From NCBI RefSeq assembly GCF_029814935.1, contig NZ_CP104582.1, forward strand, positions 186,001 through 250,000: a stretch of 64,000 nt of DNA. The letters are read 5' to 3'. This document shows, in pieces, positions 1 to 64,000 of this stretch. This DNA is from Pseudomonas sp. GD03919 (GTDB lineage Bacteria > Pseudomonadota > Gammaproteobacteria > Pseudomonadales > Pseudomonadaceae). The notes beneath the pieces were generated by a model. The model was not told the DNA's origin. It did no database searches and saw only the letters and a list, made by a program, of their open reading frames with translations. Each line of letters opens with the position of its first letter. Position 1 is the stretch's first letter. A program made the translations under genes and the position numbers.

Positions 1-2
1 TG

Positions 3-323
3 TTCTGGTTGTCGTTCGCCGCGCTGGTGGTGGCTGGCGGCGCGGATATGGTGAGCATGTACATCCGTTCCTCGCTGGTGCAGTTCTCCACCCCGGACGC
101 CATGCGTGGTCGGGTCAATGCGGTGAACATGCTGTTCATCGGCTCTTCCAACGAACTCGGCGAATTCCGCGCCGGCACCAGCGCCGCCTGGTTCGGCGTG
201 GTGCCGGCTGCGCTGATCGGCTGCGCCTGCACCCTGACCGTCACCGGCGGCTGGATGCTCGGCTTCAAGAGCCTGCGCCAGGTGAATCGCTTTGAGGATG
301 CTTCGCCAGCGAAGGTGGGCTGA
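3..323 (+). CDS. MFS transporter, C-terminal end (partial)
   Basis: The reading frame is open from the window edge, so only the last 106 residues are present. They hold two hydrophobic stretches. The segment TPDAMRGRVNAVNMLFIG resembles the cytoplasmic loop and following helix that major facilitator pumps of the EntS/MdtG type carry near the C-terminus. The protein should be an inner-membrane proton-driven exporter; no substrate can be read from this part. It stops 726 bases before chrA, which argues against an operon with it. The family is moderately sure; the start lies outside the window. Confidence 0.7.
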   Translation, partial: FWLSFAALVVAGGADMVSMYIRSSLVQFSTPDAMRGRVNAVNMLFIGSSNELGEFRAGTSAAWFGVVPAALIGCACTLTVTGGWMLGFKSLRQVNRFEDASPAKVG

Positions 324-1049
324 GGTAGGGCGGCCTCGCTCGCGAAGCGAGCAGCCCGCCAGAGACTGCGGATGTGCGCCGATCAACGACTGTAGGATGG
401 GTAGAGCAACGCGAAACCCATCACCGCAATTGCTCTGGGTATTGCTTTGCTCTAACCATCCCTAGTTGCTGTTCCGACACGTGGCACGGTGGACAAGCTT
501 CGCGTTGTCCACCCTATGCGGCGGGTATTTCTGCGTAGGTTTTCATCCACTGTGGTGCGAGGTTGTCCGGGCTACTTGCTATTCCATCCAACGCGAGGCT
601 GTCCACGCTTCGCGGGCAAAATGCCCTCTCGGTTGTTTTCTTGCGCCAGAGTCGGCAGTTCATACCTTGCCAAACCCACCCACAAATTCTGTTAACAGCG
701 CTGTGGATAACCTTTGCAAAAGCCCTCTGCGCCTAGCATTCAAGCGGGTCTCGGCAGGCCGCTCAGTTTTTGCCCAATGACGCTTTGCTGGCGTTATCGC
801 CGGGCAGAATATCGCTTCTAATCAATCACTTGGCTCATGTTTTCAACAGTAGGGCAAGGTGGGGGCGTGTTGCCGGGTGTCGTGCACAGAATCTGGGGAA
901 AGTGCTGTGGATAAGATGCGGGAAAACTCGGCCAGGCCAGGTAGGGCAAGGGCTGCGTGGGGTTGGTGATTTTTCGTGCGCTGTCGCACGACGGTCACGT
1001 TATACGGCTATAGTACCCGGTCGATTTTGTCCACCGATGGAGCCCTTCG
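324..1049. other. Long intergenic region with palindromes and two DnaA-box-like nonamers
   Basis: No convincing gene is seen in these 726 bases; the short open frames lack ribosome sites and family resemblance. The region holds an inverted repeat at 395-462 (GGATGGGTAGAGCAA against TTGCTCTAACCATCC), a second at 488-515 (GGTGGACAA against TTGTCCACC), and two TGTGGATAA nonamers at 702-710 and 906-914. The last 60 bases should carry the chrA promoter. Confidence 0.6.
396..423 (+). repeat. 28-bp intergenic repeat, copy 1
   Basis: GATGGGTAGAGCAACGCGAA followed by ACCCATCA recurs exactly at 60577-60604. Each copy is itself a small hairpin (GATGGGT against ACCCATC). It is a dispersed palindromic repeat of unknown role. 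Confidence 0.75.
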
Positions 1050-2381
1050 ATGTCCGAGTCCCCTGAGCGTCCCGCCCCGGTCAGTCTGCTGCAGGCCTTC
1101 TGGTTCTGGCTGAAGCTGGGGTTGATCAGTTTCGGCGGGCCGGCGGGGCAGATTTCTATCATGCACCAGGAGTTGGTGGAGAAGCGCCGCTGGTTGTCCG
1201 AGCGGCGTTTTCTGCATGCGCTGAACTACTGCATGTTGCTGCCCGGGCCGGAGGCGCAGCAGTTGGCCACCTATATCGGCTGGCTGATGCACCGCACCTG
1301 GGGCGGGGTGATCGCCGGGGCGCTGTTCGTGCTGCCGTCGCTGCTGATCCTGGTCGTGCTGTCCTGGGTCTATCTGGTGTTCGGCGATGTGCCGTTGGTG
1401 GCGGGGATCTTCTATGGCATCAAGCCGGCGGTGACGGCCATCGTGGTGCAGGCGGCCTGGCGCATCGGCGGGCGGGTGTTGAAGAACGCCTGGCTGTGGG
1501 CCATTGCAGCAGCGGCTTTCGTCGCCATTTTTGCGCTGCAGTTGCCGTTCCCGCTGATCGTGCTCGGTGCGGCGCTGGTGGGCTACATCGGCGGGCGGCT
1601 GGCGCCGCAGCACTTTGCGCTTGGTGCCGGGCATGGCGAGGCAGGCGGGGCGCATGCCCCGGCGCTGATCGATGACGAGACGCGCCTGGCGCATACGCAT
1701 TTTCGCTCCAGCCGCCTGGTGCTGATCCTGCTGGTCGGTGCGCTGCTCTGGCTGCTGCCGATGGGCCTGTTGACCCTGGCATTCGGCTGGCAGGGCACGC
1801 TGACGCAGATGGGCTGGTTCTTCACCAAGGCGGCGCTGCTTACGTTCGGCGGCGCCTATGCGGTGTTGCCTTATGTGTATCAGGGCGCCATCGAGCATTA
1901 CGGCTGGCTGACGCCCCGGCAAATGATCGATGGCCTGGCGCTGGGTGAAACCACGCCGGGGCCGCTGATCATGCTGGTGGCGTTCGTGGCCTTCGTCGGC
2001 GCTTACGGCCAGCCGGTGTTCGGGGGCGACTCGGCCTTCGCCAGTGGTGCGTTGGCAGCGGTGCTGGTCACCTGGTTCACCTTTCTGCCGTCGTTCCTGT
2101 TCATCCTCGCCGGCGGGCCGTTGGTGGAGTCGACCCATGGTCAGTTGAAGTTCACCGCGCCGCTGACCGGCATCACCGCTGCGGTGGTCGGGGTGATCCT
2201 CAACCTGGCGCTGTTCTTCGGGTATCACGTGCTCTGGCCGGAGGGCTTTGCCGGGGCGTTCGACTGGGTGTCGGCGCTGATCACCCTCGGTGCGGGCGTG
2301 GCGTTGCTGGGTTTCAAGCGAGGGGTGATCGAGACCATTGCCGGGTGCGCTGTCGTTGGGCTGGTGGCGCATCTGTTTTGA
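1050..2381 (+). CDS. chrA: Chromate transporter ChrA (two CHR domains)
   Basis: This 443-residue inner-membrane protein belongs to the long CHR family, which exports chromate from the cytoplasm, in characterised members driven by the proton-motive force. Two homologous halves are visible. The first has KLGLISFGGPAGQI near residues 22-35; the second has LLTFGGAYAVLPYV near 262-275, followed by the ETTPGP motif near 305. A hydrophilic stretch around residues 190-215 joins the halves. Length fits bidomain ChrA. The ATG at 1050 follows a GGAG sequence. It appears monocistronic, with no ChrB regulator beside it. Some CHR proteins transport other oxyanions; the neighbouring sulfur genes make sulfate worth considering, but that is speculation. 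Confidence 0.9.
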   Translation: MSESPERPAPVSLLQAFWFWLKLGLISFGGPAGQISIMHQELVEKRRWLSERRFLHALNYCMLLPGPEAQQLATYIGWLMHRTWGGVIAGALFVLPSLLILVVLSWVYLVFGDVPLVAGIFYGIKPAVTAIVVQAAWRIGGRVLKNAWLWAIAAAAFVAIFALQLPFPLIVLGAALVGYIGGRLAPQHFALGAGHGEAGGAHAPALIDDETRLAHTHFRSSRLVLILLVGALLWLLPMGLLTLAFGWQGTLTQMGWFFTKAALLTFGGAYAVLPYVYQGAIEHYGWLTPRQMIDGLALGETTPGPLIMLVAFVAFVGAYGQPVFGGDSAFASGALAAVLVTWFTFLPSFLFILAGGPLVESTHGQLKFTAPLTGITAAVVGVILNLALFFGYHVLWPEGFAGAFDWVSALITLGAGVALLGFKRGVIETIAGCAVVGLVAHLF

Positions 2382-2542
2382 GTTGAGTGGTGGGGGTATG
2401 CGGTGCATTGCGTGGCGGCGCTGTTGCGCGTCGCCACCCACCCACCAGGCTGGCGGGCTGTGATGGCCGGGCGCGCTGTTTGGCAGGCGCCATGTGCGGG
2501 CTTTAGGAGGGTGTGGCGAGTAAATCGAAATATTCTTTAGTT

Positions 2543-2562
2543 ATAAATAAATCGTTATTTAT
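2543..2562. promoter_or_regulatory. Palindrome in the lsfA promoter region
   Basis: ATAAATAA and TTATTTAT form perfect 8-bp arms around ATCG in an AT-rich stretch unlike its GC-rich surroundings, about 65 bases before lsfA. The motif GTTATAA at its left edge (2540-2546) recurs before sbp at 6131. It is probably a regulator site for sulfur-starvation control; CysB is the obvious candidate from knowledge of related operons, not from a consensus match. Confidence 0.4.
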
Positions 2563-2626
2563 TCCTCTTTAATTTCGTTCCTGAGCATAGTGAGCACCAC
2601 GCAAGCGACTGCCAAGGAGCACGATC

Positions 2627-3265
2627 ATGACCATCCGCCTGGGCGATATCGCCCCCGACTTCGAACAGGATTCCAGCAAAGGCCGCATTCGTTTCCACGA
2701 GTGGCTGGGCGATAGCTGGGGCATCCTTTTCTCCCATACGGCCGATTTCACCCCGGTGTGCACCACCGAACTGGGCTTTACCGCCAAGCTCAAGGACGAA
2801 TTCGCCAAACGCGGCGTCAAGGCCATCGCCCTATCCGTCGATCCGGTGGATTCGCACATCAAGTGGATCGATGACATCAACGAGACGCAGAACACCGCGG
2901 TCAACTTCCCGATCATCGCAGATGCCGACCGTAAGGTGTCCGACCTCTACGACCTGATCCACCCGAACGCCAACGACATCCTGACCGTGCGTTCGCTGTT
3001 CATCATCGATCCGAACAAGAAGGTGCGCCTGACCATCACCTATCCGGCCAGTACCGGGCGCAACTTCAACGAAATCCTGCGCGTCGTCGATTCGCTGCAA
3101 CTGACCGACAACTACAAGGTGGCCACGCCGGCCAACTGGCAGGACGGTGATGAGGTGGTGATGGTGCCGTCGCTGAATGATGAAGCCGAGATCGCTCAGC
3201 GCTTCCCGCAAGGTTATCGCGCGGTGAAACCCTATCTGCGCCTGACCCCGCAGCCGAATCGCTAA
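2627..3265 (+). CDS. lsfA: 1-Cys peroxiredoxin LsfA (Prx6 type)
   Basis: This 212-residue cytoplasmic enzyme reduces hydrogen and organic peroxides. Pseudomonas LsfA is known as a sulfate-starvation protein linked to sulfonate use. The only cysteine is Cys45 in DFTPVCTTE, as expected for a 1-Cys enzyme, and the long C-terminal Prx6 extension ending in KPYLRLTPQPNR is complete. One oddity: the family motif PxxxTxxC begins with Pro two residues before Asp40, but here the codon is ACG (SHTADFTPVC), giving Thr38. A good AAGGAGCACGATC site precedes the ATG. It lies before ssuE in the same orientation, matching its usual sulfur-regulated context. Confidence 0.93.
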   Translation: MTIRLGDIAPDFEQDSSKGRIRFHEWLGDSWGILFSHTADFTPVCTTELGFTAKLKDEFAKRGVKAIALSVDPVDSHIKWIDDINETQNTAVNFPIIADADRKVSDLYDLIHPNANDILTVRSLFIIDPNKKVRLTITYPASTGRNFNEILRVVDSLQLTDNYKVATPANWQDGDEVVMVPSLNDEAEIAQRFPQGYRAVKPYLRLTPQPNR

Positions 3266-3290
3266 TGAAACGCTGAAAAAAAACATACCT

Positions 3291-3358
3291 CGTCACTCCC
3301 GCGCAGGCGGGAGTCCATGTACTGCGGGGGCTGGTTTCCCGCCTGCGCGGGAATGACG
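3291..3358. repeat. Long inverted repeat between lsfA and ssuE
   Basis: CGTCACTCCCGCGCAGGCGG and the reverse complement of CCCGCCTGCGCGGGAATGACG form near-perfect arms of about 23 bp around a 22-bp loop. This matches the common GTCATTCCCGCGCAGGCGGG class of dispersed bacterial palindromes. In RNA it would be a very stable hairpin between lsfA and ssuE and could uncouple their expression. Confidence 0.8.
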
Positions 3359-3388
3359 ACTACTTCAGACCATCGCTAAGCATCGTTC

Positions 3389-3982
3389 ATGCATGTTGTG
3401 TTGCTTTCCGGCAGCCCTGCGGCGCGTTCGCGCACCGAGCTGCTGCTGGATTACGTACGCCAGCGCCTGGAAGCGCAGCAGGTGGAAGTGAGCCTGCTGC
3501 GGGTGCGGGATTTTCCCGCCGAATATCTGCTGCATGCGCGCTTCGACAGCCCGGCAGTGCAGCAGCTGCAGGCCGTGGTGGCCAGCGCCGATGGCCTGGT
3601 GGTCGGTACGCCGGTGTACAAGGCGTCGTTCACGGGTGCCTTGAAGGTGTTGCTGGATCTGCTGCCCGAGCGCGCCCTGGCGCACAAGGTGGTTCTACCG
3701 TTGGCCAGTGGCGGCCGCCCGGCGCATCTGCTGGCGGTGGACTACGCGCTCAAGCCGGTGCTGGCCGCGCTGAAGGCACAGGAAATGCTCTCCGGTGTGT
3801 TCGCTGTGGACAAACAGATTGCCTACCCGGAAGGGGACAGGCCCGCGCAGATCGACGACGAATTGCGCGAACGCCTCGATGATGCGCTGGAACAATTGGG
3901 CGCAGCCCTGGCGCGACGGCCGAAGCCGATCGACCCGAACCTATTGAACGACCGGCTGGTAAACGCCCGCTGGAGTATTTGA
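3389..3982 (+). CDS. ssuE: NADPH-dependent FMN reductase SsuE
   Basis: SsuE supplies reduced flavin to the alkanesulfonate monooxygenase SsuD. The 197-residue protein has the flavodoxin-like fold: the phosphate-binding loop [15 protein letters not shown] is at residues 6-20 and [18 protein letters not shown] near 73-90. Alternating beta strands and helices run to the end. The ATG at 3389 has no strong ribosome site. It follows lsfA, as in other pseudomonads, but the next genes are an insertion sequence and ssuF rather than ssuADCB. Its partner monooxygenase is therefore not encoded here. Other NADPH-FMN reductases such as MsuE look similar; the lsfA and ssuF neighbours favour SsuE. Confidence 0.85.
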
Positions 3983-4080
3983 CACGGGCTTTGCCCGACT
4001 GTAAGCCCCGTAACACCCGAATGCTGTTCACTTAAGGTTGCACACGTTTGGCTCCCCTCTCCCATTTATTGGGGGCACGC

Positions 4081-4084
4081 CTAG
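4081..4084. repeat. IS target duplication, left (CTAG)
   Basis: CTAG directly abuts the left inverted repeat and is repeated at 5416-5419. It fits the YTAR preference of the IS5 subgroup. Confidence 0.8.
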
Positions 4085-5415
4085 CAGGCCGTTGAAAAAC
4101 TCGGCTTCAACTGCCCCAACCCGTCCGGTTTGGCGCTTTTTCAAGCGCTTTGGCCTAACGGAGTCCACACAAGGCCTGACTTCAGGCCTTTTTGACAGGT
4201 TTCAGCACCACGTTCACGCCTTTCGGCGTTTTTTGGGCGTAACTCGCCCTATACATGCGATCCTCGCCACCAACCCGACAGGCTACCCAGTCGGATCAGG
4301 TTGTAGACCGAGAAACCCAGCAATAACTGAGCACTCAGCTTGGCGCGACCGATCAGCTTGGTCTTGCGCAGGCCGCCAACCGTCTTCAGCCAGCCAAAAC
4401 CTTCTTCGATCCGCTTGCGGATCTTCTGGCTGGCGGCATACCCCGGATGCCGCGTGGTGCGCCCATCGATGGCGCTGCCCTTGCGCTTCTGCGCCACATG
4501 CGGTGTCACTTTCAGCTCGCGCGCCCTCTGCACGAAACGCTTCTGGTCGTAATTCTTGTCTGCACCTACCGTGCTGCCCGGCTTGGCCGTGCGCTCCAGC
4601 ATCTCCAGCGCCGCCTCTACCTCGGCACGTCCATTGAACTCGGTGCATTCCACATCCACGATCAGACCGTTGCGGTGCTCCATCATCGTGTGGGCCATGT
4701 GCGCCAGACGACTGGCATCGCCATTGCTCTTGCGCGCCAGCCGGGCCTCGGGATCGCTGGTCGATTGGTGGGTCGCGTTGCTGCGCTTCTCGCCCTTGAA
4801 GTCGGCATCGGGGTTGCGCGTGCCATCCTCCGGTGGGTCGCCGCCATCCTTCTTGATAAAGGACTTGTGCGAGGCCCAGGCGTCGATCAGCGTGCCATCG
4901 ACGCTGAAATGCTCGTTGCTGGCGTACTCGGACCATGCGGCCAGCGACTTGATGCGCTGGAAGAACAGCCGCGCTACATCCTGGTTGAACAAGCGGTCAC
5001 GGTTCTGGCTGAAGGTCGAGTGATCCCACATGCGCTCGTCCATCGACAAGCCGACGAACCAGCGAAACAGCAGGTTGAAATCAATCTGCTCGACCAACTG
5101 CCGCTCGGAGCGAATGGTGTAAATCACCTGCAGCAACGAGGCGCGCAGCAGCCGCTCCGGCGCAATCGAGGCCCGTCCCAGGGTGGAGTACAGCCCGTCG
5201 AAGTCCCGATCCATCGAAGCCAGAACGGTATCGACCAGGCCTCGCAGGGGACGCAGCGGGTGATCGTTCGGGATGCGCTGCTCCAGCGTCGTATAACTGA
5301 ACAGCTCGTTTTGTTTGAGGTCGAGTCCACGCATCGGCTTGGGCTGGCTTCGGCAGAAGAGGATGGCCGCCATTTTGCCAGAGCCACGCGGGCTCTGGCT
5401 TTTTTCAACGGCCTG
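4085..5415 (-). mobile_element. IS5-family insertion sequence, 1331 bp, apparently complete
   Basis: The ends are inverted repeats: the left begins CAGGCCGTTGAAAAACTCGG and the right, read inward, CAGGCCGTTGAAAAAAGCCA, so 15 bp match. Both sides carry the 4-bp duplication CTAG. One transposase gene fills most of it on the minus strand. The intact duplication shows a simple insertion rather than an IS-mediated deletion of the flanks. Confidence 0.9.
4249..5334 (-). CDS. IS5-family DDE transposase
   Basis: The 361-residue transposase catalyses cut-and-paste movement of its own IS. The N-terminal domain DHPLRPLRGLVDTVLASM (about residues 25-42) is of the DUF772 type, and FRWFVGLSMDERMWDHSTFS is near 90-110. 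The DDE triad appears as Asp in FSVDGTLIDAW, Asp in VGADKNYD and Glu in RIEEGFGWLK. The frame is intact. The ATG at 5334 gives MRGLDLKQNELF, the usual beginning of related transposases; an in-frame ATG at 5373 would add 13 residues. Expression probably depends on outside transcription, since no clear ribosome site is seen. Confidence 0.9.
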   Translation of the reverse strand: MRGLDLKQNELFSYTTLEQRIPNDHPLRPLRGLVDTVLASMDRDFDGLYSTLGRASIAPERLLRASLLQVIYTIRSERQLVEQIDFNLLFRWFVGLSMDERMWDHSTFSQNRDRLFNQDVARLFFQRIKSLAAWSEYASNEHFSVDGTLIDAWASHKSFIKKDGGDPPEDGTRNPDADFKGEKRSNATHQSTSDPEARLARKSNGDASRLAHMAHTMMEHRNGLIVDVECTEFNGRAEVEAALEMLERTAKPGSTVGADKNYDQKRFVQRARELKVTPHVAQKRKGSAIDGRTTRHPGYAASQKIRKRIEEGFGWLKTVGGLRKTKLIGRAKLSAQLLLGFSVYNLIRLGSLSGWWRGSHV

Positions 5416-5419
5416 CTAG
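5416..5419. repeat. IS target duplication, right (CTAG)
   Basis: This is the partner of 4081-4084 and follows the right inverted repeat directly. Confidence 0.8.
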
Positions 5420-5545
5420 TGGAGAGGGGCTGGGGGAGAGGGCCGAAATACCGTGAAACGGCCATTTACCCCTCTCCGAACATGGCTCGCCAGAAGGGCG
5501 AGGGGACTCATCGCAGGCAGTCGGCGCTTAACTGATCAGCATTAG

Positions 5546-5685
5546 CAGGCCGTTGAAAAACGTAGGCGAGGCAGCCAGTGCAAGGCAAAAACAGCCGAAA
5601 AAGCGCAGTTTACGTGCTGTAAATGAGCATTTTGAGGCTGTTTTTAACGCAGCAATGGCAACGTAGGTAGTTTTTCAACGGCCTG
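5546..5685. mobile_element. MITE sharing ends with the neighbouring IS (140 bp)
   Basis: The element starts CAGGCCGTTGAAAAACGTAG and ends with the inverted GTTTTTCAACGGCCTG, identical over about 16 bp to the IS5-family ends at 4085. It is flanked by TTAG at 5542-5545 and 5686-5689. It has no coding capacity; the inside is largely palindromic (ACAGCC and GGCTGT arms around GTTTACGTGCTGTAAATGAG). It is a non-autonomous derivative that the IS transposase could move. Confidence 0.88.
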
Positions 5686-5722
5686 TTAGGGGAGAGGGGG
5701 CTTTTATGGCAATCCGGAGCGG

Positions 5723-5755
5723 TTGAAGAATTTCCCGGATTGCATCCGGGCTACA
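5723..5755. repeat. Half-copy of a GGATTGCATCC repeat
   Basis: CCCGGATTGCATCCGGGCTA just before ssuF resembles one arm of the palindrome at 50665-50716 and the copy at 62842. It is a dispersed intergenic repeat. Confidence 0.5.
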
Positions 5756-5780
5756 TCAGTGGACCATCAGGAGAAACACC

Positions 5781-5996
5781 ATGACCATCAAAGCCATTAA
5801 CGTGCGCAACCAGTTCAAGGGCACCATCAAGGAAATCGTCGTCGGCGACGTGCTCTCGGAAATCGACGTGCAGACGGCTGCCGGCATCGTCACGTCGGTG
5901 ATCACCACCCGTTCTGTGCGTGAGCTGGAGCTGCAGGTGGGCAGCGAGGTGATCGCCTTCGTCAAATCCACCGAGGTGTCCATTGCCAAACTCTGA
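5781..5996 (+). CDS. ssuF: TOBE-domain molybdopterin-binding-like protein SsuF
   Basis: The 71-residue protein is one complete TOBE/Mop domain, a small oligomerising beta barrel that binds oxyanions such as molybdate. The fold is suggested by alternating strands from NQFKGTIKEIVVGD through ITTRSVRELELQVGSE to VIAFVKSTEVSIAKL. Pseudomonas SsuF is the last gene of the ssu sulfonate operon and is needed there by an unknown mechanism. AGGAG lies 7 bases before the ATG. Here it is cut off from ssuE by an IS and a MITE, and stands alone before sbp. Other small Mop proteins look alike, so the symbol depends on the lsfA-ssuE context. Confidence 0.75.
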   Translation: MTIKAINVRNQFKGTIKEIVVGDVLSEIDVQTAAGIVTSVITTRSVRELELQVGSEVIAFVKSTEVSIAKL

Positions 5997-6130
5997 TCAG
6001 CAGCCGATGGCTCCCTCGCGTCAGCGTGGGAGCCCAAGCCTGGCCGCTCTGATGCTGCACCAGCATCTGACGCGGAGCGTCTCAGGATGTATTCCCACGC
6101 GGAGCGTGAGGAACGATCAAATAGAATTCG

Positions 6131-6144
6131 GTTATAAGAAGAAA
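6131..6144 (+). promoter_or_regulatory. AT-rich promoter region of sbp
   Basis: GTTATAAGAAGAAA lies in an AT-rich stretch about 100 bases before sbp. GTTATAA followed by A-rich sequence also precedes lsfA at 2540. Shared control of the two sulfur units, for example by CysB, is plausible but unproven. Confidence 0.3.
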
Positions 6145-6241
6145 ATAAAAAGATATTTTTCAGCTATATGTTTTTTCTGCAGAATCACGCCATCAAATAG
6201 CCTGCCTGCAGGTTCCTCTCGCGATACGAAGGACGCCATAG

Positions 6242-7258
6242 ATGCTGAAGAAGATCGTTCTGGCCACCGTGGCCAGTGCCACCCTGCTGACTGGCTCGCT
6301 GAGCCATGCTGCCGCCGACACGCCATTCCATAACGCCTCCTACGACATTGCCCGCGAGCTGTTCGGCGAGATCAACCCGCTGTTCGTCGAGCACTGGAAG
6401 CAGCAGAGCGGCAAGGAAGTGAAGATCATCCAGTCTTTCGCCGGCAGCTCTCGTCAGGCGCAGGACATCATCCAGGGCAAGAAGGTCGACGTGGTCACCT
6501 TCAACCAGGTTTCCGACGTGGACATCCTGGCCAAACGTGGCTTGCTGCGTGAAGACTGGGCCAAGCAGTTCCCCAACAACGCCTCGCCTTACTACAGCAC
6601 CACCGCCTTTCTGGTGCGCGAAGGTAACCCGAAGAACATCAAGAGCTGGGATGACCTGATTCGCGACGACGTGAAACTGGTATTCCCCAACCCCAAGACC
6701 TCCGGCAACGCCCGCTACAGCTACCTGGGCGCCTGGTTGTTCGCCAACGAGAAATTCAACGGCGACCAGGAGAAGGTCAAGGCCTTCGTCGGCAAGCTGC
6801 TGAAGAACGTCGAGAACTTCCCCACCGGCGGCCGTGGTGCTACCGTGGCCTTCGCCCAGAACGGCCAGGGCGACGTGCTGCTGACCTTCGAGTCGGAAGT
6901 GATCAACATCGCCAAGGGCGACGAGTTCAAATCCGCCAACCTGGAAATCGTGGTGCCGGAGGTCAGCGTACTGGCCGAGTTCCCGGTGGCCATCGTCGAC
7001 AAGGTGGCTGACGAGCGCGGTACTCGCGAGCAGGCCAAGGCCTTCCTCGACTTCCAGTACAGCAAGGACATTCAGCAGCTGCTGACCCGCTACAACTACC
7101 GCGTGCACCACCCGGAAGTGGTCGAGGCAACCAAGGCGCAGTTCGCTCCGGTGCGCCTGATCAACCCGACCGAGGTGCTGGGCAGCTGGGACGAGATCAC
7201 CGCCAAGCACTTCGACAACGGTGGTATTCTTGACCAACTCTTGGCTGAGGGCCGTTGA
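6242..7258 (+). CDS. sbp: Periplasmic sulfate-binding protein
   Basis: The 338-residue protein captures sulfate or thiosulfate in the periplasm for the CysT-CysW permease. A signal peptide covers about residues 1-25 (LLTGSLSHAAA then DTPF). Sbp/CysP motifs include NASYDIARELF, QSFAGSSRQAQDI, VDVVTFNQVSDVD, FPNPKTSGNARYSYLGAW and FPTGGRGATVAF, which line the oxyanion pocket. Length matches the family. It begins a co-directional run with cysT and cysW, separated by an 81-base gap holding a perfect hairpin, so it can be made in excess over the permease. Expression is expected under sulfate limitation. Confidence 0.95.
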   Translation: MLKKIVLATVASATLLTGSLSHAAADTPFHNASYDIARELFGEINPLFVEHWKQQSGKEVKIIQSFAGSSRQAQDIIQGKKVDVVTFNQVSDVDILAKRGLLREDWAKQFPNNASPYYSTTAFLVREGNPKNIKSWDDLIRDDVKLVFPNPKTSGNARYSYLGAWLFANEKFNGDQEKVKAFVGKLLKNVENFPTGGRGATVAFAQNGQGDVLLTFESEVINIAKGDEFKSANLEIVVPEVSVLAEFPVAIVDKVADERGTREQAKAFLDFQYSKDIQQLLTRYNYRVHHPEVVEATKAQFAPVRLINPTEVLGSWDEITAKHFDNGGILDQLLAEGR

Positions 7259-7289
7259 TACTCGCCCTGGATAGCCGATTTTCAGGTTC

Positions 7290-7314
7290 GTTGGCCGCCC
7301 TATTGGCGGCCAAC
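7290..7314 (+). promoter_or_regulatory. Intercistronic hairpin between sbp and cysT
   Basis: GTTGGCCGCC and GGCGGCCAAC form a perfect 10-bp stem around CTATT. No T-run follows, so it is more likely an mRNA-stabilising or attenuating structure than a full terminator. Such hairpins are typical after binding-protein genes. Confidence 0.7.
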
Positions 7315-7339
7315 TGCATTTGTAGAGCCGAGCTTTTTC

Positions 7340-8179
7340 GTGAGTAAACCAACGCTGTTCTTCCTGCAGACTCCGCTGCTGCCTGGCTTCGGCCTGAGCT
7401 TCGGCGTGAGCGTGCTGTACCTGTCGCTGGTGATCCTGCTGCCGCTGTCGGCGCTGCTTTTGTACGTCAGCGACATGACCTGGGCGCAGTACTGGTTCGC
7501 CATCAGCGATCCGCGCGTGGTGCAGACCTACAAGGTGACCATATCGGCCGCGCTCTATTCGACCCTGGCGGTGCTGGTGCTGGGCTTGTTGCTGGCCTGG
7601 ATCATCACTCGCTACGACTTCCCCGGCCGGCGCATCGTCGATGCGCTGGTCGATCTGCCTTTCGCCTTGCCGACTTCTGTGGCGGGCCTGACCCTCGCCG
7701 CACTGCTGGTGCCCAATGGCTGGATCGGCCAGTGGCTGGGCTTCAAGGTGGCCTACGCCTACCCCGGTATCGTGGTGGCGATGGTGTTCACCAGCATTCC
7801 TTTCGTGGTGCGCACGGTGCAGCCGGTGCTGCAGGATCTCGGTTCGGAATACGAAGAGGCCGCGCGCACATTGGGCGCCAGCCGCATGCAGACCTTTCGC
7901 AAGGTGATCCTGCCGACCCTGACCCCGGCGCTGGTCACCGGCGGCTCGCAGGCCTTCGTGCGCAGCCTCGGTGAGTTCGGCGCGGTGATCATGATCGCCG
8001 GCAACATTCCCTACCAGACGGAAGTCAGCTCGTTGATGATCTTCGTCCGTCTGCAGGAGTTCAATTACCCGGCGGCGGCGGCCATCGCTTCGGTGATCCT
8101 GCTCGCGTCGCTGACTCTTCTGTTCCTCCTGCAAGTCGTGCAGGGGCGTCTGTTCGCATGGCAACGGCAAGGTCGATGA
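7340..8179 (+). CDS. cysT: Sulfate ABC transporter permease CysT (CysU)
   Basis: The 279-residue inner-membrane subunit has six predicted helices and pairs with CysW to form the sulfate channel. The ATPase-contact EAA loop is visible as EYEEAARTLGASRMQTFRK, followed by VILPTLTPALVTGGSQAF and the family motif GEFGAVIMIAGNIP. GTG at 7340 is used as start because it gives the expected N-terminus; no ATG upstream in frame is available. The 3' end overlaps the start of cysW. Substrate assignment rests on similarity to CysT and on the sbp neighbour. Confidence 0.93.
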   Translation: MSKPTLFFLQTPLLPGFGLSFGVSVLYLSLVILLPLSALLLYVSDMTWAQYWFAISDPRVVQTYKVTISAALYSTLAVLVLGLLLAWIITRYDFPGRRIVDALVDLPFALPTSVAGLTLAALLVPNGWIGQWLGFKVAYAYPGIVVAMVFTSIPFVVRTVQPVLQDLGSEYEEAARTLGASRMQTFRKVILPTLTPALVTGGSQAFVRSLGEFGAVIMIAGNIPYQTEVSSLMIFVRLQEFNYPAAAAIASVILLASLTLLFLLQVVQGRLFAWQRQGR

Positions 8180-9003
8180 AAAAACCTCAGGATTGGCGCC
8201 AGTGGGCGCTGGTAGTGCTCGGCCTGATGGTCGTCACGTTGATGTTGCTGGTGCCGCTGGCGCTGATCTTCACCAAGGCGCTGGCCGGCGGGCTGGATCT
8301 GCTGTGGAGCAACCTCGGCGAGGACTACATGCTCCACGCCATCGGTCTGACGCTGCTGGTGGCGGCGATCACCGTGCCGCTGAACCTGTGCTTCGGCATC
8401 TGCCTGGCCTGGTGCGTGACCCACTACGATTTCCGTGGGCGCAAGCTGCTGACCACCCTGATCGACATCCCTTACGCGGTGTCGCCGGTGGTGGCCGGTC
8501 TCTGCTACCTGGTGGTCTACGGTCTGGAAAGCTTTATCGGCCGCTGGTTCTACGATCAGGGCCTGCAGCTGATGTTCGCCTGGCCGGGCATCGTCATGGT
8601 CACGGTGTTCGTCACTGCTCCCTACGTGGCACGCATCCTGATTCCGGTGATGCAGGCCCAGGGGCAGGACGAGGAGGCCGCCGCCATGTGCCTGGGGGCC
8701 AGCGGCTGGCAGATTTTCCGGCGTATCAGCCTGCCGAAGATCAAGTGGGCGTTGCTGTATGGTGTGGTGGTGACCAACGCCCGTGCGGTCGGTGAGTTTG
8801 GTGCGGTGTCGGTGGTCTCCGGCACCATCATCAACCAGACCCTGACGTTGCCGCTGCTGGTCGACCAGCTCAACAACGACTACAAGCCGGCAGCGGCCTT
8901 TACCGCCGCCGGGTTGCTGGCGTGCATGGCGCTGCTCACGCTGTTCCTCAAGACCTTCATGGAGTGGCGTCAGCGCCAGCTGATGCAGCGCGCCGAGGCG
9001 TAA
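8158..9003 (+). CDS. cysW: Sulfate ABC transporter permease CysW
   Basis: The 281-residue membrane protein is the second half of the sulfate permease. The EAA loop is QDEEAAAMCLGASGWQIFRR and the conserved segment GEFGAVSVVSGTI follows. The ATG at 8158 has AGGGG about 11 bases upstream. An alternative ATG at 8176 overlaps the cysT stop as ATGA and would remove six residues; either is possible. The next expected gene, the ATPase cysA, is missing: downstream lies a degenerate repeat and then a convergent signalling gene. The transporter must borrow an ATPase encoded elsewhere. Confidence 0.93.
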   Translation: MATARSMKKPQDWRQWALVVLGLMVVTLMLLVPLALIFTKALAGGLDLLWSNLGEDYMLHAIGLTLLVAAITVPLNLCFGICLAWCVTHYDFRGRKLLTTLIDIPYAVSPVVAGLCYLVVYGLESFIGRWFYDQGLQLMFAWPGIVMVTVFVTAPYVARILIPVMQAQGQDEEAAAMCLGASGWQIFRRISLPKIKWALLYGVVVTNARAVGEFGAVSVVSGTIINQTLTLPLLVDQLNNDYKPAAAFTAAGLLACMALLTLFLKTFMEWRQRQLMQRAEA

Positions 9004-9060
9004 GCCGAGCGCAGCCCCGTGTGAGCGTACTGCACGGGTTCACCTGGTGCCGGTAGCCGG

Positions 9061-9171
9061 TGCAAACCGGGCAGATAAGGTCGCCAGGGCGGCCTTGCGC
9101 AGCTCTCGTCCCTTCACTGGTGCTGCGCCGCGGGCGCCGCTTCTGCGCATCGCAGCGTCTGACAGGCATCA
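9061..9171. repeat. Degenerate variable-core element (copy E) after cysW
   Basis: ACCGGGCAGATAAGG and the inner CGGCCTT match the left part of the element at 60611, and CGCAGCGTCTGACAGGCATCA matches its right part with a short deletion. It ends on the stop codon of the convergent PAS-GGDEF-EAL gene. It is a decayed copy, less certain than the others. Confidence 0.45.
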
Positions 9172-11457
9172 GGCCGTGGGCTGGTTTTTTCCGGCCTCGT
9201 CGGGCGAGCTGATGTCGGCGCATATAGCGCCCACTGGTTGTGGCCGACCGAAATGGTAGCCCTGGCCATAGTCGCACCCCAGCCCGCGCAGGAAGTCGGC
9301 CTGCTCGGGTTGCTCGATACCTTCGGCCAGCACCTTGAGGCCCAGGCTCTTGCCCAGCGCGATCACCGCGCGGGCGATGGCGGCGTCCTCGGGATCATCG
9401 GGCAGGCCGCGCACGAAACTCTGATCGAGCTTAAGCTTGTCTACCGGCAGGCGTTTCAACCGCGCCAGCGAGCTATAACCGGTGCCGAAGTCGTCGATGG
9501 CCAGGCGCACGCCCAGTGCACGCAGGCTGGTGAGCAGTTTCAGGGCGGCGTCAGGGTCTTCCATGATCGCGCTCTCGGTCACTTCCAGCTCCAGCTGCTC
9601 GGGTGGCAGGCCGGTGGCAGCCAGCACGCCGGCAACTTTCTGGTCCAGCTCGCCTCGGCTGAACAGGCGGCTGGAGACGTTCACTGCGACGAAGCTGAGC
9701 GTGCTGCCTTCGGCGTTCCAGCGCACCATCTGGCGGCAGGCCTGTTCCAGTACCCAGGTATCGATGGCGCCGATCATGCCGTTGTCTTCGGCAATAGGAA
9801 TGAATTCGCCAGGCGCAATCAGCCCACGTTGCGGGTGCTGCCAGCGCACCAGTGCCTCCATGCCCACCTGGCTACCGTCACCCAGGTCATGCAACGGCTG
9901 GTAGTAAACGCGCAGCTCGTCATTGTCCAGGGCATGGCGCAGGCTGCTGGCCAGCTCCACGCGCTGGCGGGCGTAATCGGTCAGTTCCTGAATATAGAAG
10001 GCGTAGCCTTCGCGGCCGCTGCTCTTGGCCTTGAACAGCGCTGAATCGGCATTGCGCAGGATCTGCTCGACGCTATCCCCATCGTCGGGGAACAGGCTGA
10101 TGCCGATGCTGGCGCCGATGTAGAGTTCATGACCGTCGAGGAGAAAGGGCGCGTCCAGGCTGCGCAGCAGACGCTGCGCCAGTTCGGCAGCCTGGGCGGC
10201 TTCCGTGCAGTTTTCGCTGAGCAGGCCGAATTCGTCACCGCCCAGCCGGGCCAGGGTGCAGCCTGCAGGCAGATCGTCCTGCAGGCGCTCGCCAACGCCC
10301 TTGAGCAGCAGATCGCCGACGTTGTGGCCGAGGCTTTCGTTGATGTGCTTGAAGTGGTCGAGGTCGATCAGCAGTACCGCACCCTGCAGTTCTTCGTTGT
10401 GGCTGCGTTCCAGGGCATGGCTAATGCGCTCGGTGAACAGCAGACGGTTGGGCAGGTTGCTCAGCGGGTCATGGTGGGCCAGGTAGTCCAGCTCGCGCTG
10501 CGAACGCTTGAGCGCGGTGATGTCGGAGAACACCGCCACGTAATGGCTGATGTTGCCCTGTTCGTCATGGATCATGCGGATGCATTGCCACTGCGGGTAG
10601 ATTTCGCCGCTCTTGCGTCGGTTCCACACTTCGCCACTCCAGGCGCCGCGGCTCTCCAGGGCATGCCACAGACTGTGGTAGAAGGCCGCGTCGTGACGCC
10701 CGGATTTGAGCATGGTGGGGCGCTGGCCGAGAATTTCCTCGCTGTTGTAGCCGGTGATGCGGCTGAAGGCCGGGTTGACGTGAACGATGCGCTGCTCGGC
10801 ATCGGTGACCAGAACGCCTTCCTGAGTGGCATCGAAGACGGCTGCGGCTTGGCGCAGGCTGTCATCGAGGGCGCGTTGCCGGGTGATGTCACTGGCTATG
10901 CCAATGAAGCGCTGCGGTTGGCCGTTTTCGTCGCGCAGCAGGCGGCCGCGCGAGTGAATCCAGCGATAACTGCCATCGGCGTGGCGCATGCGGTAGGTGT
11001 TCTGGTAATCGCCATGTTGCAGGTTGACTTCGAGTTGCTGCAACACTTGCTGGCGATCATCGGGGTGCAGGTAGGTGGCCCATTGCTCGCGGGTATCGCC
11101 GAGCGCGGCTTTGTCGAGGCCGAGCAATGCGCTGTAACTGTCCGAGTAGAAAACGCGCTGGGTGGCTATGTCCAGGTCCCACAGGCCGTCACGGGTTGCG
11201 TCCAGTGCCAGGCGCAGGCGCTCTTCGCTGGCGGCCAGCGTCTGCTGGGCGCGGCGATAGTGCACGGCGTGCCGCTGCAGGATGGCATAGAGCAGGATGG
11301 CGCTGAGGCATACGAAGAACAGGCCCTTGAACGACTGCAGGGATTTGTATTGGGCGGGGGCGAGCAGGTCGAGCAGGTGGTCGCTGAGCAGCACCCAGAG
11401 CAAGGCAGCCAGCAGGTAGGCCAGGGTCAGGCGCAGGGCGGTTCGGTCGATGTGCAT
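9169..11457 (-). CDS. Membrane PAS-PAS-GGDEF-EAL protein (c-di-GMP turnover)
   Basis: The protein is 762 residues from the ATG at 11457 (MHIDRTALRL); an in-frame ATG at 11520 is possible but adds an unlikely leader. Two membrane helices lie near residues 7-29 and 44-62. Two PAS domains follow, starting around LRLALDATRDGLWDLD and AAVFDATQEGVLVTD. The cyclase domain keeps an intact GGDEF (LARLGGDEFGLL, about residue 410) but lacks an RxxD inhibitory site. The phosphodiesterase domain keeps EAL (GMEALVRWQHP, about 534) and DDFGTGYSSL. Both activities are possible. It resembles PA0285 of P. aeruginosa, which also sits beside desA. Confidence 0.88.
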   Translation of the reverse strand: MHIDRTALRLTLAYLLAALLWVLLSDHLLDLLAPAQYKSLQSFKGLFFVCLSAILLYAILQRHAVHYRRAQQTLAASEERLRLALDATRDGLWDLDIATQRVFYSDSYSALLGLDKAALGDTREQWATYLHPDDRQQVLQQLEVNLQHGDYQNTYRMRHADGSYRWIHSRGRLLRDENGQPQRFIGIASDITRQRALDDSLRQAAAVFDATQEGVLVTDAEQRIVHVNPAFSRITGYNSEEILGQRPTMLKSGRHDAAFYHSLWHALESRGAWSGEVWNRRKSGEIYPQWQCIRMIHDEQGNISHYVAVFSDITALKRSQRELDYLAHHDPLSNLPNRLLFTERISHALERSHNEELQGAVLLIDLDHFKHINESLGHNVGDLLLKGVGERLQDDLPAGCTLARLGGDEFGLLSENCTEAAQAAELAQRLLRSLDAPFLLDGHELYIGASIGISLFPDDGDSVEQILRNADSALFKAKSSGREGYAFYIQELTDYARQRVELASSLRHALDNDELRVYYQPLHDLGDGSQVGMEALVRWQHPQRGLIAPGEFIPIAEDNGMIGAIDTWVLEQACRQMVRWNAEGSTLSFVAVNVSSRLFSRGELDQKVAGVLAATGLPPEQLELEVTESAIMEDPDAALKLLTSLRALGVRLAIDDFGTGYSSLARLKRLPVDKLKLDQSFVRGLPDDPEDAAIARAVIALGKSLGLKVLAEGIEQPEQADFLRGLGCDYGQGYHFGRPQPVGAICADISSPDEAGKNQPTA

Positions 11458-11627
11458 GGCGAGCAATGTCGTTCCTGAATTGTGGGCTGGCCGTGGTGGT
11501 AGCAGACCAGGCCGAAACATTCTTATCTAAAAGACCAACTGGTTTTCTGACATGGCTCGGGGATAATGCAATAAGTTTCGTCCTTGTAGGACAAACTGCT
11601 TACACCTATCAAGAGGCAACGGCACTC

Positions 11628-12818
11628 ATGTGGTACAACGGTTTACTCGACCTGTCGGTCTGGCAATTGGTGGCAGTCACTCTGCTAATGACGCATGTCA
11701 CCATCGTCAGCGTCACCGTCTACCTGCACCGCTACTCCGCGCACCGTGCGCTGGAGCTGCATCCTGCACTCAAGCATTTCTTCCGCTTCTGGCTGTGGCT
11801 GACCACCGGCCAGAACACCCGTGAGTGGACGGCCATCCACCGCAAACATCACGCCAAGTGCGAAACCGTCGATGACCCGCACAGCCCGGTCATCAAGGGG
11901 TTGGGCACTGTGCTGCGCAAGGGCGCGGAACTCTATCAGGAAGAGGCCAAGAACCAGGAAACCCTGCGTATCTATGGCAAGAACTGCCCGGACGACTGGG
12001 TCGAACGCAATGTCTACAGCCGTTTCCCCATCGGTGGTGTGACGCTGATGGCGGTGATCGACCTGTTGCTGTTCGGTGTGGCTGGCATCACCGTCTGGGC
12101 GATCCAGATGATGTGGATTCCGGTGTGGGCCGCAGGCGTGATCAACGGTCTTGGCCATGCTGTCGGCTACCGCAACTTCGAATGCCGCGACGCCGCCACC
12201 AATCTGGTGCCCTGGGGCATCCTGATCGGCGGTGAAGAACTGCACAACAACCACCACACCTACCCCAACAGCGCCAAGCTGTCGGTGAAGAAGTGGGAGT
12301 TCGACATGGGCTGGGCCTGGATCAAGCTGTTCAGCTTCCTCGGCCTGGCTCAGGTGCAGCGTGTAGCGCCCATCGCCCATCGCGTCGAAGGCAAGCGCAA
12401 TCTGGACATGGACACCGCCATGGCCATCCTCAACAACCGCTTTCAGATCATGGCGCAGTACCGCAAGCTGGTGATCGCGCCGCTGGTCAAGCAGGAAATG
12501 GCCAAGGCGGACGAGTCCGTGCGTCACCTGTTCCGTCGCGCCAAGCGCCTGCTCTCGCGTGAGCCGAGCCTGCTGGATGAACAGCACCACGCGCGTATCG
12601 CCGATATGCTGGCGCAAAGCCAGGCACTCAAGGTGATCTACGAGAAACGTCTGGCGCTGCAGCAGATCTGGGTCAAGACCAGCAGCAATGGTCATGACAT
12701 GCTCGAAGCCATGAAGCAGTGGGTGCATGAGGCCGAGGCCAGCGGCATCCAGTCGCTGCGTGATTTTGCCGAGCAGCTCAAGACCTACTCGCTACGCCCC
12801 TCCGCCGCGACAGCCTGA
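11628..12818 (+). CDS. desA: Acyl-phospholipid delta-9 desaturase DesA
   Basis: This 396-residue membrane di-iron enzyme introduces a cis double bond into acyl chains of membrane phospholipids under oxygen. The three histidine boxes are HRYSAH, HRKHH and HNNHH, with hydrophobic helices around them. The ATG at 11628 gives MWYNGLLDLSVWQLVAVT, the usual DesA start; AAGAGG lies about 11 bases upstream. A longer frame reaches back to 11466 but overlaps the divergent gene and is not needed. The gene is followed by a strong terminator. Length and the NTREWTAIHRKHH block match Pseudomonas DesA closely. Confidence 0.93.
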   Translation: MWYNGLLDLSVWQLVAVTLLMTHVTIVSVTVYLHRYSAHRALELHPALKHFFRFWLWLTTGQNTREWTAIHRKHHAKCETVDDPHSPVIKGLGTVLRKGAELYQEEAKNQETLRIYGKNCPDDWVERNVYSRFPIGGVTLMAVIDLLLFGVAGITVWAIQMMWIPVWAAGVINGLGHAVGYRNFECRDAATNLVPWGILIGGEELHNNHHTYPNSAKLSVKKWEFDMGWAWIKLFSFLGLAQVQRVAPIAHRVEGKRNLDMDTAMAILNNRFQIMAQYRKLVIAPLVKQEMAKADESVRHLFRRAKRLLSREPSLLDEQHHARIADMLAQSQALKVIYEKRLALQQIWVKTSSNGHDMLEAMKQWVHEAEASGIQSLRDFAEQLKTYSLRPSAATA

Positions 12819-12837
12819 TCTCCGTTCGCTCTCATCG

Positions 12838-12863
12838 AAGGCCCGCCGAACTGGCGGGCCTTT
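12838..12863 (+). terminator. Terminator of desA
   Basis: AAGGCCCGCC pairs with GGCGGGCCTT around GAACT and is followed by a short T-rich run. Confidence 0.8.
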
Positions 12864-12917
12864 GTGTTTGTCCAAGCGCTCGCACTAGGCTCATTTTCAT
12901 GAAAGGCGAGGGACGGG

Positions 12918-13901
12918 ATGGCCGCTGTAATGGATGATCAAGGCAAGGCTGTTTCCGAGTTGGAGGCGCTGACCCTGGCCCTGCTGCACAGTCGGGCCGA
13001 AGTGGAGCGCCTGGGCGAGCGTGAGCAACTGTTCAGCAGCCTGCTTGGCAGCGTCAATGCGGTGCTCTGGGCCTTCGACTGGCACGAGCAGCGCATGATC
13101 TATGTCAGCCCGGCCTACGAACGCATCTTCGGTCGCTCCGCGGCCTTGCTGCTGGCCGATTATGGCGAGTGGCGCAACAGCATCTACCCCGATGACCTCG
13201 ACTATGCCGCTGAAAGCATGGCCAAGGTGCTGGAAACCGGCGCCGTGGAGTCTCGCGAGTACCGCATCATTCGTGCCGATGGTCAGCTGCGCTGGCTTAG
13301 CGACAAGTGCTTCGTCAGCCCGTTGCCTGGTGTGGACAAGGGCAGCGTGATCGTCGGCATCGCTGAAGACATCACCGAGAAGAAGCGTTTGGAAGGTGAG
13401 CTGCATCGCCTGGCCACCACCGATGTGCTGACTCAGAGCAGCAATCGCCGGCATTTCTTCGAATGTGCCCGCCGCGAGTTCGAGCATGCGCGCAAGTTCG
13501 GCAGCCCGCTGACCTTCCTGCTGCTTGATCTCGATGATTTCAAGAAGATCAACGACCAGTATGGGCATCAGACTGGCGACGAAGTGCTGCGTCGGCTGGC
13601 TCAATGCGGCAGCAATGCCCTGCGGCGCGGTGATCTGTTCGGACGTATCGGTGGTGAAGAGTTCGCTGCCTTGTTCCCAGGGTGCGAGCAGGACGTGGCC
13701 CTGCAGGTGGCGGAAAGACTGCAGCGAGAGGTGCAACGCCTCAGTTTTCAGCATGAAGGTAGCAGTTTCGGCATCACCGTCAGCCAGGGGCTGACCAGTC
13801 TCCTGGCAACCGATGTCAGCCTCGATGCCCTGTATGCGCGGGCTGGCGCGGCGATGTATCTGGCCAAACGGCAAGGCAAGAATCAGATCGTACTGGGGTG
13901 A
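12918..13901 (+). CDS. PAS-GGDEF diguanylate cyclase
   Basis: The 327-residue cytoplasmic protein should make c-di-GMP from GTP. A short coiled region (residues 15-40) precedes a PAS domain (about 40-160) with NAVLWAFDWHEQRMIYVSPA. The GGDEF domain follows; its active site reads GRIGGEEFAALFPG near residue 244, and an inhibitory RxxD site (RRGD) sits five residues upstream, so product inhibition is expected. KRQGKNQIVLG ends the fold. There is no membrane segment. Gene order after desA matches the small PAS-GGDEF gene PA0290 of P. aeruginosa, from memory. The ATG has GGGACGGG upstream. Confidence 0.88.
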   Translation: MAAVMDDQGKAVSELEALTLALLHSRAEVERLGEREQLFSSLLGSVNAVLWAFDWHEQRMIYVSPAYERIFGRSAALLLADYGEWRNSIYPDDLDYAAESMAKVLETGAVESREYRIIRADGQLRWLSDKCFVSPLPGVDKGSVIVGIAEDITEKKRLEGELHRLATTDVLTQSSNRRHFFECARREFEHARKFGSPLTFLLLDLDDFKKINDQYGHQTGDEVLRRLAQCGSNALRRGDLFGRIGGEEFAALFPGCEQDVALQVAERLQREVQRLSFQHEGSSFGITVSQGLTSLLATDVSLDALYARAGAAMYLAKRQGKNQIVLG

Positions 13902-14328
13902 TGCCTGGCGATTTTCCGCCTGAGAGCTGCTTCTCATCAGCGGAAAATTGCCTATGTCCAGTTGTCATTGACTGGTCACTCGTCTGCAGAAAAACTGTAA
14001 CCTACTGTTCTAGACGCCTCGCGCGCTTGCGTGAAGGAGCTGGCGCGCTATCTGCATAGGCCCAGCCAGATGCCGGCAGGATGTCGGCGCAAAACAACAA
14101 CGACGAGAGAGTATCCACCCATGCATAACTCTGCCCGCTCTATTTCGGTCGCCCCGCTGCGTTCGCCGTTGTTCCGTTCTTCCTGAGTTTTTACGCACTT
14201 CATCCGAGCCCGGCTTTAGCCGTGTCCTGGCTCGCGATGGCGTATGCCCCATTCGCCCCGGCCTGCCTCTTCGTGCCGAAGTCTGCGCCGGGCGATGCGT
14301 CACCTTAAACACACTGGAGAGAAACATA
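13902..14328 (+). promoter_or_regulatory. Leader region of the porin gene
   Basis: The 427 bases contain no full-length gene. A hairpin-like pair GCGGAAAATTGCC / GGCGATTTTCCGC occurs at about 13908-13952. A 21-codon frame sits at 14121-14186. The last 20 bases hold the GGAGAGAAACATA ribosome site of the porin. A long untranslated leader is common for regulated porins. Confidence 0.5.
14121..14186 (+). CDS. Possible 21-residue leader peptide upstream of the porin
   Basis: The frame has ATG, GAGAGA about nine bases upstream and a TGA stop, and encodes MHNSARSISVAPLRSPLFRS plus one Ser. It is rich in Ser and Arg. I do not recognise a family. It could be a translated leader controlling the porin or a chance frame; only its position and ribosome site argue for it. 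Confidence 0.25.
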   Translation: MHNSARSISVAPLRSPLFRSS

Positions 14329-15654
14329 ATGAGAAAGACCTCCCTGGCGCTGGCCGTAGCCGCCAGCACCCTGGGCCTGAGCCAAGTTGCTTTCGCTGAC
14401 TTCATCGGTGACAGCAAGGCCAGCCTGTCCATGCGCAATTTCTACTTCGACCAGAACACCGTTAACACCCTCAACAACAATGGTGAGGCCAGCGAATGGG
14501 GCCAGGGTTTTATTCTCAATTATCAGTCCGGTTTTACCGAAGGTACTGTTGGTTTCGGCGTCGATGCAGTAGGCATGCTGGGCGTTCGTCTGGATGGTGG
14601 TGGTCGCGCCGGTAAGGCTGATCGTGATCGTACTCCGGGGCAGCTGTTCCCGCTGGAAAGTGATGGCAGCGCCGTGGATGACTTCAGCAAAGGCGGTCTG
14701 ACCGGTAAGGTTCGTTTCTCCAAGACCGAGGCTCGCATCGGTACCCTGATGCCGAAACTGCCGATCCTCACCTCCAACGACGGTCGCCTGCTGCCGCAGA
14801 TGTTCGAAGGCGGCATGATCACCTCCAACGAAATCGACAACCTGACGCTGACCGCTGGCCAGATCGAGCATGCCGTTGGCCGTGCTTCCAGCAACAGCAC
14901 GGGCCTGTCGGTGCTTGGCGGTACTCAAGAGAGCAACAAGTTCTACTTTGCAGGCGGTGACTGGAAGATCAACAGCGATCTGACTGCGCAGTACTACTAC
15001 GCCAATCTGGAAGACTACTACAAGCAGCACTTTGCCGGCCTGGGTCATAACCTGGCGCTGGGCGAAGGTAGCCTGAAGACCGACCTGCGTTATTTCCGTA
15101 CCACTTCCGACGGCAAGAACGGCAAGGAAGCGGGTTATGGGGTCGGCGGCTACACCAAGAATAATGATGGCAAGATCGACAACAACACCTGGAGCGCTGC
15201 CTTCACTTATAGCCTGGGTGGCCATGCTGTAATGCTCGGCTATCAGCGTGTTTCGGAGAACAGCAACTTTGTTCAGTTGAACCAAGGCAACCTTGTTAAC
15301 GAAGGTGCTGGTGGTGCAAGCGCGTATCTGCTGACCGACCGTCTGGTCAGCAATTTCACCCGCGCCGGTGAGCGTACTACCTTCGGCCAATACAGCTATG
15401 ACTTCGCGACTCTCGGCGTTCCGGGTCTGAAAGCTTCGGTTGCTTACCTGAAGGGCACCAACGTCAAGGTTCGCGGTGGCAATGATGCCAAAGAGTGGGA
15501 GCGTGACATTGCTCTGGACTATGCGTTCCAGGATGGCGCTCTCAAAGGTCTGGGCCTTGGCTGGCGCTACGGTGTTCTGCGCGGTAACGCTCCTGGTCAG
15601 GCCGATACCGACCAAAACCGTCTGTTCGTCAGCTACACCCTGCCGCTGATGTAA
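14329..15654 (+). CDS. OprD-family outer-membrane porin (OprE-like)
   Basis: The 441-residue precursor has a signal peptide ending SQVAFA at residue 23. The mature part is an 18-strand OprD-type barrel: FIGDSKASLSMRNFYFD at the start, EWGQGFILNYQSG, a GVGGYTKNN loop, and the terminal VSYTLPLM signature for BAM recognition. It allows diffusion of small solutes across the outer membrane. Segments such as MPKLPILTSNDGRLLPQMFE and ATLGVPGLKASVAYLKG are most like OprE/OprD3. Its place after desA and a PAS-GGDEF gene matches oprE (PA0291), from memory. GGAGAGAAACATA precedes the ATG. The substrate cannot be assigned. Confidence 0.85.
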   Translation: MRKTSLALAVAASTLGLSQVAFADFIGDSKASLSMRNFYFDQNTVNTLNNNGEASEWGQGFILNYQSGFTEGTVGFGVDAVGMLGVRLDGGGRAGKADRDRTPGQLFPLESDGSAVDDFSKGGLTGKVRFSKTEARIGTLMPKLPILTSNDGRLLPQMFEGGMITSNEIDNLTLTAGQIEHAVGRASSNSTGLSVLGGTQESNKFYFAGGDWKINSDLTAQYYYANLEDYYKQHFAGLGHNLALGEGSLKTDLRYFRTTSDGKNGKEAGYGVGGYTKNNDGKIDNNTWSAAFTYSLGGHAVMLGYQRVSENSNFVQLNQGNLVNEGAGGASAYLLTDRLVSNFTRAGERTTFGQYSYDFATLGVPGLKASVAYLKGTNVKVRGGNDAKEWERDIALDYAFQDGALKGLGLGWRYGVLRGNAPGQADTDQNRLFVSYTLPLM

Positions 15655-15710
15655 GGCGAGAGGTTTTCGGGAGGTTTGCTAAGGCCTGATGTCCCGAAAG
15701 CTGAATGAAA

Positions 15711-15743
15711 AATGCCCGCTCCCTTTGGAGGCGGGCATTTTTT
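15711..15743 (+). terminator. Terminator of the porin gene
   Basis: AATGCCCGCTCC pairs with GGAGGCGGGCATT, followed by T6. It may also serve the convergent DUF2388 gene. Confidence 0.85.
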
Positions 15744-15762
15744 ATGGGCGACTGGTGACGGC

Positions 15763-16092
15763 TCAGCGTGGGTTGTCAGCTGGCGCTGCCGAGGTGGCAA
15801 GAATGGCGCTGGCCAGTGCCATATCATCGGCGTCCTGCAAGTGCGGATTGTCGCTGCGCAGCTGCTGCATTGCCGCTTCCAGATGCGGGCCGCGTATTTC
15901 GCCATTGCTGGCAACGAAGCTGCTGGCGTCTTCTTCGGCCGCTGCAACCAGCTTGCGATCCTTGAAGGTCAGGTAGGTCGAGGCCGTGGTGGAGCCGGAG
16001 GACAGAATGTCGCGCAGCAGGCCATCGGCGGCGGCGGTCTGGGCAAACAGGCAGGCACTGAAGGCCAGTGCAGCATGACGCGTTACACGCAT
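15763..16092 (-). CDS. DUF2388 periplasmic protein
   Basis: The 109-residue precursor has a signal peptide of about 22 residues ending TAAADG. The mature region carries the DUF2388 pattern: TYLTFKDRKLVAAAEEDASS, then FVASNGEIRGPHLEAAMQQL. The family is almost confined to pseudomonads, often in tandem copies, and has no known function. GGAGTTCCATC precedes the ATG. It is convergent with the porin and probably monocistronic. Confidence 0.8.
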   Translation of the reverse strand: MRVTRHAALAFSACLFAQTAAADGLLRDILSSGSTTASTYLTFKDRKLVAAAEEDASSFVASNGEIRGPHLEAAMQQLRSDNPHLQDADDMALASAILATSAAPADNPR

Positions 16093-16190
16093 GATGGAAC
16101 TCCTTGTGGGGTGGCTCTCATCCTATGAGTGGTGCAGGCCAGCGATGGTTCCTCGCAGGCGATGGCCGGTTGCCCGTATCGGTGGTCTAT

Positions 16191-16436
16191 CTAGCGGACA
16201 GTCCGGCGCTGGTGTCGCCGCCATAGCAATGCCGACAGTATCGCCAGCATGCCAAACAGCATGAGTTGCCAGGCCCAGTGCAACTCGGGAAGCAGGAAAA
16301 CCACTGCTCCGACAGCGACAGCCATGAGGCCGACCCAGAGCAGGTAGCCGCCGGCACCAAACACTTCGAAAATCAGCAGCAGGGTAGCCAAGGCCAGCCA
16401 GTGCCCGAACGACAGGTTATGCAGATAGGTGATCAT
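16191..16436 (-). CDS. Short NfeD-like membrane protein
   Basis: The 81-residue protein has two or three hydrophobic helices (LALATLLLIFEVFGAGGYLL, VGLMAVAVGAVVFLLP, WQLMLFGMLAILSALLW) and ends RRHQRRTVR. This is the membrane half of NfeD proteins, which normally continue into a soluble OB-fold of about 60 residues. The OB part is missing, and so is the stomatin-like partner gene usually beside it. It may be a natural short form or a truncated copy. Confidence 0.6.
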   Translation of the reverse strand: MITYLHNLSFGHWLALATLLLIFEVFGAGGYLLWVGLMAVAVGAVVFLLPELHWAWQLMLFGMLAILSALLWRRHQRRTVR

Positions 16437-16764
16437 GAACGTACTGCACGACCCCGGCTGAGCGTGTTATTTGCGCGCCCTTAAACATGCATTGCATGGA
16501 CTCCTTTGCTTGCAGACTGTTGAACAACTACCTGCCTTGTCTTGCCTGTCTCGCCTACGTTGTTCAGTGGCGTGCCTGAGCGAACAATCTAAGCATAGTC
16601 ACATGGCCGCTGCCGCCGACCCCTTCGCAGCGTGGACGCATGCCCGTTGAGCGGTGAGAACGCGTTCATATCGAAATGCTTTGTGCTTGCCGCGCTGGTG
16701 AGGCAGCTCAAAGAGGCTCCGTGTCTGCCCGCCTGGCCCCCGCCGCTGGCGGGCTGCGCACGCC
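16437..16764. other. Intergenic region with MITE relic
   Basis: No gene is supported. A degraded MITE lies at 16513-16579. The rest holds the 3' flank of the PilB/GspE-type gene, including GCCCGCC/GGCGGGC pairs near 16720-16755 that may terminate it. Confidence 0.5.
16513..16579. mobile_element. Degenerate 67-bp MITE relic
   Basis: CAGACTGTTGAACAACTACC resembles the left end of the 19594 element (CAGGCTGTTGAAAAACTATC), and TCTCGCCTACGTTGTTCAGT continuing GGCGTGCCTG resembles its right end. The middle is deleted. No clean target duplication remains. Confidence 0.6.
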
Positions 16765-18549
16765 TCAGCGTTGCTCGCTTTGTGGCGTGACGCGCAGCAC
16801 TTCCTCGAGGGTGGTCAGGCCAGCGGCGACCTTTTGTGCGCCGGACAGGCGCAGGCTGCGCATGCCGTCCTTGAAGGCGGCGCGGCGCAGTGCGGTGAGG
16901 TCGGTGTCGGCGTTGATCAGCGGTTTGATGGCGTCGTTGATCAGCATGATTTCGTAGACACCGGCACGGCCACGATAGCCGGTTTCGCGGCACTCCAGGC
17001 AGCCGACGGCATGATGAGCCTGCGTTGGCAGTGGCGAGCTCCAGGGGCGGGTCAGGCTATTCCAGGCGTCCTCGTCCAGTTGCACCGGCGCCTTGCAGTG
17101 CGGGCACAGGGTACGCACCAGGCGCTGTGCCATGACGCCGAGGAGGGTGGCCTTGAGCAGGTAGTGCGGCACGCCCAGTTCGAGCAGGCGGGTGATGGCG
17201 CTGGGGGCATCGTTGGTGTGCAGGGTGGAGAGCACCAGGTGGCCGGTCAATGCCGCCTGTATCGCCATTTCGGCGGTTTCCAGGTCGCGGATCTCACCGA
17301 CCATGATGATGTCTGGGTCCTGACGCATCAGTGCACGCACGCCGCTGGCGAAATTCAGGTCGATATTGTGCTGCACCTGCATCTGATTGAAGGCGCCTTC
17401 GATCATCTCGATGGGGTCTTCGATGGTGCAGACGTTCACTTCCGGCGTGGCCAGTTGCTTGAGCGTGGTGTAGAGCGTGGTGGTCTTGCCCGAGCCGGTG
17501 GGGCCGGTGACCAGGATGATGCCGTTGGGCTGGCTGGTCATGCTGGCCCAGCGACGCAGGTCGTCAGGAGAGAAGCCAAGCTGATCCGGGCTTTTCAGCA
17601 GCACCTCGGGGTCGAAGATACGCATCACCATCTTCTCGCCAAAGGCGGTGGGCAGCGTCGACAGGCGCAGCTCCACCTCGTTGCCGTCTGGTGTCTTGGT
17701 CTTGACCCGGCCATCCTGTGGCTTGCGTTTCTCGGCAATGTTCATGCGGCCGAGGTTCTTCAGGCGGCTGACCACCGCCATGGTGACCTGCGCGGGGAAC
17801 TGGTAGACGGTGTGCAGCACGCCGTCGATGCGAAAGCGCACGGTGCCCTGCTCGCGGCGCGGTTCGATATGAATATCGCTGGCGCGCTGCTGGAAGGCGT
17901 ACTGGAACAGCCAATCGACGATGTTGACGATGTGTGCGTCGTTGGCGTCCGGCTCCTGATCCTGTGCGCCCAGGCTGAGCAATTGCTCGAAGTTGCCGAC
18001 ACCGCTGATCTTCTGGTCGGTGGCATTGGCGCCGCTGACCGAACGCGCCAGGCGATAGAACTCGGTGGTGAAGCGCTGGATATCGCTGGGGTTGGCCACC
18101 ACACGTCTGATCGGGCGCTTGAGCACGTGGACCAGATTGGCTTCCCAGCTGTGCACCAGTGGCTGGCTGCTGGCGATGGTCACGCTCTCGCTGTCTACTG
18201 CCACGGCGAGGATCTTGTGGCGTTGAGCGAAGGCGTAGGACATCAGCGGGGTGATGGCCGGCACGTCGATTTTCAACGGGTCGATGCGCAGGTAGGGTTG
18301 GCCGGCGAAGTCGGCCAGCCAGACGGTAAGGGTTTCCAGGTCGAGCTTCTTGCCCGGGCGTGTCAGGTCGTCGACCTGCTGTGCGGCGAGAAACTCCAGC
18401 GGATGTTGGGTGTTGTTCAGTGAGCTGCGGCGAATCGCCAGGCACTGCTCGGCCACCTTCTGCTCGACCCGGCCTTGGGCCACCAGCTCACGCAGCAGGT
18501 CGCCAAGATCCAGTACACGGTCAGGGGCGGTAGCGGTGAAGGCGGACAT
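16765..18549 (-). CDS. Stand-alone PilB/GspE-family secretion ATPase
   Basis: This 594-residue cytoplasmic hexameric ATPase powers assembly of type IV pilus or type II secretion-like filaments. An N-terminal MshEN-like region runs to about residue 190. The core has DIHIEPRREQGTVRFRIDGV, Walker A GPTGSGKTTT near 345, the Walker B/Asp box region DIIMVGEIRDLETAEMA and the His box LVLSTLHTND. A zinc tetracysteine follows (CPHC and CLEC). ATG at 18549 (MSAFTATAPDRVLDLGDLL) is the natural start. No pilin, GspF or PilC gene is nearby, so the partner system is elsewhere. Family is certain, role is not. Confidence 0.88.
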   Translation of the reverse strand: MSAFTATAPDRVLDLGDLLRELVAQGRVEQKVAEQCLAIRRSSLNNTQHPLEFLAAQQVDDLTRPGKKLDLETLTVWLADFAGQPYLRIDPLKIDVPAITPLMSYAFAQRHKILAVAVDSESVTIASSQPLVHSWEANLVHVLKRPIRRVVANPSDIQRFTTEFYRLARSVSGANATDQKISGVGNFEQLLSLGAQDQEPDANDAHIVNIVDWLFQYAFQQRASDIHIEPRREQGTVRFRIDGVLHTVYQFPAQVTMAVVSRLKNLGRMNIAEKRKPQDGRVKTKTPDGNEVELRLSTLPTAFGEKMVMRIFDPEVLLKSPDQLGFSPDDLRRWASMTSQPNGIILVTGPTGSGKTTTLYTTLKQLATPEVNVCTIEDPIEMIEGAFNQMQVQHNIDLNFASGVRALMRQDPDIIMVGEIRDLETAEMAIQAALTGHLVLSTLHTNDAPSAITRLLELGVPHYLLKATLLGVMAQRLVRTLCPHCKAPVQLDEDAWNSLTRPWSSPLPTQAHHAVGCLECRETGYRGRAGVYEIMLINDAIKPLINADTDLTALRRAAFKDGMRSLRLSGAQKVAAGLTTLEEVLRVTPQSEQR

Positions 18550-18582
18550 GCGGGCTCCTCGGGTCGGCCTGAACAAGGTTAG

Positions 18583-18604
18583 CAGGCCGTTTTTCAACGG
18601 CCTT
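18583..18604. mobile_element. Collapsed MITE terminus (hairpin remnant)
   Basis: TTAG is followed by CAGGCCG joined directly to TTTTTCAACGGCCT, as if the two MITE ends fused after loss of the centre. GGCCGTT and AACGGCC form a 7-bp stem. It lies about 35 bases before the start of the PilB/GspE-type gene. Confidence 0.55.
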
Positions 18605-18671
18605 GCAGCCTGGCTAGGATGCCCGAAAAGCAGCACAAGGGCGAAGGCCCGTGCGTGATTGAGTCGCCGCT

Positions 18672-18998
18672 TCAGGCCACCTCCGTGACCAGGCTGTGAT
18701 CCAGGTGTTGCCAGGTCACCTCCCATACGCAGACCAGGCTGCGCAGTTTCTGCGCCAGCACGCCGGCGCGATGCAGCGACAGGCCAGACAGACGCAGGCT
18801 GATATGCAGGTCGTCCTGCAGGCGTTCCATGTGCAAGGCCTCAGGTAATAACTGCAATTGTGCAAACAGCCCCAGCAGGCGGCACATCACGTCGGCTTCG
18901 GCGTCGGTGCGCAGCTGGTATTCGACACAGGCATCGCCGCGATCCTGCCAGGGATCGCGGCGGTTATGGGCGGACGGAAACGGGGTGGTATCTGGCAT
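18672..18998 (-). CDS. Conserved hypothetical, ACT-like small protein
   Basis: The 108-residue protein has no signal or membrane segment. Residues about 28-100 alternate strand-helix-strand-strand-helix-strand (EYQLRTDAEADVMCRLLGLF, DDLHISLRLSGL, RAGVLAQKLRSLVCVWEVTW), resembling an ACT-type regulatory domain. This is an inference from pattern. It is divergent from the Lrp/AsnC regulator 127 bases away, so the two may be linked by regulation. Confidence 0.55.
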   Translation of the reverse strand: MPDTTPFPSAHNRRDPWQDRGDACVEYQLRTDAEADVMCRLLGLFAQLQLLPEALHMERLQDDLHISLRLSGLSLHRAGVLAQKLRSLVCVWEVTWQHLDHSLVTEVA

Positions 18999-19125
18999 GG
19001 CGGAAGCTCGGGCAGGTTTTGCTTAAGTTTCCGCCCTAATTCGGCAAAAGTTCTGCCTGGTTTTATGGGTTATTCCAGGTTTCATGGATAAACTTGCCTT
19101 GTTAATCGGGTATTGGGGATTTTTT

Positions 19126-19593
19126 ATGTCCGTCGTGCTGGATGCTTACGACCAACGCATTCTTGCCCTGCTACAGGAAGATGCTGGTCTCTCCACTGCG
19201 GAGATCGCCGAGCGCATCGGTCTGTCGCAGTCGCCGTGCTGGCGCCGTATCCAGCGCCTCAAGGAGGAGGGGGTGATTCGCAAGCAGGTCACCCTGCTCG
19301 ATCGCAAGCGCATCGGTCTGCACACGCAGGTGTTCGCTCAGGTCAAGCTCAACGCCCATGGACGTTCCAACCTGACCGAGTTCGCCGAGGCCATGCGCGA
19401 GTTTCCCGAGGTGCTGGAGTGCCATGTACTGATGGGCGCGGTGGATTTCATGCTGCGCATCGTCACCCGCGATATCGAGGCGTATGAGCGCTTCTTCTTC
19501 GAGAAGCTGTCGCTGGTGCCAGGTATCCAGGAGGTGAACTCGATCGTGGCGCTGTCGGAGATCAAGTCCACTACTAGCTTGCCGCTTGCCTAA
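19126..19593 (+). CDS. Lrp/AsnC-family transcriptional regulator
   Basis: The 155-residue DNA-binding protein has an N-terminal helix-turn-helix (LSTAEIAERIGLSQSPCWRR, residues about 23-42) and a C-terminal RAM/Lrp ligand-binding domain (VFAQVKLNAHG to IQEVNSIVALSEIK). The family senses amino acids and regulates genes locally or globally. ATG at 19126 with GGGGA six bases upstream gives MSVVLDAYDQRILALL, the typical start. Its stop codon TAA is made from the CTAA duplication of the MITE that begins at the next base, so the last residues match the uninserted gene. Confidence 0.9.
   Translation: MSVVLDAYDQRILALLQEDAGLSTAEIAERIGLSQSPCWRRIQRLKEEGVIRKQVTLLDRKRIGLHTQVFAQVKLNAHGRSNLTEFAEAMREFPEVLECHVLMGAVDFMLRIVTRDIEAYERFFFEKLSLVPGIQEVNSIVALSEIKSTTSLPLA
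19590..19593. repeat. MITE target duplication, left (CTAA)
   Basis: CTAA contains the Lrp-gene stop TAA and is repeated at 19748-19751. It fits the YTAR rule. Confidence 0.85.
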
Positions 19594-19747
19594 CAGGCTG
19601 TTGAAAAACTATCTGCGTTGCCACTGCTGCGTTAAAAACAGGCTCCAAATGCTCATTTACAGCTCGTAAAGTCGAGCGCGACTCCGACCGTTTTTCGCCT
19701 ATTTTTGCCTTGCATTGGCTGCCTCGCCTACGTTTTTCAACGGCCTG
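19594..19747. mobile_element. MITE between convergent stop codons (154 bp)
   Basis: The ends CAGGCTGTTGAAAAACTATC and the inverted TACGTTTTTCAACGGCCTG match the IS5-family ends at 4085. The interior is related to the 5546 MITE in reverse orientation (GCTCATTTACAGCTCGTAAA). CTAA flanks both sides. There is no coding capacity. It lies exactly between the stops of the Lrp and DUF502 genes and may act as a bidirectional terminator. Confidence 0.9.
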
Positions 19748-20419
19748 CTAAGGCTTGATCACTGGCGCAGGTGACTGCGCTGCGCTGCGCCTGCTGGGTG
19801 GCGTGAGCCCCATGGACACATAGATGCTGGTCAGTTGATCGACGCCCATGTCGGCGGGGCGTATCCATTCTTCTGGTACGTAAAGCAGGCCGCCGCCCAC
19901 CGGAATCGGCGCGGTGGGAATGAGGATGGCGCAGTAGGGGCGGCCTTCCAGTTCGACCGTCTCCGAGCTTGGGCGCAGGGCCAGTACCGCTGCGCCGTCA
20001 CCGCCGAAGAAACACCAGACCGGCGCCATGGTGGTGATGTCCGGGTTCTTGCTCTTGTCCAGCAGGCCCACGAAACGGTCGGCCAGGTTGTAGAAGTTGC
20101 CGATCAGTGGGGTGCGTCGTAGCGTGCGGTCGAGCAACCAGGACAGCGGACGGCGCAGGCCCAGTTGCACGGCCAGGCCCAGTGGGTAGAGGCTGGCCAG
20201 CAGCACCAGACTGCCCAGCAGGTAGGCCAGGTAGCTGTTGCTGGAAAAGGGCTGGCCGAGGGCAGCGAACACTTGGCCGATTAGGGTCGAAGGTCCGACC
20301 AGACGATTGAGCAGGCTGAATATCCAGGCCAGCAATGCCAGGGTCAGAACCAGTGGCAGCAACGACAACAGGCCTGTAAACCAGGTGGTGACGATAGATT
20401 TCAGGCTGCGCTTGATCAT
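19748..20419 (-). CDS. DUF502 membrane protein
   Basis: The 223-residue protein has two N-terminal hydrophobic segments (TGLLSLLPLVLTLALLAWIF and a second near residues 62-85). The DUF502 pattern follows: RTPLIGNFYNLADRFVGLL, then PSSETVELEGRPYCAILIPT and PIPVGGGLLYVPEEWI. Function is unknown; members sit in the inner membrane. Its stop TAG is the reverse complement of CTA at 19748-19750, supplied by the right copy of the MITE target duplication. A Pro/Ser-rich tail ends the protein. Confidence 0.85.
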   Translation of the reverse strand: MIKRSLKSIVTTWFTGLLSLLPLVLTLALLAWIFSLLNRLVGPSTLIGQVFAALGQPFSSNSYLAYLLGSLVLLASLYPLGLAVQLGLRRPLSWLLDRTLRRTPLIGNFYNLADRFVGLLDKSKNPDITTMAPVWCFFGGDGAAVLALRPSSETVELEGRPYCAILIPTAPIPVGGGLLYVPEEWIRPADMGVDQLTSIYVSMGLTPPSRRSAAQSPAPVIKP

Positions 20420-20541
20420 GTGGCGGTTTCCTTGGCGATATCGAGCGTAACTTTACGTGACCACAGGCGCTTGTGTGCACTGCTGTGGAAATGTGCACGC
20501 ACTCAAATGGCTACAGTAGTTTTCATCAGATTCTTTCGCGC

Positions 20542-20568
20542 AAAAAAAACCCGGCACAAAGGCCGGGC
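20542..20568 (-). terminator. Terminator of dctPQM
   Basis: On the minus strand GCCCGGCC and the complementary GTGCCGGG form a stem followed by T8. It lies 43 bases after dctM. Confidence 0.85.
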
Positions 20569-20610
20569 AGAGTGGGTACATGGAGTACCAAACAGCGTAG
20601 GTTTGAACCT

Positions 20611-21891
20611 TTACATGCCGAGCATGTTCGGCAGCGCCATGGAAACGGCCGGGATGTAGGTAATCACCATCAGGAAGCTGATCAGCATCATCAGCCACGG
20701 CAAGGCTGCTTTGATGACCGATGTTAGCGGCATACCTGTCACCGCCGAGGTGACGAACAGGTTCAGCCCCACGGGTGGCGTGATCAAGCCGATCTCCATG
20801 TTCACCACCATGATGATGCCCAGGTGGATCGGGTCGATGCCCAGTTGCATGGCGATCGGGAAGAGGATCGGCGCCAGGATCAGGATGATCGCCGACGGCT
20901 CCATGAAGGCACCGGCGATCAGCAGCACGATGTTCACCACCAGCAGGAACTGCCAGGGCTGCAGACCCAGATCCACCACCCAGGCGGTGATGGTCTGCGG
21001 AATCTGCTCGGTGGTCAGCACGTGGGCGAAGAGCATGGCGTTGGCAATGATGAACATCAGCATGATGGTCAGCTTGCCGGACTCCAGCAGCACCTTCGGG
21101 CACTCGCGGATCTTCAGGTCCTTGTACACGAACAGGGCGACGAAGCCGGCGTACACCGCCGCCACGGCCGCAGCCTCGGTCGGGGTGAACATGCCGCTGT
21201 AGATACCGCCGAGGATGATCACCATCAGCAGCAGGCCCCAGAACGCCTCACGCGCGGCGCGCAGCCACTCGCGGAAGCTGGCGCGTGGCAGGGCTGGCAG
21301 CTTCTTGATGCGCGCGACGATGTAGATCGCGATCATCAGTACCAGGCCGAGCATGATGCCGGGGATCACACCCGCCATGAACAGCTTGCCCACCGACTGC
21401 TCGGTGGCGGCAGCGTACACCACCATCACGATCGACGGCGGAATCAGGATGCCCAGGGTACCGGCGTTACACACGATGCCGGCGCCGAAGGCCTGCGGGT
21501 AACCGGAACGCACCATGCCGGCGATGGCGATGGAGCCGACTGCGGCCACGGTCGCCGGCGAGGAGCCGGACAGCGCAGCGAACAGCATGCACGCCAGTAC
21601 CGCACCGATGGCCAGACCGCCACGGATGTGGCCGACGCAGGCGTTGGCGAAGTCGATCAGGCGCTTGGCCACACCGCCGGTGGTCATGAACGCACCGGAG
21701 AGCAGGAAGAACGGGATCGCCAGCAGGGTGTAGTGTTCGGAGGTCTCGAACAGCTTGATCGCCAGCGAACGCACCGAGTCCGGGCTGAACAGCATGATGG
21801 TGATCGAACCGGCGAGGCCGAGCGAGGCGGCGATCGGCACGCCGATGAACATCAGCAAAAACAGCAGCAGGAAGAGGAATAGAACGGTCAT
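20611..21891 (-). CDS. dctM: TRAP transporter large permease DctM
   Basis: The 426-residue inner-membrane protein is the transport subunit of the C4-dicarboxylate TRAP system and uses the sodium gradient. About 12 helices are predicted. Family motifs include GVPIAASLGLAG, LAIPFFLLSGAFM, ALSGSSPATVAAVG and the conserved TPPVGLNLFV. Its ATG overlaps the dctQ stop (TAATG), a sign of translational coupling. Succinate, fumarate and malate are the expected substrates given the DctBD regulators upstream. Confidence 0.93.
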   Translation of the reverse strand: MTVLFLFLLLFLLMFIGVPIAASLGLAGSITIMLFSPDSVRSLAIKLFETSEHYTLLAIPFFLLSGAFMTTGGVAKRLIDFANACVGHIRGGLAIGAVLACMLFAALSGSSPATVAAVGSIAIAGMVRSGYPQAFGAGIVCNAGTLGILIPPSIVMVVYAAATEQSVGKLFMAGVIPGIMLGLVLMIAIYIVARIKKLPALPRASFREWLRAAREAFWGLLLMVIILGGIYSGMFTPTEAAAVAAVYAGFVALFVYKDLKIRECPKVLLESGKLTIMLMFIIANAMLFAHVLTTEQIPQTITAWVVDLGLQPWQFLLVVNIVLLIAGAFMEPSAIILILAPILFPIAMQLGIDPIHLGIIMVVNMEIGLITPPVGLNLFVTSAVTGMPLTSVIKAALPWLMMLISFLMVITYIPAVSMALPNMLGM

Positions 21892-22517
21892 TATTTGGCC
21901 TCCTCGTGCTCATTGATTTTCAGGGCGTCAGCGGCTTCGTCAGCCAGGCCGAGGCCGGTCTGCTGGTCACGCAGAATGCGCACGAAGATCTCCAGGAAAC
22001 GGATGAACACCATGGCGTAGCCGAAGGGCACGATCATGCTGATATGCCATTGCTTGATGCCATAGTGACCGAGGTCTTCGGCACCGATGCCGGCTTTGAA
22101 CAGGGTGCTGACCCAGTCGTAGCTGCCGACCATGATCAGACCGGCGTAGCCCAGGCAGGCCGAGCAGGCGATGATGCCGATGACGCGCTGGATATGACGC
22201 GGGGCCAGCTTGACCAGGGCATCGACACCGATGTGGCCGGCCGTGCGTACACCATAGGCCAGGCCGAAGAAAATCAGCCAGCCGAACATGGCCTTGGTCA
22301 GGGCATTGCTCCAGGTCATCGCCTGGGCCAGGTCGAGAATGGCGTCGCCGATACCGAGCAGAAACTCGTTGCCGCCAAAGGCGTCACCCAGCCAATAGAA
22401 CAGGGTGTAGAAGTTGTTGAGGATCACGTAGACGAATGTGATCAGCGTCATGGCCGCCAGGAGGAAAGCGATGAAGCCTTCCTCGAAGTGCTCCCAGACG
22501 CGCCGCAAGGCGTTCAT
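21891..22517 (-). CDS. dctQ: TRAP transporter small permease DctQ
   Basis: The 208-residue protein has four helices and forms the membrane complex with DctM. Characteristic segments are EEGFIAFLLAAMTLITFVYV, SNALTKAMFGWLIFFGLAYG and VRTAGHIGVDALVKLAP. ATG at 22517 follows GGGAGAACCGACC; an upstream in-frame ATG at 22595 lies in repeat sequence and is unlikely. A 137-base gap with a palindrome separates it from dctP. The C-terminus is charged (INEHEEAK). Confidence 0.92.
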   Translation of the reverse strand: MNALRRVWEHFEEGFIAFLLAAMTLITFVYVILNNFYTLFYWLGDAFGGNEFLLGIGDAILDLAQAMTWSNALTKAMFGWLIFFGLAYGVRTAGHIGVDALVKLAPRHIQRVIGIIACSACLGYAGLIMVGSYDWVSTLFKAGIGAEDLGHYGIKQWHISMIVPFGYAMVFIRFLEIFVRILRDQQTGLGLADEAADALKINEHEEAK

Positions 22518-22542
22518 GGTCGGTTCTCCCGAATGGAAAGGG

Positions 22543-22643
22543 CGTAGGGTGGGACGCAAGCCGTCCCACCGGTTACAACATTGAACGACGCCCATCGCGG
22601 GCGTCGTGGTGGGTCAGTGCTGCAGTGCGCTGCCCACCCTACG
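22543..22643. repeat. GTAGGGTGGG palindrome between dctP and dctQ
   Basis: CGTAGGGTGGG and CCCACCCTACG are 11-bp outer arms, 79 bases apart. The inner part contains further hairpins (GACGCAAGCCGTC, GACGCCCATCGCGGGCGTC). The same repeat type occurs at 29504 and 44221. Confidence 0.7.
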
Positions 22644-22654
22644 GCTCTCCGGCC

Positions 22655-23719
<1,065 letters not shown>

Positions 23720-23799
23720 CTAGGCGGCTTGGAGAAAAACGCCGGTGGCATCAGCGAGGCCTGGACTTGTACTTGTGGGTTCGCTTGGAGTTTGCCTAG

Positions 23800-23815
23800 A
23801 GCAACCCTTGTGCCA
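23800..23815 (-). promoter_or_regulatory. Sigma-54 promoter of dctP
   Basis: On the minus strand TGGCACAAGGGTTGCT matches the -24/-12 consensus: TGGCAC, five bases, TTGCT. It lies about 153 bases before the dctP ATG. The NtrC-type activator DctD is the neighbouring gene. Activator sites are expected in 23816-23930; I could not define them. Confidence 0.85.
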
Positions 23816-23930
23816 GTCCGCATGAGCGCGCTGTCGGTGCGCCGGTAAAGCCCGTTCTACGGGCCTTGGTGGCATTCTGTCGGCTGCCGGCCGAGGCGTA
23901 CCGGCAGCGCGTTTGGCGGTTTGCCGCCAG

Positions 23931-25316
23931 TTAGTCGAAGTCCTCTGGCGAGCTTCCGCCAGCGCCGGAGAAGGTCAGGCCATGTTTGCGCAGTTTGTCG
24001 TGCAGGGTCTTGCGCGGTACGCCCAGGGCTTCGGCCAGGCTGCGCAGTGAGCCATGTGGGCGGCTCAGTTCGGCCGCGATCAGGGCGCGCTCGAAGGCTT
24101 CGACCTGCTCGCTGAGCCCGCCATTGACCGGCGGCAGGTTCGGCGCGTTGCTGTCCAGCGCCAGTTCCAGGCCCAGGGCGAAACGTTCGGCGGCGTTCTG
24201 CAACTCACGCACGTTGCCTGGCCATGGATGACGCAGCAGCAAGGCGCGCTGTCCCGGCTGTAGCTCTCGCGGCGCCAAGGCGTGGCGGGCGGCCGCCCCA
24301 TCGGCGAAGTGCTGGAACAGCAGCAGGGCGTCCTCGCCGCGCTCGCGCAGCGGTGGGATGGACAGCGGTGCGACGTTGAGGCGGTAGTAGAGGTCGGCGC
24401 GGAAACGCCCGGCATCGGCGGCCTGACGCAGATCTTCCTTGGTTGCGGCGATCACGCGGATATCCAGTGGGATCAACTGATTACCACCGAGGCGCTCGAC
24501 CACGCGCTCCTGCAGCAGGCGCAGCAGCTTGACCTGCACATCCATGCTCATGCTCTCGATCTCGTCGAGGAACAGGGTGCCGCCATTGGCGAACTCGAAC
24601 TTGCCAATGCGCCGTTTCTGCGCACCGGTGAAGGCGCCGGCCTCGTGGCCGAACAGCTCGCTTTCCACCACCGACTCGGCCAGCGCGCCGGCGTTGATGG
24701 CGACGAAGGGGCCATCGCGGCGGCTGGACAGATCGTGCAGGGAGCGGGCGACCACCTCTTTGCCGGCACCGGTCTCGCCGAGAATCAGCACGTCGGTGGC
24801 GATGCCGGCGAGTGCACCGATCTGTTCGCGCAGGCGCTGCATGGCAGGCGACTGGCCCACCAGGCGACTGGACAGTTCCTGGCGGTCGTTGAGTGCCATG
24901 CGCAGGCTGCGGTTATCCAGCACCAGACGGCGCAGCTCCAGGGCGCGGTGTACGCTGTCGAGCAGGTCGTCGTTGGCGAAAGGTTTTTCCAGGAAGTCGT
25001 AGGCGCCAGCGCGCATCGCCTGCACGGCCAGCGGCACGTCACCATGGCCGGTGATCAGCAGCACCGGCAACTCGGCATCGCGTTCGCGAAGCTGTTGCAG
25101 CAGTTGCAGGCCGTCGATACCCGGCATGCGGATGTCGCTGACCACCACGCCCGGCCAGCCTGCCGGAATGCGCGCGGCCAGATCCTGCGCATCGCCCAGG
25201 CTGATGACCTTGAGCCCGGCCAAGTCGAGCGTCTGGCTGAGCGCCTGGCGCAGATGGGCGTCGTCGTCGATCAGCAGTACCTGAATGCGGCTGTCGATGG
25301 CGCTGTCGCTGGTCAT
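23931..25316 (-). CDS. dctD: Sigma-54-dependent response regulator DctD
   Basis: The 461-residue regulator activates sigma-54 promoters after phosphorylation by DctB. The receiver domain (residues about 10-125) has the phosphoacceptor Asp in VVVSDIRMPGIDGL. The AAA+ domain has Walker A GETGAGKE, the sigma-54 contact loop GAFTGA (GHEAGAFTGAQKR) and NGGTLFLDEIESM. A Fis-type helix-turn-helix (SLRSLAEALGVPRKTLHDKL) ends it. Its ATG overlaps the dctB stop (ATGA). The target is almost certainly the adjacent dctPQM promoter. Confidence 0.94.
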   Translation of the reverse strand: MTSDSAIDSRIQVLLIDDDAHLRQALSQTLDLAGLKVISLGDAQDLAARIPAGWPGVVVSDIRMPGIDGLQLLQQLRERDAELPVLLITGHGDVPLAVQAMRAGAYDFLEKPFANDDLLDSVHRALELRRLVLDNRSLRMALNDRQELSSRLVGQSPAMQRLREQIGALAGIATDVLILGETGAGKEVVARSLHDLSSRRDGPFVAINAGALAESVVESELFGHEAGAFTGAQKRRIGKFEFANGGTLFLDEIESMSMDVQVKLLRLLQERVVERLGGNQLIPLDIRVIAATKEDLRQAADAGRFRADLYYRLNVAPLSIPPLRERGEDALLLFQHFADGAAARHALAPRELQPGQRALLLRHPWPGNVRELQNAAERFALGLELALDSNAPNLPPVNGGLSEQVEAFERALIAAELSRPHGSLRSLAEALGVPRKTLHDKLRKHGLTFSGAGGSSPEDFD

Positions 25317-27127
25317 GGCGAAGGATCCTCGGAAGGTTGCAGGTTGACGCCGGGGCTGGCCAGGCGCAGGCGCAGGGTGATCAGCGCGCCGCCGGCCGGA
25401 TGATTGGCCAGCAGCAGTTCGCCGTCCAGCGCACGCACCAGACTATCGCAGATGGCCAGGCCCAGCCCCAGGCCTTGGGCGCTTGTCTTGGTGGTGAAGA
25501 AGGGCTCACGTGCGCGTGCCAGGGATTCGGCCGAGAAACCGGGACCGTTGTCGCGCAGCAGCAGGTCGAGGTGCTCGGCCTGATGTTCGAGGCTGATCCA
25601 GATACGTCGTGGTGGCGCCTTGGCGACCAGCGCATCGAGTGCGTTGCCAAGCAGATTGCCGAGCACCTGGCGCAGGCGTGTCTCACCGGCCTGAACCCAG
25701 AGGGTGGCATCCGGCAGGTCGCGAATCAGTTCTACGTCCATGGCCTGGCGGCGCTTGGCCAGCAGGGCCAGGGCATCGTCCAGCGCCGGTTGCAGGGCGA
25801 CGCGCTCCGGCGCATGGCGGTCGCGGCGGGCGAATGCGCGCAGATGGGCGATGATCGAGGCCATGCGTTCGGTCAGCTCGCTGATCAGCTTGAGGTTGGC
25901 ACGGGCATCGTCGTTGCGCTGGTGATCGAGCAGGGTGCTGGCATTTTCGGCGTAACTGCGGATCGCCCCCAGCGGTTGATTGAGTTCGTGGCTGATGCTG
26001 GCGCTCATGGTGCCGAGCGCCGACAGTTTGCCGGCCTGAACCAGTTCGTCCTGAGCGCGCACCAGTTCCTGCTGGGCCTGCTCGCGTTCGAGCACTTCCT
26101 GCTTGAGGCGGCTGTTGAGCAGCTCCAGATCCTGCGTGCGTTCGGCCACGCGTTGTTCCAGTTCGGTCTTGGCGCGGGCGTCGAGGGCGATGCGTTCGAG
26201 GTAATGGCGGCGGCGCAGAATCAACAGGCCGAGCAGCAACAGCAGCGCCAGCAAGGCTGCCGCACCCACGGCCACGGCGCTGCGCACGGGGCGGTCGAGA
26301 AGGATGCGCGGGGCGAGAATGCTCACCGTCCAGCCGGTTTCGTCCAGAACACGACTTTGTGTCAGCCAGGCGTTTGGGTCGAGATCCAGGCGAGGTGGCG
26401 CCTGGGTCGGGTAGGGCTGATTGCTGGCGATGGCGGACTGTTCGACGCGGTCCAGTGGGCGGCTGGCATGAAAGCGCCAGTCGGGGCGCGAGGTGAGAAT
26501 CACCACGCCATTGGTGTCGGTCACCAGTAACTGTTCCGGCGTGTTGCCCCACAGCGTTTCGGTGTGATCGAGGTCAACCTTGACCACCAGTGCGCCGATG
26601 TTGTGCTCGTCCTCGCGCACCGGGTAGGCGAAGTAGTAGCCGCGCTTGCCGGATGTGGTGCCGAGGCCGAAGAAGCGGCCCAGACGGCCGGCCATGGCTT
26701 CACGGAAATAGGGGCGGAAGGCGAAGTTGCCGGCAACGAAGCTGTCGGGCTTGTCCCAGTTGGAGGCAGCCAGGGTGGCGCCGCGATTATTCATCAGGTA
26801 GATCACGTCGGCACCGGTCTGCCGCTTGATGCGCGCCAGCAGGCGATTGGCGGTGTCCAGTGCGGCAGGGTCTTCGGGCGCATGCAGGGCTGCGCGTACG
26901 CCTGGAAGATCACCGAGAATCTGCGGCAGCACCTCGTAACGACGCAGCGTACCGAGCAGGTTGGCGACGTACAGGTCAAGGGTTTGCCGGTTCTGTTCGA
27001 TCAGCACCTCGCGGTAGTAACGCTCGGCCAGGAAATGCACCGGCCACAGCAGTGGCGCAAGCAGCAGCGCCAGCAGCACAAGGCTGCGCCAGCGCAGGCG
27101 ACGGGGAGTGGCTGTATTCGTGCTCAT
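25313..27127 (-). CDS. dctB: C4-dicarboxylate sensor histidine kinase DctB
   Basis: The 604-residue kinase has a membrane helix near residues 12-35, a periplasmic double-PAS sensor region to about 275 (PYFREAMAGRLGRFFGLGTT, GYYFAYPVRED), a second helix (AVGAAALLALLLLLGLLIL), a coiled coil, then HisKA with the phospho-His in SISHELNQPLGAIRSYAEN. The ATPase domain has LLGNALDAL, DNGPGFS and GLGLGLAI. It senses succinate-type acids and phosphorylates DctD. ATG at 27127 (MSTNTATPRRLRW) is preferred; one at 27163 would add 12 residues. Confidence 0.92.
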   Translation of the reverse strand: MSTNTATPRRLRWRSLVLLALLLAPLLWPVHFLAERYYREVLIEQNRQTLDLYVANLLGTLRRYEVLPQILGDLPGVRAALHAPEDPAALDTANRLLARIKRQTGADVIYLMNNRGATLAASNWDKPDSFVAGNFAFRPYFREAMAGRLGRFFGLGTTSGKRGYYFAYPVREDEHNIGALVVKVDLDHTETLWGNTPEQLLVTDTNGVVILTSRPDWRFHASRPLDRVEQSAIASNQPYPTQAPPRLDLDPNAWLTQSRVLDETGWTVSILAPRILLDRPVRSAVAVGAAALLALLLLLGLLILRRRHYLERIALDARAKTELEQRVAERTQDLELLNSRLKQEVLEREQAQQELVRAQDELVQAGKLSALGTMSASISHELNQPLGAIRSYAENASTLLDHQRNDDARANLKLISELTERMASIIAHLRAFARRDRHAPERVALQPALDDALALLAKRRQAMDVELIRDLPDATLWVQAGETRLRQVLGNLLGNALDALVAKAPPRRIWISLEHQAEHLDLLLRDNGPGFSAESLARAREPFFTTKTSAQGLGLGLAICDSLVRALDGELLLANHPAGGALITLRLRLASPGVNLQPSEDPSP

Positions 27128-27202
27128 GGCAAACCGTGCAGGAATGATCGGCGCATTATGCACGTTAAGCGAGCGGCCGGTGATGGGCGCCGGCCGCTAC
27201 CG

Positions 27203-28066
27203 TCAGTTCATGCGTTGCAGGCAGGTGTCCAGCGCTGCGCGCCAATCCGGCAAGCGAATCTGCCAGGTCTGTTCCAGGCGCTCGCCGTCCAAGCGTGAGT
27301 TGAGCGGGCGTTGCGCCGGCGTCGGGTATTCACTGCTGGGGATGGGGCGCAGCCTGGCGCAAGGCCTGCCGGCCGCGCGCAGATGCTCGGCGATGGCGCT
27401 GGCGAAACCGAACCAGCTGGTTTCGCCCTGGCAGGTCAGGTGGTAGGTGCCCCAGTGATGGCGACCCTGCTGCCATTTATCGATCAGCTCGGCAGTGGCA
27501 CTGGCGATGCTGCCGGCCCAGGTCGGTGCGCCGATCTGGTCATCGACCACGCTGAGCTCCTCACGCTCCTGCAGCAGGCGCTGCATGGTCAGGAGGAAGT
27601 TGCGCCCGAACTGCGAGTAGACCCAACTGGTACGCAGGATCAGGTGGTCGCAACCGCTGATGCGCAGCGCCTGTTCACCCGCTGCCTTGCTGGCGCCGTA
27701 GACGCTCAGCGGGCACGGCGTATCGGCCTCGCGGTAGGGTGTGGCCTTGCTGCCGTCGAAGACGTAGTCGGTGGAGTAGTGGATCAGCGGGATGTCCAGC
27801 TCGAAGCAGGCATCGGCCATGACGCCAGGCGCCTCGGCATTGATGGCGAAGGCCAGCTCTCGTTCCTGCTCGGCCTGGTCGACGGCAGTGTAGGCGGCGG
27901 CATTGATCACCAGCGCCGGCCGCTCGCGCAGGATGGTTTCGCGCAGGCTGTCCGGGCGCGACAGGTCGAATGCCTGGCGGCCGAGACTAACCAGTTCATG
28001 CTTGTGCAGGGCCAATTGCAGCTCACGGGCGACCTGGCCGGTGTGGCCGCTGATCAGGATCTTCAT
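27203..28066 (-). CDS. rmlD: dTDP-4-dehydrorhamnose reductase RmlD
   Basis: The 287-residue cytoplasmic enzyme carries out the last step to dTDP-L-rhamnose, with NAD(P)H. The Rossmann motif is GHTGQVARE (residues 7-15). NAAAYTAVDQAE, STDYVFDGS and the catalytic YGASK follow. ATG at 28066 overlaps the rmlC stop (ATGA). Rhamnose is used in LPS core or O antigen and rhamnolipids. It closes the rmlBACD unit and lies 75 bases before dctB in the same direction. Confidence 0.94.
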   Translation of the reverse strand: MKILISGHTGQVARELQLALHKHELVSLGRQAFDLSRPDSLRETILRERPALVINAAAYTAVDQAEQERELAFAINAEAPGVMADACFELDIPLIHYSTDYVFDGSKATPYREADTPCPLSVYGASKAAGEQALRISGCDHLILRTSWVYSQFGRNFLLTMQRLLQEREELSVVDDQIGAPTWAGSIASATAELIDKWQQGRHHWGTYHLTCQGETSWFGFASAIAEHLRAAGRPCARLRPIPSSEYPTPAQRPLNSRLDGERLEQTWQIRLPDWRAALDTCLQRMN

Positions 28067-28611
28067 GCGAAGGTCTCTGCGTCGGTCAGGCTCAGGCCCT
28101 GTTGGTCCTTGGCCGAGAGTTGTGGCGACAGACCGTCGAGCGGCCAGTCGATGGCCAACTGTGGGTCGTCCCAGCGGATGCAGCGCTCGTGGGCGGGGGC
28201 GTAGTAGTCGGTGGTCTTGTAGAGGAATTCGGCGTATTCGCTGAGTACCAGGAAGCCGTGGGCGAAACCTTCCGGCACCCACAGCTGGCGTTTGTTTTCG
28301 GCGGACAGATGCACGCCGACCCACTTGCCGAAATTCGCCGAGCTGCGGCGTACGTCGACCGCGACGTCATAGACCTCGCCGGCACTTACGCGCACCAGCT
28401 TGCCCTGGGCCTGCTGCAGTTGATAGTGCAGGCCGCGCAGCACGCCGCGGGCGGAGCGCGAATGGTTGTCCTGGACGAATTCGCGGGTTACCCCGGTGGC
28501 TTCGGCAAAGCGCCGTGCGTTGAAACTCTCGTAGAAGAAGCCGCGTTCATCACCGAATACCTGGGGTTCGAGAATCAGCACTTCCGGCAATGCAGTGGTA
28601 ATCACCTTCAT
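28063..28611 (-). CDS. rmlC: dTDP-4-dehydrorhamnose 3,5-epimerase RmlC
   Basis: The 182-residue cupin epimerises C3 and C5 of the 4-keto sugar. Active-site segments are [30 protein letters not shown] with the catalytic His, [17 protein letters not shown], and [16 protein letters not shown] at 28611 ([11 protein letters not shown]) overlaps the rmlA stop as ATGA. Length fits the family. Confidence 0.95.
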
Positions 28612-29480
28612 GGGAGTTCCTCGGCAAGCTTGTACAGGTACTGACCGTAGCCGGTCTTGCCCAGCGCCTTGGCGCACGCGAGCAGTTTGTCGCGGTCGAT
28701 CCAGCCCTGCTGATAGGCGATTTCTTCGAGGCAGGCGACCTTCAGGCCCTGGCGCTTTTCCACGGTCTGCACGTAGTGCGAGGCATCGAGCAGGCTGTCG
28801 TGGGTGCCGGTGTCGAGCCAGGCGAAACCGCGGCCGAAGCGCTCAACGCGCAGGTCGCCACGGGCCAGATAGGCGTTGTTCACATCGGTGATTTCCAGCT
28901 CGCCGCGTGGCGAGGGCTTGACCGCCTTGGCGATCTGCACCACGTCATTGTCGTAGAAATACAGGCCGGTCACGGCAAAGCTGGACTTGGGTTTTGCCGG
29001 CTTTTCCTCGATCGACAGCGCATTGCCGGCGGCGTCGAACTCGACCACGCCGAAACGCTCTGGGTCGCTGACCCAGTAGCCGAAGACCGTGGCACCGCTA
29101 TTGTGGGTGGCCGCGCGCAGCAGCTTCTCGGTGAAGTGCTGACCATGGAAGATGTTGTCGCCGAGGATCAGGCATACCGAGTCGTTGCCAATGAACGACT
29201 CGCCGATCAGGAAGGCTTGCGCCAGGCCGTCGGGAGAGGGTTGCTCGGCATATTGCAGGTCGATGCCGAACTGGCTGCCGTCGCCGAGCATCTTGCGGAA
29301 GTTGGGCAGATCTTCGGGGGTGGAGATGATCAGAATCTCGCGAATGCCGGCCAGCATCAGCACCGACAAAGGGTAGTAGATCATCGGCTTGTCATAGATC
29401 GGCAGCAGTTGCTTGGACACGCCGAGGGTGATGGGGTGCAGACGAGTGCCGGAGCCACCGGCGAGGATGATGCCTTTCAT
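28608..29480 (-). CDS. rmlA: Glucose-1-phosphate thymidylyltransferase RmlA
   Basis: The 290-residue enzyme makes dTDP-glucose from glucose-1-phosphate and dTTP, the first committed step. The nucleotidyltransferase signature is [13 protein letters not shown], near the N-terminus. Other motifs are [24 protein letters not shown] and [12 protein letters not shown] at 29480 (MKGIILAGG) has AAGGAA upstream. An 87-base gap with a perfect palindrome separates it from rmlB. End-product inhibition by dTDP-rhamnose is known for the family. Confidence 0.95.
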
Positions 29481-29503
29481 GTTTTCTATGTTCCTTGTCG
29501 ATG

Positions 29504-29558
29504 CGTAGGGCGGGTGCAACCCGCCGCTGCCTGGCTGGCGGGTTGCACCCGCCCTACG
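29504..29558. repeat. Perfect 22-bp palindrome between rmlB and rmlA
   Basis: CGTAGGGCGGGTGCAACCCG plus CC pairs perfectly with its inverted copy at 29537-29558 around an 11-base loop. It is inside the operon and would form a strong mRNA hairpin. It belongs to the GTAGGGYGGG family also at 22543 and 44221. Confidence 0.85.
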
Positions 29559-29567
29559 TCTTGAGCT

Positions 29568-30629
29568 CTAGAGTGCTCCGAGTCGCTGACCCTGATAGCT
29601 ACCATCCTGCACGCGGCGGCACCAGTCGAGGTTGTCCAGATACCACTGCACGGTCTTGCGCAGGCCGGTTTCGAAGGTTTCCTGCGGTACCCAGCCCAAC
29701 TCGCGCTCGATCTTGCTGGCGTCGATGGCATAGCGCAGGTCATGACCTGGGCGGTCCTGCACGTAGGTGATCAGGTCTTCATAGCGCGCCACGCCGGACG
29801 GCTTGTGCGGTGCCAGCTCTTCCAGCAGTGCGCAGATGGCGCGCACCACATCGAGATTCTTCTGCTCGTTATGCCCGCCGATATTGTAGGTCTCGCCCAC
29901 CTCGCCTTCGCAGACCACCTTGAGCAGCGCCCGCGCGTGATCCTCGACATAGAGCCAGTCGCGCACCTGCTGGCCGTTGCCGTATACCGGCAGCGGCTTG
30001 CCCGCCAGGGCGCTGAGGATCATCAGCGGGATCAGCTTCTCGGGGAAATGGTAGGGGCCGTAGTTGTTCGAGCAGTTGGTGATCAGCACCGGCAGGCCGT
30101 AGGTACGCTGCCAGGCGCGCACCAGATGGTCGGAGGCCGCCTTGCTCGCCGAATAGGGCGAGCTGGGCGCGTAGGGAGTGGTTTCGGTGAAGAGGTCATC
30201 GACACCGTGCAGATCGCCGTAGACCTCGTCGGTGGAGATATGGTGGAAGCGGAAGGCCGCCTTGCGTTCGGCGTCCAGCTGCTGCCAGTAAGTGCGGGTG
30301 CTTTCCAGCAGGCTGTAGGTGCCGACGATATTGGTCTGGATAAAGGCCGCCGGGCCATCGATGGAGCGATCAACATGGGATTCGGCGGCCAGGTGCATGA
30401 TGGCGTCTGGCTGAAACTCGGTCAGGCTTGCGGCGACTCGTTCGCTGTCAGCGATATCGGCGTGAACGAAGCGATAGCGCGGACTATCGGCCACCGGCGC
30501 GAGCGACTCCAGGTTACCGGCATAGGTCAGCTTGTCGAGGTTGAGCACCTCATGCCCGGTATGCTGGATCAGGTGGCGAATAAGCGCCGAACCGATGAAG
30601 CCGGCGCCGCCGGTAACAAGAATACGCAT
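29568..30629 (-). CDS. rmlB: dTDP-glucose 4,6-dehydratase RmlB
   Basis: The 353-residue NAD-dependent enzyme converts dTDP-glucose to the 4-keto-6-deoxy sugar. The Rossmann motif is [12 protein letters not shown] (residues 6-17). [15 protein letters not shown], the catalytic STDEVYGDL and [12 protein letters not shown] follow; the C-terminal [15 protein letters not shown] is typical. ATG at 30629 (MRILVTGG) is the family start; an upstream ATG at 30725 would run into the tRNA terminator region. It is the first gene of rmlBACD. Confidence 0.95.
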
Positions 30630-30722
30630 CTGCTCATGACCTCGCGATGTAACCTTCACCATACCCACGCTCCGAGTGCGGTAAGTGCAATGAACATGCT
30701 GCAGAGTTGGGCAGTGCAAAAA

Positions 30723-30749
30723 CAAAAAAGGCCTGCATGAAAGCGGGCC
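30723..30749 (-). terminator. Terminator of tRNA-Thr
   Basis: On the minus strand GGCCCGC and GCAGGCC pair (one mismatch) and are followed by T6. It lies just after the tRNA 3' end. Confidence 0.7.
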
Positions 30750-30760
30750 CTGATATTAGA

Positions 30761-30836
<76 letters not shown>

Positions 30837-31119
30837 ATCTGAGGCGCGCCATTATATCCATTCGTCAGCCTGAGTAAAGCCAGGTTTTTTCAGGCTCGGC
30901 TATCAGTAGCTTTTGGCTTATGCACAAAGAGAAGGCGTGCTCGATAGCTGCGCACTGGTTCTGTGCGGTGGATCACGAATTTTCGCAACCCATTGTTTTT
31001 GCTACCACTTCAGTCTTTGATCGAAAACTGATCAGATGTCTACGGGGCAATTCCCAAGTGGCTTTGCAGTATTTGCCCAGAAAGAATCAACAGAGTTATC
31101 CACAGCTTCTGTGTGCAAC
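30837..31119. other. Intergenic region upstream of tRNA-Thr
   Basis: No gene is supported in these 283 bases. AT-rich sequence next to the tRNA should hold its promoter. One DnaA-box-like TTATCCACA lies at 31096-31104, close to the 3' end of the methyltransferase gene. Confidence 0.4.
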
Positions 31120-32328
31120 TCATGTGCGCTCGGCCAGCAGCAGCAGGTTGCGTGGGCTCAGGCGATAATCGCAGAAGGTGCCCAGTTTCACGCTGTAGCC
31201 CTGTTCCTGCAGATACAGGGCGCGGTCGAGCAGCAGCCAGAGCTCCAGCGGTCGGCGAAACAGGTTGCGCAGCAACTCCAGGTTGCGCACTTCGGCCAGG
31301 CGTTGCCAGCCGCGTGCTTCCAGCTCCGGCCAGTTCTGTTCGCCGGGCGAAGGTACGCCGCGCAGCGCGGCGAGGTCGTGGCAGAAGTGGGCGAAGGGTT
31401 TGCTGAACCAGGCGCTGGGCAGTGAAGGCGTCGGCAGGTATTCATCGAGGCTGCGTAGCTGGCGCTGCAGCAGGTCGAAGGCCAGGCGCCAGGCCATCGA
31501 TTGGTCGCGCTGCCGGCGTACGCGCGCGCCGGCGGTGACGGTTTCGCTTAGCGGCAGGCCGAGGTCGTCGCGTGATAGCTGCAGTGCTGATGCTTGCGCG
31601 GCAGATGACAGAGGCTGGTAGTGCAGGCCGGCGATGCGGTTGTAGCAGCAGGGCGCGACTGCCAGTTGCGGGTAGTCGTTGTGGCTGGCCAGTTGCAGCA
31701 GGCGTACGTGCAGGTCGCCACAGGCGTGCAAAGCCACCGGGGTATGTTCTTTCGTCAGGCGCTCGTCGCAATCATCGGCAAGCACATCCTGCTGTAGGTG
31801 TGCGGCAGCCAGTCCCAGGCGTTTGCTCAGTGCGCTACCGGACTCGATCAGTGCCGGGTCGTACTCCAGGCAGGTCAGGCGTTGGTCATCCTGAGTCAGC
31901 CAGCGACCGAGGTGGCCCTTGCCGGCGCACCAGTCGAGCCAGTGTGTGGGGCGTTGCTGAAACTGCAGGCGGCTGGCGAAGGCCTGAATCTGCGCCAGCT
32001 TTCTACCGGGGACGTCGACGCTCAGGGTGTGCGCGCGTTGCACAGGGTCGCCCCCCGGCAACTCACCGATTGTACTCAGCGTCTGCGCCTGGGAGGCCAG
32101 CTCAGGGAAGGGCGCCGGTGCCGCCAGTGCGAAGGGATCAGAGGTCTCGGCGTGCTCCAGCGAGCGGCGGCGCAGCCAGGCGGCGAGCTCGGGTGCTTCA
32201 GCCTCCCAGGGCAGGTGCAGATGATGAAAGGGGCGTGGCCGCCAGAGTGCCTGGTGCTGGAGTAAGAAGTCGTCCAGCGCCTGGAAGCGCGTCAGCAGAT
32301 CGTCTGAGGTCAGGATGGTGGCGGGCAT
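31120..32328 (-). CDS. SAM-dependent methyltransferase-like protein
   Basis: The 402-residue protein has a methyltransferase core in its middle: motif I THWLDWCAGKGHLGRWL (about residues 128-144), an acidic CLEYDPALIESG, then PVALHACGDLHVRLLQLAS and the Cys pair in VAPCCYNRI. This resembles the Methyltransf_32 type found in tRNA or ribosome-linked enzymes. The N- and C-terminal thirds are Leu-rich and unrecognised. Substrate unknown. It is co-directional with the ABC transporter but probably transcribed separately. Confidence 0.7.
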   Translation of the reverse strand: MPATILTSDDLLTRFQALDDFLLQHQALWRPRPFHHLHLPWEAEAPELAAWLRRRSLEHAETSDPFALAAPAPFPELASQAQTLSTIGELPGGDPVQRAHTLSVDVPGRKLAQIQAFASRLQFQQRPTHWLDWCAGKGHLGRWLTQDDQRLTCLEYDPALIESGSALSKRLGLAAAHLQQDVLADDCDERLTKEHTPVALHACGDLHVRLLQLASHNDYPQLAVAPCCYNRIAGLHYQPLSSAAQASALQLSRDDLGLPLSETVTAGARVRRQRDQSMAWRLAFDLLQRQLRSLDEYLPTPSLPSAWFSKPFAHFCHDLAALRGVPSPGEQNWPELEARGWQRLAEVRNLELLRNLFRRPLELWLLLDRALYLQEQGYSVKLGTFCDYRLSPRNLLLLAERT

Positions 32329-32381
32329 GCTGGTTTATGCGGCTGGCAACTCGGGCTGCCTGTGCAGGCAGCCCGGTTCGC

Positions 32382-33152
32382 TCAGCGACCCTGGCAGGCG
32401 TCGACGCGTAGCCAGCGTTCCAGTAGGCGGAAGGCGCGCACCAGGACGAAGGCGATGACCAGGTAGAACAGGCCGGCGGCGAAGAAGATCTCCACCGGCA
32501 GGTAGGTACGCGCGATGATGGTACGTGCCATGCCGGTCAGCTCCAGCAGGGTCACGGTACTGGCCAGGGCGCTGGCCTTGAGCATCAGGATCACTTCGTT
32601 GCTGTAGGCTGGCAGGCCGATGCGCGCGGCACGCGGCAGGACGATGTAGAACATGGTCTTGGCCCGCGACATGCCCAGTGCGCGCGCCGCCTCAACTTCT
32701 CCGGGGGGTACGGCCTGGATGGCGCCACGCAGAATCTCGGCGATATAGGCGGTGGTATGCAGGGTCATGGTGATGATCGCGCACCAGTACGGGTCGCGCA
32801 GATAGGGCCACAGCGGGCCCTGGCGCACGGCGTCGAATTGCGCCAGGCCGTAGTAGACCAAAAACAGCTGTACCAGCAGCGGTGTGCCGCGGAAGAAGAA
32901 AATGTAGCCATAGGGCAGGGCGCGCACGTACCAGTGCTTGGAGGCGCGGGCGATGCCCATCGGCAGTGCGAGGATCAGGCCGGCGACGACCGCGATGGCC
33001 ACCAGCTCCAGGGTCAGCAGCGCGCCTTGCGACAGACGCGGCAGCCATTTGATGATCACAGCCCAGTTCAGGCTGGAGAGGCTCGTCCAGAGCGCCAGTG
33101 CGATGAGCACGCCTGCTGCGAGCCAGGCGATGATGGCAGCGTTCTTTCTCAT
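32382..33152 (-). CDS. Polar amino-acid ABC transporter permease (HisM-like)
   Basis: The 256-residue inner-membrane subunit has about five helices and the EAA-type loop EVEAARALGMSRAKTMFYIV. The segments FFFRGTPLLVQLFLVYYG and AYSNEVILMLKASALASTVT are typical of HisM/ArtM. ATG at 33152 overlaps the HisQ-like stop (ATGA), so translation is coupled. With the HisQ-like partner it forms the channel for basic or other polar amino acids. Confidence 0.9.
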   Translation of the reverse strand: MRKNAAIIAWLAAGVLIALALWTSLSSLNWAVIIKWLPRLSQGALLTLELVAIAVVAGLILALPMGIARASKHWYVRALPYGYIFFFRGTPLLVQLFLVYYGLAQFDAVRQGPLWPYLRDPYWCAIITMTLHTTAYIAEILRGAIQAVPPGEVEAARALGMSRAKTMFYIVLPRAARIGLPAYSNEVILMLKASALASTVTLLELTGMARTIIARTYLPVEIFFAAGLFYLVIAFVLVRAFRLLERWLRVDACQGR

Positions 33153-33844
33153 GAGGCGCTCCGCACGAAGCCACGGCTGGCGCGCTTCTCGAGGAAATGC
33201 AGGCCGATCATGGCGAGAACGGTCAGGCCCAGATAAATGAAGGCTGCGACCATATAAAAAGTGAAGGGCTCCTTGCTGGCGGTCACGGCGATCTGCGAGC
33301 GGCGCATGATCTCTTCCAGGCCAATCACCGACACCAGGGCGGTGTCCTTCATCAGAATCATGAACAGGTTGCCCAGGCCGGGCAGGGCGATGCGCCACAT
33401 CTGCGGCAGAATCAGCTTCCAGAGGATACGTGTCTTGGACATGCCGAGTGCCTGGCCGGCTTCGCGGTGGCCCTTGGGGATCGCCAGGATGGCGCCGCGG
33501 AACACTTCGGTGGCGTAGGCACCGAAACACAGGCCAAGGGCGATGGTGCCGGCAGCGAAGGCGGAAAGCTCGAGGCTCTCGACGCCAAGCAGATCAGCCA
33601 GGCTACGCATCAGGCCGACCGTACCGAAATAGATCAGCAGCACCCAGAGCAATTCGGGTACGCCGCGCACGATGGTGGAATAGCTGCCGCCGAGCCATTG
33701 CAGCGGCTTGTACGGCGAAGTCTTGGCCAGTGCGCCGAGCAGGCCGAGCACCAGACCCACCGCCAGCGCGGACAGCGCCAGTTTGATGGTCATCAGGGTG
33801 CCGGCGGCCAGGGCGGGGCCGAATCCGTGGAGGTCAAAAATCAT
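33149..33844 (-). CDS. Polar amino-acid ABC transporter permease (HisQ-like)
   Basis: The 231-residue membrane protein carries IVRGVPELLWVLLIYFG and the EAA loop HREAGQALGMSKTRILWKLI, followed by LPGLGNLFMILMKDTALVSV, the HisQ/ArtQ pattern. It is between the binding-protein and HisM-like genes. The gene order binding protein, Q, M matches PA5153-PA5155 of P. aeruginosa, from memory. Confidence 0.9.
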   Translation of the reverse strand: MIFDLHGFGPALAAGTLMTIKLALSALAVGLVLGLLGALAKTSPYKPLQWLGGSYSTIVRGVPELLWVLLIYFGTVGLMRSLADLLGVESLELSAFAAGTIALGLCFGAYATEVFRGAILAIPKGHREAGQALGMSKTRILWKLILPQMWRIALPGLGNLFMILMKDTALVSVIGLEEIMRRSQIAVTASKEPFTFYMVAAFIYLGLTVLAMIGLHFLEKRASRGFVRSAS

Positions 33845-33898
33845 CGGAGGGCTCGGGCAATTGCGCCGCCCAATAGGCGGCGCAATGCCTTCAGGTCA

Positions 33899-34651
33899 TC
33901 AATAGATGCTGAACGGGAAATACTTGTCGTTGATCTGCTTGTAGGTGCCGTCTTCGATGATGGCCTGCAGAGCGGTGTTCAGCTTCTCGCGCAGCGGGTC
34001 GCCCTTGCGCACGGCGATGCCGATCTTGTCGTTGTCGAATACCGGGTCGCCCTTGAATTCGAAGTCCTTGCCGGCGTCGCTTTTGAGCCATTCCCAGTTG
34101 ACGAAGGTGTCGGCCAGCACGCCGTCGAGGCGGCCGGAGGCCAGGTCGAGGTAGGCGTTTTCCTGGGTGTCGTACAGCTTGATGTCGACCACTTTGCCCA
34201 GGTTATCTTCCAACCAGGTACCGGCGATGGTCGCGCGCTGGGCGCCGATCACTTTGCCCTTGAGGCTGGCTTCGTCAGTCTTGAAGTCAGCCGACTTCGG
34301 TGCGATGAACTGCAGCTTGTTGGTGTAGTACGGCTCGGTGAAGTCGACCGCGGCCTGACGCTCTTCGGTGATCGACATCGAGGCGATCAGGAAATCGAAC
34401 TTCTTGGCGTTCAGGGCCGGGATGATGCCATCCCAGTCAGAGGTCACCACTTCGCACTCGGCCTGCATCTTGGCGCACAGTGCCTGGCCGATTTCGATAT
34501 CGAAACCAGTGACCTTGCCGCTAGCATCGATCAGGTTGAAGGGCGGGTAGGCGCCTTCGGTGCCGAGTTTCAGTTTGTCAGCTGCGACAGCGCTGGTGCC
34601 GAAAGCCAGGGTAGCGGCCGCGGCCAGCAGGATCTTCTTATAGTTCTGCAT
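33899..34651 (-). CDS. Periplasmic amino-acid-binding protein (HisJ/ArgT-like)
   Basis: The 250-residue precursor has a signal peptide ending TSAVAA (residues 1-23). The SBP_bac_3 fold is marked by LKLGTEGAYPPFNLIDASGK, GFDIEIGQALCAKM and WDGIIPALNAKKFDFLIASM, then the Arg ligand contact in ITEERQAAVDFTEPYY. The two cysteines in the CAKMQAEC segment probably form a disulfide, as in HisJ/ArgT. Lys, Arg, His or ornithine are likely ligands. It is in a four-gene transporter unit. Confidence 0.9.
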   Translation of the reverse strand: MQNYKKILLAAAATLAFGTSAVAADKLKLGTEGAYPPFNLIDASGKVTGFDIEIGQALCAKMQAECEVVTSDWDGIIPALNAKKFDFLIASMSITEERQAAVDFTEPYYTNKLQFIAPKSADFKTDEASLKGKVIGAQRATIAGTWLEDNLGKVVDIKLYDTQENAYLDLASGRLDGVLADTFVNWEWLKSDAGKDFEFKGDPVFDNDKIGIAVRKGDPLREKLNTALQAIIEDGTYKQINDKYFPFSIY

Positions 34652-34666
34652 GCATGTTGCTCCGTG

Positions 34667-35440
34667 TTAGCGATTGCTGGACATGAATTGTTTACAGCGT
34701 GCCGAGTTCGGGTTGTCGAACACCTGGGCGGGTGCCCCCTGTTCCTCGACCAGACCCTGGTGGAGGAACACCACCTCGCTGGACACCTGGCGAGCGAAAC
34801 TCATTTCATGGGTAACCAGCAGCATGGTGCGACCCTCGTCGGCAAGCGCGCGAATCACATTAAGCACTTCTTGTACCATCTCCGGGTCGAGGGCCGAAGT
34901 CGGCTCATCGAACAGGATCACCTTGGGCTGCATGGCCAGGGTGCGGGCAATGGCCGCGCGCTGCTGCTGGCCGCCGGAAAGCTGGTTGGGGTAGACGTGA
35001 CGTTTGTCGGCGATGCCGACCTTGGCCAGCAGCGCTTCGGCCACCTCGATGGCCTCGGCCTTGCTCTGGCCGAGTACGCGACGCGGCGCCTCAATGATGT
35101 TGTCGAGCACGCTCATGTGCGGCCACAGGTTGAAATTCTGGAAGACGAAACCGATCTCGCTGCGCAGGCGGTTGATCTGCTTGTTGTCGGCGGCAACCAG
35201 CTCGCCGTTCTTCGCTGACTTGAGCTTGAGCTCTTCGCCAGCGACGAAAATCTGACCCTTGTGCGGGTTTTCCAGCAGGTTGATGCAGCGCAGGAAGGTG
35301 GACTTGCCGGAGCCGGAGGAGCCGAGAATGGAGATGACGTCGCCATCTTTGGCCGTCAGGGAGATGCCCTTGAGCACTTCGAGATCGCCGTAGCGTTTGT
35401 GCAGGTTGCGGATTTCCAGCGCGGGCGTCGCCTCGGCCAT
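34667..35440 (-). CDS. Amino-acid ABC transporter ATPase (HisP-like)
   Basis: The 257-residue ATPase has Walker A GSSGSGKST near residue 40, the Q loop QNFNLWPHMSVLDNI, the signature LSGGQQQRAAIARTL and Walker B VILFDEPTSALD, then the switch His in LLVTHEMSFA. Length and an insertion after Walker A are typical of HisP. ATG at 35440 (MAEATPALEIRNLHKRYG) is chosen over an upstream frame. It is the first gene of the ATPase-binding protein-permease unit, with a 15-base gap to the next. Confidence 0.93.
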   Translation of the reverse strand: MAEATPALEIRNLHKRYGDLEVLKGISLTAKDGDVISILGSSGSGKSTFLRCINLLENPHKGQIFVAGEELKLKSAKNGELVAADNKQINRLRSEIGFVFQNFNLWPHMSVLDNIIEAPRRVLGQSKAEAIEVAEALLAKVGIADKRHVYPNQLSGGQQQRAAIARTLAMQPKVILFDEPTSALDPEMVQEVLNVIRALADEGRTMLLVTHEMSFARQVSSEVVFLHQGLVEEQGAPAQVFDNPNSARCKQFMSSNR

Positions 35441-35642
35441 GGGGTGGGGTCCTCTTCTTCTTCGAATGCGCTCCGGCGTACGGCGGGCCGTCCTGGCTGG
35501 CGGCCAAGCTAGCATGCGTTGCCGTGACCGCCAAGCCGTTTGCTGGGCTGTGGCTTGCTCTATGGTCAGGGTGTCGCCTGGCTGCAGATGGTTGTCGCGC
35601 AGGCGAAACAATGGCGCGAGAAAAATGCCGGACACAGAAAGC

Positions 35643-35672
35643 AAAAAGCCCCAGCACATGGCTGAGGCTCTT
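35643..35672 (-). terminator. Terminator-like hairpin after the integrase stub
   Basis: On the minus strand AGCCTCAGC and GCTGGGGCT pair around CATGT and are followed by T5. It lies ten bases after the stub stop codon and upstream of the ABC ATPase gene. Confidence 0.65.
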
Positions 35673-35681
35673 CGTCATATA

Positions 35682-35789
35682 TCAGTGGTGCAGGTACAGC
35701 CCCTGGCCATCGGTGAGCTTATAGGGCTTGTCCTGCGCTTTGGCGGCCTTGATGGCCGATTCGGTCAATGGCGTGACTTTGCGGGGCAT
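35682..35789 (-). pseudogene. Truncated tyrosine-integrase N-terminus
   Basis: The 35-residue frame MPRKVTPLTESAIKAAKAQD continuing KPYKLTDGQGLYLHH matches the DUF4102 N-terminal arm-binding domain of P4-type island integrases, which normally run to about 400 residues. A ribosome site GAAGGTGCCCCA is kept. The catalytic domain is gone. It lies 175 bases from the 3' end of tRNA-Phe, the usual attachment target, so it is probably what is left of a lost genomic island. Confidence 0.75.
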
Positions 35790-35895
35790 TGGGGCACCTT
35801 CGTAGGGGCATGATTCATGACCGAACCGGCGATGCCCCCAACAATGCCCCCAAAACTTTGGGCTTACAGGGGTGGGGTAGGGAATTGCAGGCAAT

Positions 35896-35922
35896 AAAAA
35901 ACCGGCTCAGAGGCCGGTTTTT
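35896..35922 (-). terminator. Bidirectional terminator after tRNA-Phe
   Basis: AAAAACCGGC and GCCGGTTTTT form a perfect 10-bp stem around TCAGAG (with partial pairing), giving T-runs on both strands. It ends tRNA-Phe transcription. Confidence 0.85.
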
Positions 35923-35964
35923 CGGGGCTTTCAGGCGGTTTAGGCATTGCCTGAAAACTAAAGA

Positions 35965-36040
35965 TGGTGCCCAGGGACGGAATCGAACCGCCGACACGGG
36001 GATTTTCAATCCCCTGCTCTACCAACTGAGCTACCTGGGC
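35965..36040 (-). tRNA. tRNA-Phe (anticodon GAA)
   Basis: The 76-base gene begins GCCCAGGTAGCTCAGTTGGT and ends with an encoded CCA. GGGGA/TCCCC enclose TTGAAAA, giving anticodon GAA for TTC and TTT. The acceptor GCCCAGG pairs with CCTGGGC. Its 3' end faces the integrase stub. Confidence 0.97.
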
Positions 36041-36214
36041 CAACGGGGCGCTATTAGACGGATTTGAAGGAACAGTGTCAAGCGCAGGTTTGAAAAATAT
36101 TTAATTATTTCGGGCGCTTAGGTTCGTGAGCGCGGAAAACGGGGAGGGCGAACCGGGGCTGCGCGCATGGATATGCGGCGTTTGTCGCGGCTGAAGCCCT
36201 TCCCTCGGGTGTCG

Positions 36215-36487
36215 TCACTCGCTTGGCGGCACGTAGCCTTCGGCCTGGGCGTATTCCTCGCCGGAGAGGAACTTGTCCATCTCGGTCTGCAGGAACTTGC
36301 GATCCTCGGCGTTCATCATGTTCAGACGACGTTCGTTGATCAGCATGGTCTGGTGCTTCTGCCATTCGTCCCAGGCCTGCTTGGACACGTTGGCGAAGAT
36401 GTCTTCACCCTTGGGGCCGGGGTAGGGCGCGCGATCCAGGCCGGGCAGTTCCTGTTTGTATTTGCGGCACAGCACGGTGCGGGTCAT
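36215..36487 (-). CDS. yggX: Fe(II)-trafficking/oxidative-stress protein YggX
   Basis: The 90-residue protein protects iron-sulfur proteins from oxidation and is often paired with mutY. The family motif is [17 protein letters not shown] with the conserved Cys7, then [24 protein letters not shown] and [16 protein letters not shown]. Length matches exactly. ATG at 36487 overlaps the mutY stop (ATGA), so the two are translationally coupled. Confidence 0.95.
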
Positions 36488-37551
36488 GTCGGTTCTCCAG
36501 CGGTAATGGCTTGCGCCGCGCGTTTCAGCAGCTTCTTCACCGGGGCGGCGAGGCCCAGGCGCGGCGGGGTGGCGAGGTTATACCAGAGCCAGTCGGCCTC
36601 GGCCACGCGGCCGGGTTGCTCGGTGGCTTCGATCAGCCAGGGTTCGATGGCCAGTTGGAAGTGGCTGAAGGTGTGGGTCAGGCCTTCCAGTTCGCGGCGT
36701 GCGCCGAATGTGAGCTGTTGCTGCTGGCCGAGGCTGTCGAGCTGAGCGAGATCGTCCAGCTCCGGCAGGCTCCACAGGCCGCCCCACAGCCCTGTCGAAG
36801 GGCGGCGATAGAGCAGGATGTCGCCCGAGTCGTTGACCAGCAGTGGCATCAGGGTGCGTTTCTGCGGCAGTGCCTTGCGCGGCTTGGGCACCGGGTAGCG
36901 GATTTCCAGGCCGAGCAGGTGCGCCTGGCAGCCGCTGCGCACCGGGCACAGCAGGCAGGTGGGTTTGCTGCGGGTGCAGAGGGTGGCGCCTAGGTCCATC
37001 ATCGCTTGGGTGTAGTGGTTGACGCGCTCGTGCGGGGTGAAGCGCTCGGCGACGTCCCACAGCTGCTTGGCTACTTTCGGCTCACCCGGATAACCCTCTT
37101 GCGCCACGTAGCGCGCCAGCACGCGTTTGACGTTGCCGTCGAGGATCGGCGCACGCAGGCCCATGCTCAGGCTGGCGATGGCGCCGGCGGTGGAGCGGCC
37201 GATACCGGGCAGCTCGCTGAGCGCATCGACGCTGCGCGGAAATTCGCCGCCATGCTCGCGCATGACGATCTGCGCGGTCTTCTGCAGGTTGCGCGCACGG
37301 GTGTAGTAGCCCAGGCCGGTCCACAGGTGCAGCACTTCGTCTTCCGGCGCTTCGGCCAGGTCCTTCACGGTCGGCAGCGCGGCCATGAAGCGATCGAAAT
37401 AGCCGAGCACGGTGCTGACCTGGGTCTGCTGCAGCATGATTTCCGAGACCCAGACACGGTACGGCGTGATGTTCTGCTGCCAGGGTAGATCCTTGCGCCC
37501 GTGCTGGTCGTACCAGGCCAGTACGGCGCCGTTGAATTGCTCGGGACTCAT
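36484..37551 (-). CDS. mutY: Adenine DNA glycosylase MutY
   Basis: The 355-residue enzyme removes adenine mispaired with 8-oxoguanine. Catalytic Glu lies in [12 protein letters not shown] (about residue 36) and the HhH-GPD Asp in [14 protein letters not shown]. The 4Fe-4S cysteines are C-x6-C-x2-C-x5-C in [19 protein letters not shown]-terminal NUDIX-like 8-oxoG recognition domain follows ([26 protein letters not shown]). ATG at 37551 overlaps the stop of the AsmA gene. Confidence 0.95.
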
Positions 37552-39773
37552 CGGTTGAACAAGCCCTTGAGTGCGTCTTTCAGCTCGGGGCTGACCTTGT
37601 CGCCGAGTTTTTCTTCCAGCTTCTCGGTCAGCTTGTTGCCGGCCAGGCGTGCGGCGATCTTGCCGAGGCCGTCCTGATCCAGGCGGCAGGCCTTGGCGCC
37701 CAGCTCCAGCGGGCCACGGCAGCGCAGCGGCCATTCGATACCGACATAGCGCTCGTTGACCTGGCAGGCTGGGTCGGGCATTTCGCGCTGATCGCCTTCG
37801 AGGGTGACGCCGACCTTGTAATCGAGGCCGAGTACGCGCAGGTCGAGATCGCCGTTGCCGCTGACTGCCAGGCCCGGCACCTGAGCCTTGAGGTCGGGGT
37901 TGTGGGCGACGCCGTCGCGCACGCTGAGGCTGCCCGTAAGCTTGCGGAAGGGGGTGTCCTTGCCGGTTGGCGGGTTGCTCAGCGCCTTGCGGTTGAGGGT
38001 GGCGATGCCGCGGCACAGCTGCTGCTCGAGGTTGGCGTCGACCAGCACGCCGTCATTGAGGACGAAGTTGGCGGTGCCGTTGAGCGCTTCGATCCACTCC
38101 TTCTGGCTGTTGCCACGGGTGTTGAACTTGGCGTCGAGGTCGAGCTGGCCCTTGATCGGCGAAGGCTGATCGTCCTTCTTCAGCAGCGGTTCCAGCGGTA
38201 TGCGGCTGATGCGTTGTTCCAGGCTGAGCATCGGCTCGGCCTGGCGAATATCGATACGCCCGCTGCTGACGAAATTGCCGCCCTGCAGTTTGCCGCGCGC
38301 TTCTTCCACGATGATCAGGCCGCCACGGCCATTGGCCTTGAGGTTGACGTCGCTGAGCTGATGCTTGTCGTAGGTGAGTTGGCCGAGGCTGAGCGCCAGT
38401 TGCAGGTCAAGTTTGCGCAACTGATCCACCGGCAGCACTTTCTCGCTGCTCCAGGCTTGCTGGGTGGGTTTGTTGGGCAGTGGGGTGGAGCCGTCCTTGC
38501 CGGCGCCGGCGATGCTGTCCTTGACCTCGGCCTTGCGCGCTGCCACGGCGCTGTCCTTGGCTTTGGGCGGCAGGTAGCGGTTCAGATCGAGCTTGTCGCC
38601 CTTGAGATCGGCACGCAGCGCCTGCTTGGCAAAGTCGCTCACGCCGAGCTTGCCAGTGAAGGCGCTGCCGTCGAGCTTGAGGTTGAGCTCTTCGAACATC
38701 ATGCCCTGGCGCGAACCGTTGAGGCGGGTGACAAGTTCGAACTGGCTGAGGCTATCGCTGGCCTGCATGGCCGGCAGTTCGACGCCGATACCGTCGAGAA
38801 ACTCACGCAGGTTGAGCGCGGCGATGGACAGTCCGCCGGAGATCTTCGCGTCCTGATTCAGCTCGCGTGCCTTGATTTCGCCGAGGGCGCGCAACTGGTT
38901 GGCGGAGAGCTTGAGGCCATTCCACTCGGCGACGTTGGCGGCCTGGTCGAGCAGCAACTGGCCCTGGGCGGAGAAATTCAGGGTCTTGCCCTTGAGCGGC
39001 TCGCCCGAGGCTTCGCCGCTCAATTTGAGGTCTTCGAACTGGTAGCGCTTGAGCGCGCGGTCGAAGCGCAGTGCGCCCTCCACCTCGCTGCGTGCGCGCA
39101 GCAGCGGCTGATTGGTGCCGAAGAAGGCGCTGAGCTTGACCGGGATACTGGCGCCTTCGCGGATGGCGCCGGTTTTCAGCTCGATGTTCTCGACGGTGAA
39201 TTGCTGGCCCTTCTGCGCGTCGCTGTAGTCGATGCGCGAGTTGCTCAGGGTCAGGCTGTCGATATCCAGTTTGAGCGGCTGGCCGGCTGGCTTTTCGCTC
39301 GGCTGGCTCGGCTGCGTGTCTTCACTTGGCGCTGGTTCGCTGGGCGCCGGCTGCGGCGCGCTGGCCTGAGCCGGGCGGCCGACGCCTTCCCAGTTGCCAT
39401 GGCCTTTGTCGTCACGCTGCAGGTTGAGGTTGAGGCCGTCGACGCGGATGTCGCTCATCTGCACTTCCTTACGCAGCAACGGCATCACGCGGACGGAAAG
39501 GCCGATCATGCGCAAGTCGGCGAAGGGTTTGTCCGGGGTGTCGGCGCTGGCCAGGGTGGCGTCGGTCAGTTCCAGGCCCAGCCAGGGAAACAGGCTCCAG
39601 CCAATGTCCCCCTTGAGCTGCAAGTCGAGGTTGGCCTTGTCGTGGGCGATCTGGCGGATCTCGTCCTTGTAGTCGTTGGGATCGAACAGATGAGTCAGGG
39701 CGAACAGCAGCGCCACTACGATCAGCAGTAAGCCGAGAAGGAACAGGCCCAGGATCTTGCCTAACGCTTTCAT
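37548..39773 (-). CDS. AsmA-family envelope protein
   Basis: The 741-residue protein has one N-terminal membrane helix ([20 protein letters not shown], residues 7-26) and a large periplasmic part. AsmA-type features are [20 protein letters not shown], the beta-rich repeats, a Pro/Ser/Glu linker (about residues 130-165) and the C-terminal [19 protein letters not shown] and [19 protein letters not shown]. AsmA proteins are bridge-like and linked to phospholipid or outer-membrane homeostasis. It starts a tightly coupled AsmA-mutY-yggX unit. ATG at 39773 gives [10 protein letters not shown]. Confidence 0.88.
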
Positions 39774-40148
39774 GAACGGGTCCTTGGTTTTGAGAGCTGG
39801 AATGGCGGATGCAGATAAGCGCCGAGTATAACGCCATGCCTCGCGGCCAGGCGCCTGGCAAGGCGGGTGGGCGGTAACCGGCTCGAGTTTGGATGGAAAA
39901 CGCTGCGGGCGGTTCCCCGACAAGCAAATAAGGCGTGCAAGGGCAGGGTGTATCGACGCTATCTATCGCGCCATAGATGTGGTCTTTTGGATTTTTGCGG
40001 AAAAAGCAAAAAAACTGCATAAATTGATAAAAAATGGCTTCTTGCGCGGCGATTTGTCGCGCCATGGTGCTACTCTCCGCAAGCTTTTGCCTTGGCGGGC
40101 TGATGCGGTCGCCTTTGCTTGCTCGTAACCATAAGAAGAGACACACCT
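39774..40148. promoter_or_regulatory. Divergent promoter region (AsmA / OFA carrier)
   Basis: No gene is supported in 375 bases. The stretch 39985-40050 is AT-rich against the surroundings and should hold promoters. Small palindromes at 39961-39978 (ATCTATCGCGCCATAGAT) and 40045-40063 (GCGCGGCGATTTGTCGCGC) are possible operators. A ribosome site AAGAAGAG precedes the carrier. Confidence 0.4.
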
Positions 40149-41807
40149 ATGACTGACGCCTTTGTATTGGACGGCGATGTGGCGAAGCCTGCCTTTCTGT
40201 CCAAGGAGCGCATCATCGCGCGCCCTGGTTTCAACCGTTGGTTGGTTCCGCCAGCTGCCCTCGCCATTCACCTGTGCATCGGCATGGCCTATGGCTTCTC
40301 GGTGTTCTGGTTGCCGCTGTCGAAGGCGGTCGGTATCACCGCTGCCACGGCCTGTGCCCCGGAAATGGGTTTCTTCGAGCAAATCGTCGCCAGCAACTGC
40401 GACTGGCAGATTTCCATGCTCGGCTGGATCTACACCCTGTTCTTCGTTTTCCTCGGTTGCTCGGCTGCCATCTGGGGTGGCTGGCTGGAGCATGCCGGTC
40501 CGCGCAAGGCAGGCGTGGTTTCCGCACTGTGCTGGTGCGGCGGTCTGCTGATTTCCGCGCTGGGTATCTATACCCATCAGATCTGGCTGCTCTGGCTGGG
40601 TTCGGGAGTGATCGGTGGCATCGGTCTCGGCCTGGGCTACATCTCGCCGGTCTCGACCCTGATCAAATGGTTCCCGGACAAGCGTGGCATGGCCACCGGT
40701 ATGGCGATCATGGGTTTCGGTGGCGGTGCGATGGTCGGTGCGCCGCTGGCAGCGATGCTGATGAACCACTTCGCTTCGCCTGAAGGTGTCGGTGTGTGGC
40801 AGAGCTTCGTGGTCATGGCGGTGATCTACTTCGTCTTCATGATGGGCGGCGCGCTGTCCTATCGTGTGCCGCCGACCGGCTGGAAACCGGCAGGCTGGAC
40901 CGCGCCGGCAGCCAAGGCCAACAACGCGATGATCACCAAAGGGCACGTGCACGTTAATACTGCGTGGAAAACCCCGCAGTTCTGGCTGGTCTGGGCCGTA
41001 CTGTGCCTGAACGTGTCGGCCGGTATCGGCATCATCGGCATGGCTTCGCCGCTGCTGCAGGAGGTGTTCGCCGGCAAGCTGATCGGCGTCGACCTGGCCT
41101 TCAACGAACTCAGCGCCGCGCAATTGGCCGAGATCGCCGCCATCGCTGCCGGCTTCACCGGTCTGCTCAGCCTGTTCAATATCGGTGGCCGCTTCTTCTG
41201 GGCCTCCTGCTCGGATTTCATCGGGCGCAAGGGCACCTACTTCGTGTTCTTCGGCCTGGGCTTCGCGCTCTATGCTGCGGTGCCGATGCTGGGTCAGCTG
41301 GGCAGTCTGGCGCTGTTCGTCCTGGCGTTCTGCATCATTCTGTCGATGTACGGCGGTGGTTTCGCCACCGTGCCGGCCTACCTGGCCGACCTGTTCGGCA
41401 CGCAGATGGTCGGCGCGATCCACGGTCGCCTGCTGACGGCCTGGGCGGTTGCCGGTGTGCTCGGCCCGGTGCTGGTCAACTACCTGCGCGAGTACCAGCT
41501 GAGCATCGGTGTGGAGAAGGCGGCAGCCTACGACATCACCCTGTACATTCTCGCTGGTCTGCTGGTGCTGGGCTTCATCTGCAACGCCCTGGTGCGTCCG
41601 GTGGCGCCGAAGTACTTCATGAGCGAGGCCGAGCTGGCCGCCGAGCGCGCCCATGGCGAGAAGTCGGCGCCAGCGGCGAGCGAACTGGAGTGGTCGGCTG
41701 ATCCGTCGAGCAAGCCGGTGGCCGTTGCTGCCTGGCTGGTGGTGGGTATTCCGCTGGCCTGGGGGGTGTGGATCACCCTGCAGAAGACCGTCGTGCTGTT
41801 CCAGTAA
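40149..41807 (+). CDS. OFA-family MFS transporter
   Basis: The 552-residue carrier has about 12 helices and belongs to the oxalate/formate antiporter family by FNRWLVPPAALAIHLCIGMA, GYISPVSTLIKWFPDKRGMA and the long central loop. It carries two family-typical insertions: a cysteine-containing periplasmic loop (CAPEMGFFEQIVASNCDW) and a hydrophilic C-terminal extension ending in an extra helix. ATG at 40149 (MTDAFVLDGDV) is the start. Small carboxylates are likely but unproven substrates. A strong terminator follows. Confidence 0.85.
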   Translation: MTDAFVLDGDVAKPAFLSKERIIARPGFNRWLVPPAALAIHLCIGMAYGFSVFWLPLSKAVGITAATACAPEMGFFEQIVASNCDWQISMLGWIYTLFFVFLGCSAAIWGGWLEHAGPRKAGVVSALCWCGGLLISALGIYTHQIWLLWLGSGVIGGIGLGLGYISPVSTLIKWFPDKRGMATGMAIMGFGGGAMVGAPLAAMLMNHFASPEGVGVWQSFVVMAVIYFVFMMGGALSYRVPPTGWKPAGWTAPAAKANNAMITKGHVHVNTAWKTPQFWLVWAVLCLNVSAGIGIIGMASPLLQEVFAGKLIGVDLAFNELSAAQLAEIAAIAAGFTGLLSLFNIGGRFFWASCSDFIGRKGTYFVFFGLGFALYAAVPMLGQLGSLALFVLAFCIILSMYGGGFATVPAYLADLFGTQMVGAIHGRLLTAWAVAGVLGPVLVNYLREYQLSIGVEKAAAYDITLYILAGLLVLGFICNALVRPVAPKYFMSEAELAAERAHGEKSAPAASELEWSADPSSKPVAVAAWLVVGIPLAWGVWITLQKTVVLFQ

Positions 41808-41822
41808 CGTCGCGCCTCTGGG

Positions 41823-41861
41823 AAAAGCCCGCTCAGGCCTCGCGCCTGCGCGGGCTTTTTC
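41823..41861 (+). terminator. Terminator of the OFA carrier gene
   Basis: AAAAGCCCGC and GCGGGCTTTTT pair, with an inner GGCCTCGCGCC hairpin. It separates the carrier from hisB. Confidence 0.85.
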
Positions 41862-41955
41862 GTATCTGCCCGTCCGACCATCGCCGGTAGCCGTTGCCGC
41901 CCTGGCCCGCCTATAATACTGGCCTTTTTCCGTTGGCAATTTTGTGGAGCTGGTG

Positions 41956-42549
41956 ATGGCCGAACGTACGGCATTCGTCGAGCGCAACACCCTGGAGACG
42001 CAGGTCAAGGTTTCGATCAATCTGGATGGCACCGGCAAGGCGCGTTTCGATATCGGTGTGCCCTTTCTCGAGCACATGCTCGACCAGATCGCCCGTCATG
42101 GTCTGATCGATCTCGATATCGAGTGCAAGGGTGATCTGCATATCGACGACCACCACACCGTCGAGGACGTCGGCATCACCCTCGGCCAGGCCTTCGCCAA
42201 GGCCATCGGCGACAAGAAGGGCATGACCCGCTACGGCCACTCCTACGTGCCGCTGGACGAAGCGCTGTCGCGCGTGGTGATCGATTTCTCCGGTCGCCCG
42301 GGCCTGCAGATGCACGTGCCGTTCACCCGCGCGGTGGTTGGCAACTTCGACGTCGATCTGTTCCAGGAATTCTTTCAGGGCTTCGTCAACCACGCCCTGG
42401 TCAGCCTGCACATTGACAACCTGCGTGGGCACAACACCCACCACCAGATCGAGACCGTGTTCAAGGCCTTCGGCCGCGCGCTGCGCATGGCCGTGGAGCT
42501 GGACCCGCGCATGGCCGGGCAGATGCCTTCGACCAAGGGCTGCCTGTAA
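41956..42549 (+). CDS. hisB: Imidazoleglycerol-phosphate dehydratase HisB
   Basis: The 197-residue Mn enzyme catalyses step six of histidine synthesis. It is the monofunctional form, without a phosphatase domain. Metal-binding motifs are [25 protein letters not shown], and in the second half NHALVSLHI and [12 protein letters not shown] at 41956 ([15 protein letters not shown]) has GGAG upstream. hisH follows directly after the stop, giving one operon. Confidence 0.96.
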
Positions 42550-43188
42550 ATGCAGACGGTAGCCGTAATCGACTATGGCATGGGTAACCTGCACTCGGTG
42601 GCCAAAGCGCTGGAGCATGTCGGCGCCGGCCGCGTGCTGGTGACCTCGGACGCCAAGGTGATCCGCGAGGCTGACCGCGTGGTGTTCCCCGGTGTCGGTG
42701 CGATCCGTGACTGCATGGCTGAGATTAAACGCCTGGGCTTCGATGAGCTGGTGCGTGAAGTCAGCGCCGACCGCCCGTTTCTCGGCATTTGCGTCGGCAT
42801 GCAGGCGCTGCTCGAGCGCAGCGAAGAGAACGACGGCGTCGATTGCATCGGTCTGTTCCCCGGCCAGGTGCGCTTCTTCGGCAAGGACCTGAGCGAGGAC
42901 GGCGAGCGCCTCAAGGTGCCGCACATGGGCTGGAACGAAGTGGCGCAGGCGGTCAAGCATCCGCTGTGGCACGACATTCCCGACCACGCGCGCTTCTACT
43001 TCGTGCACAGCTATTACATCGAGGCCGGCAAGCCGCAGCAGGTGGTCGGTCGCGGCCACTACGGCAAGGACTTCGCAGCGGCACTGGCCGAGGGCTCGCG
43101 CTTCGCCGTGCAGTTCCACCCGGAGAAGAGCCATACCCATGGCTTGCAGTTGCTGCAGAACTTCGCCGCCTGGGATGGGCGCTGGTAA
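42550..43188 (+). CDS. hisH: Imidazole glycerol phosphate synthase glutaminase HisH
   Basis: The 212-residue glutaminase supplies ammonia to HisF. The oxyanion and nucleophile region is [18 protein letters not shown] with the catalytic Cys; the His and Glu come from [22 protein letters not shown] is typical. It begins right after the hisB stop and its stop overlaps the next start (TAATG). Confidence 0.96.
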
Positions 43189-43442
43189 TGGCCCGCAGCA
43201 AGGTCCCCAGTCTCGCGCTCGAGCCTGCCCAGGAGCAGGCCGCGCTGCTGATGCTGCAACGCTTTCTCGATGAGCGTTTCGAGCTGCAGCTGGGCACCTT
43301 CGAAGTGCAGGAAGTCCTCGACCAGATCACCCGCGAGCTGGCGCCGCACTATTACAACAAGGCGATTCTCGATGTGCAGGCGCACCTGAAAGACAGGTTC
43401 GAAAGCATCGAGAGCGACCTCTGGGCGCTCGAGAAGAGCTGA
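43188..43442 (+). CDS. DUF2164 protein within the his operon
   Basis: The 84-residue protein is small, charged and mostly helical. [20 protein letters not shown] and [20 protein letters not shown] fit DUF2164, which has no known role. Its ATG overlaps the hisH stop, so it is translated with the his genes. It is 37 bases before hisA. The position suggests a link to histidine synthesis or simple hitch-hiking. Confidence 0.8.
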
Positions 43443-43479
43443 GCGCCTTACTGAATTCAAACTTGAGCAGGTTCAACCG

Positions 43480-44217
43480 ATGCTGATTATCCCCGCTATC
43501 GATCTGAAGGACGGCGCTTGCGTGCGTCTGCGCCAGGGCCGTATGGAAGACTCCACGGTGTTTTCCGATGACCCGGTGAGCATGGCTGCCAAATGGGTCG
43601 AGGGTGGCTGCCGTCGTCTGCATCTGGTCGACCTGAACGGCGCCTTCGAAGGCCAGCCGGTCAATGGTGAAGTGGTCACCGCCATCGCCAAGCGCTACCC
43701 GACCCTGCCGATCCAGATCGGCGGCGGCATCCGTACCCTGGAGACCATTGAGCACTACGTGCGCGCTGGCGTCAGCTACGTGATCATCGGCACCAAGGCG
43801 GTGAAAGAGCCGGAGTTCGTCACCGAGGCGTGCAAGGCCTTCCCCGGCAAGGTCATCGTCGGCCTGGATGCCAAGGACGGTTTCGTCGCCACCGACGGCT
43901 GGGCAGAAGTGTCCAGCGTGCAGGCGACCGACCTGGCCAGGCGCTTCGAGGCCGATGGCGTCTCGGCAATCGTTTATACCGACATCGACAAAGACGGCAT
44001 GATGCAGGGCTGTAACGTCGAAGCCACCGCCGCGCTGGCTGCCGCCAGCCGCATTCCGGTGATCGCCTCCGGCGGCATCCACAACCTCGGCGACATCGAG
44101 AAGCTGCTGCTGGCGCGTTCGCCCGGCATCATCGGCGCCATCACCGGCCGCGCCATCTACGAAGGCACCCTGGATGTGGCCGAGGCGCAGAGCTTCTGCG
44201 ATAACTTCAAGGGTTAA
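43480..44217 (+). CDS. hisA: ProFAR isomerase HisA
   Basis: The 245-residue TIM-barrel enzyme isomerises ProFAR to PRFAR. Catalytic Asp8 lies in [14 protein letters not shown], and the second Asp in [31 protein letters not shown] and [15 protein letters not shown] are the phosphate-binding loops. GAGCAGGTTCAACCG precedes the ATG. PRFAR goes straight to HisH-HisF. Confidence 0.96.
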
Positions 44218-44220
44218 ACC

Positions 44221-44283
44221 GTAGGGCGGGTGAAACCCGCCGCAATTGACGCAATCTTTATCGGTGGGTTGCACCCACCCTAC
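44221..44283. repeat. GTAGGGCGGG palindrome between hisA and hisF
   Basis: GTAGGGCGGGTGAAACCCGC plus C and the inverted copy of GGTGGGTTGCACCCACCCTA plus C pair with three mismatches around a 21-base loop. The right arm abuts the hisF ribosome site GGGAG. It interrupts the his operon. Confidence 0.8.
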
Positions 44284-44294
44284 GGGAGCTCCGT

Positions 44295-45065
44295 ATGGCA
44301 CTGGCTAAACGCATTATCCCCTGCCTCGACGTGGACAACGGCCGCGTGGTCAAGGGCGTCAAGTTCGAGAACATTCGCGATGCCGGTGACCCGGTGGAGA
44401 TCGCCCGTCGCTACGATGAGCAGGGCGCTGACGAGATCACCTTCCTCGACATCACCGCCAGCGTCGACGGTCGCGACACCACGCTGCATACCGTCGAGCG
44501 CATGGCCAGCCAGGTGTTCATTCCGCTGACCGTCGGTGGTGGCGTGCGCACCGTGCAGGATATTCGCAACCTGCTCAATGCCGGTGCCGACAAGGTGTCT
44601 ATCAACACTGCCGCGGTGTTCAACCCTGAATTCGTCGGCGAGGCCGCGGCGCGTTTCGGTTCGCAGTGCATCGTCGTCGCCATCGACGCCAAGCGCGTGT
44701 CGGCGCCCGGCGAGCCGGGCCGCTGGGAAATCTTCACTCATGGCGGGCGCAAGCCGACCGGCCTGGATGCCGTTGCATGGGCGCGCAAGATGGAAGGGCT
44801 GGGCGCCGGTGAGATCCTGCTCACCAGCATGGATCAGGACGGCGTGAAGAGCGGCTACGACCTCGGCGTGACCCGCGCCATCAGCGAGGCCGTACGGGTG
44901 CCGGTGATCGCCTCCGGCGGTGTCGGCAACCTGCAGCACCTGGCCGACGGTATTCTCGAAGGCAAGGCCGACGCGGTGCTGGCTGCGAGTATTTTTCACT
45001 TCGGTGAATACACCGTGCCGGAGGCCAAGGCCTACCTGGCCAGTCGTGGCATCGTGGTGCGCTAG
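44295..45065 (+). CDS. hisF: Imidazole glycerol phosphate synthase cyclase HisF
   Basis: The 256-residue TIM barrel closes the imidazole ring, using ammonia channelled from HisH. Catalytic Asp11 lies in [17 protein letters not shown], and the second Asp in [36 protein letters not shown] and [13 protein letters not shown] bind phosphate. It is the last his gene here. GGGAGCTCCGT precedes the ATG. Confidence 0.96.
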
Positions 45066-45251
45066 GTTTTCTACTCTCGGGCCGCAGTTGCGGCCTTGTG
45101 GCGGACTCGACAAGGCGGGTGCGAAAGCTGCGGGCGAGTCGACGGCAAAGTGCCAGCGATCCAGCTAGCATTACGCGTTAATCACAAGCCTTGAGAATCC
45201 GCGCGATTGCACGGGGCTGCTTGTCGCCGAGCATTTCGACACGGAGTCTGC

Positions 45252-45985
45252 ATGTTTCTTCTTCGATTCGTGACCGTCCTGGCCCTTGCATCTGGCCTCA
45301 GCATTGCCCGCGCAGCGCCATTGGTGCTGCTGACGGAAAATATGCCTCCTTTCAATATGTCGGTATCCGGTACCAACTATGCCCGTGACGAAGGTGTAAC
45401 CGGTATCAGCTCGGATATCCTGCGTGCGGTATGCGGGCGTGCAGAGGTCGAGTGCCAGCAGATCCTGCGTTTCCCCTGGCAGCGCGTATACCAGCAGACG
45501 CTGGACGATGCCGGTTATGGGGTGTTCTGTGCCGCGCGCACAGCGGAGCGTGAGAGCCTGTTCAAATGGGTCGGCCCATTTCCAGGTACGACTGGGTGCT
45601 TTTTGCCAAGAGCGACAGCCCGATCCAGTTGGCCAGCATCGAAGACGCGCGGCAATACCGGATAGGCGGCTACAAAGGCGATGCCAAGACCCAGTTCCTG
45701 CTGGACAGAGGCATAGAGGTGCAGGCTGCACTGCGTGATGCCGAAAACGTCCGGAAACTCAACAAAGATCAGATCGACCTGTGGATCGCCTCCAGTCAGG
45801 CCGGGCCGCTCACGGCCCGCCAGGAAGGTGTGGATAGTCTCAAGGTCGTTCAGCACTTGAACTCGGTAGATCTTTACCTGGCGCTCAATCTGCAAACCCC
45901 GGATGAGCTGGTTCAGAAGTTGCAAAGTGCCCTGGACGCATTGCGGGCCGAGGATGCATTGAAGGGCATCGAGGCCCGCTACTGA
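45252..45985 (+). pseudogene. Periplasmic binding protein, frameshifted copy (first of three)
   Basis: The first part, from MFLLRFVTVLALASGLSIAR, has a signal peptide and LVLLTENMPPFNMSVSG, the start of the same SBP_bac_3 fold as the next two genes. At FKWVGPFPG (45566-45587) the frame is lost. The continuation YDWVLFAKSDSPIQLASIED to the end lies in the -1 frame. One base appears deleted in about 45583-45590: adding one base would give VGPFPG-YDWVLFA, the same length as the paralogues. No classic slippery heptamer is seen, so a pseudogene or a sequence error is more likely than programmed frameshifting. Confidence 0.8.
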
Positions 45986-46070
45986 GTGAGATTGCCGGCA
46001 ATCGCTGGGCCGGGGAGGGCTTGGCGGTTATCCTGTGGCGGTCTGCCTCATTACTAGAAAGAGAAATGCC

Positions 46071-46826
46071 ATGTTCAAACGCCTGCTGGTCGCGCTGGGC
46101 GGCACCCTTGTGGTGCTGACCGGTGTCGCGCGCGCCGAAGTGGACCCGAATTTCAACGTGGTCCTGCTTACCGAGAATTTCCCGCCCTACAACATGGCGG
46201 TCAATGGCAAGAACTTCGCCCAGGAAGAGAATATCGATGGCATCGCCGTGGATATCGTCAGGGAAATGTTCAAGCGTGCCGGAGTCCAGTACAGCCTGAC
46301 CCTGCGTTTTCCCTGGGATCGTATCTACAAGCTGGCCCTGGAGAAACCAGGCTATGGCGTGTTCGTCACTGCCCGCCTGCCGGAGCGCGAGGCGTTGTTC
46401 AAATGGGTTGGCCCCATCGGCCCGGACGACTGGGTGCTACTGGCCAAGGGCGACAGCCCGGTCAACCTGGCCAGTCTGGATGAGGCCAAGCAGTATCGCA
46501 TCGGTGCCTACAAGGGCGATGCCATCTCCCAATACCTCACCGAGAAGGGCGTCGAACACAGCACCTCGCTGCGTGATCAGGAAAATGCGCGCAAGCTGAT
46601 GGCTGGTCAGATCGATCTCTGGGCCACTGGTGACCCGGCCGGCCGTTACCTGGCCAAGCAGGAGGGTATTTCCGGTCTGCGTACGGTATTGCGCTTCGAC
46701 AGCGCCGAGCTGTACCTGGCGCTGAACAAGGAAATGCCTGACGAGATCGTCGCCAAGCTGCAGGCCGCGCTGGATCAGATGCGCGCCGAAGGCTTTGTCG
46801 ACGAGACGCTGAACAACTACCTGTAA
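46071..46826 (+). CDS. Periplasmic solute-binding protein, second of three
   Basis: The 251-residue precursor has a signal peptide ending GVARA. The SBP_bac_3 fold begins VVLLTENFPPYNMAVNGKNF. GIAVDIVREMFKRAGVQYSL, RFPWDRIYKLAL, REALFKWVGPIGPDDWVLLA and YRIGAYKGDAISQYLTEKG follow. No permease or ATPase gene is adjacent, so it may feed a distant transporter or act as a receptor. The ligand is unknown; the Pro-Pro-Tyr-Asn loop is common in amino-acid binders. It resembles the PA5137-PA5139 group near hisF in P. aeruginosa, from memory. Confidence 0.85.
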   Translation: MFKRLLVALGGTLVVLTGVARAEVDPNFNVVLLTENFPPYNMAVNGKNFAQEENIDGIAVDIVREMFKRAGVQYSLTLRFPWDRIYKLALEKPGYGVFVTARLPEREALFKWVGPIGPDDWVLLAKGDSPVNLASLDEAKQYRIGAYKGDAISQYLTEKGVEHSTSLRDQENARKLMAGQIDLWATGDPAGRYLAKQEGISGLRTVLRFDSAELYLALNKEMPDEIVAKLQAALDQMRAEGFVDETLNNYL

Positions 46827-46959
46827 GCACCGAACACGCGACCGGCCACGAGCCGGTCGCTGGCCATGGATGGCAGAGCCGCTGAGTGCCAATGAGCGGG
46901 CTCGGGCCCATGCAGGGATGTCGCTAGCCATAACCAAAATCATGCGAGCGGTACGTCTT

Positions 46960-47715
46960 ATGCTGAATACTCTGAAGAAAAGCCTGTTTGTCGCTTTGTT
47001 CATGCTTTGCGGTTCCGCGCACGCGGAGTTGCCGCAGGATTACAAGGTGGTGCTGCTAACCGAGAATTTCCCGCCCTTCAACATGGCGGTGGACGACAAG
47101 AACTTCGCCCGTGACGACGGCATCGATGGCATCAGTGCCGACATCGTACGCGAAATGTTCAAGCGTGCCGGCATCGATTACACCCTGACCCTGCGCTTCC
47201 CCTGGGATCGCCTCTATCGCCTGACCCTGGACAAGCCCAACTACGGGCTGTTCTCCACCACCTATACCGAAGAGCGCAAGCCGCTGTTCAAATGGGTGGG
47301 CCCACTGGCCAAGACCGGCTGGGTGCTGCTCGCCGCCCCGGGCAGCGATATCAAGGTGTCGAGCCTGCAGGATGCCGCCAAGTACCGCGTCGGTGCTTAC
47401 AAGAACGATGCGGTCAGCCAGCACCTGGAAAGCCAGGGGCTAGCTCCGATCAACGCCCTGCGTGACCAGGAGAACGTGAAGAAGCTGGTGCGCGGGCAAA
47501 TCGACCTGTGGGCCACCACCGACCCGGTGGGGCGTTATCTGGCCAAGCAGGAAGACGTCACTGGCCTCAATACCGTGCTGCGTTTCAGGGATGCCGAGCT
47601 GTATCTGGCCCTGAACAAGGATACCCCGGACGAGGTGGTGCAGCGTCTGCAGAAGGCGCTGGATGAGCTGCGCAGCGAAGGTTTCATCGACGACATTACC
47701 GAGAATTATCTGTAA
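46960..47715 (+). CDS. Periplasmic solute-binding protein, third of three
   Basis: The 251-residue precursor (MLNTLKKSLFVALFMLCGSA, cleavage after AHA) is close to the preceding gene: VVLLTENFPPFNMAVDDKNF, ADIVREMFKRAGIDYTLTLR, KPLFKWVGPLAKTGWVLLAA. An ATG at 46942 would add six residues. The ligand-facing differences (STTYTEERK in place of VTARLPERE, AKTG in place of GPDD) suggest a different solute. Gaps of 85 and 133 bases separate the three genes; no terminator is clear, so co-transcription is possible. Confidence 0.85.
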   Translation: MLNTLKKSLFVALFMLCGSAHAELPQDYKVVLLTENFPPFNMAVDDKNFARDDGIDGISADIVREMFKRAGIDYTLTLRFPWDRLYRLTLDKPNYGLFSTTYTEERKPLFKWVGPLAKTGWVLLAAPGSDIKVSSLQDAAKYRVGAYKNDAVSQHLESQGLAPINALRDQENVKKLVRGQIDLWATTDPVGRYLAKQEDVTGLNTVLRFRDAELYLALNKDTPDEVVQRLQKALDELRSEGFIDDITENYL

Positions 47716-47800
47716 CCGTGCGATAGCGCGAACTAGGCGGCTTTGCGGTGCTCTGCGGAAACGCTGATGCCTGTCAGTGAGGCATAGGAAGATGAGCCTG

Positions 47801-47885
47801 TAGGAGCCAGCTTGCTGGCGATCCAACGTATCGATAACCATCCGGCGTTGCTGGCGAAAAGCATCGCCGGCAAGCCGGCTCCTAC
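47801..47885. repeat. REP pair (REPIN-like)
   Basis: TAGGAGCCAGCTTGCTGGCG at the left and ATCGCCGGCAAGCCGGCTCC at the right are inverted REP sequences of the Pseudomonas type. They lie between the convergent binding-protein and ctpA genes. REPINs are moved by a RAYT transposase; none is encoded in this window. Confidence 0.85.
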
Positions 47886-47957
47886 GATTCTGTAGCGATG
47901 CCGGCTCCCGGGGCACCTATGGTAGGTGCCTCGGGAGCCTTATCTGGTCGGCTTGGC

Positions 47958-49274
47958 TCAGTTGCCGCGTGTGACGTTCAGCCCCTTGAGCAGGTTGAGC
48001 GCCTGGCTCAGTTGGTAGTCGTCGTCCTGCGGGCGTTCGGCGCGTGCTGCCTGTGCGGCCTTGCTCGGGCGATCAGCGCCGCCGTTGCCATTGCCCAGGT
48101 GGCCCTGCAGGTCGGCTTCCTTGATGCCTTCGGCGTCCTGCTCGCGGGTAACCCTGGCGCGCGCCACTTCGATATCGGGGATGATGCCCTGGGCCTGGAT
48201 CGAACGGCCATTGGGGGTGAAGTACAGTGCCGTGGTCAGCTTCAGCGCGCGGTCGTTGTTCAGCGGCAGCACGGTCTGCACCGAGCCCTTGCCGAAGCTG
48301 TCGGTGCCCATCAGTACCGCGCGCTTGTGATCCTGCAGCGCGCCGGCGACGATTTCCGAAGCCGAGGCGCTACCGCCATTGATCAGTACCACCAGTGGTA
48401 CGCCTTCGCTGGCATCGGCCGGGTCGGCGTTGAAGCGCAGCTCGGAGTTGGCCATACGCCCTTCGGTGTAGACGATCAGCCCGCTCTTGAGGAAGTGGTC
48501 GGCCACTTCCACGGCGGCCTGCAGCACGCCGCCCGGGTTGTTGCGCAGGTCCATGACCAGGCCGCGCAGCTTCTTGTTGCCGTTCTCCTGGCGCAGCTTG
48601 GTCAGCGCCTTGCCGACTTCCTCGCCGGTGTTGACCTGGAATTGCGAGATACGCAGGTAGCCGTAACCGTCTTCGAGCATCTGGCTCTTGACGCTGCGCA
48701 CTTTGATCACGGCGCGGGTCAGGGTCAGGTCGAACGGGCGGCCGCCGTCGCGCACCAGGGTCAGTTCGATCTTGCTGCCGGCCTTGCCGCGCATCTTGTC
48801 CACGGCTTCCATCATCGACAGGCCCTTGGTCGGCTGGCCATCGATCTTGACGATCAGGTCGCCGGGTTGGATACCGGCCTTCGATGCCGGAGTATCGTCG
48901 ATGGGCGAGACCACCTTGACGAAGCCATCCTCTATGCCGACCTCGATGCCCAGGCCGCCGAACTCGCCTCTGGTGCTTTCCTGCAGCTCGGCGAAGGCTT
49001 CCGGCTCGAGGTAGGCCGAGTGCGGGTCGAGGTTGCTGAGCATGCCCTTGATGGCATTCTCCAGCAGGGTCTTGTCGCTCACCGGCTCGACGTAGGCTGC
49101 CTTGATGCGGTCCATCACCTCGGCGAAGGTGCGCAGATCATCCAGCGGCAACGGGGCCTTGCCGCTTGCCGCCGCTGCCGGCGCGGGGGCAGGCTCGGCG
49201 GCGTGCAGGGCTGGAGCGCCGAGCAGCAGCCCGAGGGCCAGGGCCAGGCAGGTGGGGCGGAAGCGATGAGACAT
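47958..49274 (-). CDS. ctpA: C-terminal processing protease CtpA (S41)
   Basis: The 438-residue periplasmic protease has a signal peptide (residues 1-26, ALHAAEP). A PDZ domain runs about 95-175 (GGLGIEVGIEDGFVKVVSPI, GIQPGDLIVKIDG). The S41 catalytic Ser lies in NGGSASASEIVAGAL (about residue 304) and Lys in GTDSFGKGSVQTVLP (about 329). A tail of about 60 residues rich in Ala and Arg follows. In Pseudomonas CtpA cleaves peptidoglycan cross-link hydrolases. It follows the EnvC-like gene in the same direction. Confidence 0.9.
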   Translation of the reverse strand: MSHRFRPTCLALALGLLLGAPALHAAEPAPAPAAAASGKAPLPLDDLRTFAEVMDRIKAAYVEPVSDKTLLENAIKGMLSNLDPHSAYLEPEAFAELQESTRGEFGGLGIEVGIEDGFVKVVSPIDDTPASKAGIQPGDLIVKIDGQPTKGLSMMEAVDKMRGKAGSKIELTLVRDGGRPFDLTLTRAVIKVRSVKSQMLEDGYGYLRISQFQVNTGEEVGKALTKLRQENGNKKLRGLVMDLRNNPGGVLQAAVEVADHFLKSGLIVYTEGRMANSELRFNADPADASEGVPLVVLINGGSASASEIVAGALQDHKRAVLMGTDSFGKGSVQTVLPLNNDRALKLTTALYFTPNGRSIQAQGIIPDIEVARARVTREQDAEGIKEADLQGHLGNGNGGADRPSKAAQAARAERPQDDDYQLSQALNLLKGLNVTRGN

Positions 49275-49321
49275 GAAAAGAACTCCTAAATGAATGAGGC
49301 GCCATCAGACTCGAGGCCTGA

Positions 49322-50563
49322 CTATCCCTGCGCGCGGCACCACTGTGCCGGATCACTCGGACGACCGTTCTGGCGAATGGCGAAGTACAGTGCCGAAGCC
49401 TCCTGACCGCCGCTGCTGCCAACGGTGGCGATGGGATCGCCGGCCTTGACCACGTCTCCGGCATTCTTCAGCAGGCTCTGGTTGTGGCCGTACAGACTCA
49501 GATAACCATTGCCATGGTCGAGAATGACCAACAGACCGGCGCCACGCAACCAGTCGGCGAAAACCACGCGACCGCCGTGCACGGCACGTACCTGAGTACC
49601 GGCAGGTGCACCGATCAGCACGCCATCCCACTTAGTACGAGCGTCGCCGCCGCGCGGGGTTCCATAGCGTGCTACCAATCGGCCATCGACCGGCCACGGC
49701 AACTTGCCGCGTGCACTGGCGAAAGGCCCGCCATAGACGGCGCCGGTACTGACCAGAGGGCCGCTGGCCGGAGCGCTTGCCGGGGTGCCCGGGCGCGCTT
49801 GCTGTGCGGCCAGGGCACGTTTGCGTGCCTCCTCTGCTTCGCGCGCCTGGCGCGCCAGGGTTTCTTCGATGGTCTTCAGTACGCGGCCCAGTTCGGCCTG
49901 TTCCTGCTGGCGCGCCTTGAGCCGCTGATCGCGGCTGGCGAAGTCACGGTTGAGCTTGGCCAGCGCCTGCTGGCGCTCCTTGCGGGCTTCGGCGAGTTGC
50001 GCGTGACGCTGATCCAGTTCGGCCTTCTGCGCCTGCAACTGGTTCTGGTGACCGAGGATTTCCTGCTCGACATTGGCCAGTTGGCGCAGGGTCTCGTTGA
50101 AGGCTGCGAGTTGTTCGAGGCGCGCCTGGCTGAGGTAGTCGTAGTAGGTGAGGGTGCGGGAGAATTTTTCCGGGTTCTGCTGGTTGAGCAGCAGCTTGAC
50201 GTATTCCTGACGGCCGCTCTGATAGGCCGCGCGCGCCTGGATGGCGATCAGCCGTTGCTGTTCAGTGCGTGCGCTCTGGAGTTTTTTTTTCTCCTGATCC
50301 AGGCGGCGGATTTCCTGCTCGCTGTCCTTGAGTTCGCGCTGTAGTTCCCTGACCTGGCCTTCCAGGTCGCCCATCTCGGTTTCGGTTTTCTTCAACTGCT
50401 GCTGCACGCCGGATTTTTCCTGCTGCAGCTTCTCCAGCAATTTCTTCAACTCGGCGACGTCCTGGCGTGCCGCTTCCAACTGGCGTTGGGCGTCAGCGCG
50501 CTGATCGGCGCTGGCTGGAGCGATCAGGCTGCTGAGCAGAATCAGGGCAAGGATGCGAAGCAT
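49322..50563 (-). CDS. EnvC-like murein hydrolase activator (M23/LytM)
   Basis: The 413-residue precursor has a signal peptide ending PASA, then a long coiled coil (about residues 20-265), then a LytM domain from PWPVDGRLVARYGTPRGGDA to the end. The zinc ligand His of active M23 peptidases is replaced (TKWDGVLIGAPAG), and only the later DHGNGYLSLYGH part is kept. It is therefore probably an EnvC-type amidase activator acting at division. A run of nine A's on the coding strand (EKKKLQ codons, 50282-50290) is a slippage-prone site. gpmI lies upstream. Confidence 0.88.
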   Translation of the reverse strand: MLRILALILLSSLIAPASADQRADAQRQLEAARQDVAELKKLLEKLQQEKSGVQQQLKKTETEMGDLEGQVRELQRELKDSEQEIRRLDQEKKKLQSARTEQQRLIAIQARAAYQSGRQEYVKLLLNQQNPEKFSRTLTYYDYLSQARLEQLAAFNETLRQLANVEQEILGHQNQLQAQKAELDQRHAQLAEARKERQQALAKLNRDFASRDQRLKARQQEQAELGRVLKTIEETLARQAREAEEARKRALAAQQARPGTPASAPASGPLVSTGAVYGGPFASARGKLPWPVDGRLVARYGTPRGGDARTKWDGVLIGAPAGTQVRAVHGGRVVFADWLRGAGLLVILDHGNGYLSLYGHNQSLLKNAGDVVKAGDPIATVGSSGGQEASALYFAIRQNGRPSDPAQWCRAQG

Positions 50564-50664
50564 GGGCGGGGCGATACCTGGCGGAGTAGCGAATGGCGCT
50601 TAGTATGCCTAAAAAAGCAGCGGCAAGCTGCATGCCACTGGCGGCAAGACGCGCGAACGTGACG

Positions 50665-50716
50665 CGTAGCCTGGATGCAATTCGGGGGCGATTCCCCGGA
50701 TTGCATCCAGGCTACG
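50665..50716. repeat. Palindrome between gpmI and the EnvC-like gene
   Basis: CGTAGCCTGGATGCAATTCG plus GGG pairs with its inverted copy (one mismatch) around CGATT-type loop bases. Related half-copies are at 5723 and 62842. Confidence 0.8.
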
Positions 50717-50727
50717 ATGCTTGCGTC

Positions 50728-52260
50728 TTATTGCAGCTCGACGATGGTCTTGCCGGTCATCTCGGCTGGCTGTGGCAGGCCCATCAGCGTGAGCAGGGTC
50801 GGCGCCACATCGGCCAGCACACCACCTTCACGGATACGCGCCGGGCGCTTGCCGACGTAGATGAAGGGCACCGGCTCGCAGGTGTGGGCGGTGTGCGCCT
50901 GGCCGGTGCACTCGTCTTCCATCTGCTCGACGTTGCCGTGGTCGGCGGTGATCAGCGCTTCGCCGCCGACCTTTTCCAGCGCCTCGGTGATGCGCCCGAC
51001 GCAGGTGTCGAGGGTTTCCACGGCCTTGACCGCCGCTTCGAACACGCCGGTGTGGCCGACCATGTCGCCGTTGGCGTAGTTGACGATGATCACGTCATAG
51101 CGCTGGTTTTCGATGGCATCGACTATCTTGTCGGTGACTTCCGGCGCGCTCATTTCCGGCTTGAGGTCGTAGGTGGCGACGTTCGGCGACGGAATCAGGA
51201 TGCGTTCTTCGCCCTCGAACGGCTCTTCGCGGCCGCCGGAGAAGAAGAAGGTGACGTGGGCGTATTTCTCGGTTTCGGCGATGCGCAGTTGGGTCCTGCC
51301 GTTCTTCGCCAGGTATTCGCCGAGCACGTTGGTCAGCGCTTCCGGGGCGAAGGCGCTGGGCGCCGGGATGCTCGCCGCGTACTGGGTGAGCATGACGAAG
51401 TTGACCTGCGGTGCGCGCTGGCGCTCGAACTCCTTGAAACCGGGCTCGACGAAGGCTCGGGTCAGTTCGCGGGCGCGGTCGGCGCGGAAGTTCATGAACA
51501 CCACGGCGTCGCCATCTTCCACCTGCACCGGCGTGCCGATGGTGGTGGCCTTGACGAATTCGTCGCTCTCGCCACGTTCGTAGGCGGCCTGCAGGCCTTC
51601 AACGGCGCTGGCGGCGTTGAACTGGCCGGCGCCGTCGACGATCAGGTTATAGGCCTGCTCGACGCGGTCCCAGCGGTTGTCGCGGTCCATGGCGAAGTAG
51701 CGGCCGATGAGGCTGGCGATGCGGCCTTTGCCGAGGCGGGCGAAGGCGGCATCGAGCAGCTCGATCGAAGGTAGTGCGCTTTTCGGTGGGGTGTCGCGGC
51801 CGTCGAGGAAGGCGTGCAGGTAGATCTTCTCGGCGCCGCGCTGGGCGGCCAGTTCGGCCATGGCGACGATGTGATCCTGATGGCTGTGTACGCCGCCATC
51901 GGAGAGCAGGCCGAGAATGTGCACGGCCTTGCCGGCGGCCACGGCCTTGTCCACGGCCTGGTTGATCGTCGCGTTCTGGAAGAACTCGCCATCGCGGATC
52001 GCCTTGGTCACGCGGGTAAAGTCCTGATACACCACGCGCCCGGCACCGAGGTTCATGTGACCGACTTCGGAGTTGCCCATCTGCCCGTCCGGCAGGCCGA
52101 CGTCCATACCGCTACCGGAGATCAGGCCGTGTGGGTAGGTTGCACGCAGGCGGTCGTAGACCGGCGTGTTGGCAGCATGGATGGCGTTGTACTCGGGTTT
52201 GTCGCTGTGACCGAAGCCGTCGAGGATGATCAGAACCAAGGGTTTTGGCGTGGCACTCAT
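50728..52260 (-). CDS. gpmI: Phosphoglycerate mutase, cofactor-independent (GpmI)
   Basis: The 510-residue Mn enzyme interconverts 3- and 2-phosphoglycerate in glycolysis. The metal site starts [13 protein letters not shown], and the phosphoserine lies in [15 protein letters not shown] near residue 63. [36 protein letters not shown] and [12 protein letters not shown] complete the site. ATG at 52260 (MSATPKPLV) is the natural start; an upstream frame is not needed. It is divergent from the rhodanese-grxC-secB unit. Confidence 0.96.
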
Positions 52261-52407
52261 TAAGCTGGCTCGCTCTGCGTCTGAGGGGGCAAGGAAACAG
52301 CCCGGCATTCTAGAGGCAAGCGCCTGGCGCGTCACTGCCAGACGGGGTTTGGCCGACCTGTGGGGCTGTGTATACTTGCCGGCATTTTACCGTCCTGGGC
52401 CCTATAG

Positions 52408-52821
52408 ATGTTCGCCAACCTGATTGAATTCATCATTAACCACTATGTACTGAGCGGCATGTTCGTCGTGCTGCTGGTGCTGCTGATCGTTACCGAGATG
52501 CGCAAGGGCGGGCAGAGCCTGTCGAGCCGCGAGCTCACCGCGCTGGTCAACAGCGACAAGGGCGTGGTGCTCGACGTGCGCGCGCAGAAGGACTTCTCCG
52601 CCGGTCATATCGTCGGCTCGCTGCACATCCCTTACGACAAGGTCGCAGCACGCATCGCCGAACTGGAAAAGCACAAGGCCAAGACCATCGTCGTCGTCGA
52701 CGCCATGGGCCAGCACGCCGGCAGCATCGCCCGCGAGCTGAAGAAGGCCGGCTACACCGTTGCCAAGCTGTCCGGTGGCATCGCTACCTGGCGTGGCGAC
52801 AACCTGCCGCTGGTGAAGTGA
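52408..52821 (+). CDS. Membrane-anchored rhodanese-like protein (YibN type)
   Basis: The 137-residue protein has an N-terminal membrane helix (MFVVLLVLLIVTEM) and a rhodanese fold (VNSDKGVVLDVRAQKDFSAG, GSLHIPYDKV, LSGGIATWRGDNLPLVK). The catalytic loop reads VVVDAMGQHAG, with Asp where sulfurtransferases have Cys. The YibN group is similar, so a non-catalytic role is likely. It lies just before grxC and secB, the usual arrangement. Confidence 0.88.
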   Translation: MFANLIEFIINHYVLSGMFVVLLVLLIVTEMRKGGQSLSSRELTALVNSDKGVVLDVRAQKDFSAGHIVGSLHIPYDKVAARIAELEKHKAKTIVVVDAMGQHAGSIARELKKAGYTVAKLSGGIATWRGDNLPLVK

Positions 52822-52822
52822 T

Positions 52823-53083
52823 ATGACCAGCGTGGTCATCTACTCCAGCGACTGGTGCCCCTACTGCATGCGTGCCAAGCAACTGCTGAGCAGCAAAGGG
52901 GTGGACTTCGAGGAAATTCGCGTCGACGGCCAGCCGGCCATCCGCGCGGAGATGACCCGCAAGGCTGGCCGCACCTCGGTGCCGCAAATCTGGATCGGCA
53001 GTACCCATGTCGGTGGCTGTGACGACCTCTATGCCCTGGAGCGCGCCGGCAAGCTCGATGCGCTGCTGCAGAACCCTGCTTGA
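52823..53083 (+). CDS. grxC: Glutaredoxin GrxC
   Basis: The 86-residue dithiol glutaredoxin reduces disulfides with glutathione. The active site is [15 protein letters not shown] (Cys-Pro-Tyr-Cys near residues 12-15). [20 protein letters not shown] binds glutathione. It starts one base after the rhodanese stop, so the two are coupled. Confidence 0.95.
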
Positions 53084-53111
53084 AACCTCAACGTTAAGGA
53101 AGGCTAACGCC

Positions 53112-53597
53112 ATGACTGAGCAAGCCAACAGCGGCGCAGCCGCTGCCGATTCGCAGAACCCGCAATTCTCCCTGCAGCGCATCTACGTCAAGGACCTGTC
53201 CTTCGAAGCGCCGAAGAGCCCGGAAATCTTCCGTCAGGAGTGGACCCCGAGCGTTGGTCTGGACCTCAACACCCGCCAGAAGGCCCTGGAAGGTGACTTC
53301 CATGAAGTGGTGCTGACCCTGTCGGTAACGGTGAAGAACGGCGAAGAAGTCGCCTTTATCGCTGAAGTGCAGCAGGCCGGCATCTTCCTGATCAAGGGCC
53401 TGGACGCGGCTTCGATGAGCCACACTCTCGGTGCCTTCTGCCCGAACATCCTGTTCCCTTACGCTCGCGAAGCGCTGGACAGCCTGGTGACCCGTGGCTC
53501 GTTCCCAGCCCTGATGCTGTCGCCGGTGAACTTCGACGCCCTGTACGCCCAGGAGCTGCAGCGCATGCAGCAGGCTGGCGAGACCGCTGCGCAATAA
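53112..53597 (+). CDS. secB: Protein-export chaperone SecB
   Basis: The 161-residue tetrameric chaperone keeps precursors unfolded and hands them to SecA. Motifs are [38 protein letters not shown] and [20 protein letters not shown], with [12 protein letters not shown] near the end. ATG at 53112 ([13 protein letters not shown]) has AAGGA upstream. It closes the rhodanese-grxC-secB operon before a strong terminator. Confidence 0.96.
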
Positions 53598-53616
53598 TAA
53601 GCGTCATAGTGCTGGA

Positions 53617-53654
53617 AAAACGCCGCGACTCCCTGCGAGGGAGCGCGGCGTTTT
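53617..53654 (+). terminator. Terminator of secB
   Basis: AAAACGCCGCGACTCCC pairs with GGGAGCGCGGCGTTTT (one bulge) around TGCGA; T-rich sequence follows. Confidence 0.92.
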
Positions 53655-53840
53655 GCTTTTTCAGGGGCGACATGAACCGGTTTCCATAACCGGTGCTGCC
53701 CACATTCTGCAGGGTTACCAGTGTTTGCAACGCCCACTTCATGCCGGGTGGCGCAGGCAGAGCATAAGAATGACCCATCAGGCGCCCCCTGGGTTTCGCT
53801 GAGCTCAACTCAGGCTACAGGCTTGACGCTTCAGCATGCG

Positions 53841-53902
53841 CGTAGGAGCCCGCTTGCGGGCGATGCTTGGCTGGTGTGGTCGCCGGTAAGTCGGCTCCTA
53901 CA
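53841..53902. repeat. REP pair between secB and trmL
   Basis: CGTAGGAGCCCGCTTGCGGG and the inverted CGCCGGTAAGTCGGCTCCTA form a REPIN-like pair. The rest of 53655-53958 holds no gene; GGGTTTCGCTGAGCTCAACT at 53792 is another dispersed repeat (compare 60771). Confidence 0.8.
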
Positions 53903-53958
53903 GGTTGTGTTGTGGCGTTTATTCGGCATCGTGGGATGGCTAGAGCAGGGTGCGCGCC

Positions 53959-54423
53959 TCACTCGGCTTCGGCGAAGCCGTTCTGCCGCCAGGCTTCATA
54001 AACCGTCACCGCCACGGTGTTGGAGAGATTCAGGCTGCGGCAACCGGCGCGCATCGGCAGGCGCACGCGCCGTTCGGGCGGCAGGGCATTGCGTACGTCC
54101 TCGGGCAGGCCGCGGCTTTCCGGGCCGAACAGGAAGGCATCACCGGGCTGGTAGGCGATTTCATGGAAGGGTTGCGAGCCCTTGGTGGTGAAGGCGAACA
54201 GGCGCGGCTGGCCAAGGCTGTCGAGGCAGCTCTGCAGGTCCGGGTGGCGCTTGAGGGTGGCGTATTCGTGATAATCCAGGCCGGCGCGGCGCAGGCGCTT
54301 GTCGTCCAGTTCGAAGCCCAGCGGCTCGATCAGGTGCAGCTGGCAGCCGCTGTTGGCGCACAGCCTGATAATGTTGCCGGTATTGGGCGGAATTTCCGGT
54401 TGAAAGAGGATGACGTGGAACAT
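53959..54423 (-). CDS. trmL: tRNA (cytidine/uridine-2'-O)-methyltransferase TrmL
   Basis: The 154-residue SPOUT enzyme methylates the wobble ribose of tRNA-Leu. Motifs: FHVILFQPEIPPNTGNIIRL, HLIEPLGFELDDKRLRRAGL, FLFGPESRGLPEDV and the knot MRAGCRSLNLSNTVAVTVYE. Length matches TrmL. The start ATG at 54421-54423 overlaps the divergent gene's ATG on a shared CATG. GGAG lies upstream inside that gene. Confidence 0.94.
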   Translation of the reverse strand: MFHVILFQPEIPPNTGNIIRLCANSGCQLHLIEPLGFELDDKRLRRAGLDYHEYATLKRHPDLQSCLDSLGQPRLFAFTTKGSQPFHEIAYQPGDAFLFGPESRGLPEDVRNALPPERRVRLPMRAGCRSLNLSNTVAVTVYEAWRQNGFAEAE

Positions 54424-54865
54424 GCAACACTCCGAGCGCTGGGACGAGCGCCATTCTACGCCGCCAGAAGATCCACGGCCGCGTTTGCGCTGGCGTTTCG
54501 TGGCATCGGTGATGCTGATCGCCTTTCTCGTCGGCATGATGATCGGCCGCGTGTTCGATCCACCACGTCTGCGTATCGAGGATGCCGAGGCCTGGGAACA
54601 GGGGTTGCAGCTCTGGTTCAACCGTGAGCCACAGGCGCAGGCCGAACATGTCGACGGCGCCCTGGTGTATCGCTACGCGGATGCCTACGGGCGGGTGCGT
54701 GAGGGGCAATTGAAACTGCCGTTGGGGCTGGTGAACTGGCGCGTGGAGCGCGACGGACGGGATCTGCTGCTGGTGCTGGTGTCACCCCGCCCGCTGGACG
54801 GGGAATGGCGCGGTGCGCAAGAGGATGGACGTTGGCGAGCGCGCCTGACGCTGCGTCCCAAATAA
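54422..54865 (+). CDS. Conserved hypothetical membrane-anchored protein
   Basis: The 147-residue protein has an Arg/Glu-rich N-terminus, one helix (FVASVMLIAFLVGMMIGRVF, about residues 26-45) and a periplasmic part of about 100 residues. LQLWFNREPQAQAEHVDGAL and LPLGLVNWRVERDGRDLLLV are beta-rich. I do not recognise a family. ATG at 54422 shares CATG with the trmL start; an ATG at 54410 is too close to its ribosome site. AGAGG lies 12 bases upstream of 54422. It is followed by a direct repeat. Confidence 0.65.
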   Translation: MQHSERWDERHSTPPEDPRPRLRWRFVASVMLIAFLVGMMIGRVFDPPRLRIEDAEAWEQGLQLWFNREPQAQAEHVDGALVYRYADAYGRVREGQLKLPLGLVNWRVERDGRDLLLVLVSPRPLDGEWRGAQEDGRWRARLTLRPK

Positions 54866-54908
54866 AGAAGGGGATTCCCCGGCCTGCCTGTACCAAGGTC
54901 CCCGAAAC
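54861..54908 (+). repeat. 48-bp direct repeat, copy 1
   Basis: AATAAAGAAGGGGATTCCCC continuing GGCCTGCCTGTACCAAGGTC and CCCGAAAC is repeated exactly at 54970. The first bases include the stop TAA of the preceding gene. GGGGATTCCCC is a perfect palindrome within it. Confidence 0.85.
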
Positions 54909-54969
54909 GGGTGGCGCCGTGCTCATTGGCAGAGCAACGGCGCGTTACACATGACGCGCGGTGGCGTCG

Positions 54970-55017
54970 AATAAAGAAGGGGATTCCCCGGCCTGCCTGT
55001 ACCAAGGTCCCCGAAAC
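54970..55017 (+). repeat. 48-bp direct repeat, copy 2
   Basis: This is an exact copy of 54861-54908, 109 bases downstream. The rest of 54866-55200 holds no gene. Confidence 0.85.
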
Positions 55018-55200
55018 TGGGATTGCCTTAGCTTATGCAGGGCGTGTGCCAATTTTATTGCCGCAGCGGGAAGGCGCTATTTCGCTGGGTTTGAGGCCCG
55101 CGGGCGAGGGCTGCGGCGCCAGTTGCGACGCCACGGTGCACCAGCGTGCAGCGTGATGCACCGCTGGCGCACCACGCTGTTCTGGGGGCTGGATGGGGGC

Positions 55201-57579
55201 TCAGCGTGGTAGCAGTTTCAGCGTGCCCTGGCGGTTGGCTTTGACGTCGGCCTCGCTCAGGTGCTGTGGCTGATACTTGCCGGCCACATGGGGCGCCGCC
55301 TGATCGCCGTAATGCGCGTCGAACGGCACGCCGCTCTGGCCGACGGGAATGCCGCCCAGCGCCTTGTCGGCATCGGCCAGGTCGACCAGTCGTCGGGTGG
55401 AAGGGCCATAGACCACGGGCCAGGGCGCCGGGCCAACCTTGTGCGAGAAGTTGTTCGGCGTTTCATGGCCGCCTGGTGCGGCGAATGGGCCGATGTTCAG
55501 CAGCCAGGCCAGTGGCTGCTGTTGGCCAAGCGGGTGGCTATGAGTAAGGGTATGACCACGGCCCCAGGCCCAGGCTGCGGGATCACCGCCGAGAACACTG
55601 CGCAGGTGCTCCAGGCTGGCGCGCCAGGCGTCGGCGACGATCTGCGCGCGGCTCTCGCGCTGCTCGCTGCCCTGGCGACTCCACCAGGGCGAGTCGGCAT
55701 TGGCGGTCAGGCGCGGCAGGGCCGTGTCGAGCACGCGGGTCTGCAGCAGGCTGTCGAAGAACACCTCGCCCAGCTCGTCGGCCATGGCTTCGTGGGCAAG
55801 CTGATAGGTCAGCTGGTTGAACAGGGTGGCGGCCACGGAGTCGAGCTCGTGGTCGCCATTCCACTTGGCCAGTTGCTCCACCAGTGCGCGCTCCTCATCG
55901 TTCGCCGCTGCGGCGCGCAGCTCGTCGAGGATCGGCGCCAGCAGACGCGGACCATAGCCGGTACCAGGATCGAGCTGCAGCGCCTGGCTGTTTTGTGTGT
56001 CCCATTTCACCGAGGCGTCGCTCAGGCGCTGGTTCAGGCGCTGGCCGCGGTCCGGCAGGTTGTAGTAGCCGGGAATCTCGATGCCGCTGGCCGGTACCGG
56101 CTGATAGTTGGCCGAGAGAATGTAGCCGCGCTCTGGGTTCTCTTCCTGCGGGTTGGTGCTGAAGGGGTGGTAGCCGAGCTTGTCCGCGTCACCGCTGGCA
56201 CCGTCAAGAATGAAGGTCGGGTTGACGCCCTCCGGGCGCAGCGGCAGCTTGGCCGCGGCCCACCAACCGATATCACCGCTGGCATTGGCCCAGAGCACGT
56301 TGAGGCCGGGGGCCTCGATCTTCTCGACGGCGGTGCGGGCCTTGTCCAGGCTGTCGGCGCGGTTGAGCTGGTAGAAGGCGTCGAGCATCGGGTTGTCGGT
56401 TTCGAGGAAGGCCCACCACATGGCGATCGGCGTGCTGCCGCTGGTCTGGCCCAGGGCATCGTTGATGATCGGCCCGTGCGGCGAGCGGCGCAGGGTGATC
56501 TGCACCGGCTCGGCGCCCTTGACCTTGATGCTCTCCGTACGTTGTTCGAGGTCGACCCAGTTGCCCTGGTACCAGACCTGGTTGGGGGTGTCTGGATTGG
56601 TGCGCTCGGCGATCAGGTCGAGGTCGTCGTTCTGGAACATGGTTAGGCTCCAGGCAAAGTCACGATTGTGGCCAAGCATGGCGCTGGGAATCAGCGCGTG
56701 GTGGTAGCCATACAGCTCGTAACCGGGCGCCTGCAGGTGCGCTTCGTACCACACGGCCGGCAGCGAGAAGCGAATGTGCGGGTCGCCTGCCAGCAGCGGT
56801 TTGCCGCTGGCGGTGCGGCTGCCGGATATCACCCAGGCGTTGCTGCCTTCGAACTGCGGCAAGCCTGTGCCCTCCAGGGCGCTGTTGCTGAGCTGGGCCA
56901 GGGCGGAAAGATCCTGCCAGTCGCCTGCGGCCAGGGAGGTGCCGAGCACACCCTGCGGATGCCAGTTGAGATCGAACAGCTCGAGATAGTCCGCACCCAG
57001 GGCGTCACGGACATGGGTCATCACCGGTTCGGTGCCCAGGGCCGCGGCGAAGCTGTAGGCCATGTAGCCAGCGATGCTGAGCGTATCGGCCATGGTGAAA
57101 GGGCGTGGCTCGATGCCCAACAGATCGAACTCCAGCGGACGTGGGCGGCTGGCCTGGTACTGGTTGACCCCTTCGAGATAGTGCTGCAGTGCTTGTGTGG
57201 ATGGGCTGCCTGCGTCCAGGCGGGCGGCGTAGGCATCGGCGTGGCGGCCAATTTCCAGGGTGCGGAACAGGCGATCAGTGGGCACCAGCTTTTCGCCGAG
57301 CACTTCGGCCAGTTCGCCGCGCGCCAGGCGCCGCAGCAGCTCCATCTGGAACAGGCGATCCTGGGCGTGGACGAAACCCAGGGCGCGGTACATGTCCGCT
57401 TCATTCTCGGCGCGAATGTGTGGCACGCCGCGTTCGTCGTAATCGACCGTGACCGGCGCCTGCAGCGCGCCGAGTACCACCTCGCCATCGCGTTGCGGTT
57501 GCTTGTCATGCAGGTACCAGGTCAGGCCGCCAGCTGCGGCTGCAATCACCAGCGCAAGGGCGGTCAGGGAACGTTTCAT
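55201..57579 (-). CDS. hacB: Penicillin/acyl-homoserine-lactone acylase (HacB-like)
   Basis: The 792-residue Ntn hydrolase is a periplasmic acylase precursor. A signal or anchor helix spans residues 4-24 (LTALALVIAAAAGGLTWYL). The alpha chain has ALQAPVTVDYDERGVPHIRA and GFVHAQDRLFQMELLRR. Self-cleavage is expected before the nucleophile Ser in FEGSNAWVISGSRTASGKP (about residue 247); the oxyanion Asn and Arg lie further on (WANASGDIGWW, HKVGPAPW). HacB and relatives cleave long-chain acyl-homoserine lactones. ATG at 57579 has AAGGA upstream. The symbol rests on resemblance and closeness to serA (PA0305 against PA0316), from memory; a general amidase is possible. Confidence 0.75.
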   Translation of the reverse strand: MKRSLTALALVIAAAAGGLTWYLHDKQPQRDGEVVLGALQAPVTVDYDERGVPHIRAENEADMYRALGFVHAQDRLFQMELLRRLARGELAEVLGEKLVPTDRLFRTLEIGRHADAYAARLDAGSPSTQALQHYLEGVNQYQASRPRPLEFDLLGIEPRPFTMADTLSIAGYMAYSFAAALGTEPVMTHVRDALGADYLELFDLNWHPQGVLGTSLAAGDWQDLSALAQLSNSALEGTGLPQFEGSNAWVISGSRTASGKPLLAGDPHIRFSLPAVWYEAHLQAPGYELYGYHHALIPSAMLGHNRDFAWSLTMFQNDDLDLIAERTNPDTPNQVWYQGNWVDLEQRTESIKVKGAEPVQITLRRSPHGPIINDALGQTSGSTPIAMWWAFLETDNPMLDAFYQLNRADSLDKARTAVEKIEAPGLNVLWANASGDIGWWAAAKLPLRPEGVNPTFILDGASGDADKLGYHPFSTNPQEENPERGYILSANYQPVPASGIEIPGYYNLPDRGQRLNQRLSDASVKWDTQNSQALQLDPGTGYGPRLLAPILDELRAAAANDEERALVEQLAKWNGDHELDSVAATLFNQLTYQLAHEAMADELGEVFFDSLLQTRVLDTALPRLTANADSPWWSRQGSEQRESRAQIVADAWRASLEHLRSVLGGDPAAWAWGRGHTLTHSHPLGQQQPLAWLLNIGPFAAPGGHETPNNFSHKVGPAPWPVVYGPSTRRLVDLADADKALGGIPVGQSGVPFDAHYGDQAAPHVAGKYQPQHLSEADVKANRQGTLKLLPR

Positions 57580-57699
57580 CCAGCGATCCTTATTGTTGTG
57601 GGGCAAGCGTGCAGGCATTTTGCTCAGGCGCGTGGGCGGCGGCATTGACCATATGCCTCAATGCTGAAAGTCTATGGTCAATATTTGCCAGAGATCGCC

Positions 57700-58743
57700 A
57701 TGGTCGATAACGCCTTCGTCGCCCTTACTCATTCCTCGACCCTGCGTCGGCTGCTTTACGAGGCCCTGGCGGCGCTGGGGCTCGACCCGACCGACACCTA
57801 CCGTCGTGCCTACGCTAGTGTGGCCCTGGCGGCGCCGCTGCTGGAAGCGCGCGAGGAGCACGACAACGCGCCGCGCTTCTGGCAGGCGCTGGAGGGCATC
57901 AGCGGTGACGCCGATATCGGTCTGCACCTGGGCGAGGTCATGCAGCCACGGCCGATGGATGTGGTCAGCTATCTGCTGCTGGCGGCTCGCGATCTTCGTC
58001 AGGGCTTGCAAGCCTTCGTGCGCTTCCAGCACATCCTCTCCGGCGGTTTTGCCGCGCGGCTGCAGGAGCAGGGAGACGAGGCGCACCTGGTGATCGATCT
58101 CAACTACCGCGAGGTTGGCTCGCTGCGTCAGCAGATGGAGTGCCTGGCCGTGCTGCTGAGCAAAATGCTGGCGTCGGCCGCTGGCGGCGAGTTGCCGTTG
58201 ATGGGCGTCGAGTTTCGCCACCGGGCGCCGCGCAAGCTTGCCGAGCATCGCCGCCTGCTCGGCGTCGAGCCGCGTTTCTCGCGCCCGCACGACGTGCTGA
58301 TCCTGCCGCGTGCGCTGCTCTCGCGACCCTCGCGCAGTGCCAGCCCGCGGCTGTTCGAGGTGCTCAGCGAAGAAGCCGAGAAGCAGTTGGCAGGGTTGGT
58401 GGAGAACCAGTTGCTGGCGCGGGTGCGCTACTGGCTGGAGGTCAATCTGGGGGGTACGACCTGCAACCTGGAGGCCTGCGCACTGGCGCTGGGCAGCAAT
58501 CGCGGTGCCTTGCAGCGTTCGCTGAGCGAGCAGGGCAGCAGTTTTCGCGCACTGCACGATGAGGTGCGGCGCCTGCGCGCGCTGCGTCTGCTGGATCAGG
58601 GCCTGAGTGTACGCGAGGTGGCGCGGGCCTGCGGTTTCGCCGAGCTGTCGCCGTTCTACCGCGCCTTTCGTCGCTGGCAGGGCGGGACGCCGCGCGGTTT
58701 GGTATCGCGCCACGGATCGACTGGCGGTGAGGCCCTCGCGTAG
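57700..58743 (+). CDS. AraC-family transcriptional regulator
   Basis: The 347-residue regulator has an N-terminal Arabinose_bd-like domain (PF12625 type: GDADIGLHLGEVMQPRPMDV, LRQGLQAFVRFQHILSGGF, RRLLGVEPRF). A C-terminal double helix-turn-helix follows (NLEACALALGSNRGALQRSL and LSVREVARACGFAELSPFYR, then AFRRWQGGTPRGL). ATG at 57700 (MVDNAFVALTHSSTLRRLL) looks natural; an ATG at 57661 would add 13 residues. It is divergent from the acylase, with about 120 bases between, so it probably controls that gene. The inducer is unknown. Confidence 0.88.
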   Translation: MVDNAFVALTHSSTLRRLLYEALAALGLDPTDTYRRAYASVALAAPLLEAREEHDNAPRFWQALEGISGDADIGLHLGEVMQPRPMDVVSYLLLAARDLRQGLQAFVRFQHILSGGFAARLQEQGDEAHLVIDLNYREVGSLRQQMECLAVLLSKMLASAAGGELPLMGVEFRHRAPRKLAEHRRLLGVEPRFSRPHDVLILPRALLSRPSRSASPRLFEVLSEEAEKQLAGLVENQLLARVRYWLEVNLGGTTCNLEACALALGSNRGALQRSLSEQGSSFRALHDEVRRLRALRLLDQGLSVREVARACGFAELSPFYRAFRRWQGGTPRGLVSRHGSTGGEALA

Positions 58744-58901
58744 GGTGGGTTAGCCGCCTGTCGTACTTATCAGTCGATTCGCCATATTAGCTGCGGCGTA
58801 ACCCACCGCCGGCGTAAGGCGATCTACCGCCTGGTGGGTTACGCGACGCTCCACCTCCGCGGCGTTCCTCGATTCACCTGAGGCGCCGCTAACCCACGGG
58901 G
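58741..58901. repeat. Cluster of GTGGGTTA/TAACCCAC inverted repeats
   Basis: GTGGGTTA-type units alternate in orientation at 58746, 58798, 58832 and 58889. The whole intergenic region between the convergent AraC and DUF6436 genes is built of them. No gene is present. Confidence 0.65.
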
Positions 58902-59483
58902 TCAATCGTTGCTCGGCTTGGCCCACTCACAGAAGCAGCCCACCGCCAGAGTATTGCTGGCATTCACTTTGCGCCCGGCCGCCAGCGCTTCGAGTATGGG
59001 TTCGATAAAGCTGTTGCTCGAGTTGCAGGTCAGGCCTTCGCTGTAGGGGCCGAAATAGGCCAGCTGGCCCTGCTTGTCCCAGATCGCCACCGCGGGGCTG
59101 GCCGGCAGGTTGGCGCTGCCGGGTAGCTCATCGATGAGTTGCAGCGCGGCCAGTTCGGCGGGCAGGCGGCCCTGGCTGCCGGGCTTCTGTACGACATGAA
59201 ATTGCACGCCCTTTGGCGTGTAGTGTTCGATCAGTTCGGCAAGGTGCTGCTGGTTGCCGACATTGCATGGGCAGGCCGGGTCCCAGAAATGCACCAGGCG
59301 GATCGCGCCGGGGCCGCTCAGTTCAGTGGGTAGCTGCAGTTCGGCGCCGGAGAACACTGCTGCGCGCTCGTCGAAGGTGCGCAGGTAGCGCGTTTCGAAC
59401 CAGCGGTAAGCCAGCGCCATACCGGCCAGCCAGGCCAGGGCGAGCAGGGCGATGAGCAGGTTCTTGCGGGACAGGCGGAGCAT
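58902..59483 (-). CDS. DUF6436 thioredoxin-like membrane protein
   Basis: The 193-residue protein has an N-terminal helix (NLLIALLALAWLAGMALAYR). A periplasmic thioredoxin-like fold follows: IRLVHFWDPACPCNVGNQQH with a Cys-Pro-Cys site in place of CxxC, SPAVAIWDKQGQLAYFGPYS, and C-terminal cysteines in GLTCNSSNSF and VGCFCEW. A redox role is likely, the partner unknown. ATG at 59483 (MLRLSRKN) places the helix at the start. Family name is moderately sure. Confidence 0.7.
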   Translation of the reverse strand: MLRLSRKNLLIALLALAWLAGMALAYRWFETRYLRTFDERAAVFSGAELQLPTELSGPGAIRLVHFWDPACPCNVGNQQHLAELIEHYTPKGVQFHVVQKPGSQGRLPAELAALQLIDELPGSANLPASPAVAIWDKQGQLAYFGPYSEGLTCNSSNSFIEPILEALAAGRKVNASNTLAVGCFCEWAKPSND

Positions 59484-59607
59484 GGGCGGGCCGGGCGTAA
59501 AAAGGGCGTGTAGCTTGCCACGATGCGCCGGGCAGCTGAATATCGCAGCATTCGAGGAGATGTCGTCGGGATCGTCCGCGCGCATCCTGCAACTTATGGA
59601 AAGCCCT

Positions 59608-60549
59608 ATGTCAGAGCCGTTTCAGCCCGATCACTTGCGCCCTCTGCTGCGACCCTTGGCCGCAGCGCACCTGGATTTGCCGGCGCTGCAGGCGTATCGC
59701 AGCTTCTACGGTTTCGACCTGGCCGCGCGCTTTGCCGGGCTGGACAACCGTCTCGGCAGCTTCAATGCAGCCGGCTACCAGATCGCCGTGCAGCTGTGGG
59801 CGCCGGCCGAGCCGCAGGGCACCCTGCTGTTGCTGCACGGCTATTACGACCATATGGGCCTGTACCGACATGTGGTCGACTGGGCGCTGAGCATGAATTT
59901 TGCCGTGCTCGCCTGCGACCTGCCGGGACACGGTCTGTCCAGCGGTGCGCGTGCCAGCATCGGTGATTTCGCCGAGTATCAGCAGGTGCTGGCTGGCTTG
60001 TTCGAGCAGGCCAGCGAGCTGGGGCTGCCGCAGCCCTGGCATCTCTGTGGGCAGAGCACGGGTGGGGCGATTCTGCTGGATTATCTGCTCGCCGACGGCA
60101 AGCGCCCGGAGCTCGGGCAGAGCATTCTCCTGGCACCACTGGTGCGGCCGCGCGCCTGGGCCTGGTCGAAGCTCAGCTATCGGATGCTCAGTCCCTTCGT
60201 TCGGGAAATTCCGCGGCGCTTCAGCGAGAACTCCAGCGACGCCACCTTCATCGACTTCGTGCACAACCTCGATCCCCTGCAGCCGCGCAGCTTGCCGACT
60301 GCCTGGGTGGGGGCATTGGCCAAGTGGGTGCCGCATGTCGAAGCGGCCGGGCGCAGCACGCACAGCCCGCTGATCATTCAGGGCGAGGCGGACATGACGG
60401 TCGACTGGCGCTACAACCTCGAGGTGCTGCAGGACAAGTTCCATCAGCCGCAGATCCTGCGATTGGCAGACGCCCGCCATCACCTGGCGAACGAGAACGA
60501 GACGTTGCGTAAGCACTATTTCGACTTTCTGCGCGAGCGATTGGCGTAG
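59608..60549 (+). CDS. Alpha/beta hydrolase (monoacylglycerol-lipase type)
   Basis: The 313-residue hydrolase has the nucleophile elbow CGQSTGG, the oxyanion region LLLLHGYYDHMG, DLPGHGLSSG typical of the Hydrolase_4 (lysophospholipase) group, Asp in GEADMTVDW and His in ADARHHLANE. There is no signal peptide, so it is cytoplasmic. ATG at 59608 has GGAAAG six bases upstream; ATG at 59596 is possible. The substrate is probably a small acyl ester, not known. Confidence 0.85.
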   Translation: MSEPFQPDHLRPLLRPLAAAHLDLPALQAYRSFYGFDLAARFAGLDNRLGSFNAAGYQIAVQLWAPAEPQGTLLLLHGYYDHMGLYRHVVDWALSMNFAVLACDLPGHGLSSGARASIGDFAEYQQVLAGLFEQASELGLPQPWHLCGQSTGGAILLDYLLADGKRPELGQSILLAPLVRPRAWAWSKLSYRMLSPFVREIPRRFSENSSDATFIDFVHNLDPLQPRSLPTAWVGALAKWVPHVEAAGRSTHSPLIIQGEADMTVDWRYNLEVLQDKFHQPQILRLADARHHLANENETLRKHYFDFLRERLA

Positions 60550-60576
60550 GTTCTACCGGCACCAAGGAGCATCGTA

Positions 60577-60604
60577 GATGGGTAGAGCAACGCGAAACCC
60601 ATCA
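60577..60604 (+). repeat. 28-bp intergenic repeat, copy 2
   Basis: This is an exact copy of 396-423. It ends where the target duplication of the element at 60611 begins. Confidence 0.75.
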
Positions 60605-60610
60605 GATGGC

Positions 60611-60758
60611 CCAATACCGATCAGATAAGGTTGCAAAAGCGGCCTTTCGTAGGAGCCCCGCCCCGGGGCGAAGCTTTTCAATTGCGCATCGCCCTGGTTC
60701 GCGGCGGGGCGCCGTTCCTACACATTCGCAGCGTCGATGCTTAACTGACTGGCATTAA
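60611..60758. mobile_element. Variable-core palindromic element C (148 bp)
   Basis: Ends CCAATACCGATCAGATAAG and the inverted CTTAACTGACTGGCATTAA match the termini of elements A and D. The core holds a REP-like pair (CGTAGGAGCCCCGCCCCGGG and GGCGGGGCGCCGTTCCTACA). It is flanked by near-identical 9-mers TCAGATGGC (60602-60610) and TCAAATGGC (60759-60767), which look like a target duplication with one change. There is no coding capacity. Confidence 0.7.
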
Positions 60759-60804
60759 TCAAATGGCCCCGGGTTTCGCTGCGCTCAACCCAGGCTACAG
60801 GCTG

Positions 60805-61572
60805 TTATATGCCCTGCGGCGCCGGCTCCAGCTCGTTGCTGCTCATGCCTACTGCAAGGCCTGCGCGCAGCGCCTGTAGGGCGGCCTGGTAATAGGCTTT
60901 GCCCGCCTCCGACTGGGCGAATTCGACGAACTGCTCCAGCTCGGGGTCGCTCAGCTCGCGATAGACGTGCAGCAGGGTGTTGTCGAGATCCTGTTCGATC
61001 TGCGTCATCAGGCGCTCACGCTGGCCATTGAGCAGCCCTTGAGCCTGACTGCCGCCGAGCAGGCCGGGAATCATCTGGCTGAGGCTGTCGGCTGCCACGC
61101 CGGCCAGCGCCAGGCTGACTTCAGCCCCCGCTTCCTTGGCGGGAATGGCCTGGGCCAGGTGACGAATCAGTAGGCGGCGAGTGGCATCGGCATCGGTGCG
61201 TGGCAGGCCATTGGCGTATTTGGCCAATTGGTCGCTACGGGTGGCCAGCGTCTCGGCGGCAACGATCTTGCGGCCCAGCGCGGATTCGAAGAAGGCCAGC
61301 GCCGGCTGCGGGTCGGCCAGCTCCATGCGCAGGCTGTGCTGCGCGCGCTGGTCGATGGCGGCAGCAGCGAAGCGGCGATTGCTGTTATCCACCAGCGCCT
61401 GAAACACCGCCGGTGGCAGAGTGCTGCGGTAGCGCTGCTGAGCCGCGTCGAGCGCCTGGTTGAAATGTTCGCGCTGTTGCGGCCAGCCGGCGGCCTGATA
61501 CAGGCGCAGGTGGTCGTCTGCCAGGGCCGGCAAGGTCAGGCCAATCAGCAACAGGGCAAACAGAACGCGCAT
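60805..61572 (-). CDS. DUF2059 periplasmic protein
   Basis: The 255-residue precursor has a signal peptide ending PALA (residues 1-18). The DUF2059 pattern appears twice: once in the first half, and near the end as ELSDPELEQFVEFAQSEAGKAYYQAALQAL. The family is periplasmic and uncharacterised. AAGGAG precedes the ATG. It is divergent from the 2OG oxygenase gene, 112 bases away. Confidence 0.8.
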   Translation of the reverse strand: MRVLFALLLIGLTLPALADDHLRLYQAAGWPQQREHFNQALDAAQQRYRSTLPPAVFQALVDNSNRRFAAAAIDQRAQHSLRMELADPQPALAFFESALGRKIVAAETLATRSDQLAKYANGLPRTDADATRRLLIRHLAQAIPAKEAGAEVSLALAGVAADSLSQMIPGLLGGSQAQGLLNGQRERLMTQIEQDLDNTLLHVYRELSDPELEQFVEFAQSEAGKAYYQAALQALRAGLAVGMSSNELEPAPQGI

Positions 61573-61684
61573 CGAGAACTCCTTGGCAAACTTTCCTGGT
61601 CGGCCGCAGGTGTTGCGGCCGGTTATTTTCGGTGGCTGGTGGAGGCTTGTCGAGTCACGACATGCCACTGATACAATCGCCGCC

Positions 61685-62308
61685 ATGACCGAATCCAGCC
61701 TGCACGACCTCTTTTCCGGCCTTATCGACGACCTTGCCAGCCAGGGCTGGTCGCAACGGGCGTTGTTCGCCCCAGAAGTTCTGACCCGCGAACTGGCCGT
61801 CGAGTGTCGCACGCGTGCACAGAATGGCGAACTCAATGCCGCCGGCGTTGGGCGCGGGGGCGCGCAGCAGGTGCGGGAAGGGATTCGCGGCGATCGCATC
61901 CAATGGCTGGAACCTGGCCAGAGCCAAGCCTGTGACCAGTATCTGCAATTGATGGACGGTTTGCGTCAGGCACTCAATCAGGCGCTCTATCTGGGGCTCG
62001 AAGACTACGAATGCCACTTCGCCTGCTACGCACCGGGGGCCTTCTACCAGCGGCATCTCGATCGTTTTCGCGATGACGACCGCCGCACGGTGTCGGCGGT
62101 GTTCTATCTGAACGAGGACTGGCAGACCGAGCAGGGCGGGGCGTTGCGCCTGTATCTGGCCGATGGCCGGGAGCATGACGTACTGCCTCAGGCTGGAACA
62201 CTGGCGCTGTTTCTATCTTCCGAGATGCCTCACGAAGTGCTGCCGGCCACCCGCGAGCGACTGTCATTGACCGGCTGGTTCAGGCGTCGGGGTGGCGCGG
62301 TACTCTGA
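61685..62308 (+). CDS. 2OG-Fe(II) oxygenase
   Basis: The 207-residue oxygenase has a double-stranded beta helix. Iron ligands are His and Asp in AFYQRHLDRFRDDDRR and the distal His in SSEMPHEVLPATRERLSLTG, where the Arg of RERLSLTGWF should bind 2-oxoglutarate. YECHFACYAPG and SAVFYLNEDWQTEQGGALRL resemble the prolyl 4-hydroxylase branch. Substrate unknown; protein prolyl hydroxylation is a guess. It is followed 38 bases later by a DUF523 gene. Confidence 0.85.
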   Translation: MTESSLHDLFSGLIDDLASQGWSQRALFAPEVLTRELAVECRTRAQNGELNAAGVGRGGAQQVREGIRGDRIQWLEPGQSQACDQYLQLMDGLRQALNQALYLGLEDYECHFACYAPGAFYQRHLDRFRDDDRRTVSAVFYLNEDWQTEQGGALRLYLADGREHDVLPQAGTLALFLSSEMPHEVLPATRERLSLTGWFRRRGGAVL

Positions 62309-62346
62309 GGCCTGTGGGCTGTCTGGCGACAGTCATGGAGAGGGCG

Positions 62347-62838
62347 ATGCAGAAGATATTGGTCAGCCGCTGCCTGCTCGGGCATCGGGTGCGTTATGAC
62401 GGTGGTGCTCACGGACCCTTCGATCAGCTGCAGCGGTGGCTGGACGAAGGACGGGTGGTGGCGCTGTGTCCGGAGGTGGCGGGTGGGCTGCCGACGCCAC
62501 GTCCGCCTGCGGAAATTCGCGATGGACAGGGTGGTGCGGTGTTGGATGGTCGGCTGCCAGTACTGACGATCGAGGGCGAGGATGTCACGGCTGCGTTCGT
62601 CGACGGCGCCGAACAGGCGCTGGCGCTGGTGCGCGAGCACGACATCCGCCTGGCACTGCTGAAGGCGCGCAGCCCTTCGTGTGGCAATCTGGAAAACTAT
62701 GACGGCAGCTTCAGCGGTGTGCGTTTGCCGGGTGAGGGCGTGACCGCTGCCCTGCTGAAACGAGCTGGAGTGAAGGTGTTCAACGAAATGCAGTTGGACG
62801 AAGCGGCCGCCGAGTTGGCGCGGTTGGAGCGGGATTGA
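62347..62838 (+). CDS. DUF523 protein
   Basis: The 163-residue protein is a cytoplasmic DUF523 (YbbK-like) protein. Conserved features are the start MQKILVSRCLLGHRVRYDGG with Cys, CPEVAGGLPTPRPPAEI with Cys-Pro-Glu, the ALLKARSPSCG motif and FSGVRLPGEGVTAALLK. The conserved cysteines suggest metal or iron-sulfur binding; the role is unknown. GGAGAGGGCG lies before the ATG. It probably shares a transcript with the oxygenase gene. Confidence 0.85.
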   Translation: MQKILVSRCLLGHRVRYDGGAHGPFDQLQRWLDEGRVVALCPEVAGGLPTPRPPAEIRDGQGGAVLDGRLPVLTIEGEDVTAAFVDGAEQALALVREHDIRLALLKARSPSCGNLENYDGSFSGVRLPGEGVTAALLKRAGVKVFNEMQLDEAAAELARLERD

Positions 62839-62905
62839 GGTAGCCCGGATGCAATCCGGGGCACGGTGGTGCGCGCGGCGCACCCTACGGAATGAGAAAG
62901 GGAGG

Positions 62906-62914
62906 CCCGAAGCC
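62906..62914. repeat. Target duplication of element D, left
   Basis: CCCGAAGCC is repeated at 63075-63083. The last C is shared with the element end, so the duplication is 8 or 9 bp. Confidence 0.75.
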
Positions 62915-63074
62915 TAATGCTGATCAGATAAGTTCGTCACCACCCCCTCCTACTTGCAGTAGAGGGGGGCGCTTTTCGTAGGAGCCAGCTTGCTGGCGAT
63001 GCTTTTTATGGCGGATCGCCGGCAAGCCGGCTCCTACAAAGATCGAGTGCAACGGCTTAACTGACTGGCATTAG
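62914..63074. mobile_element. Variable-core palindromic element D (161 bp)
   Basis: Ends CTAATGCTGATCAGATAAG and the inverted CTTAACTGACTGGCATTAG are 19-bp imperfect inverted repeats. The core holds a hairpin (CCCCTCCTAC and GTAGAGGGG) and a complete REP pair (CGTAGGAGCCAGCTTGCTGG / CCGGCAAGCCGGCTCCTACA, 62977-63038). CCCGAAGC(C) flanks both sides. There is no coding capacity. Confidence 0.78.
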
Positions 63075-63109
63075 CCCGAAGCCTCCCTTTGTTCATTTCT
63101 GCATACCTT

Positions 63110-63228
63110 CGGGGCTCGCGAGCCAGAGCGAGACAAGGCGGGAGCGACCGAGGAGAGCGGAGTTTACGTCAGTAAATGAGCATCTCCGAGGTTGTTCCCA
63201 ACGCCGTATCGCCGACGCGCAGCCGCTC
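63110..63228. repeat. Palindromic element related to the MITE core
   Basis: GCGGAGTTTACGTCAGTAAA followed by TGAGCAT closely resembles the centre of the 5546 MITE (GCGCAGTTTACGTGCTGTAA then ATGAGCAT), and GAGGTTGTTCCCAACGCCGT resembles GAGGCTGTTTTTAACGCAGC. The MITE termini are not recognisable. It is a distant relative lying in the serA 3' untranslated region. Confidence 0.5.
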
Positions 63229-63232
63229 CGGT

Positions 63233-64000
63233 TTAGAACAGGACGCGGCTGCGGATGGTGCCATTGACGTGCTGCAGCTTCTCCAGCGCCAGGTCGGAGT
63301 ACTCGGCGTCTACGTCGATCACCACGTAGCCGACCTTGTCGTTGGTCTGCAGGAACTGACCGGAGATGTTGATGCCGTTGTCGGCGAACACCTTGTTGAT
63401 GTCGCTCATCACGCCCGGAATGTTCTGGTGGATGTGCAGCAGGCGGTGCTTGCCTGGGTGTGCCGGCAGGGCCACTTCAGGGAAGTTGACCGAGGACACC
63501 GAGGTACCGTTGTCGCTGTACTTGACCAGCTTCTCGGCCACTTCCAGGCCGATGTTGGCCTGCGCTTCGGCGGTGGAGCCACCGATGTGCGGGGTCAGGA
63601 TCACGCGATCCAGGCCACGCAGCGGGCTCTCGAACTCTTCGTCGTTGGACTTGGGTTCGACCGGGAACACGTCGATGGCCGCACCGATCAGGTGCTCGTC
63701 CTTGATCGCCTGGGCCAGGTGATCCAGCTCGACCACGGTACCGCGTGCGGCGTTGATCAGGATGCCGCCCTTCTTCATCGCGCGGATTTCCTTCTCGCCG
63801 ATCATCCACTGGGTGGACGGCAGCTCCGGCACGTGCAGCGAGACGATATCGCACAGGCCCAGCAGCTCGTACAGGTCACCGATCTGCGTGGCGTTGCCCA
63901 GCGGCAGCTTGGTCACGGTGTCGTAGAAGAACACCTGCATGCCGAGAGCCTCGGCCAGTACCGAGAGCTGGGTGCCGATCGAGCCGTAGCCGACGATGCC
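63233..64000 (-). CDS. serA: D-3-phosphoglycerate dehydrogenase SerA (C-terminal 256 residues)
   Basis: SerA begins serine synthesis by oxidising 3-phosphoglycerate with NAD. The fragment starts within the Rossmann motif GIVGYGSIG at the window edge. It keeps LGLCDIVSLHVPELPSTQWM, the catalytic Arg in INAARGTVVELDHL, Glu/His in ILTPHIGGSTAEAQ, and the C-terminal ACT domain (HRLLHIHQNIPGVMSDINKV, YVVIDVDAEYSDLALEKL) that gives serine feedback inhibition. The 5' part is outside the window. Confidence 0.96.
   Translation of the reverse strand, partial: GIVGYGSIGTQLSVLAEALGMQVFFYDTVTKLPLGNATQIGDLYELLGLCDIVSLHVPELPSTQWMIGEKEIRAMKKGGILINAARGTVVELDHLAQAIKDEHLIGAAIDVFPVEPKSNDEEFESPLRGLDRVILTPHIGGSTAEAQANIGLEVAEKLVKYSDNGTSVSSVNFPEVALPAHPGKHRLLHIHQNIPGVMSDINKVFADNGINISGQFLQTNDKVGYVVIDVDAEYSDLALEKLQHVNGTIRSRVLF

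Follow-up and report, generated by a model that had tools for sequence, protein, structure and literature searches.

Short palindromic elements with IS4-subgroup ends and unlike cores, usually placed in intrinsic terminators, in Pseudomonas sp. GD03919

Elements of the window

The window, the whole stretch of 64,000 nucleotides that was analysed (contig NZ_CP104582.1 of Pseudomonas sp. GD03919, positions 186,001 to 250,000), holds the short elements A, C and D, delimited by inverted ends, and a decayed relative, E. Their features are the following.

62915..63073, + strand: MITE copy D, 159 bp, REPIN type 2 core
62915..62932, + strand: left terminal inverted repeat of D, TAATGCTGATCAGATAAG, 0 mismatches
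63056..63073, - strand: right terminal inverted repeat of D, TAATGCCAGTCAGTTAAG
62943..62970, no strand: extra inner hairpin of D, CCCCCTC...GAGGGGG, read directly, boundaries approximate
62978..63037, no strand: REPIN in D, two inverted GTAG-tagged REPs
62905..62914, + strand: target duplication of D, left copy, 10 bp, GCCCGAAGCC
63074..63083, + strand: target duplication of D, right copy, 10 bp, GCCCGAAGCC
62897..62904, + strand: 5' arm of the terminator split by D (AAAGGGAG)
63084..63090, + strand: 3' arm and T run of the terminator split by D (TCCCTTT)
60612..60757, + strand: MITE copy C, 146 bp, REPIN type 1 core
60601..60611, + strand: target duplication of C, left copy, 11 bp
60758..60768, + strand: target duplication of C, right copy, 1 mismatch
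60649..60721, no strand: REPIN in C, pair of the GTAGGAGCCCCGCCCCGGGGC type
4019..5544, no strand: MITE copy A (CCCCTCTCC type), broken by an unrelated IS
4085..5415, - strand: IS5/IS1182-like IS within A, 1.33 kb, transposase ORF 4249-5373 on the - strand
about 9061..9171, + strand: E, decayed relative of C

A sequence-only reading of this DNA had given the elements 19-bp termini and 8-9-bp direct repeats, and had set C at 60611-60758 and D at 62914-63074. The copies and their inverted ends stand, but the element starts at TAATG and its ends are 18 bp long, the leading C being flank, so that both copies have the slightly narrower limits listed above. The direct repeats are genuine duplications and longer than proposed: 11 bp with one mismatch around C (ATCAGATGGCC/ATCAAATGGCC) and 10 bp, exact, around D. 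Copy A, read earlier as one element at 4018-5545, is indeed a MITE, but it is cut by the IS5/IS1182-like IS, which has its own CTAG duplication (4081-4084 / 5416-5419); no target duplication of A itself is seen at its flanks. E was correctly recognised as a decayed copy. It is collinear with C at both ends, and its local score is 37, the maximum among 2000 random pieces of the window (E, C and D excluded) being 29.

C and D each have a REPIN as core, a pair of inverted REPs with the GTAG tag, copies of which also lie outside MITEs; the REP type of D, for one, is found elsewhere in the host genome. The tag side of the second REP of C is altered (TTCCTAC, by eye).

IS4-subgroup ends and full-length copies

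The ends of the MITEs are the 18-bp inverted repeats of the IS4 subgroup. Their commonest form is identical in every letter to one of the two ends of E. coli IS4 (TAATGCCAGTCAGTTAAG and TAATGCCGATCAGTTAAG), and the right end of D is the same as both ends of the full-length IS of the host. D and the host IS carry the signature -AATR--------WTW that defines IS4-subgroup ends (PMC2266710, Table 1, in the text available); the left end of C departs from it once (CAATA). That the termini are common to the elements, as proposed earlier, is confirmed by counts. With up to 3 mismatches, each of two end variants has 3 matches in the window (the one at 5527 counted under both) against 0.02 and 0.01 expected, and the end pattern occurs at 115 places in the whole host genome against 13 for a reversed control pattern.

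Paired ends of this kind delimit 43 short elements (MITEs) and five full-length insertion sequences of 1426-1427 bp in the host genome, a count that includes A, entered by hand. The full-length copies encode a DDE transposase with the IS4 N-terminal domain (PF01609 and PF13006), which scores above the cut-off of the NCBIfam IS4 equivalog and is 52% identical to the transposase of E. coli IS4. The ORF has the motif Y(2)R(3)E(6)K (YSQRWEIELGYREMK), which defines the IS4 subgroup in the available text of PMC2266710. Their size and their duplications of 9-10 bp are in keeping with those of the subgroup (1400-1650 bp and 10-13 bp). The ends thus belong to a described family, although the sequence-only reading knew of none like it, and full-length copies lie in the same genome; the transposon with the same ends that it proposed to look for exists, with duplications slightly longer than the 8-9 bp foreseen.

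Exact ends are present in 63 of a sample of 149 genomes of the genus, and only 8 of them have a transposase that is 66% identical or more, by a search at E below 1e-60 that misses short remnants. In most genomes mobilisation is therefore past or due to an unseen agent.

Transposition and core types

Target duplications were found at 41 of the 46 paired places of the host when up to 2 mismatches were permitted, 35 of them exact; over all sites they measure 9-12 bp, and 10 bp in 28/41. In related ISs the length is 9-13 bp and in E. coli 11-14 bp. The site of D is empty in genome G012 and that of the copy at 698349 in G064 and G008; a further empty-site query matched only the right flank, in five genomes. 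Real transposition of a non-autonomous element, already advanced from the window, is thus substantiated, and both the paired termini elsewhere and the empty sites looked for were found. The short elements have the attributes of MITEs: they are without transposase, have their ends in common with an autonomous IS present in the genome and are flanked by target duplications. Two of them form a tandem pair with a common duplication (L072). The locus L036, a candidate full-length IS, was rejected as such; it is a MITE of type 1 whose REP holds an insert of the IS110 family.

Unlike palindromic cores under shared ends, REPINs included, had been described from the window and extend to the genome. The 43 MITEs fall into three unrelated core types without common arms (by eye), which does not support a single MITE family with diverged cores. 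Nor do the MITEs appear to be simple internal deletions of the present IS, a derivation set aside as IS and cores share only about 18-20 bp at the ends (by eye). Other cores again are found in nine further genomes of the genus. These were sampled as 40 regions picked by exact end match, which biases them to young copies, and include one damaged 1.15-kb IS copy and one 35-base piece. All 21 distinct cores from other genomes that were tested, most of which hold a REPIN, fold back better than shuffles by more than 2 standard deviations, as do 13/20 host cores and 1/11 interior IS pieces.

Intrinsic terminators as target

The usual target of most host elements and of most related ISs is the loop of an intrinsic terminator, whose arms and T run end up flanking the insert on either side. 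Terminator-like sites make up 25/35 for host MITEs (control 2/286), 4/5 for host ISs (0/229) and 48/53 for related ISs (103/20342), with local controls of the test at 0.5-0.7%. The 53 related ISs come from 80 loci, the other 27, some of them partial or at contig ends, being without a found end pair and duplication; L111 and L159 look like almost one and the same site. A perfect stem of at least 8 bp lies at the centre of 27/41 host sites, against 0.14% of 5000 random positions. The sequence-only reading had missed this location of most host copies.

Fifty of the related ISs had enough flank for gene context, scored with a simple mechanical ORF finder: 32 lie between tail-to-tail genes, 12 tail-to-head, 5 in an ORF and 1 head-to-head, at a median of 33 bp beyond the stop codon (n=44). 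In the left arm of their target, A is found at -6 in 53/53 and at -5 and -7 in 92%.

In E. coli (12 loci, 9 distinct sites), 7/9 IS4 sites are terminator-like against 12/2389 controls by this lenient test, which also passes a site within an IS21 transposase gene (L244); 3/9 are called in an ORF. IS4 has reportedly been found in the attenuator of E. coli pheST. Some intragenic insertions retain the AAA...TTT motif without a clear hairpin, so the structure need not be recognised by the transposase.

The rule has exceptions. Ten of the 35 host MITE sites, that of C included, and one of the five host ISs fail the test, as do both Vibrio sites scored, and only 11 of the 26 MITE regions scored among the 40 from other genomes are terminator-like. 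In G143, G101, G052 and G067, 9 of the 12 fetched MITEs have as their site the palindrome GGGCAAGCCC/GGGCTTGCCC, within REP-like hairpins that have no A/T arms.

Full-length elements and MITEs differ in what they bring to the site. Terminators facing inward are present at both ends of 49/49 full-length relatives (those of the 53 long enough to be scored), against 1/98 interior pieces. Self-contained terminators in MITEs were rejected (1/61 on one strand). In predicted RNA folds the split terminator arms re-pair around 27/35 MITEs, the tandem L072, for which part of the second copy served as right flank in the fold, being scored as a miss. Such re-pairing is partly a consequence of having inverted ends at all.

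Interpretation

We privilege the hypothesis, which we hold to be quite probable, that these are MITEs mobilised by IS4, and that nesting in terminator hairpins makes their palindromic cargo tolerable. The MITEs and the five host ISs have the same kind of ends, the same duplication length and the same usual target, which suggests that the IS4-type transposase of the host would move the MITEs in trans. What the enzyme probably recognises is a symmetric DNA motif, AAA and TTT on either side of a GC-rich centre, to which terminators happen to conform. A full-length IS would offset the terminator that it breaks with its own two inward-facing terminators, which may also shield its transposase gene, and a MITE would do so by being one long palindrome, around which the split stem could re-form with the U run in place. 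Unlike cores, REPINs or CCCCTCTCC hairpins, would then be interchangeable provided that they fold back.

How REPINs came to lie between IS4 ends has several possible answers. The elements could be ordinary IS4 MITEs into which RAYT transposases inserted REPINs with no action of the IS4 ends. The core REPs have their GTAG tag at the outer borders (by eye), the same REPs exist outside MITEs in the host genome, and Y1 transposases are matched six times in that genome, four times strongly (E about 1e-46). However, no REPIN-free MITE with the same arms is found among the fetched elements and the CCCCTCTCC cores would require a different source, and we give this account somewhat less than an even chance. 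Active capture of repeats, as suggested by the sequence-only reading, finds no backing among the fetched elements, which include neither a REPIN-free forerunner having the arms of C or D nor a REPIN lying between two complete elements. Composite capture, in which IS4 ends on both sides of a REPIN, such as in each terminator of a tail-to-tail gene pair, mobilised the intervening DNA, which later shrank, is unlikely, even if related ISs are mostly tail-to-tail, repeats are common in such regions (PMC2718517 and PMC1525189, in their available text) and the tandem pair exists. Accidental likeness of GC-rich palindromes has nothing in its favour beyond the simple composition of the cores; the number of ends, the target duplications, the empty sites and the existence of identical copies refute it, and its probability is negligible.

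Another question is whether termination itself matters. The transposase may need only the short motif and hit terminators by matching it, without adaptive link to termination. This is rather likely, considering the conserved A residues of the target arm, the intragenic E. coli sites that retain the motif and the target-arm specificity already reported for IS4-subgroup elements (available text of PMC2266710). By itself it leaves the paired inward terminators of the ISs unexplained, but they would be explained if they kept outside transcription away from the transposase gene. More tentatively, and with odds that we put clearly below even, IS4-type elements could be specialised tenants of terminators: the transposase would aim at the terminator motif, the full-length IS would substitute two inward-facing terminators, and MITEs would keep the host terminator working through a palindrome nested in its loop. 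Any DNA that folds back, and REPINs above all, could then be carried, and IS4 and REPIN/RAYT, mobile families without relation to each other, would spread as one chimera.

Inside stop signals at gene ends the elements may do little damage. If true, our preferred reading of IS4-mobilised MITEs with tolerated cargo would help to explain the short repeats just beyond gene ends in Pseudomonas, would give the IS4 group a target rule testable at single sites and would provide REPINs with a way of moving by means of another transposon's ends. It also leads one to expect that transcription termination is measurably affected at genes with such an element.

Comparison with known systems

The closest likeness is to the IS4 subgroup (IS4, ISVvu2; available text of PMC2266710), in ends, transposase domains, duplication length and strongly conserved target arms, whereas the present elements are mostly non-coding; the words 'terminator' and 'MITE' are absent from the available main text of that paper. 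QMITE2 of Coxiella burnetii is a precedent for a MITE with a GTAG REP inside. According to the available part of PMC5896051, it is 150-190 bp long with 7-11 bp duplications, lies mainly at gene 3' ends and between genes, and holds a REP that IS1111 in turn targets; its transposition origin is termed indeterminate there. REPINs, described with RAYTs in the available text of PMC3116915 and PMC3733652, form the cores of C and D, but free REPINs are without IS4 ends. ISs that target REPs include ISRm22 of the IS4 family, which inserts on the palindrome axis, ISPa11 and ISPpu9, and 3/11 IS4 copies of a Shigella genome lie at REPs (PMC1525189, in the part available); in contrast, the host elements mainly target terminators and the REP is their cargo. 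The R0, R2 and R6 intergenic repeats of P. fluorescens likewise have inverted repeats round variable cores and a tail-to-tail bias; in the available part of PMC2718517, the repeats of R0 and R2 match those of two other ISs and R0, R2 and R6 carry no IS4-end assignment.

Ends of IS4 type and MITEs in the host genome

Three MITE copies lie in the window:
C, 60612-60757, uninterrupted
D, 62915-63073, uninterrupted
A, 4019-5544, interrupted

The inverted ends claimed for them in the sequence-only reading are real. The two end variants have three matches each in the window at up to 3 mismatches, against 0.02 and 0.01 expected. The whole host genome (G000; one contig, 4.66 Mb) holds 115 matches to the pattern TAATGCNNNTCAGNTAAG at up to 2 mismatches and 13 to its reversed control. 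Paired ends among the matches listed delimit at least 43 MITEs with three core types, which have no evident common sequence beyond the ends when compared by eye. Seven more loci (L074 and L076-L081), again among the matches listed, have a single good end.

Core types of the host MITEs
Type 1: 30 MITEs; GTAGGAGCCCCGCC(C/T)CGGGGC REPIN; 29 of 143-152 bp including C, plus the interrupted L036
Type 2: 6 MITEs; GTAGGAGCCAGCTTGCTGGC REPIN and an extra hairpin; 157-159 bp, D included
Type 3: 7 MITEs; CCCCTCTCC hairpins; 168-178 bp, the interrupted A counted among the seven

Locus L072 (G000:C1:4521727-4522251) is a tandem of two D-type MITEs that have in common the 10-bp duplication between them.

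The check for a full-length transposon with the same ends yielded five IS4-family copies (L031-L035), which are the TAATGCCAGTCAGTTAAG pairs spaced 1426-1427 bp apart among the matches listed. L031, the one copy read, codes for a transposase of 452 aa. This protein has the domains DDE_Tnp_1 and Nterm_IS4, scores above the cut-off for the NCBIfam IS4 equivalog and shares 52% identity with the E. coli IS4 transposase. In the fifth copy, L035, only residues 1-386 align as one open stretch. The closest relatives of the host IS (98%, protein level) are found in P. oleovorans and P. mendocina. E. coli IS4 ends in TAATGCCAGTCAGTTAAG and TAATGCCGATCAGTTAAG; the host IS has TAATGCCAGTCAGTTAAG at each end, C and D have it at the right end, and the remaining MITE ends are a few letters away from it. 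The parts of PMC2266710 covered here assign to the IS4 subgroup AATR...WTW ends, a 10-13 bp duplication, a length of 1400-1650 bp and YREK, all of them present here. Target duplications (up to 2 mismatches, the tandem L072 taken once) are found at 41 of the 46 paired places among the matches listed, namely 36/41 MITE places and 5/5 ISs. Their length is 10 bp in 28 cases, 11 in seven, 12 in five and 9 in one, and 35 are exact.

Intrinsic terminators as insertion target

Rejoining the flanks with one copy of the duplication turns most host sites into an intrinsic terminator, composed of an A run, a GC-rich stem with the duplicated sequence at its centre, and a T run. Perfect stems of 8 bp or longer, with the duplication in the middle, occur at 27/41 host sites; among 5000 random host-locus positions the rate of such stems is 0.14%.

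Sites passing the terminator test (stem around the duplication plus a T or A run; controls are local positions)
Host MITEs: 25/35; controls 2/286
Host ISs: 4/5; controls 0/229; the interrupted MITE L036 fails
Scorable related ISs: 48/53; control 103/20342
E. coli IS4, distinct sites: 7/9; control 12/2389
MITEs of other genomes: 11/26

The preference is not confined to the host genome: related ISs pass in Pseudomonas, Pokkaliibacter, Idiomarina, Colwellia, Alteromonas, Thaumasiovibrio, Aliikangiella, Photobacterium and Shewanella, among others, and both scored Vibrio sites fail. The test is lenient, since the passing E. coli site L244 is within an IS21 transposase gene. A simple ORF finder places the 50 related sites whose flanks are long enough tail-to-tail (32), tail-to-head (12), within an ORF (5) or head-to-head (1), the site centre being at a median of 33 bp beyond the stop codon (n=44); 3/9 E. 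coli IS4 sites are called within an ORF. Outside the duplication, A is found at position -6 in 53/53 sites and at -5 and -7 in 92%, and the opposite side nearly mirrors this (90-94%). Some intragenic insertions keep this A/T-arm motif without a clear hairpin, which is why we take the recognised feature to be a symmetric sequence: the transposase would recognise it, and terminators would happen to satisfy it. The word "terminator" is absent from the main text of PMC2266710.

All 49 related ISs that are long enough have an inward hairpin and T run within 150 bp of both ends, as does 1 of 98 interior IS pieces. Inward terminators at both ends are present in 8/9 E. coli IS4 copies and 5/6 of the host set, whose exception, L036, is a MITE rather than a full IS. 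The left terminator of the host IS is formed by the terminal repeat itself. Such structures in other ISs are described as shields against outside transcription in the part of PMC2965389 covered. MITEs have inward terminators of their own in 1/61 cases (one strand). In predicted folds of flank-MITE-flank RNA the outer terminator arms on either side of the insert pair again for 27/35 host MITEs, in part because MITEs have inverted ends at all. This re-pairing, so far a paper prediction, may take the place of terminators of their own.

Exchangeable cores across the genus

The proposal of conserved ends with exchangeable palindromic cores holds beyond the host and is borne out as read from unlike cores between like ends in nine other genomes; among the elements fetched, none shows a core in the course of being exchanged.

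Cores in other genomes
GTAGGAGCGAGCTTGCTCGC REPIN: G143, G052, G067; lengthened form in G101
GTGGGAGGCAGCTTGCTGGC: G018
GTGGGAGCAAAGCTTGCTCGC: G124
GTAGCAGCTGGCGAAGCC: G046
Longer core: G017
D-type core: G078

A GTRG-type inverted pair is detected by pattern in 28/35 host and 24/26 other scored elements; the pattern overlooks pairs present by eye in C, L044, L045 and L203. Folding beats that of dinucleotide-shuffled sequence by over 2 sd in 21/21 distinct cores elsewhere, 13/20 in the host and 1/11 interior IS pieces, and 40/41 cores fold back over at least 60% of their length. REPs of the MITE-core kinds are also present outside MITEs: G000 has 12 exact D-type REPs, 6 of them within MITEs, and 199 C-type REPs at up to 3 mismatches. 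A related REP pattern occurs in 14/14 genomes tested, 2 to 884 times each, and the host has six matches to Y1 transposases, four of them strong. C-type REPs also form regular arrays at G000:C1:883507-885913 and 1785780-1793706, with periods of ~183 and ~102 bp. L215, L217 and L218 carry an extra ~14-15 bp (GGGGACGCCTAGTTC) in the loop of one or both core REPs, as if copies had exchanged arms.

The site of 9/12 fetched MITEs from G143, G101, G052 and G067 is a palindrome GGGCAAGCCC/GGGCTTGCCC in REP-like hairpins that have no A/T arms, and not a terminator (L213-L218, L220, L221, L237; also L200 of G017); L219 of G052 lies in a terminator. This group seems to follow a different target rule. Exact ends are found in 63/149 genomes of the genus, against 8/149 with a transposase at least 66% identical to that of the host, some as fragments only (G000, G016, G038, G046, G064, G082, G093, G123); 12/149 have one at E < 1e-60. 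Many MITE populations therefore look orphaned, or moved by another transposase.

Empty sites and neighbouring mobile DNA

Vacant sites were found for two copies. In G012, ~86% identical to the host around D, the D site has a single copy of the duplicated stretch (9/10 letters), an intact hairpin and then T's. Two genomes have no insert at the site of the copy at 698349: G064 shows one exact copy of the 12-bp duplication there, and in G008 the sequence looks like an intact terminator soon after an apparent stop codon. G064 has a 99% identical copy of this MITE at another place. A query for one further empty site matched relatives in the right flank only. Copy C is common to G012, another species, at the same site (L238), with 144/146 positions identical in an aligned stretch of 86% identity; the two readings are gene conversion or constraint. 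In G012 the loop of the 698349-site terminator holds an insert of ~1.6 kb without IS4-type ends (L264, G012:C1:3983050-3984900), probably another IS; this terminator is thus hit by two different mobile elements, the MITE in the host and this insert.

Within MITE A, an IS5/IS1182-like IS (window 4085-5415) is inserted at CTAG. Its type of ends, CAGGCCGTTGAAAAA, also delimits a short non-coding element that abuts A on the right side (5546-5685), probably a second MITE family; repeat-like GTTTACGTCAGTAAATGAGCATC right of D (63100-63200) resembles its interior. L036 (G000:C1:1752450-1754440) has an IS110-family IS at the GTAG tag of a REP within a type-1 MITE.

Relation to known systems

The joint picture unites IS4 ends and REPIN cores genus-wide, intrinsic terminators as the usual IS target, and paired inward terminators in all of the tested full-length relatives. 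We have not met it in the literature covered, itself limited, and claim no priority. In the parts of the sources covered, IS-derived MITEs, REPINs, IS4-subgroup ends and target-arm specificity are already in print, as are ISs aimed at REPs (PMC1525189) and QMITE2, a MITE with a GTAG REP (PMC5896051). The IS110-family insert of L036 recalls IS1111 in QMITE2 of Coxiella.
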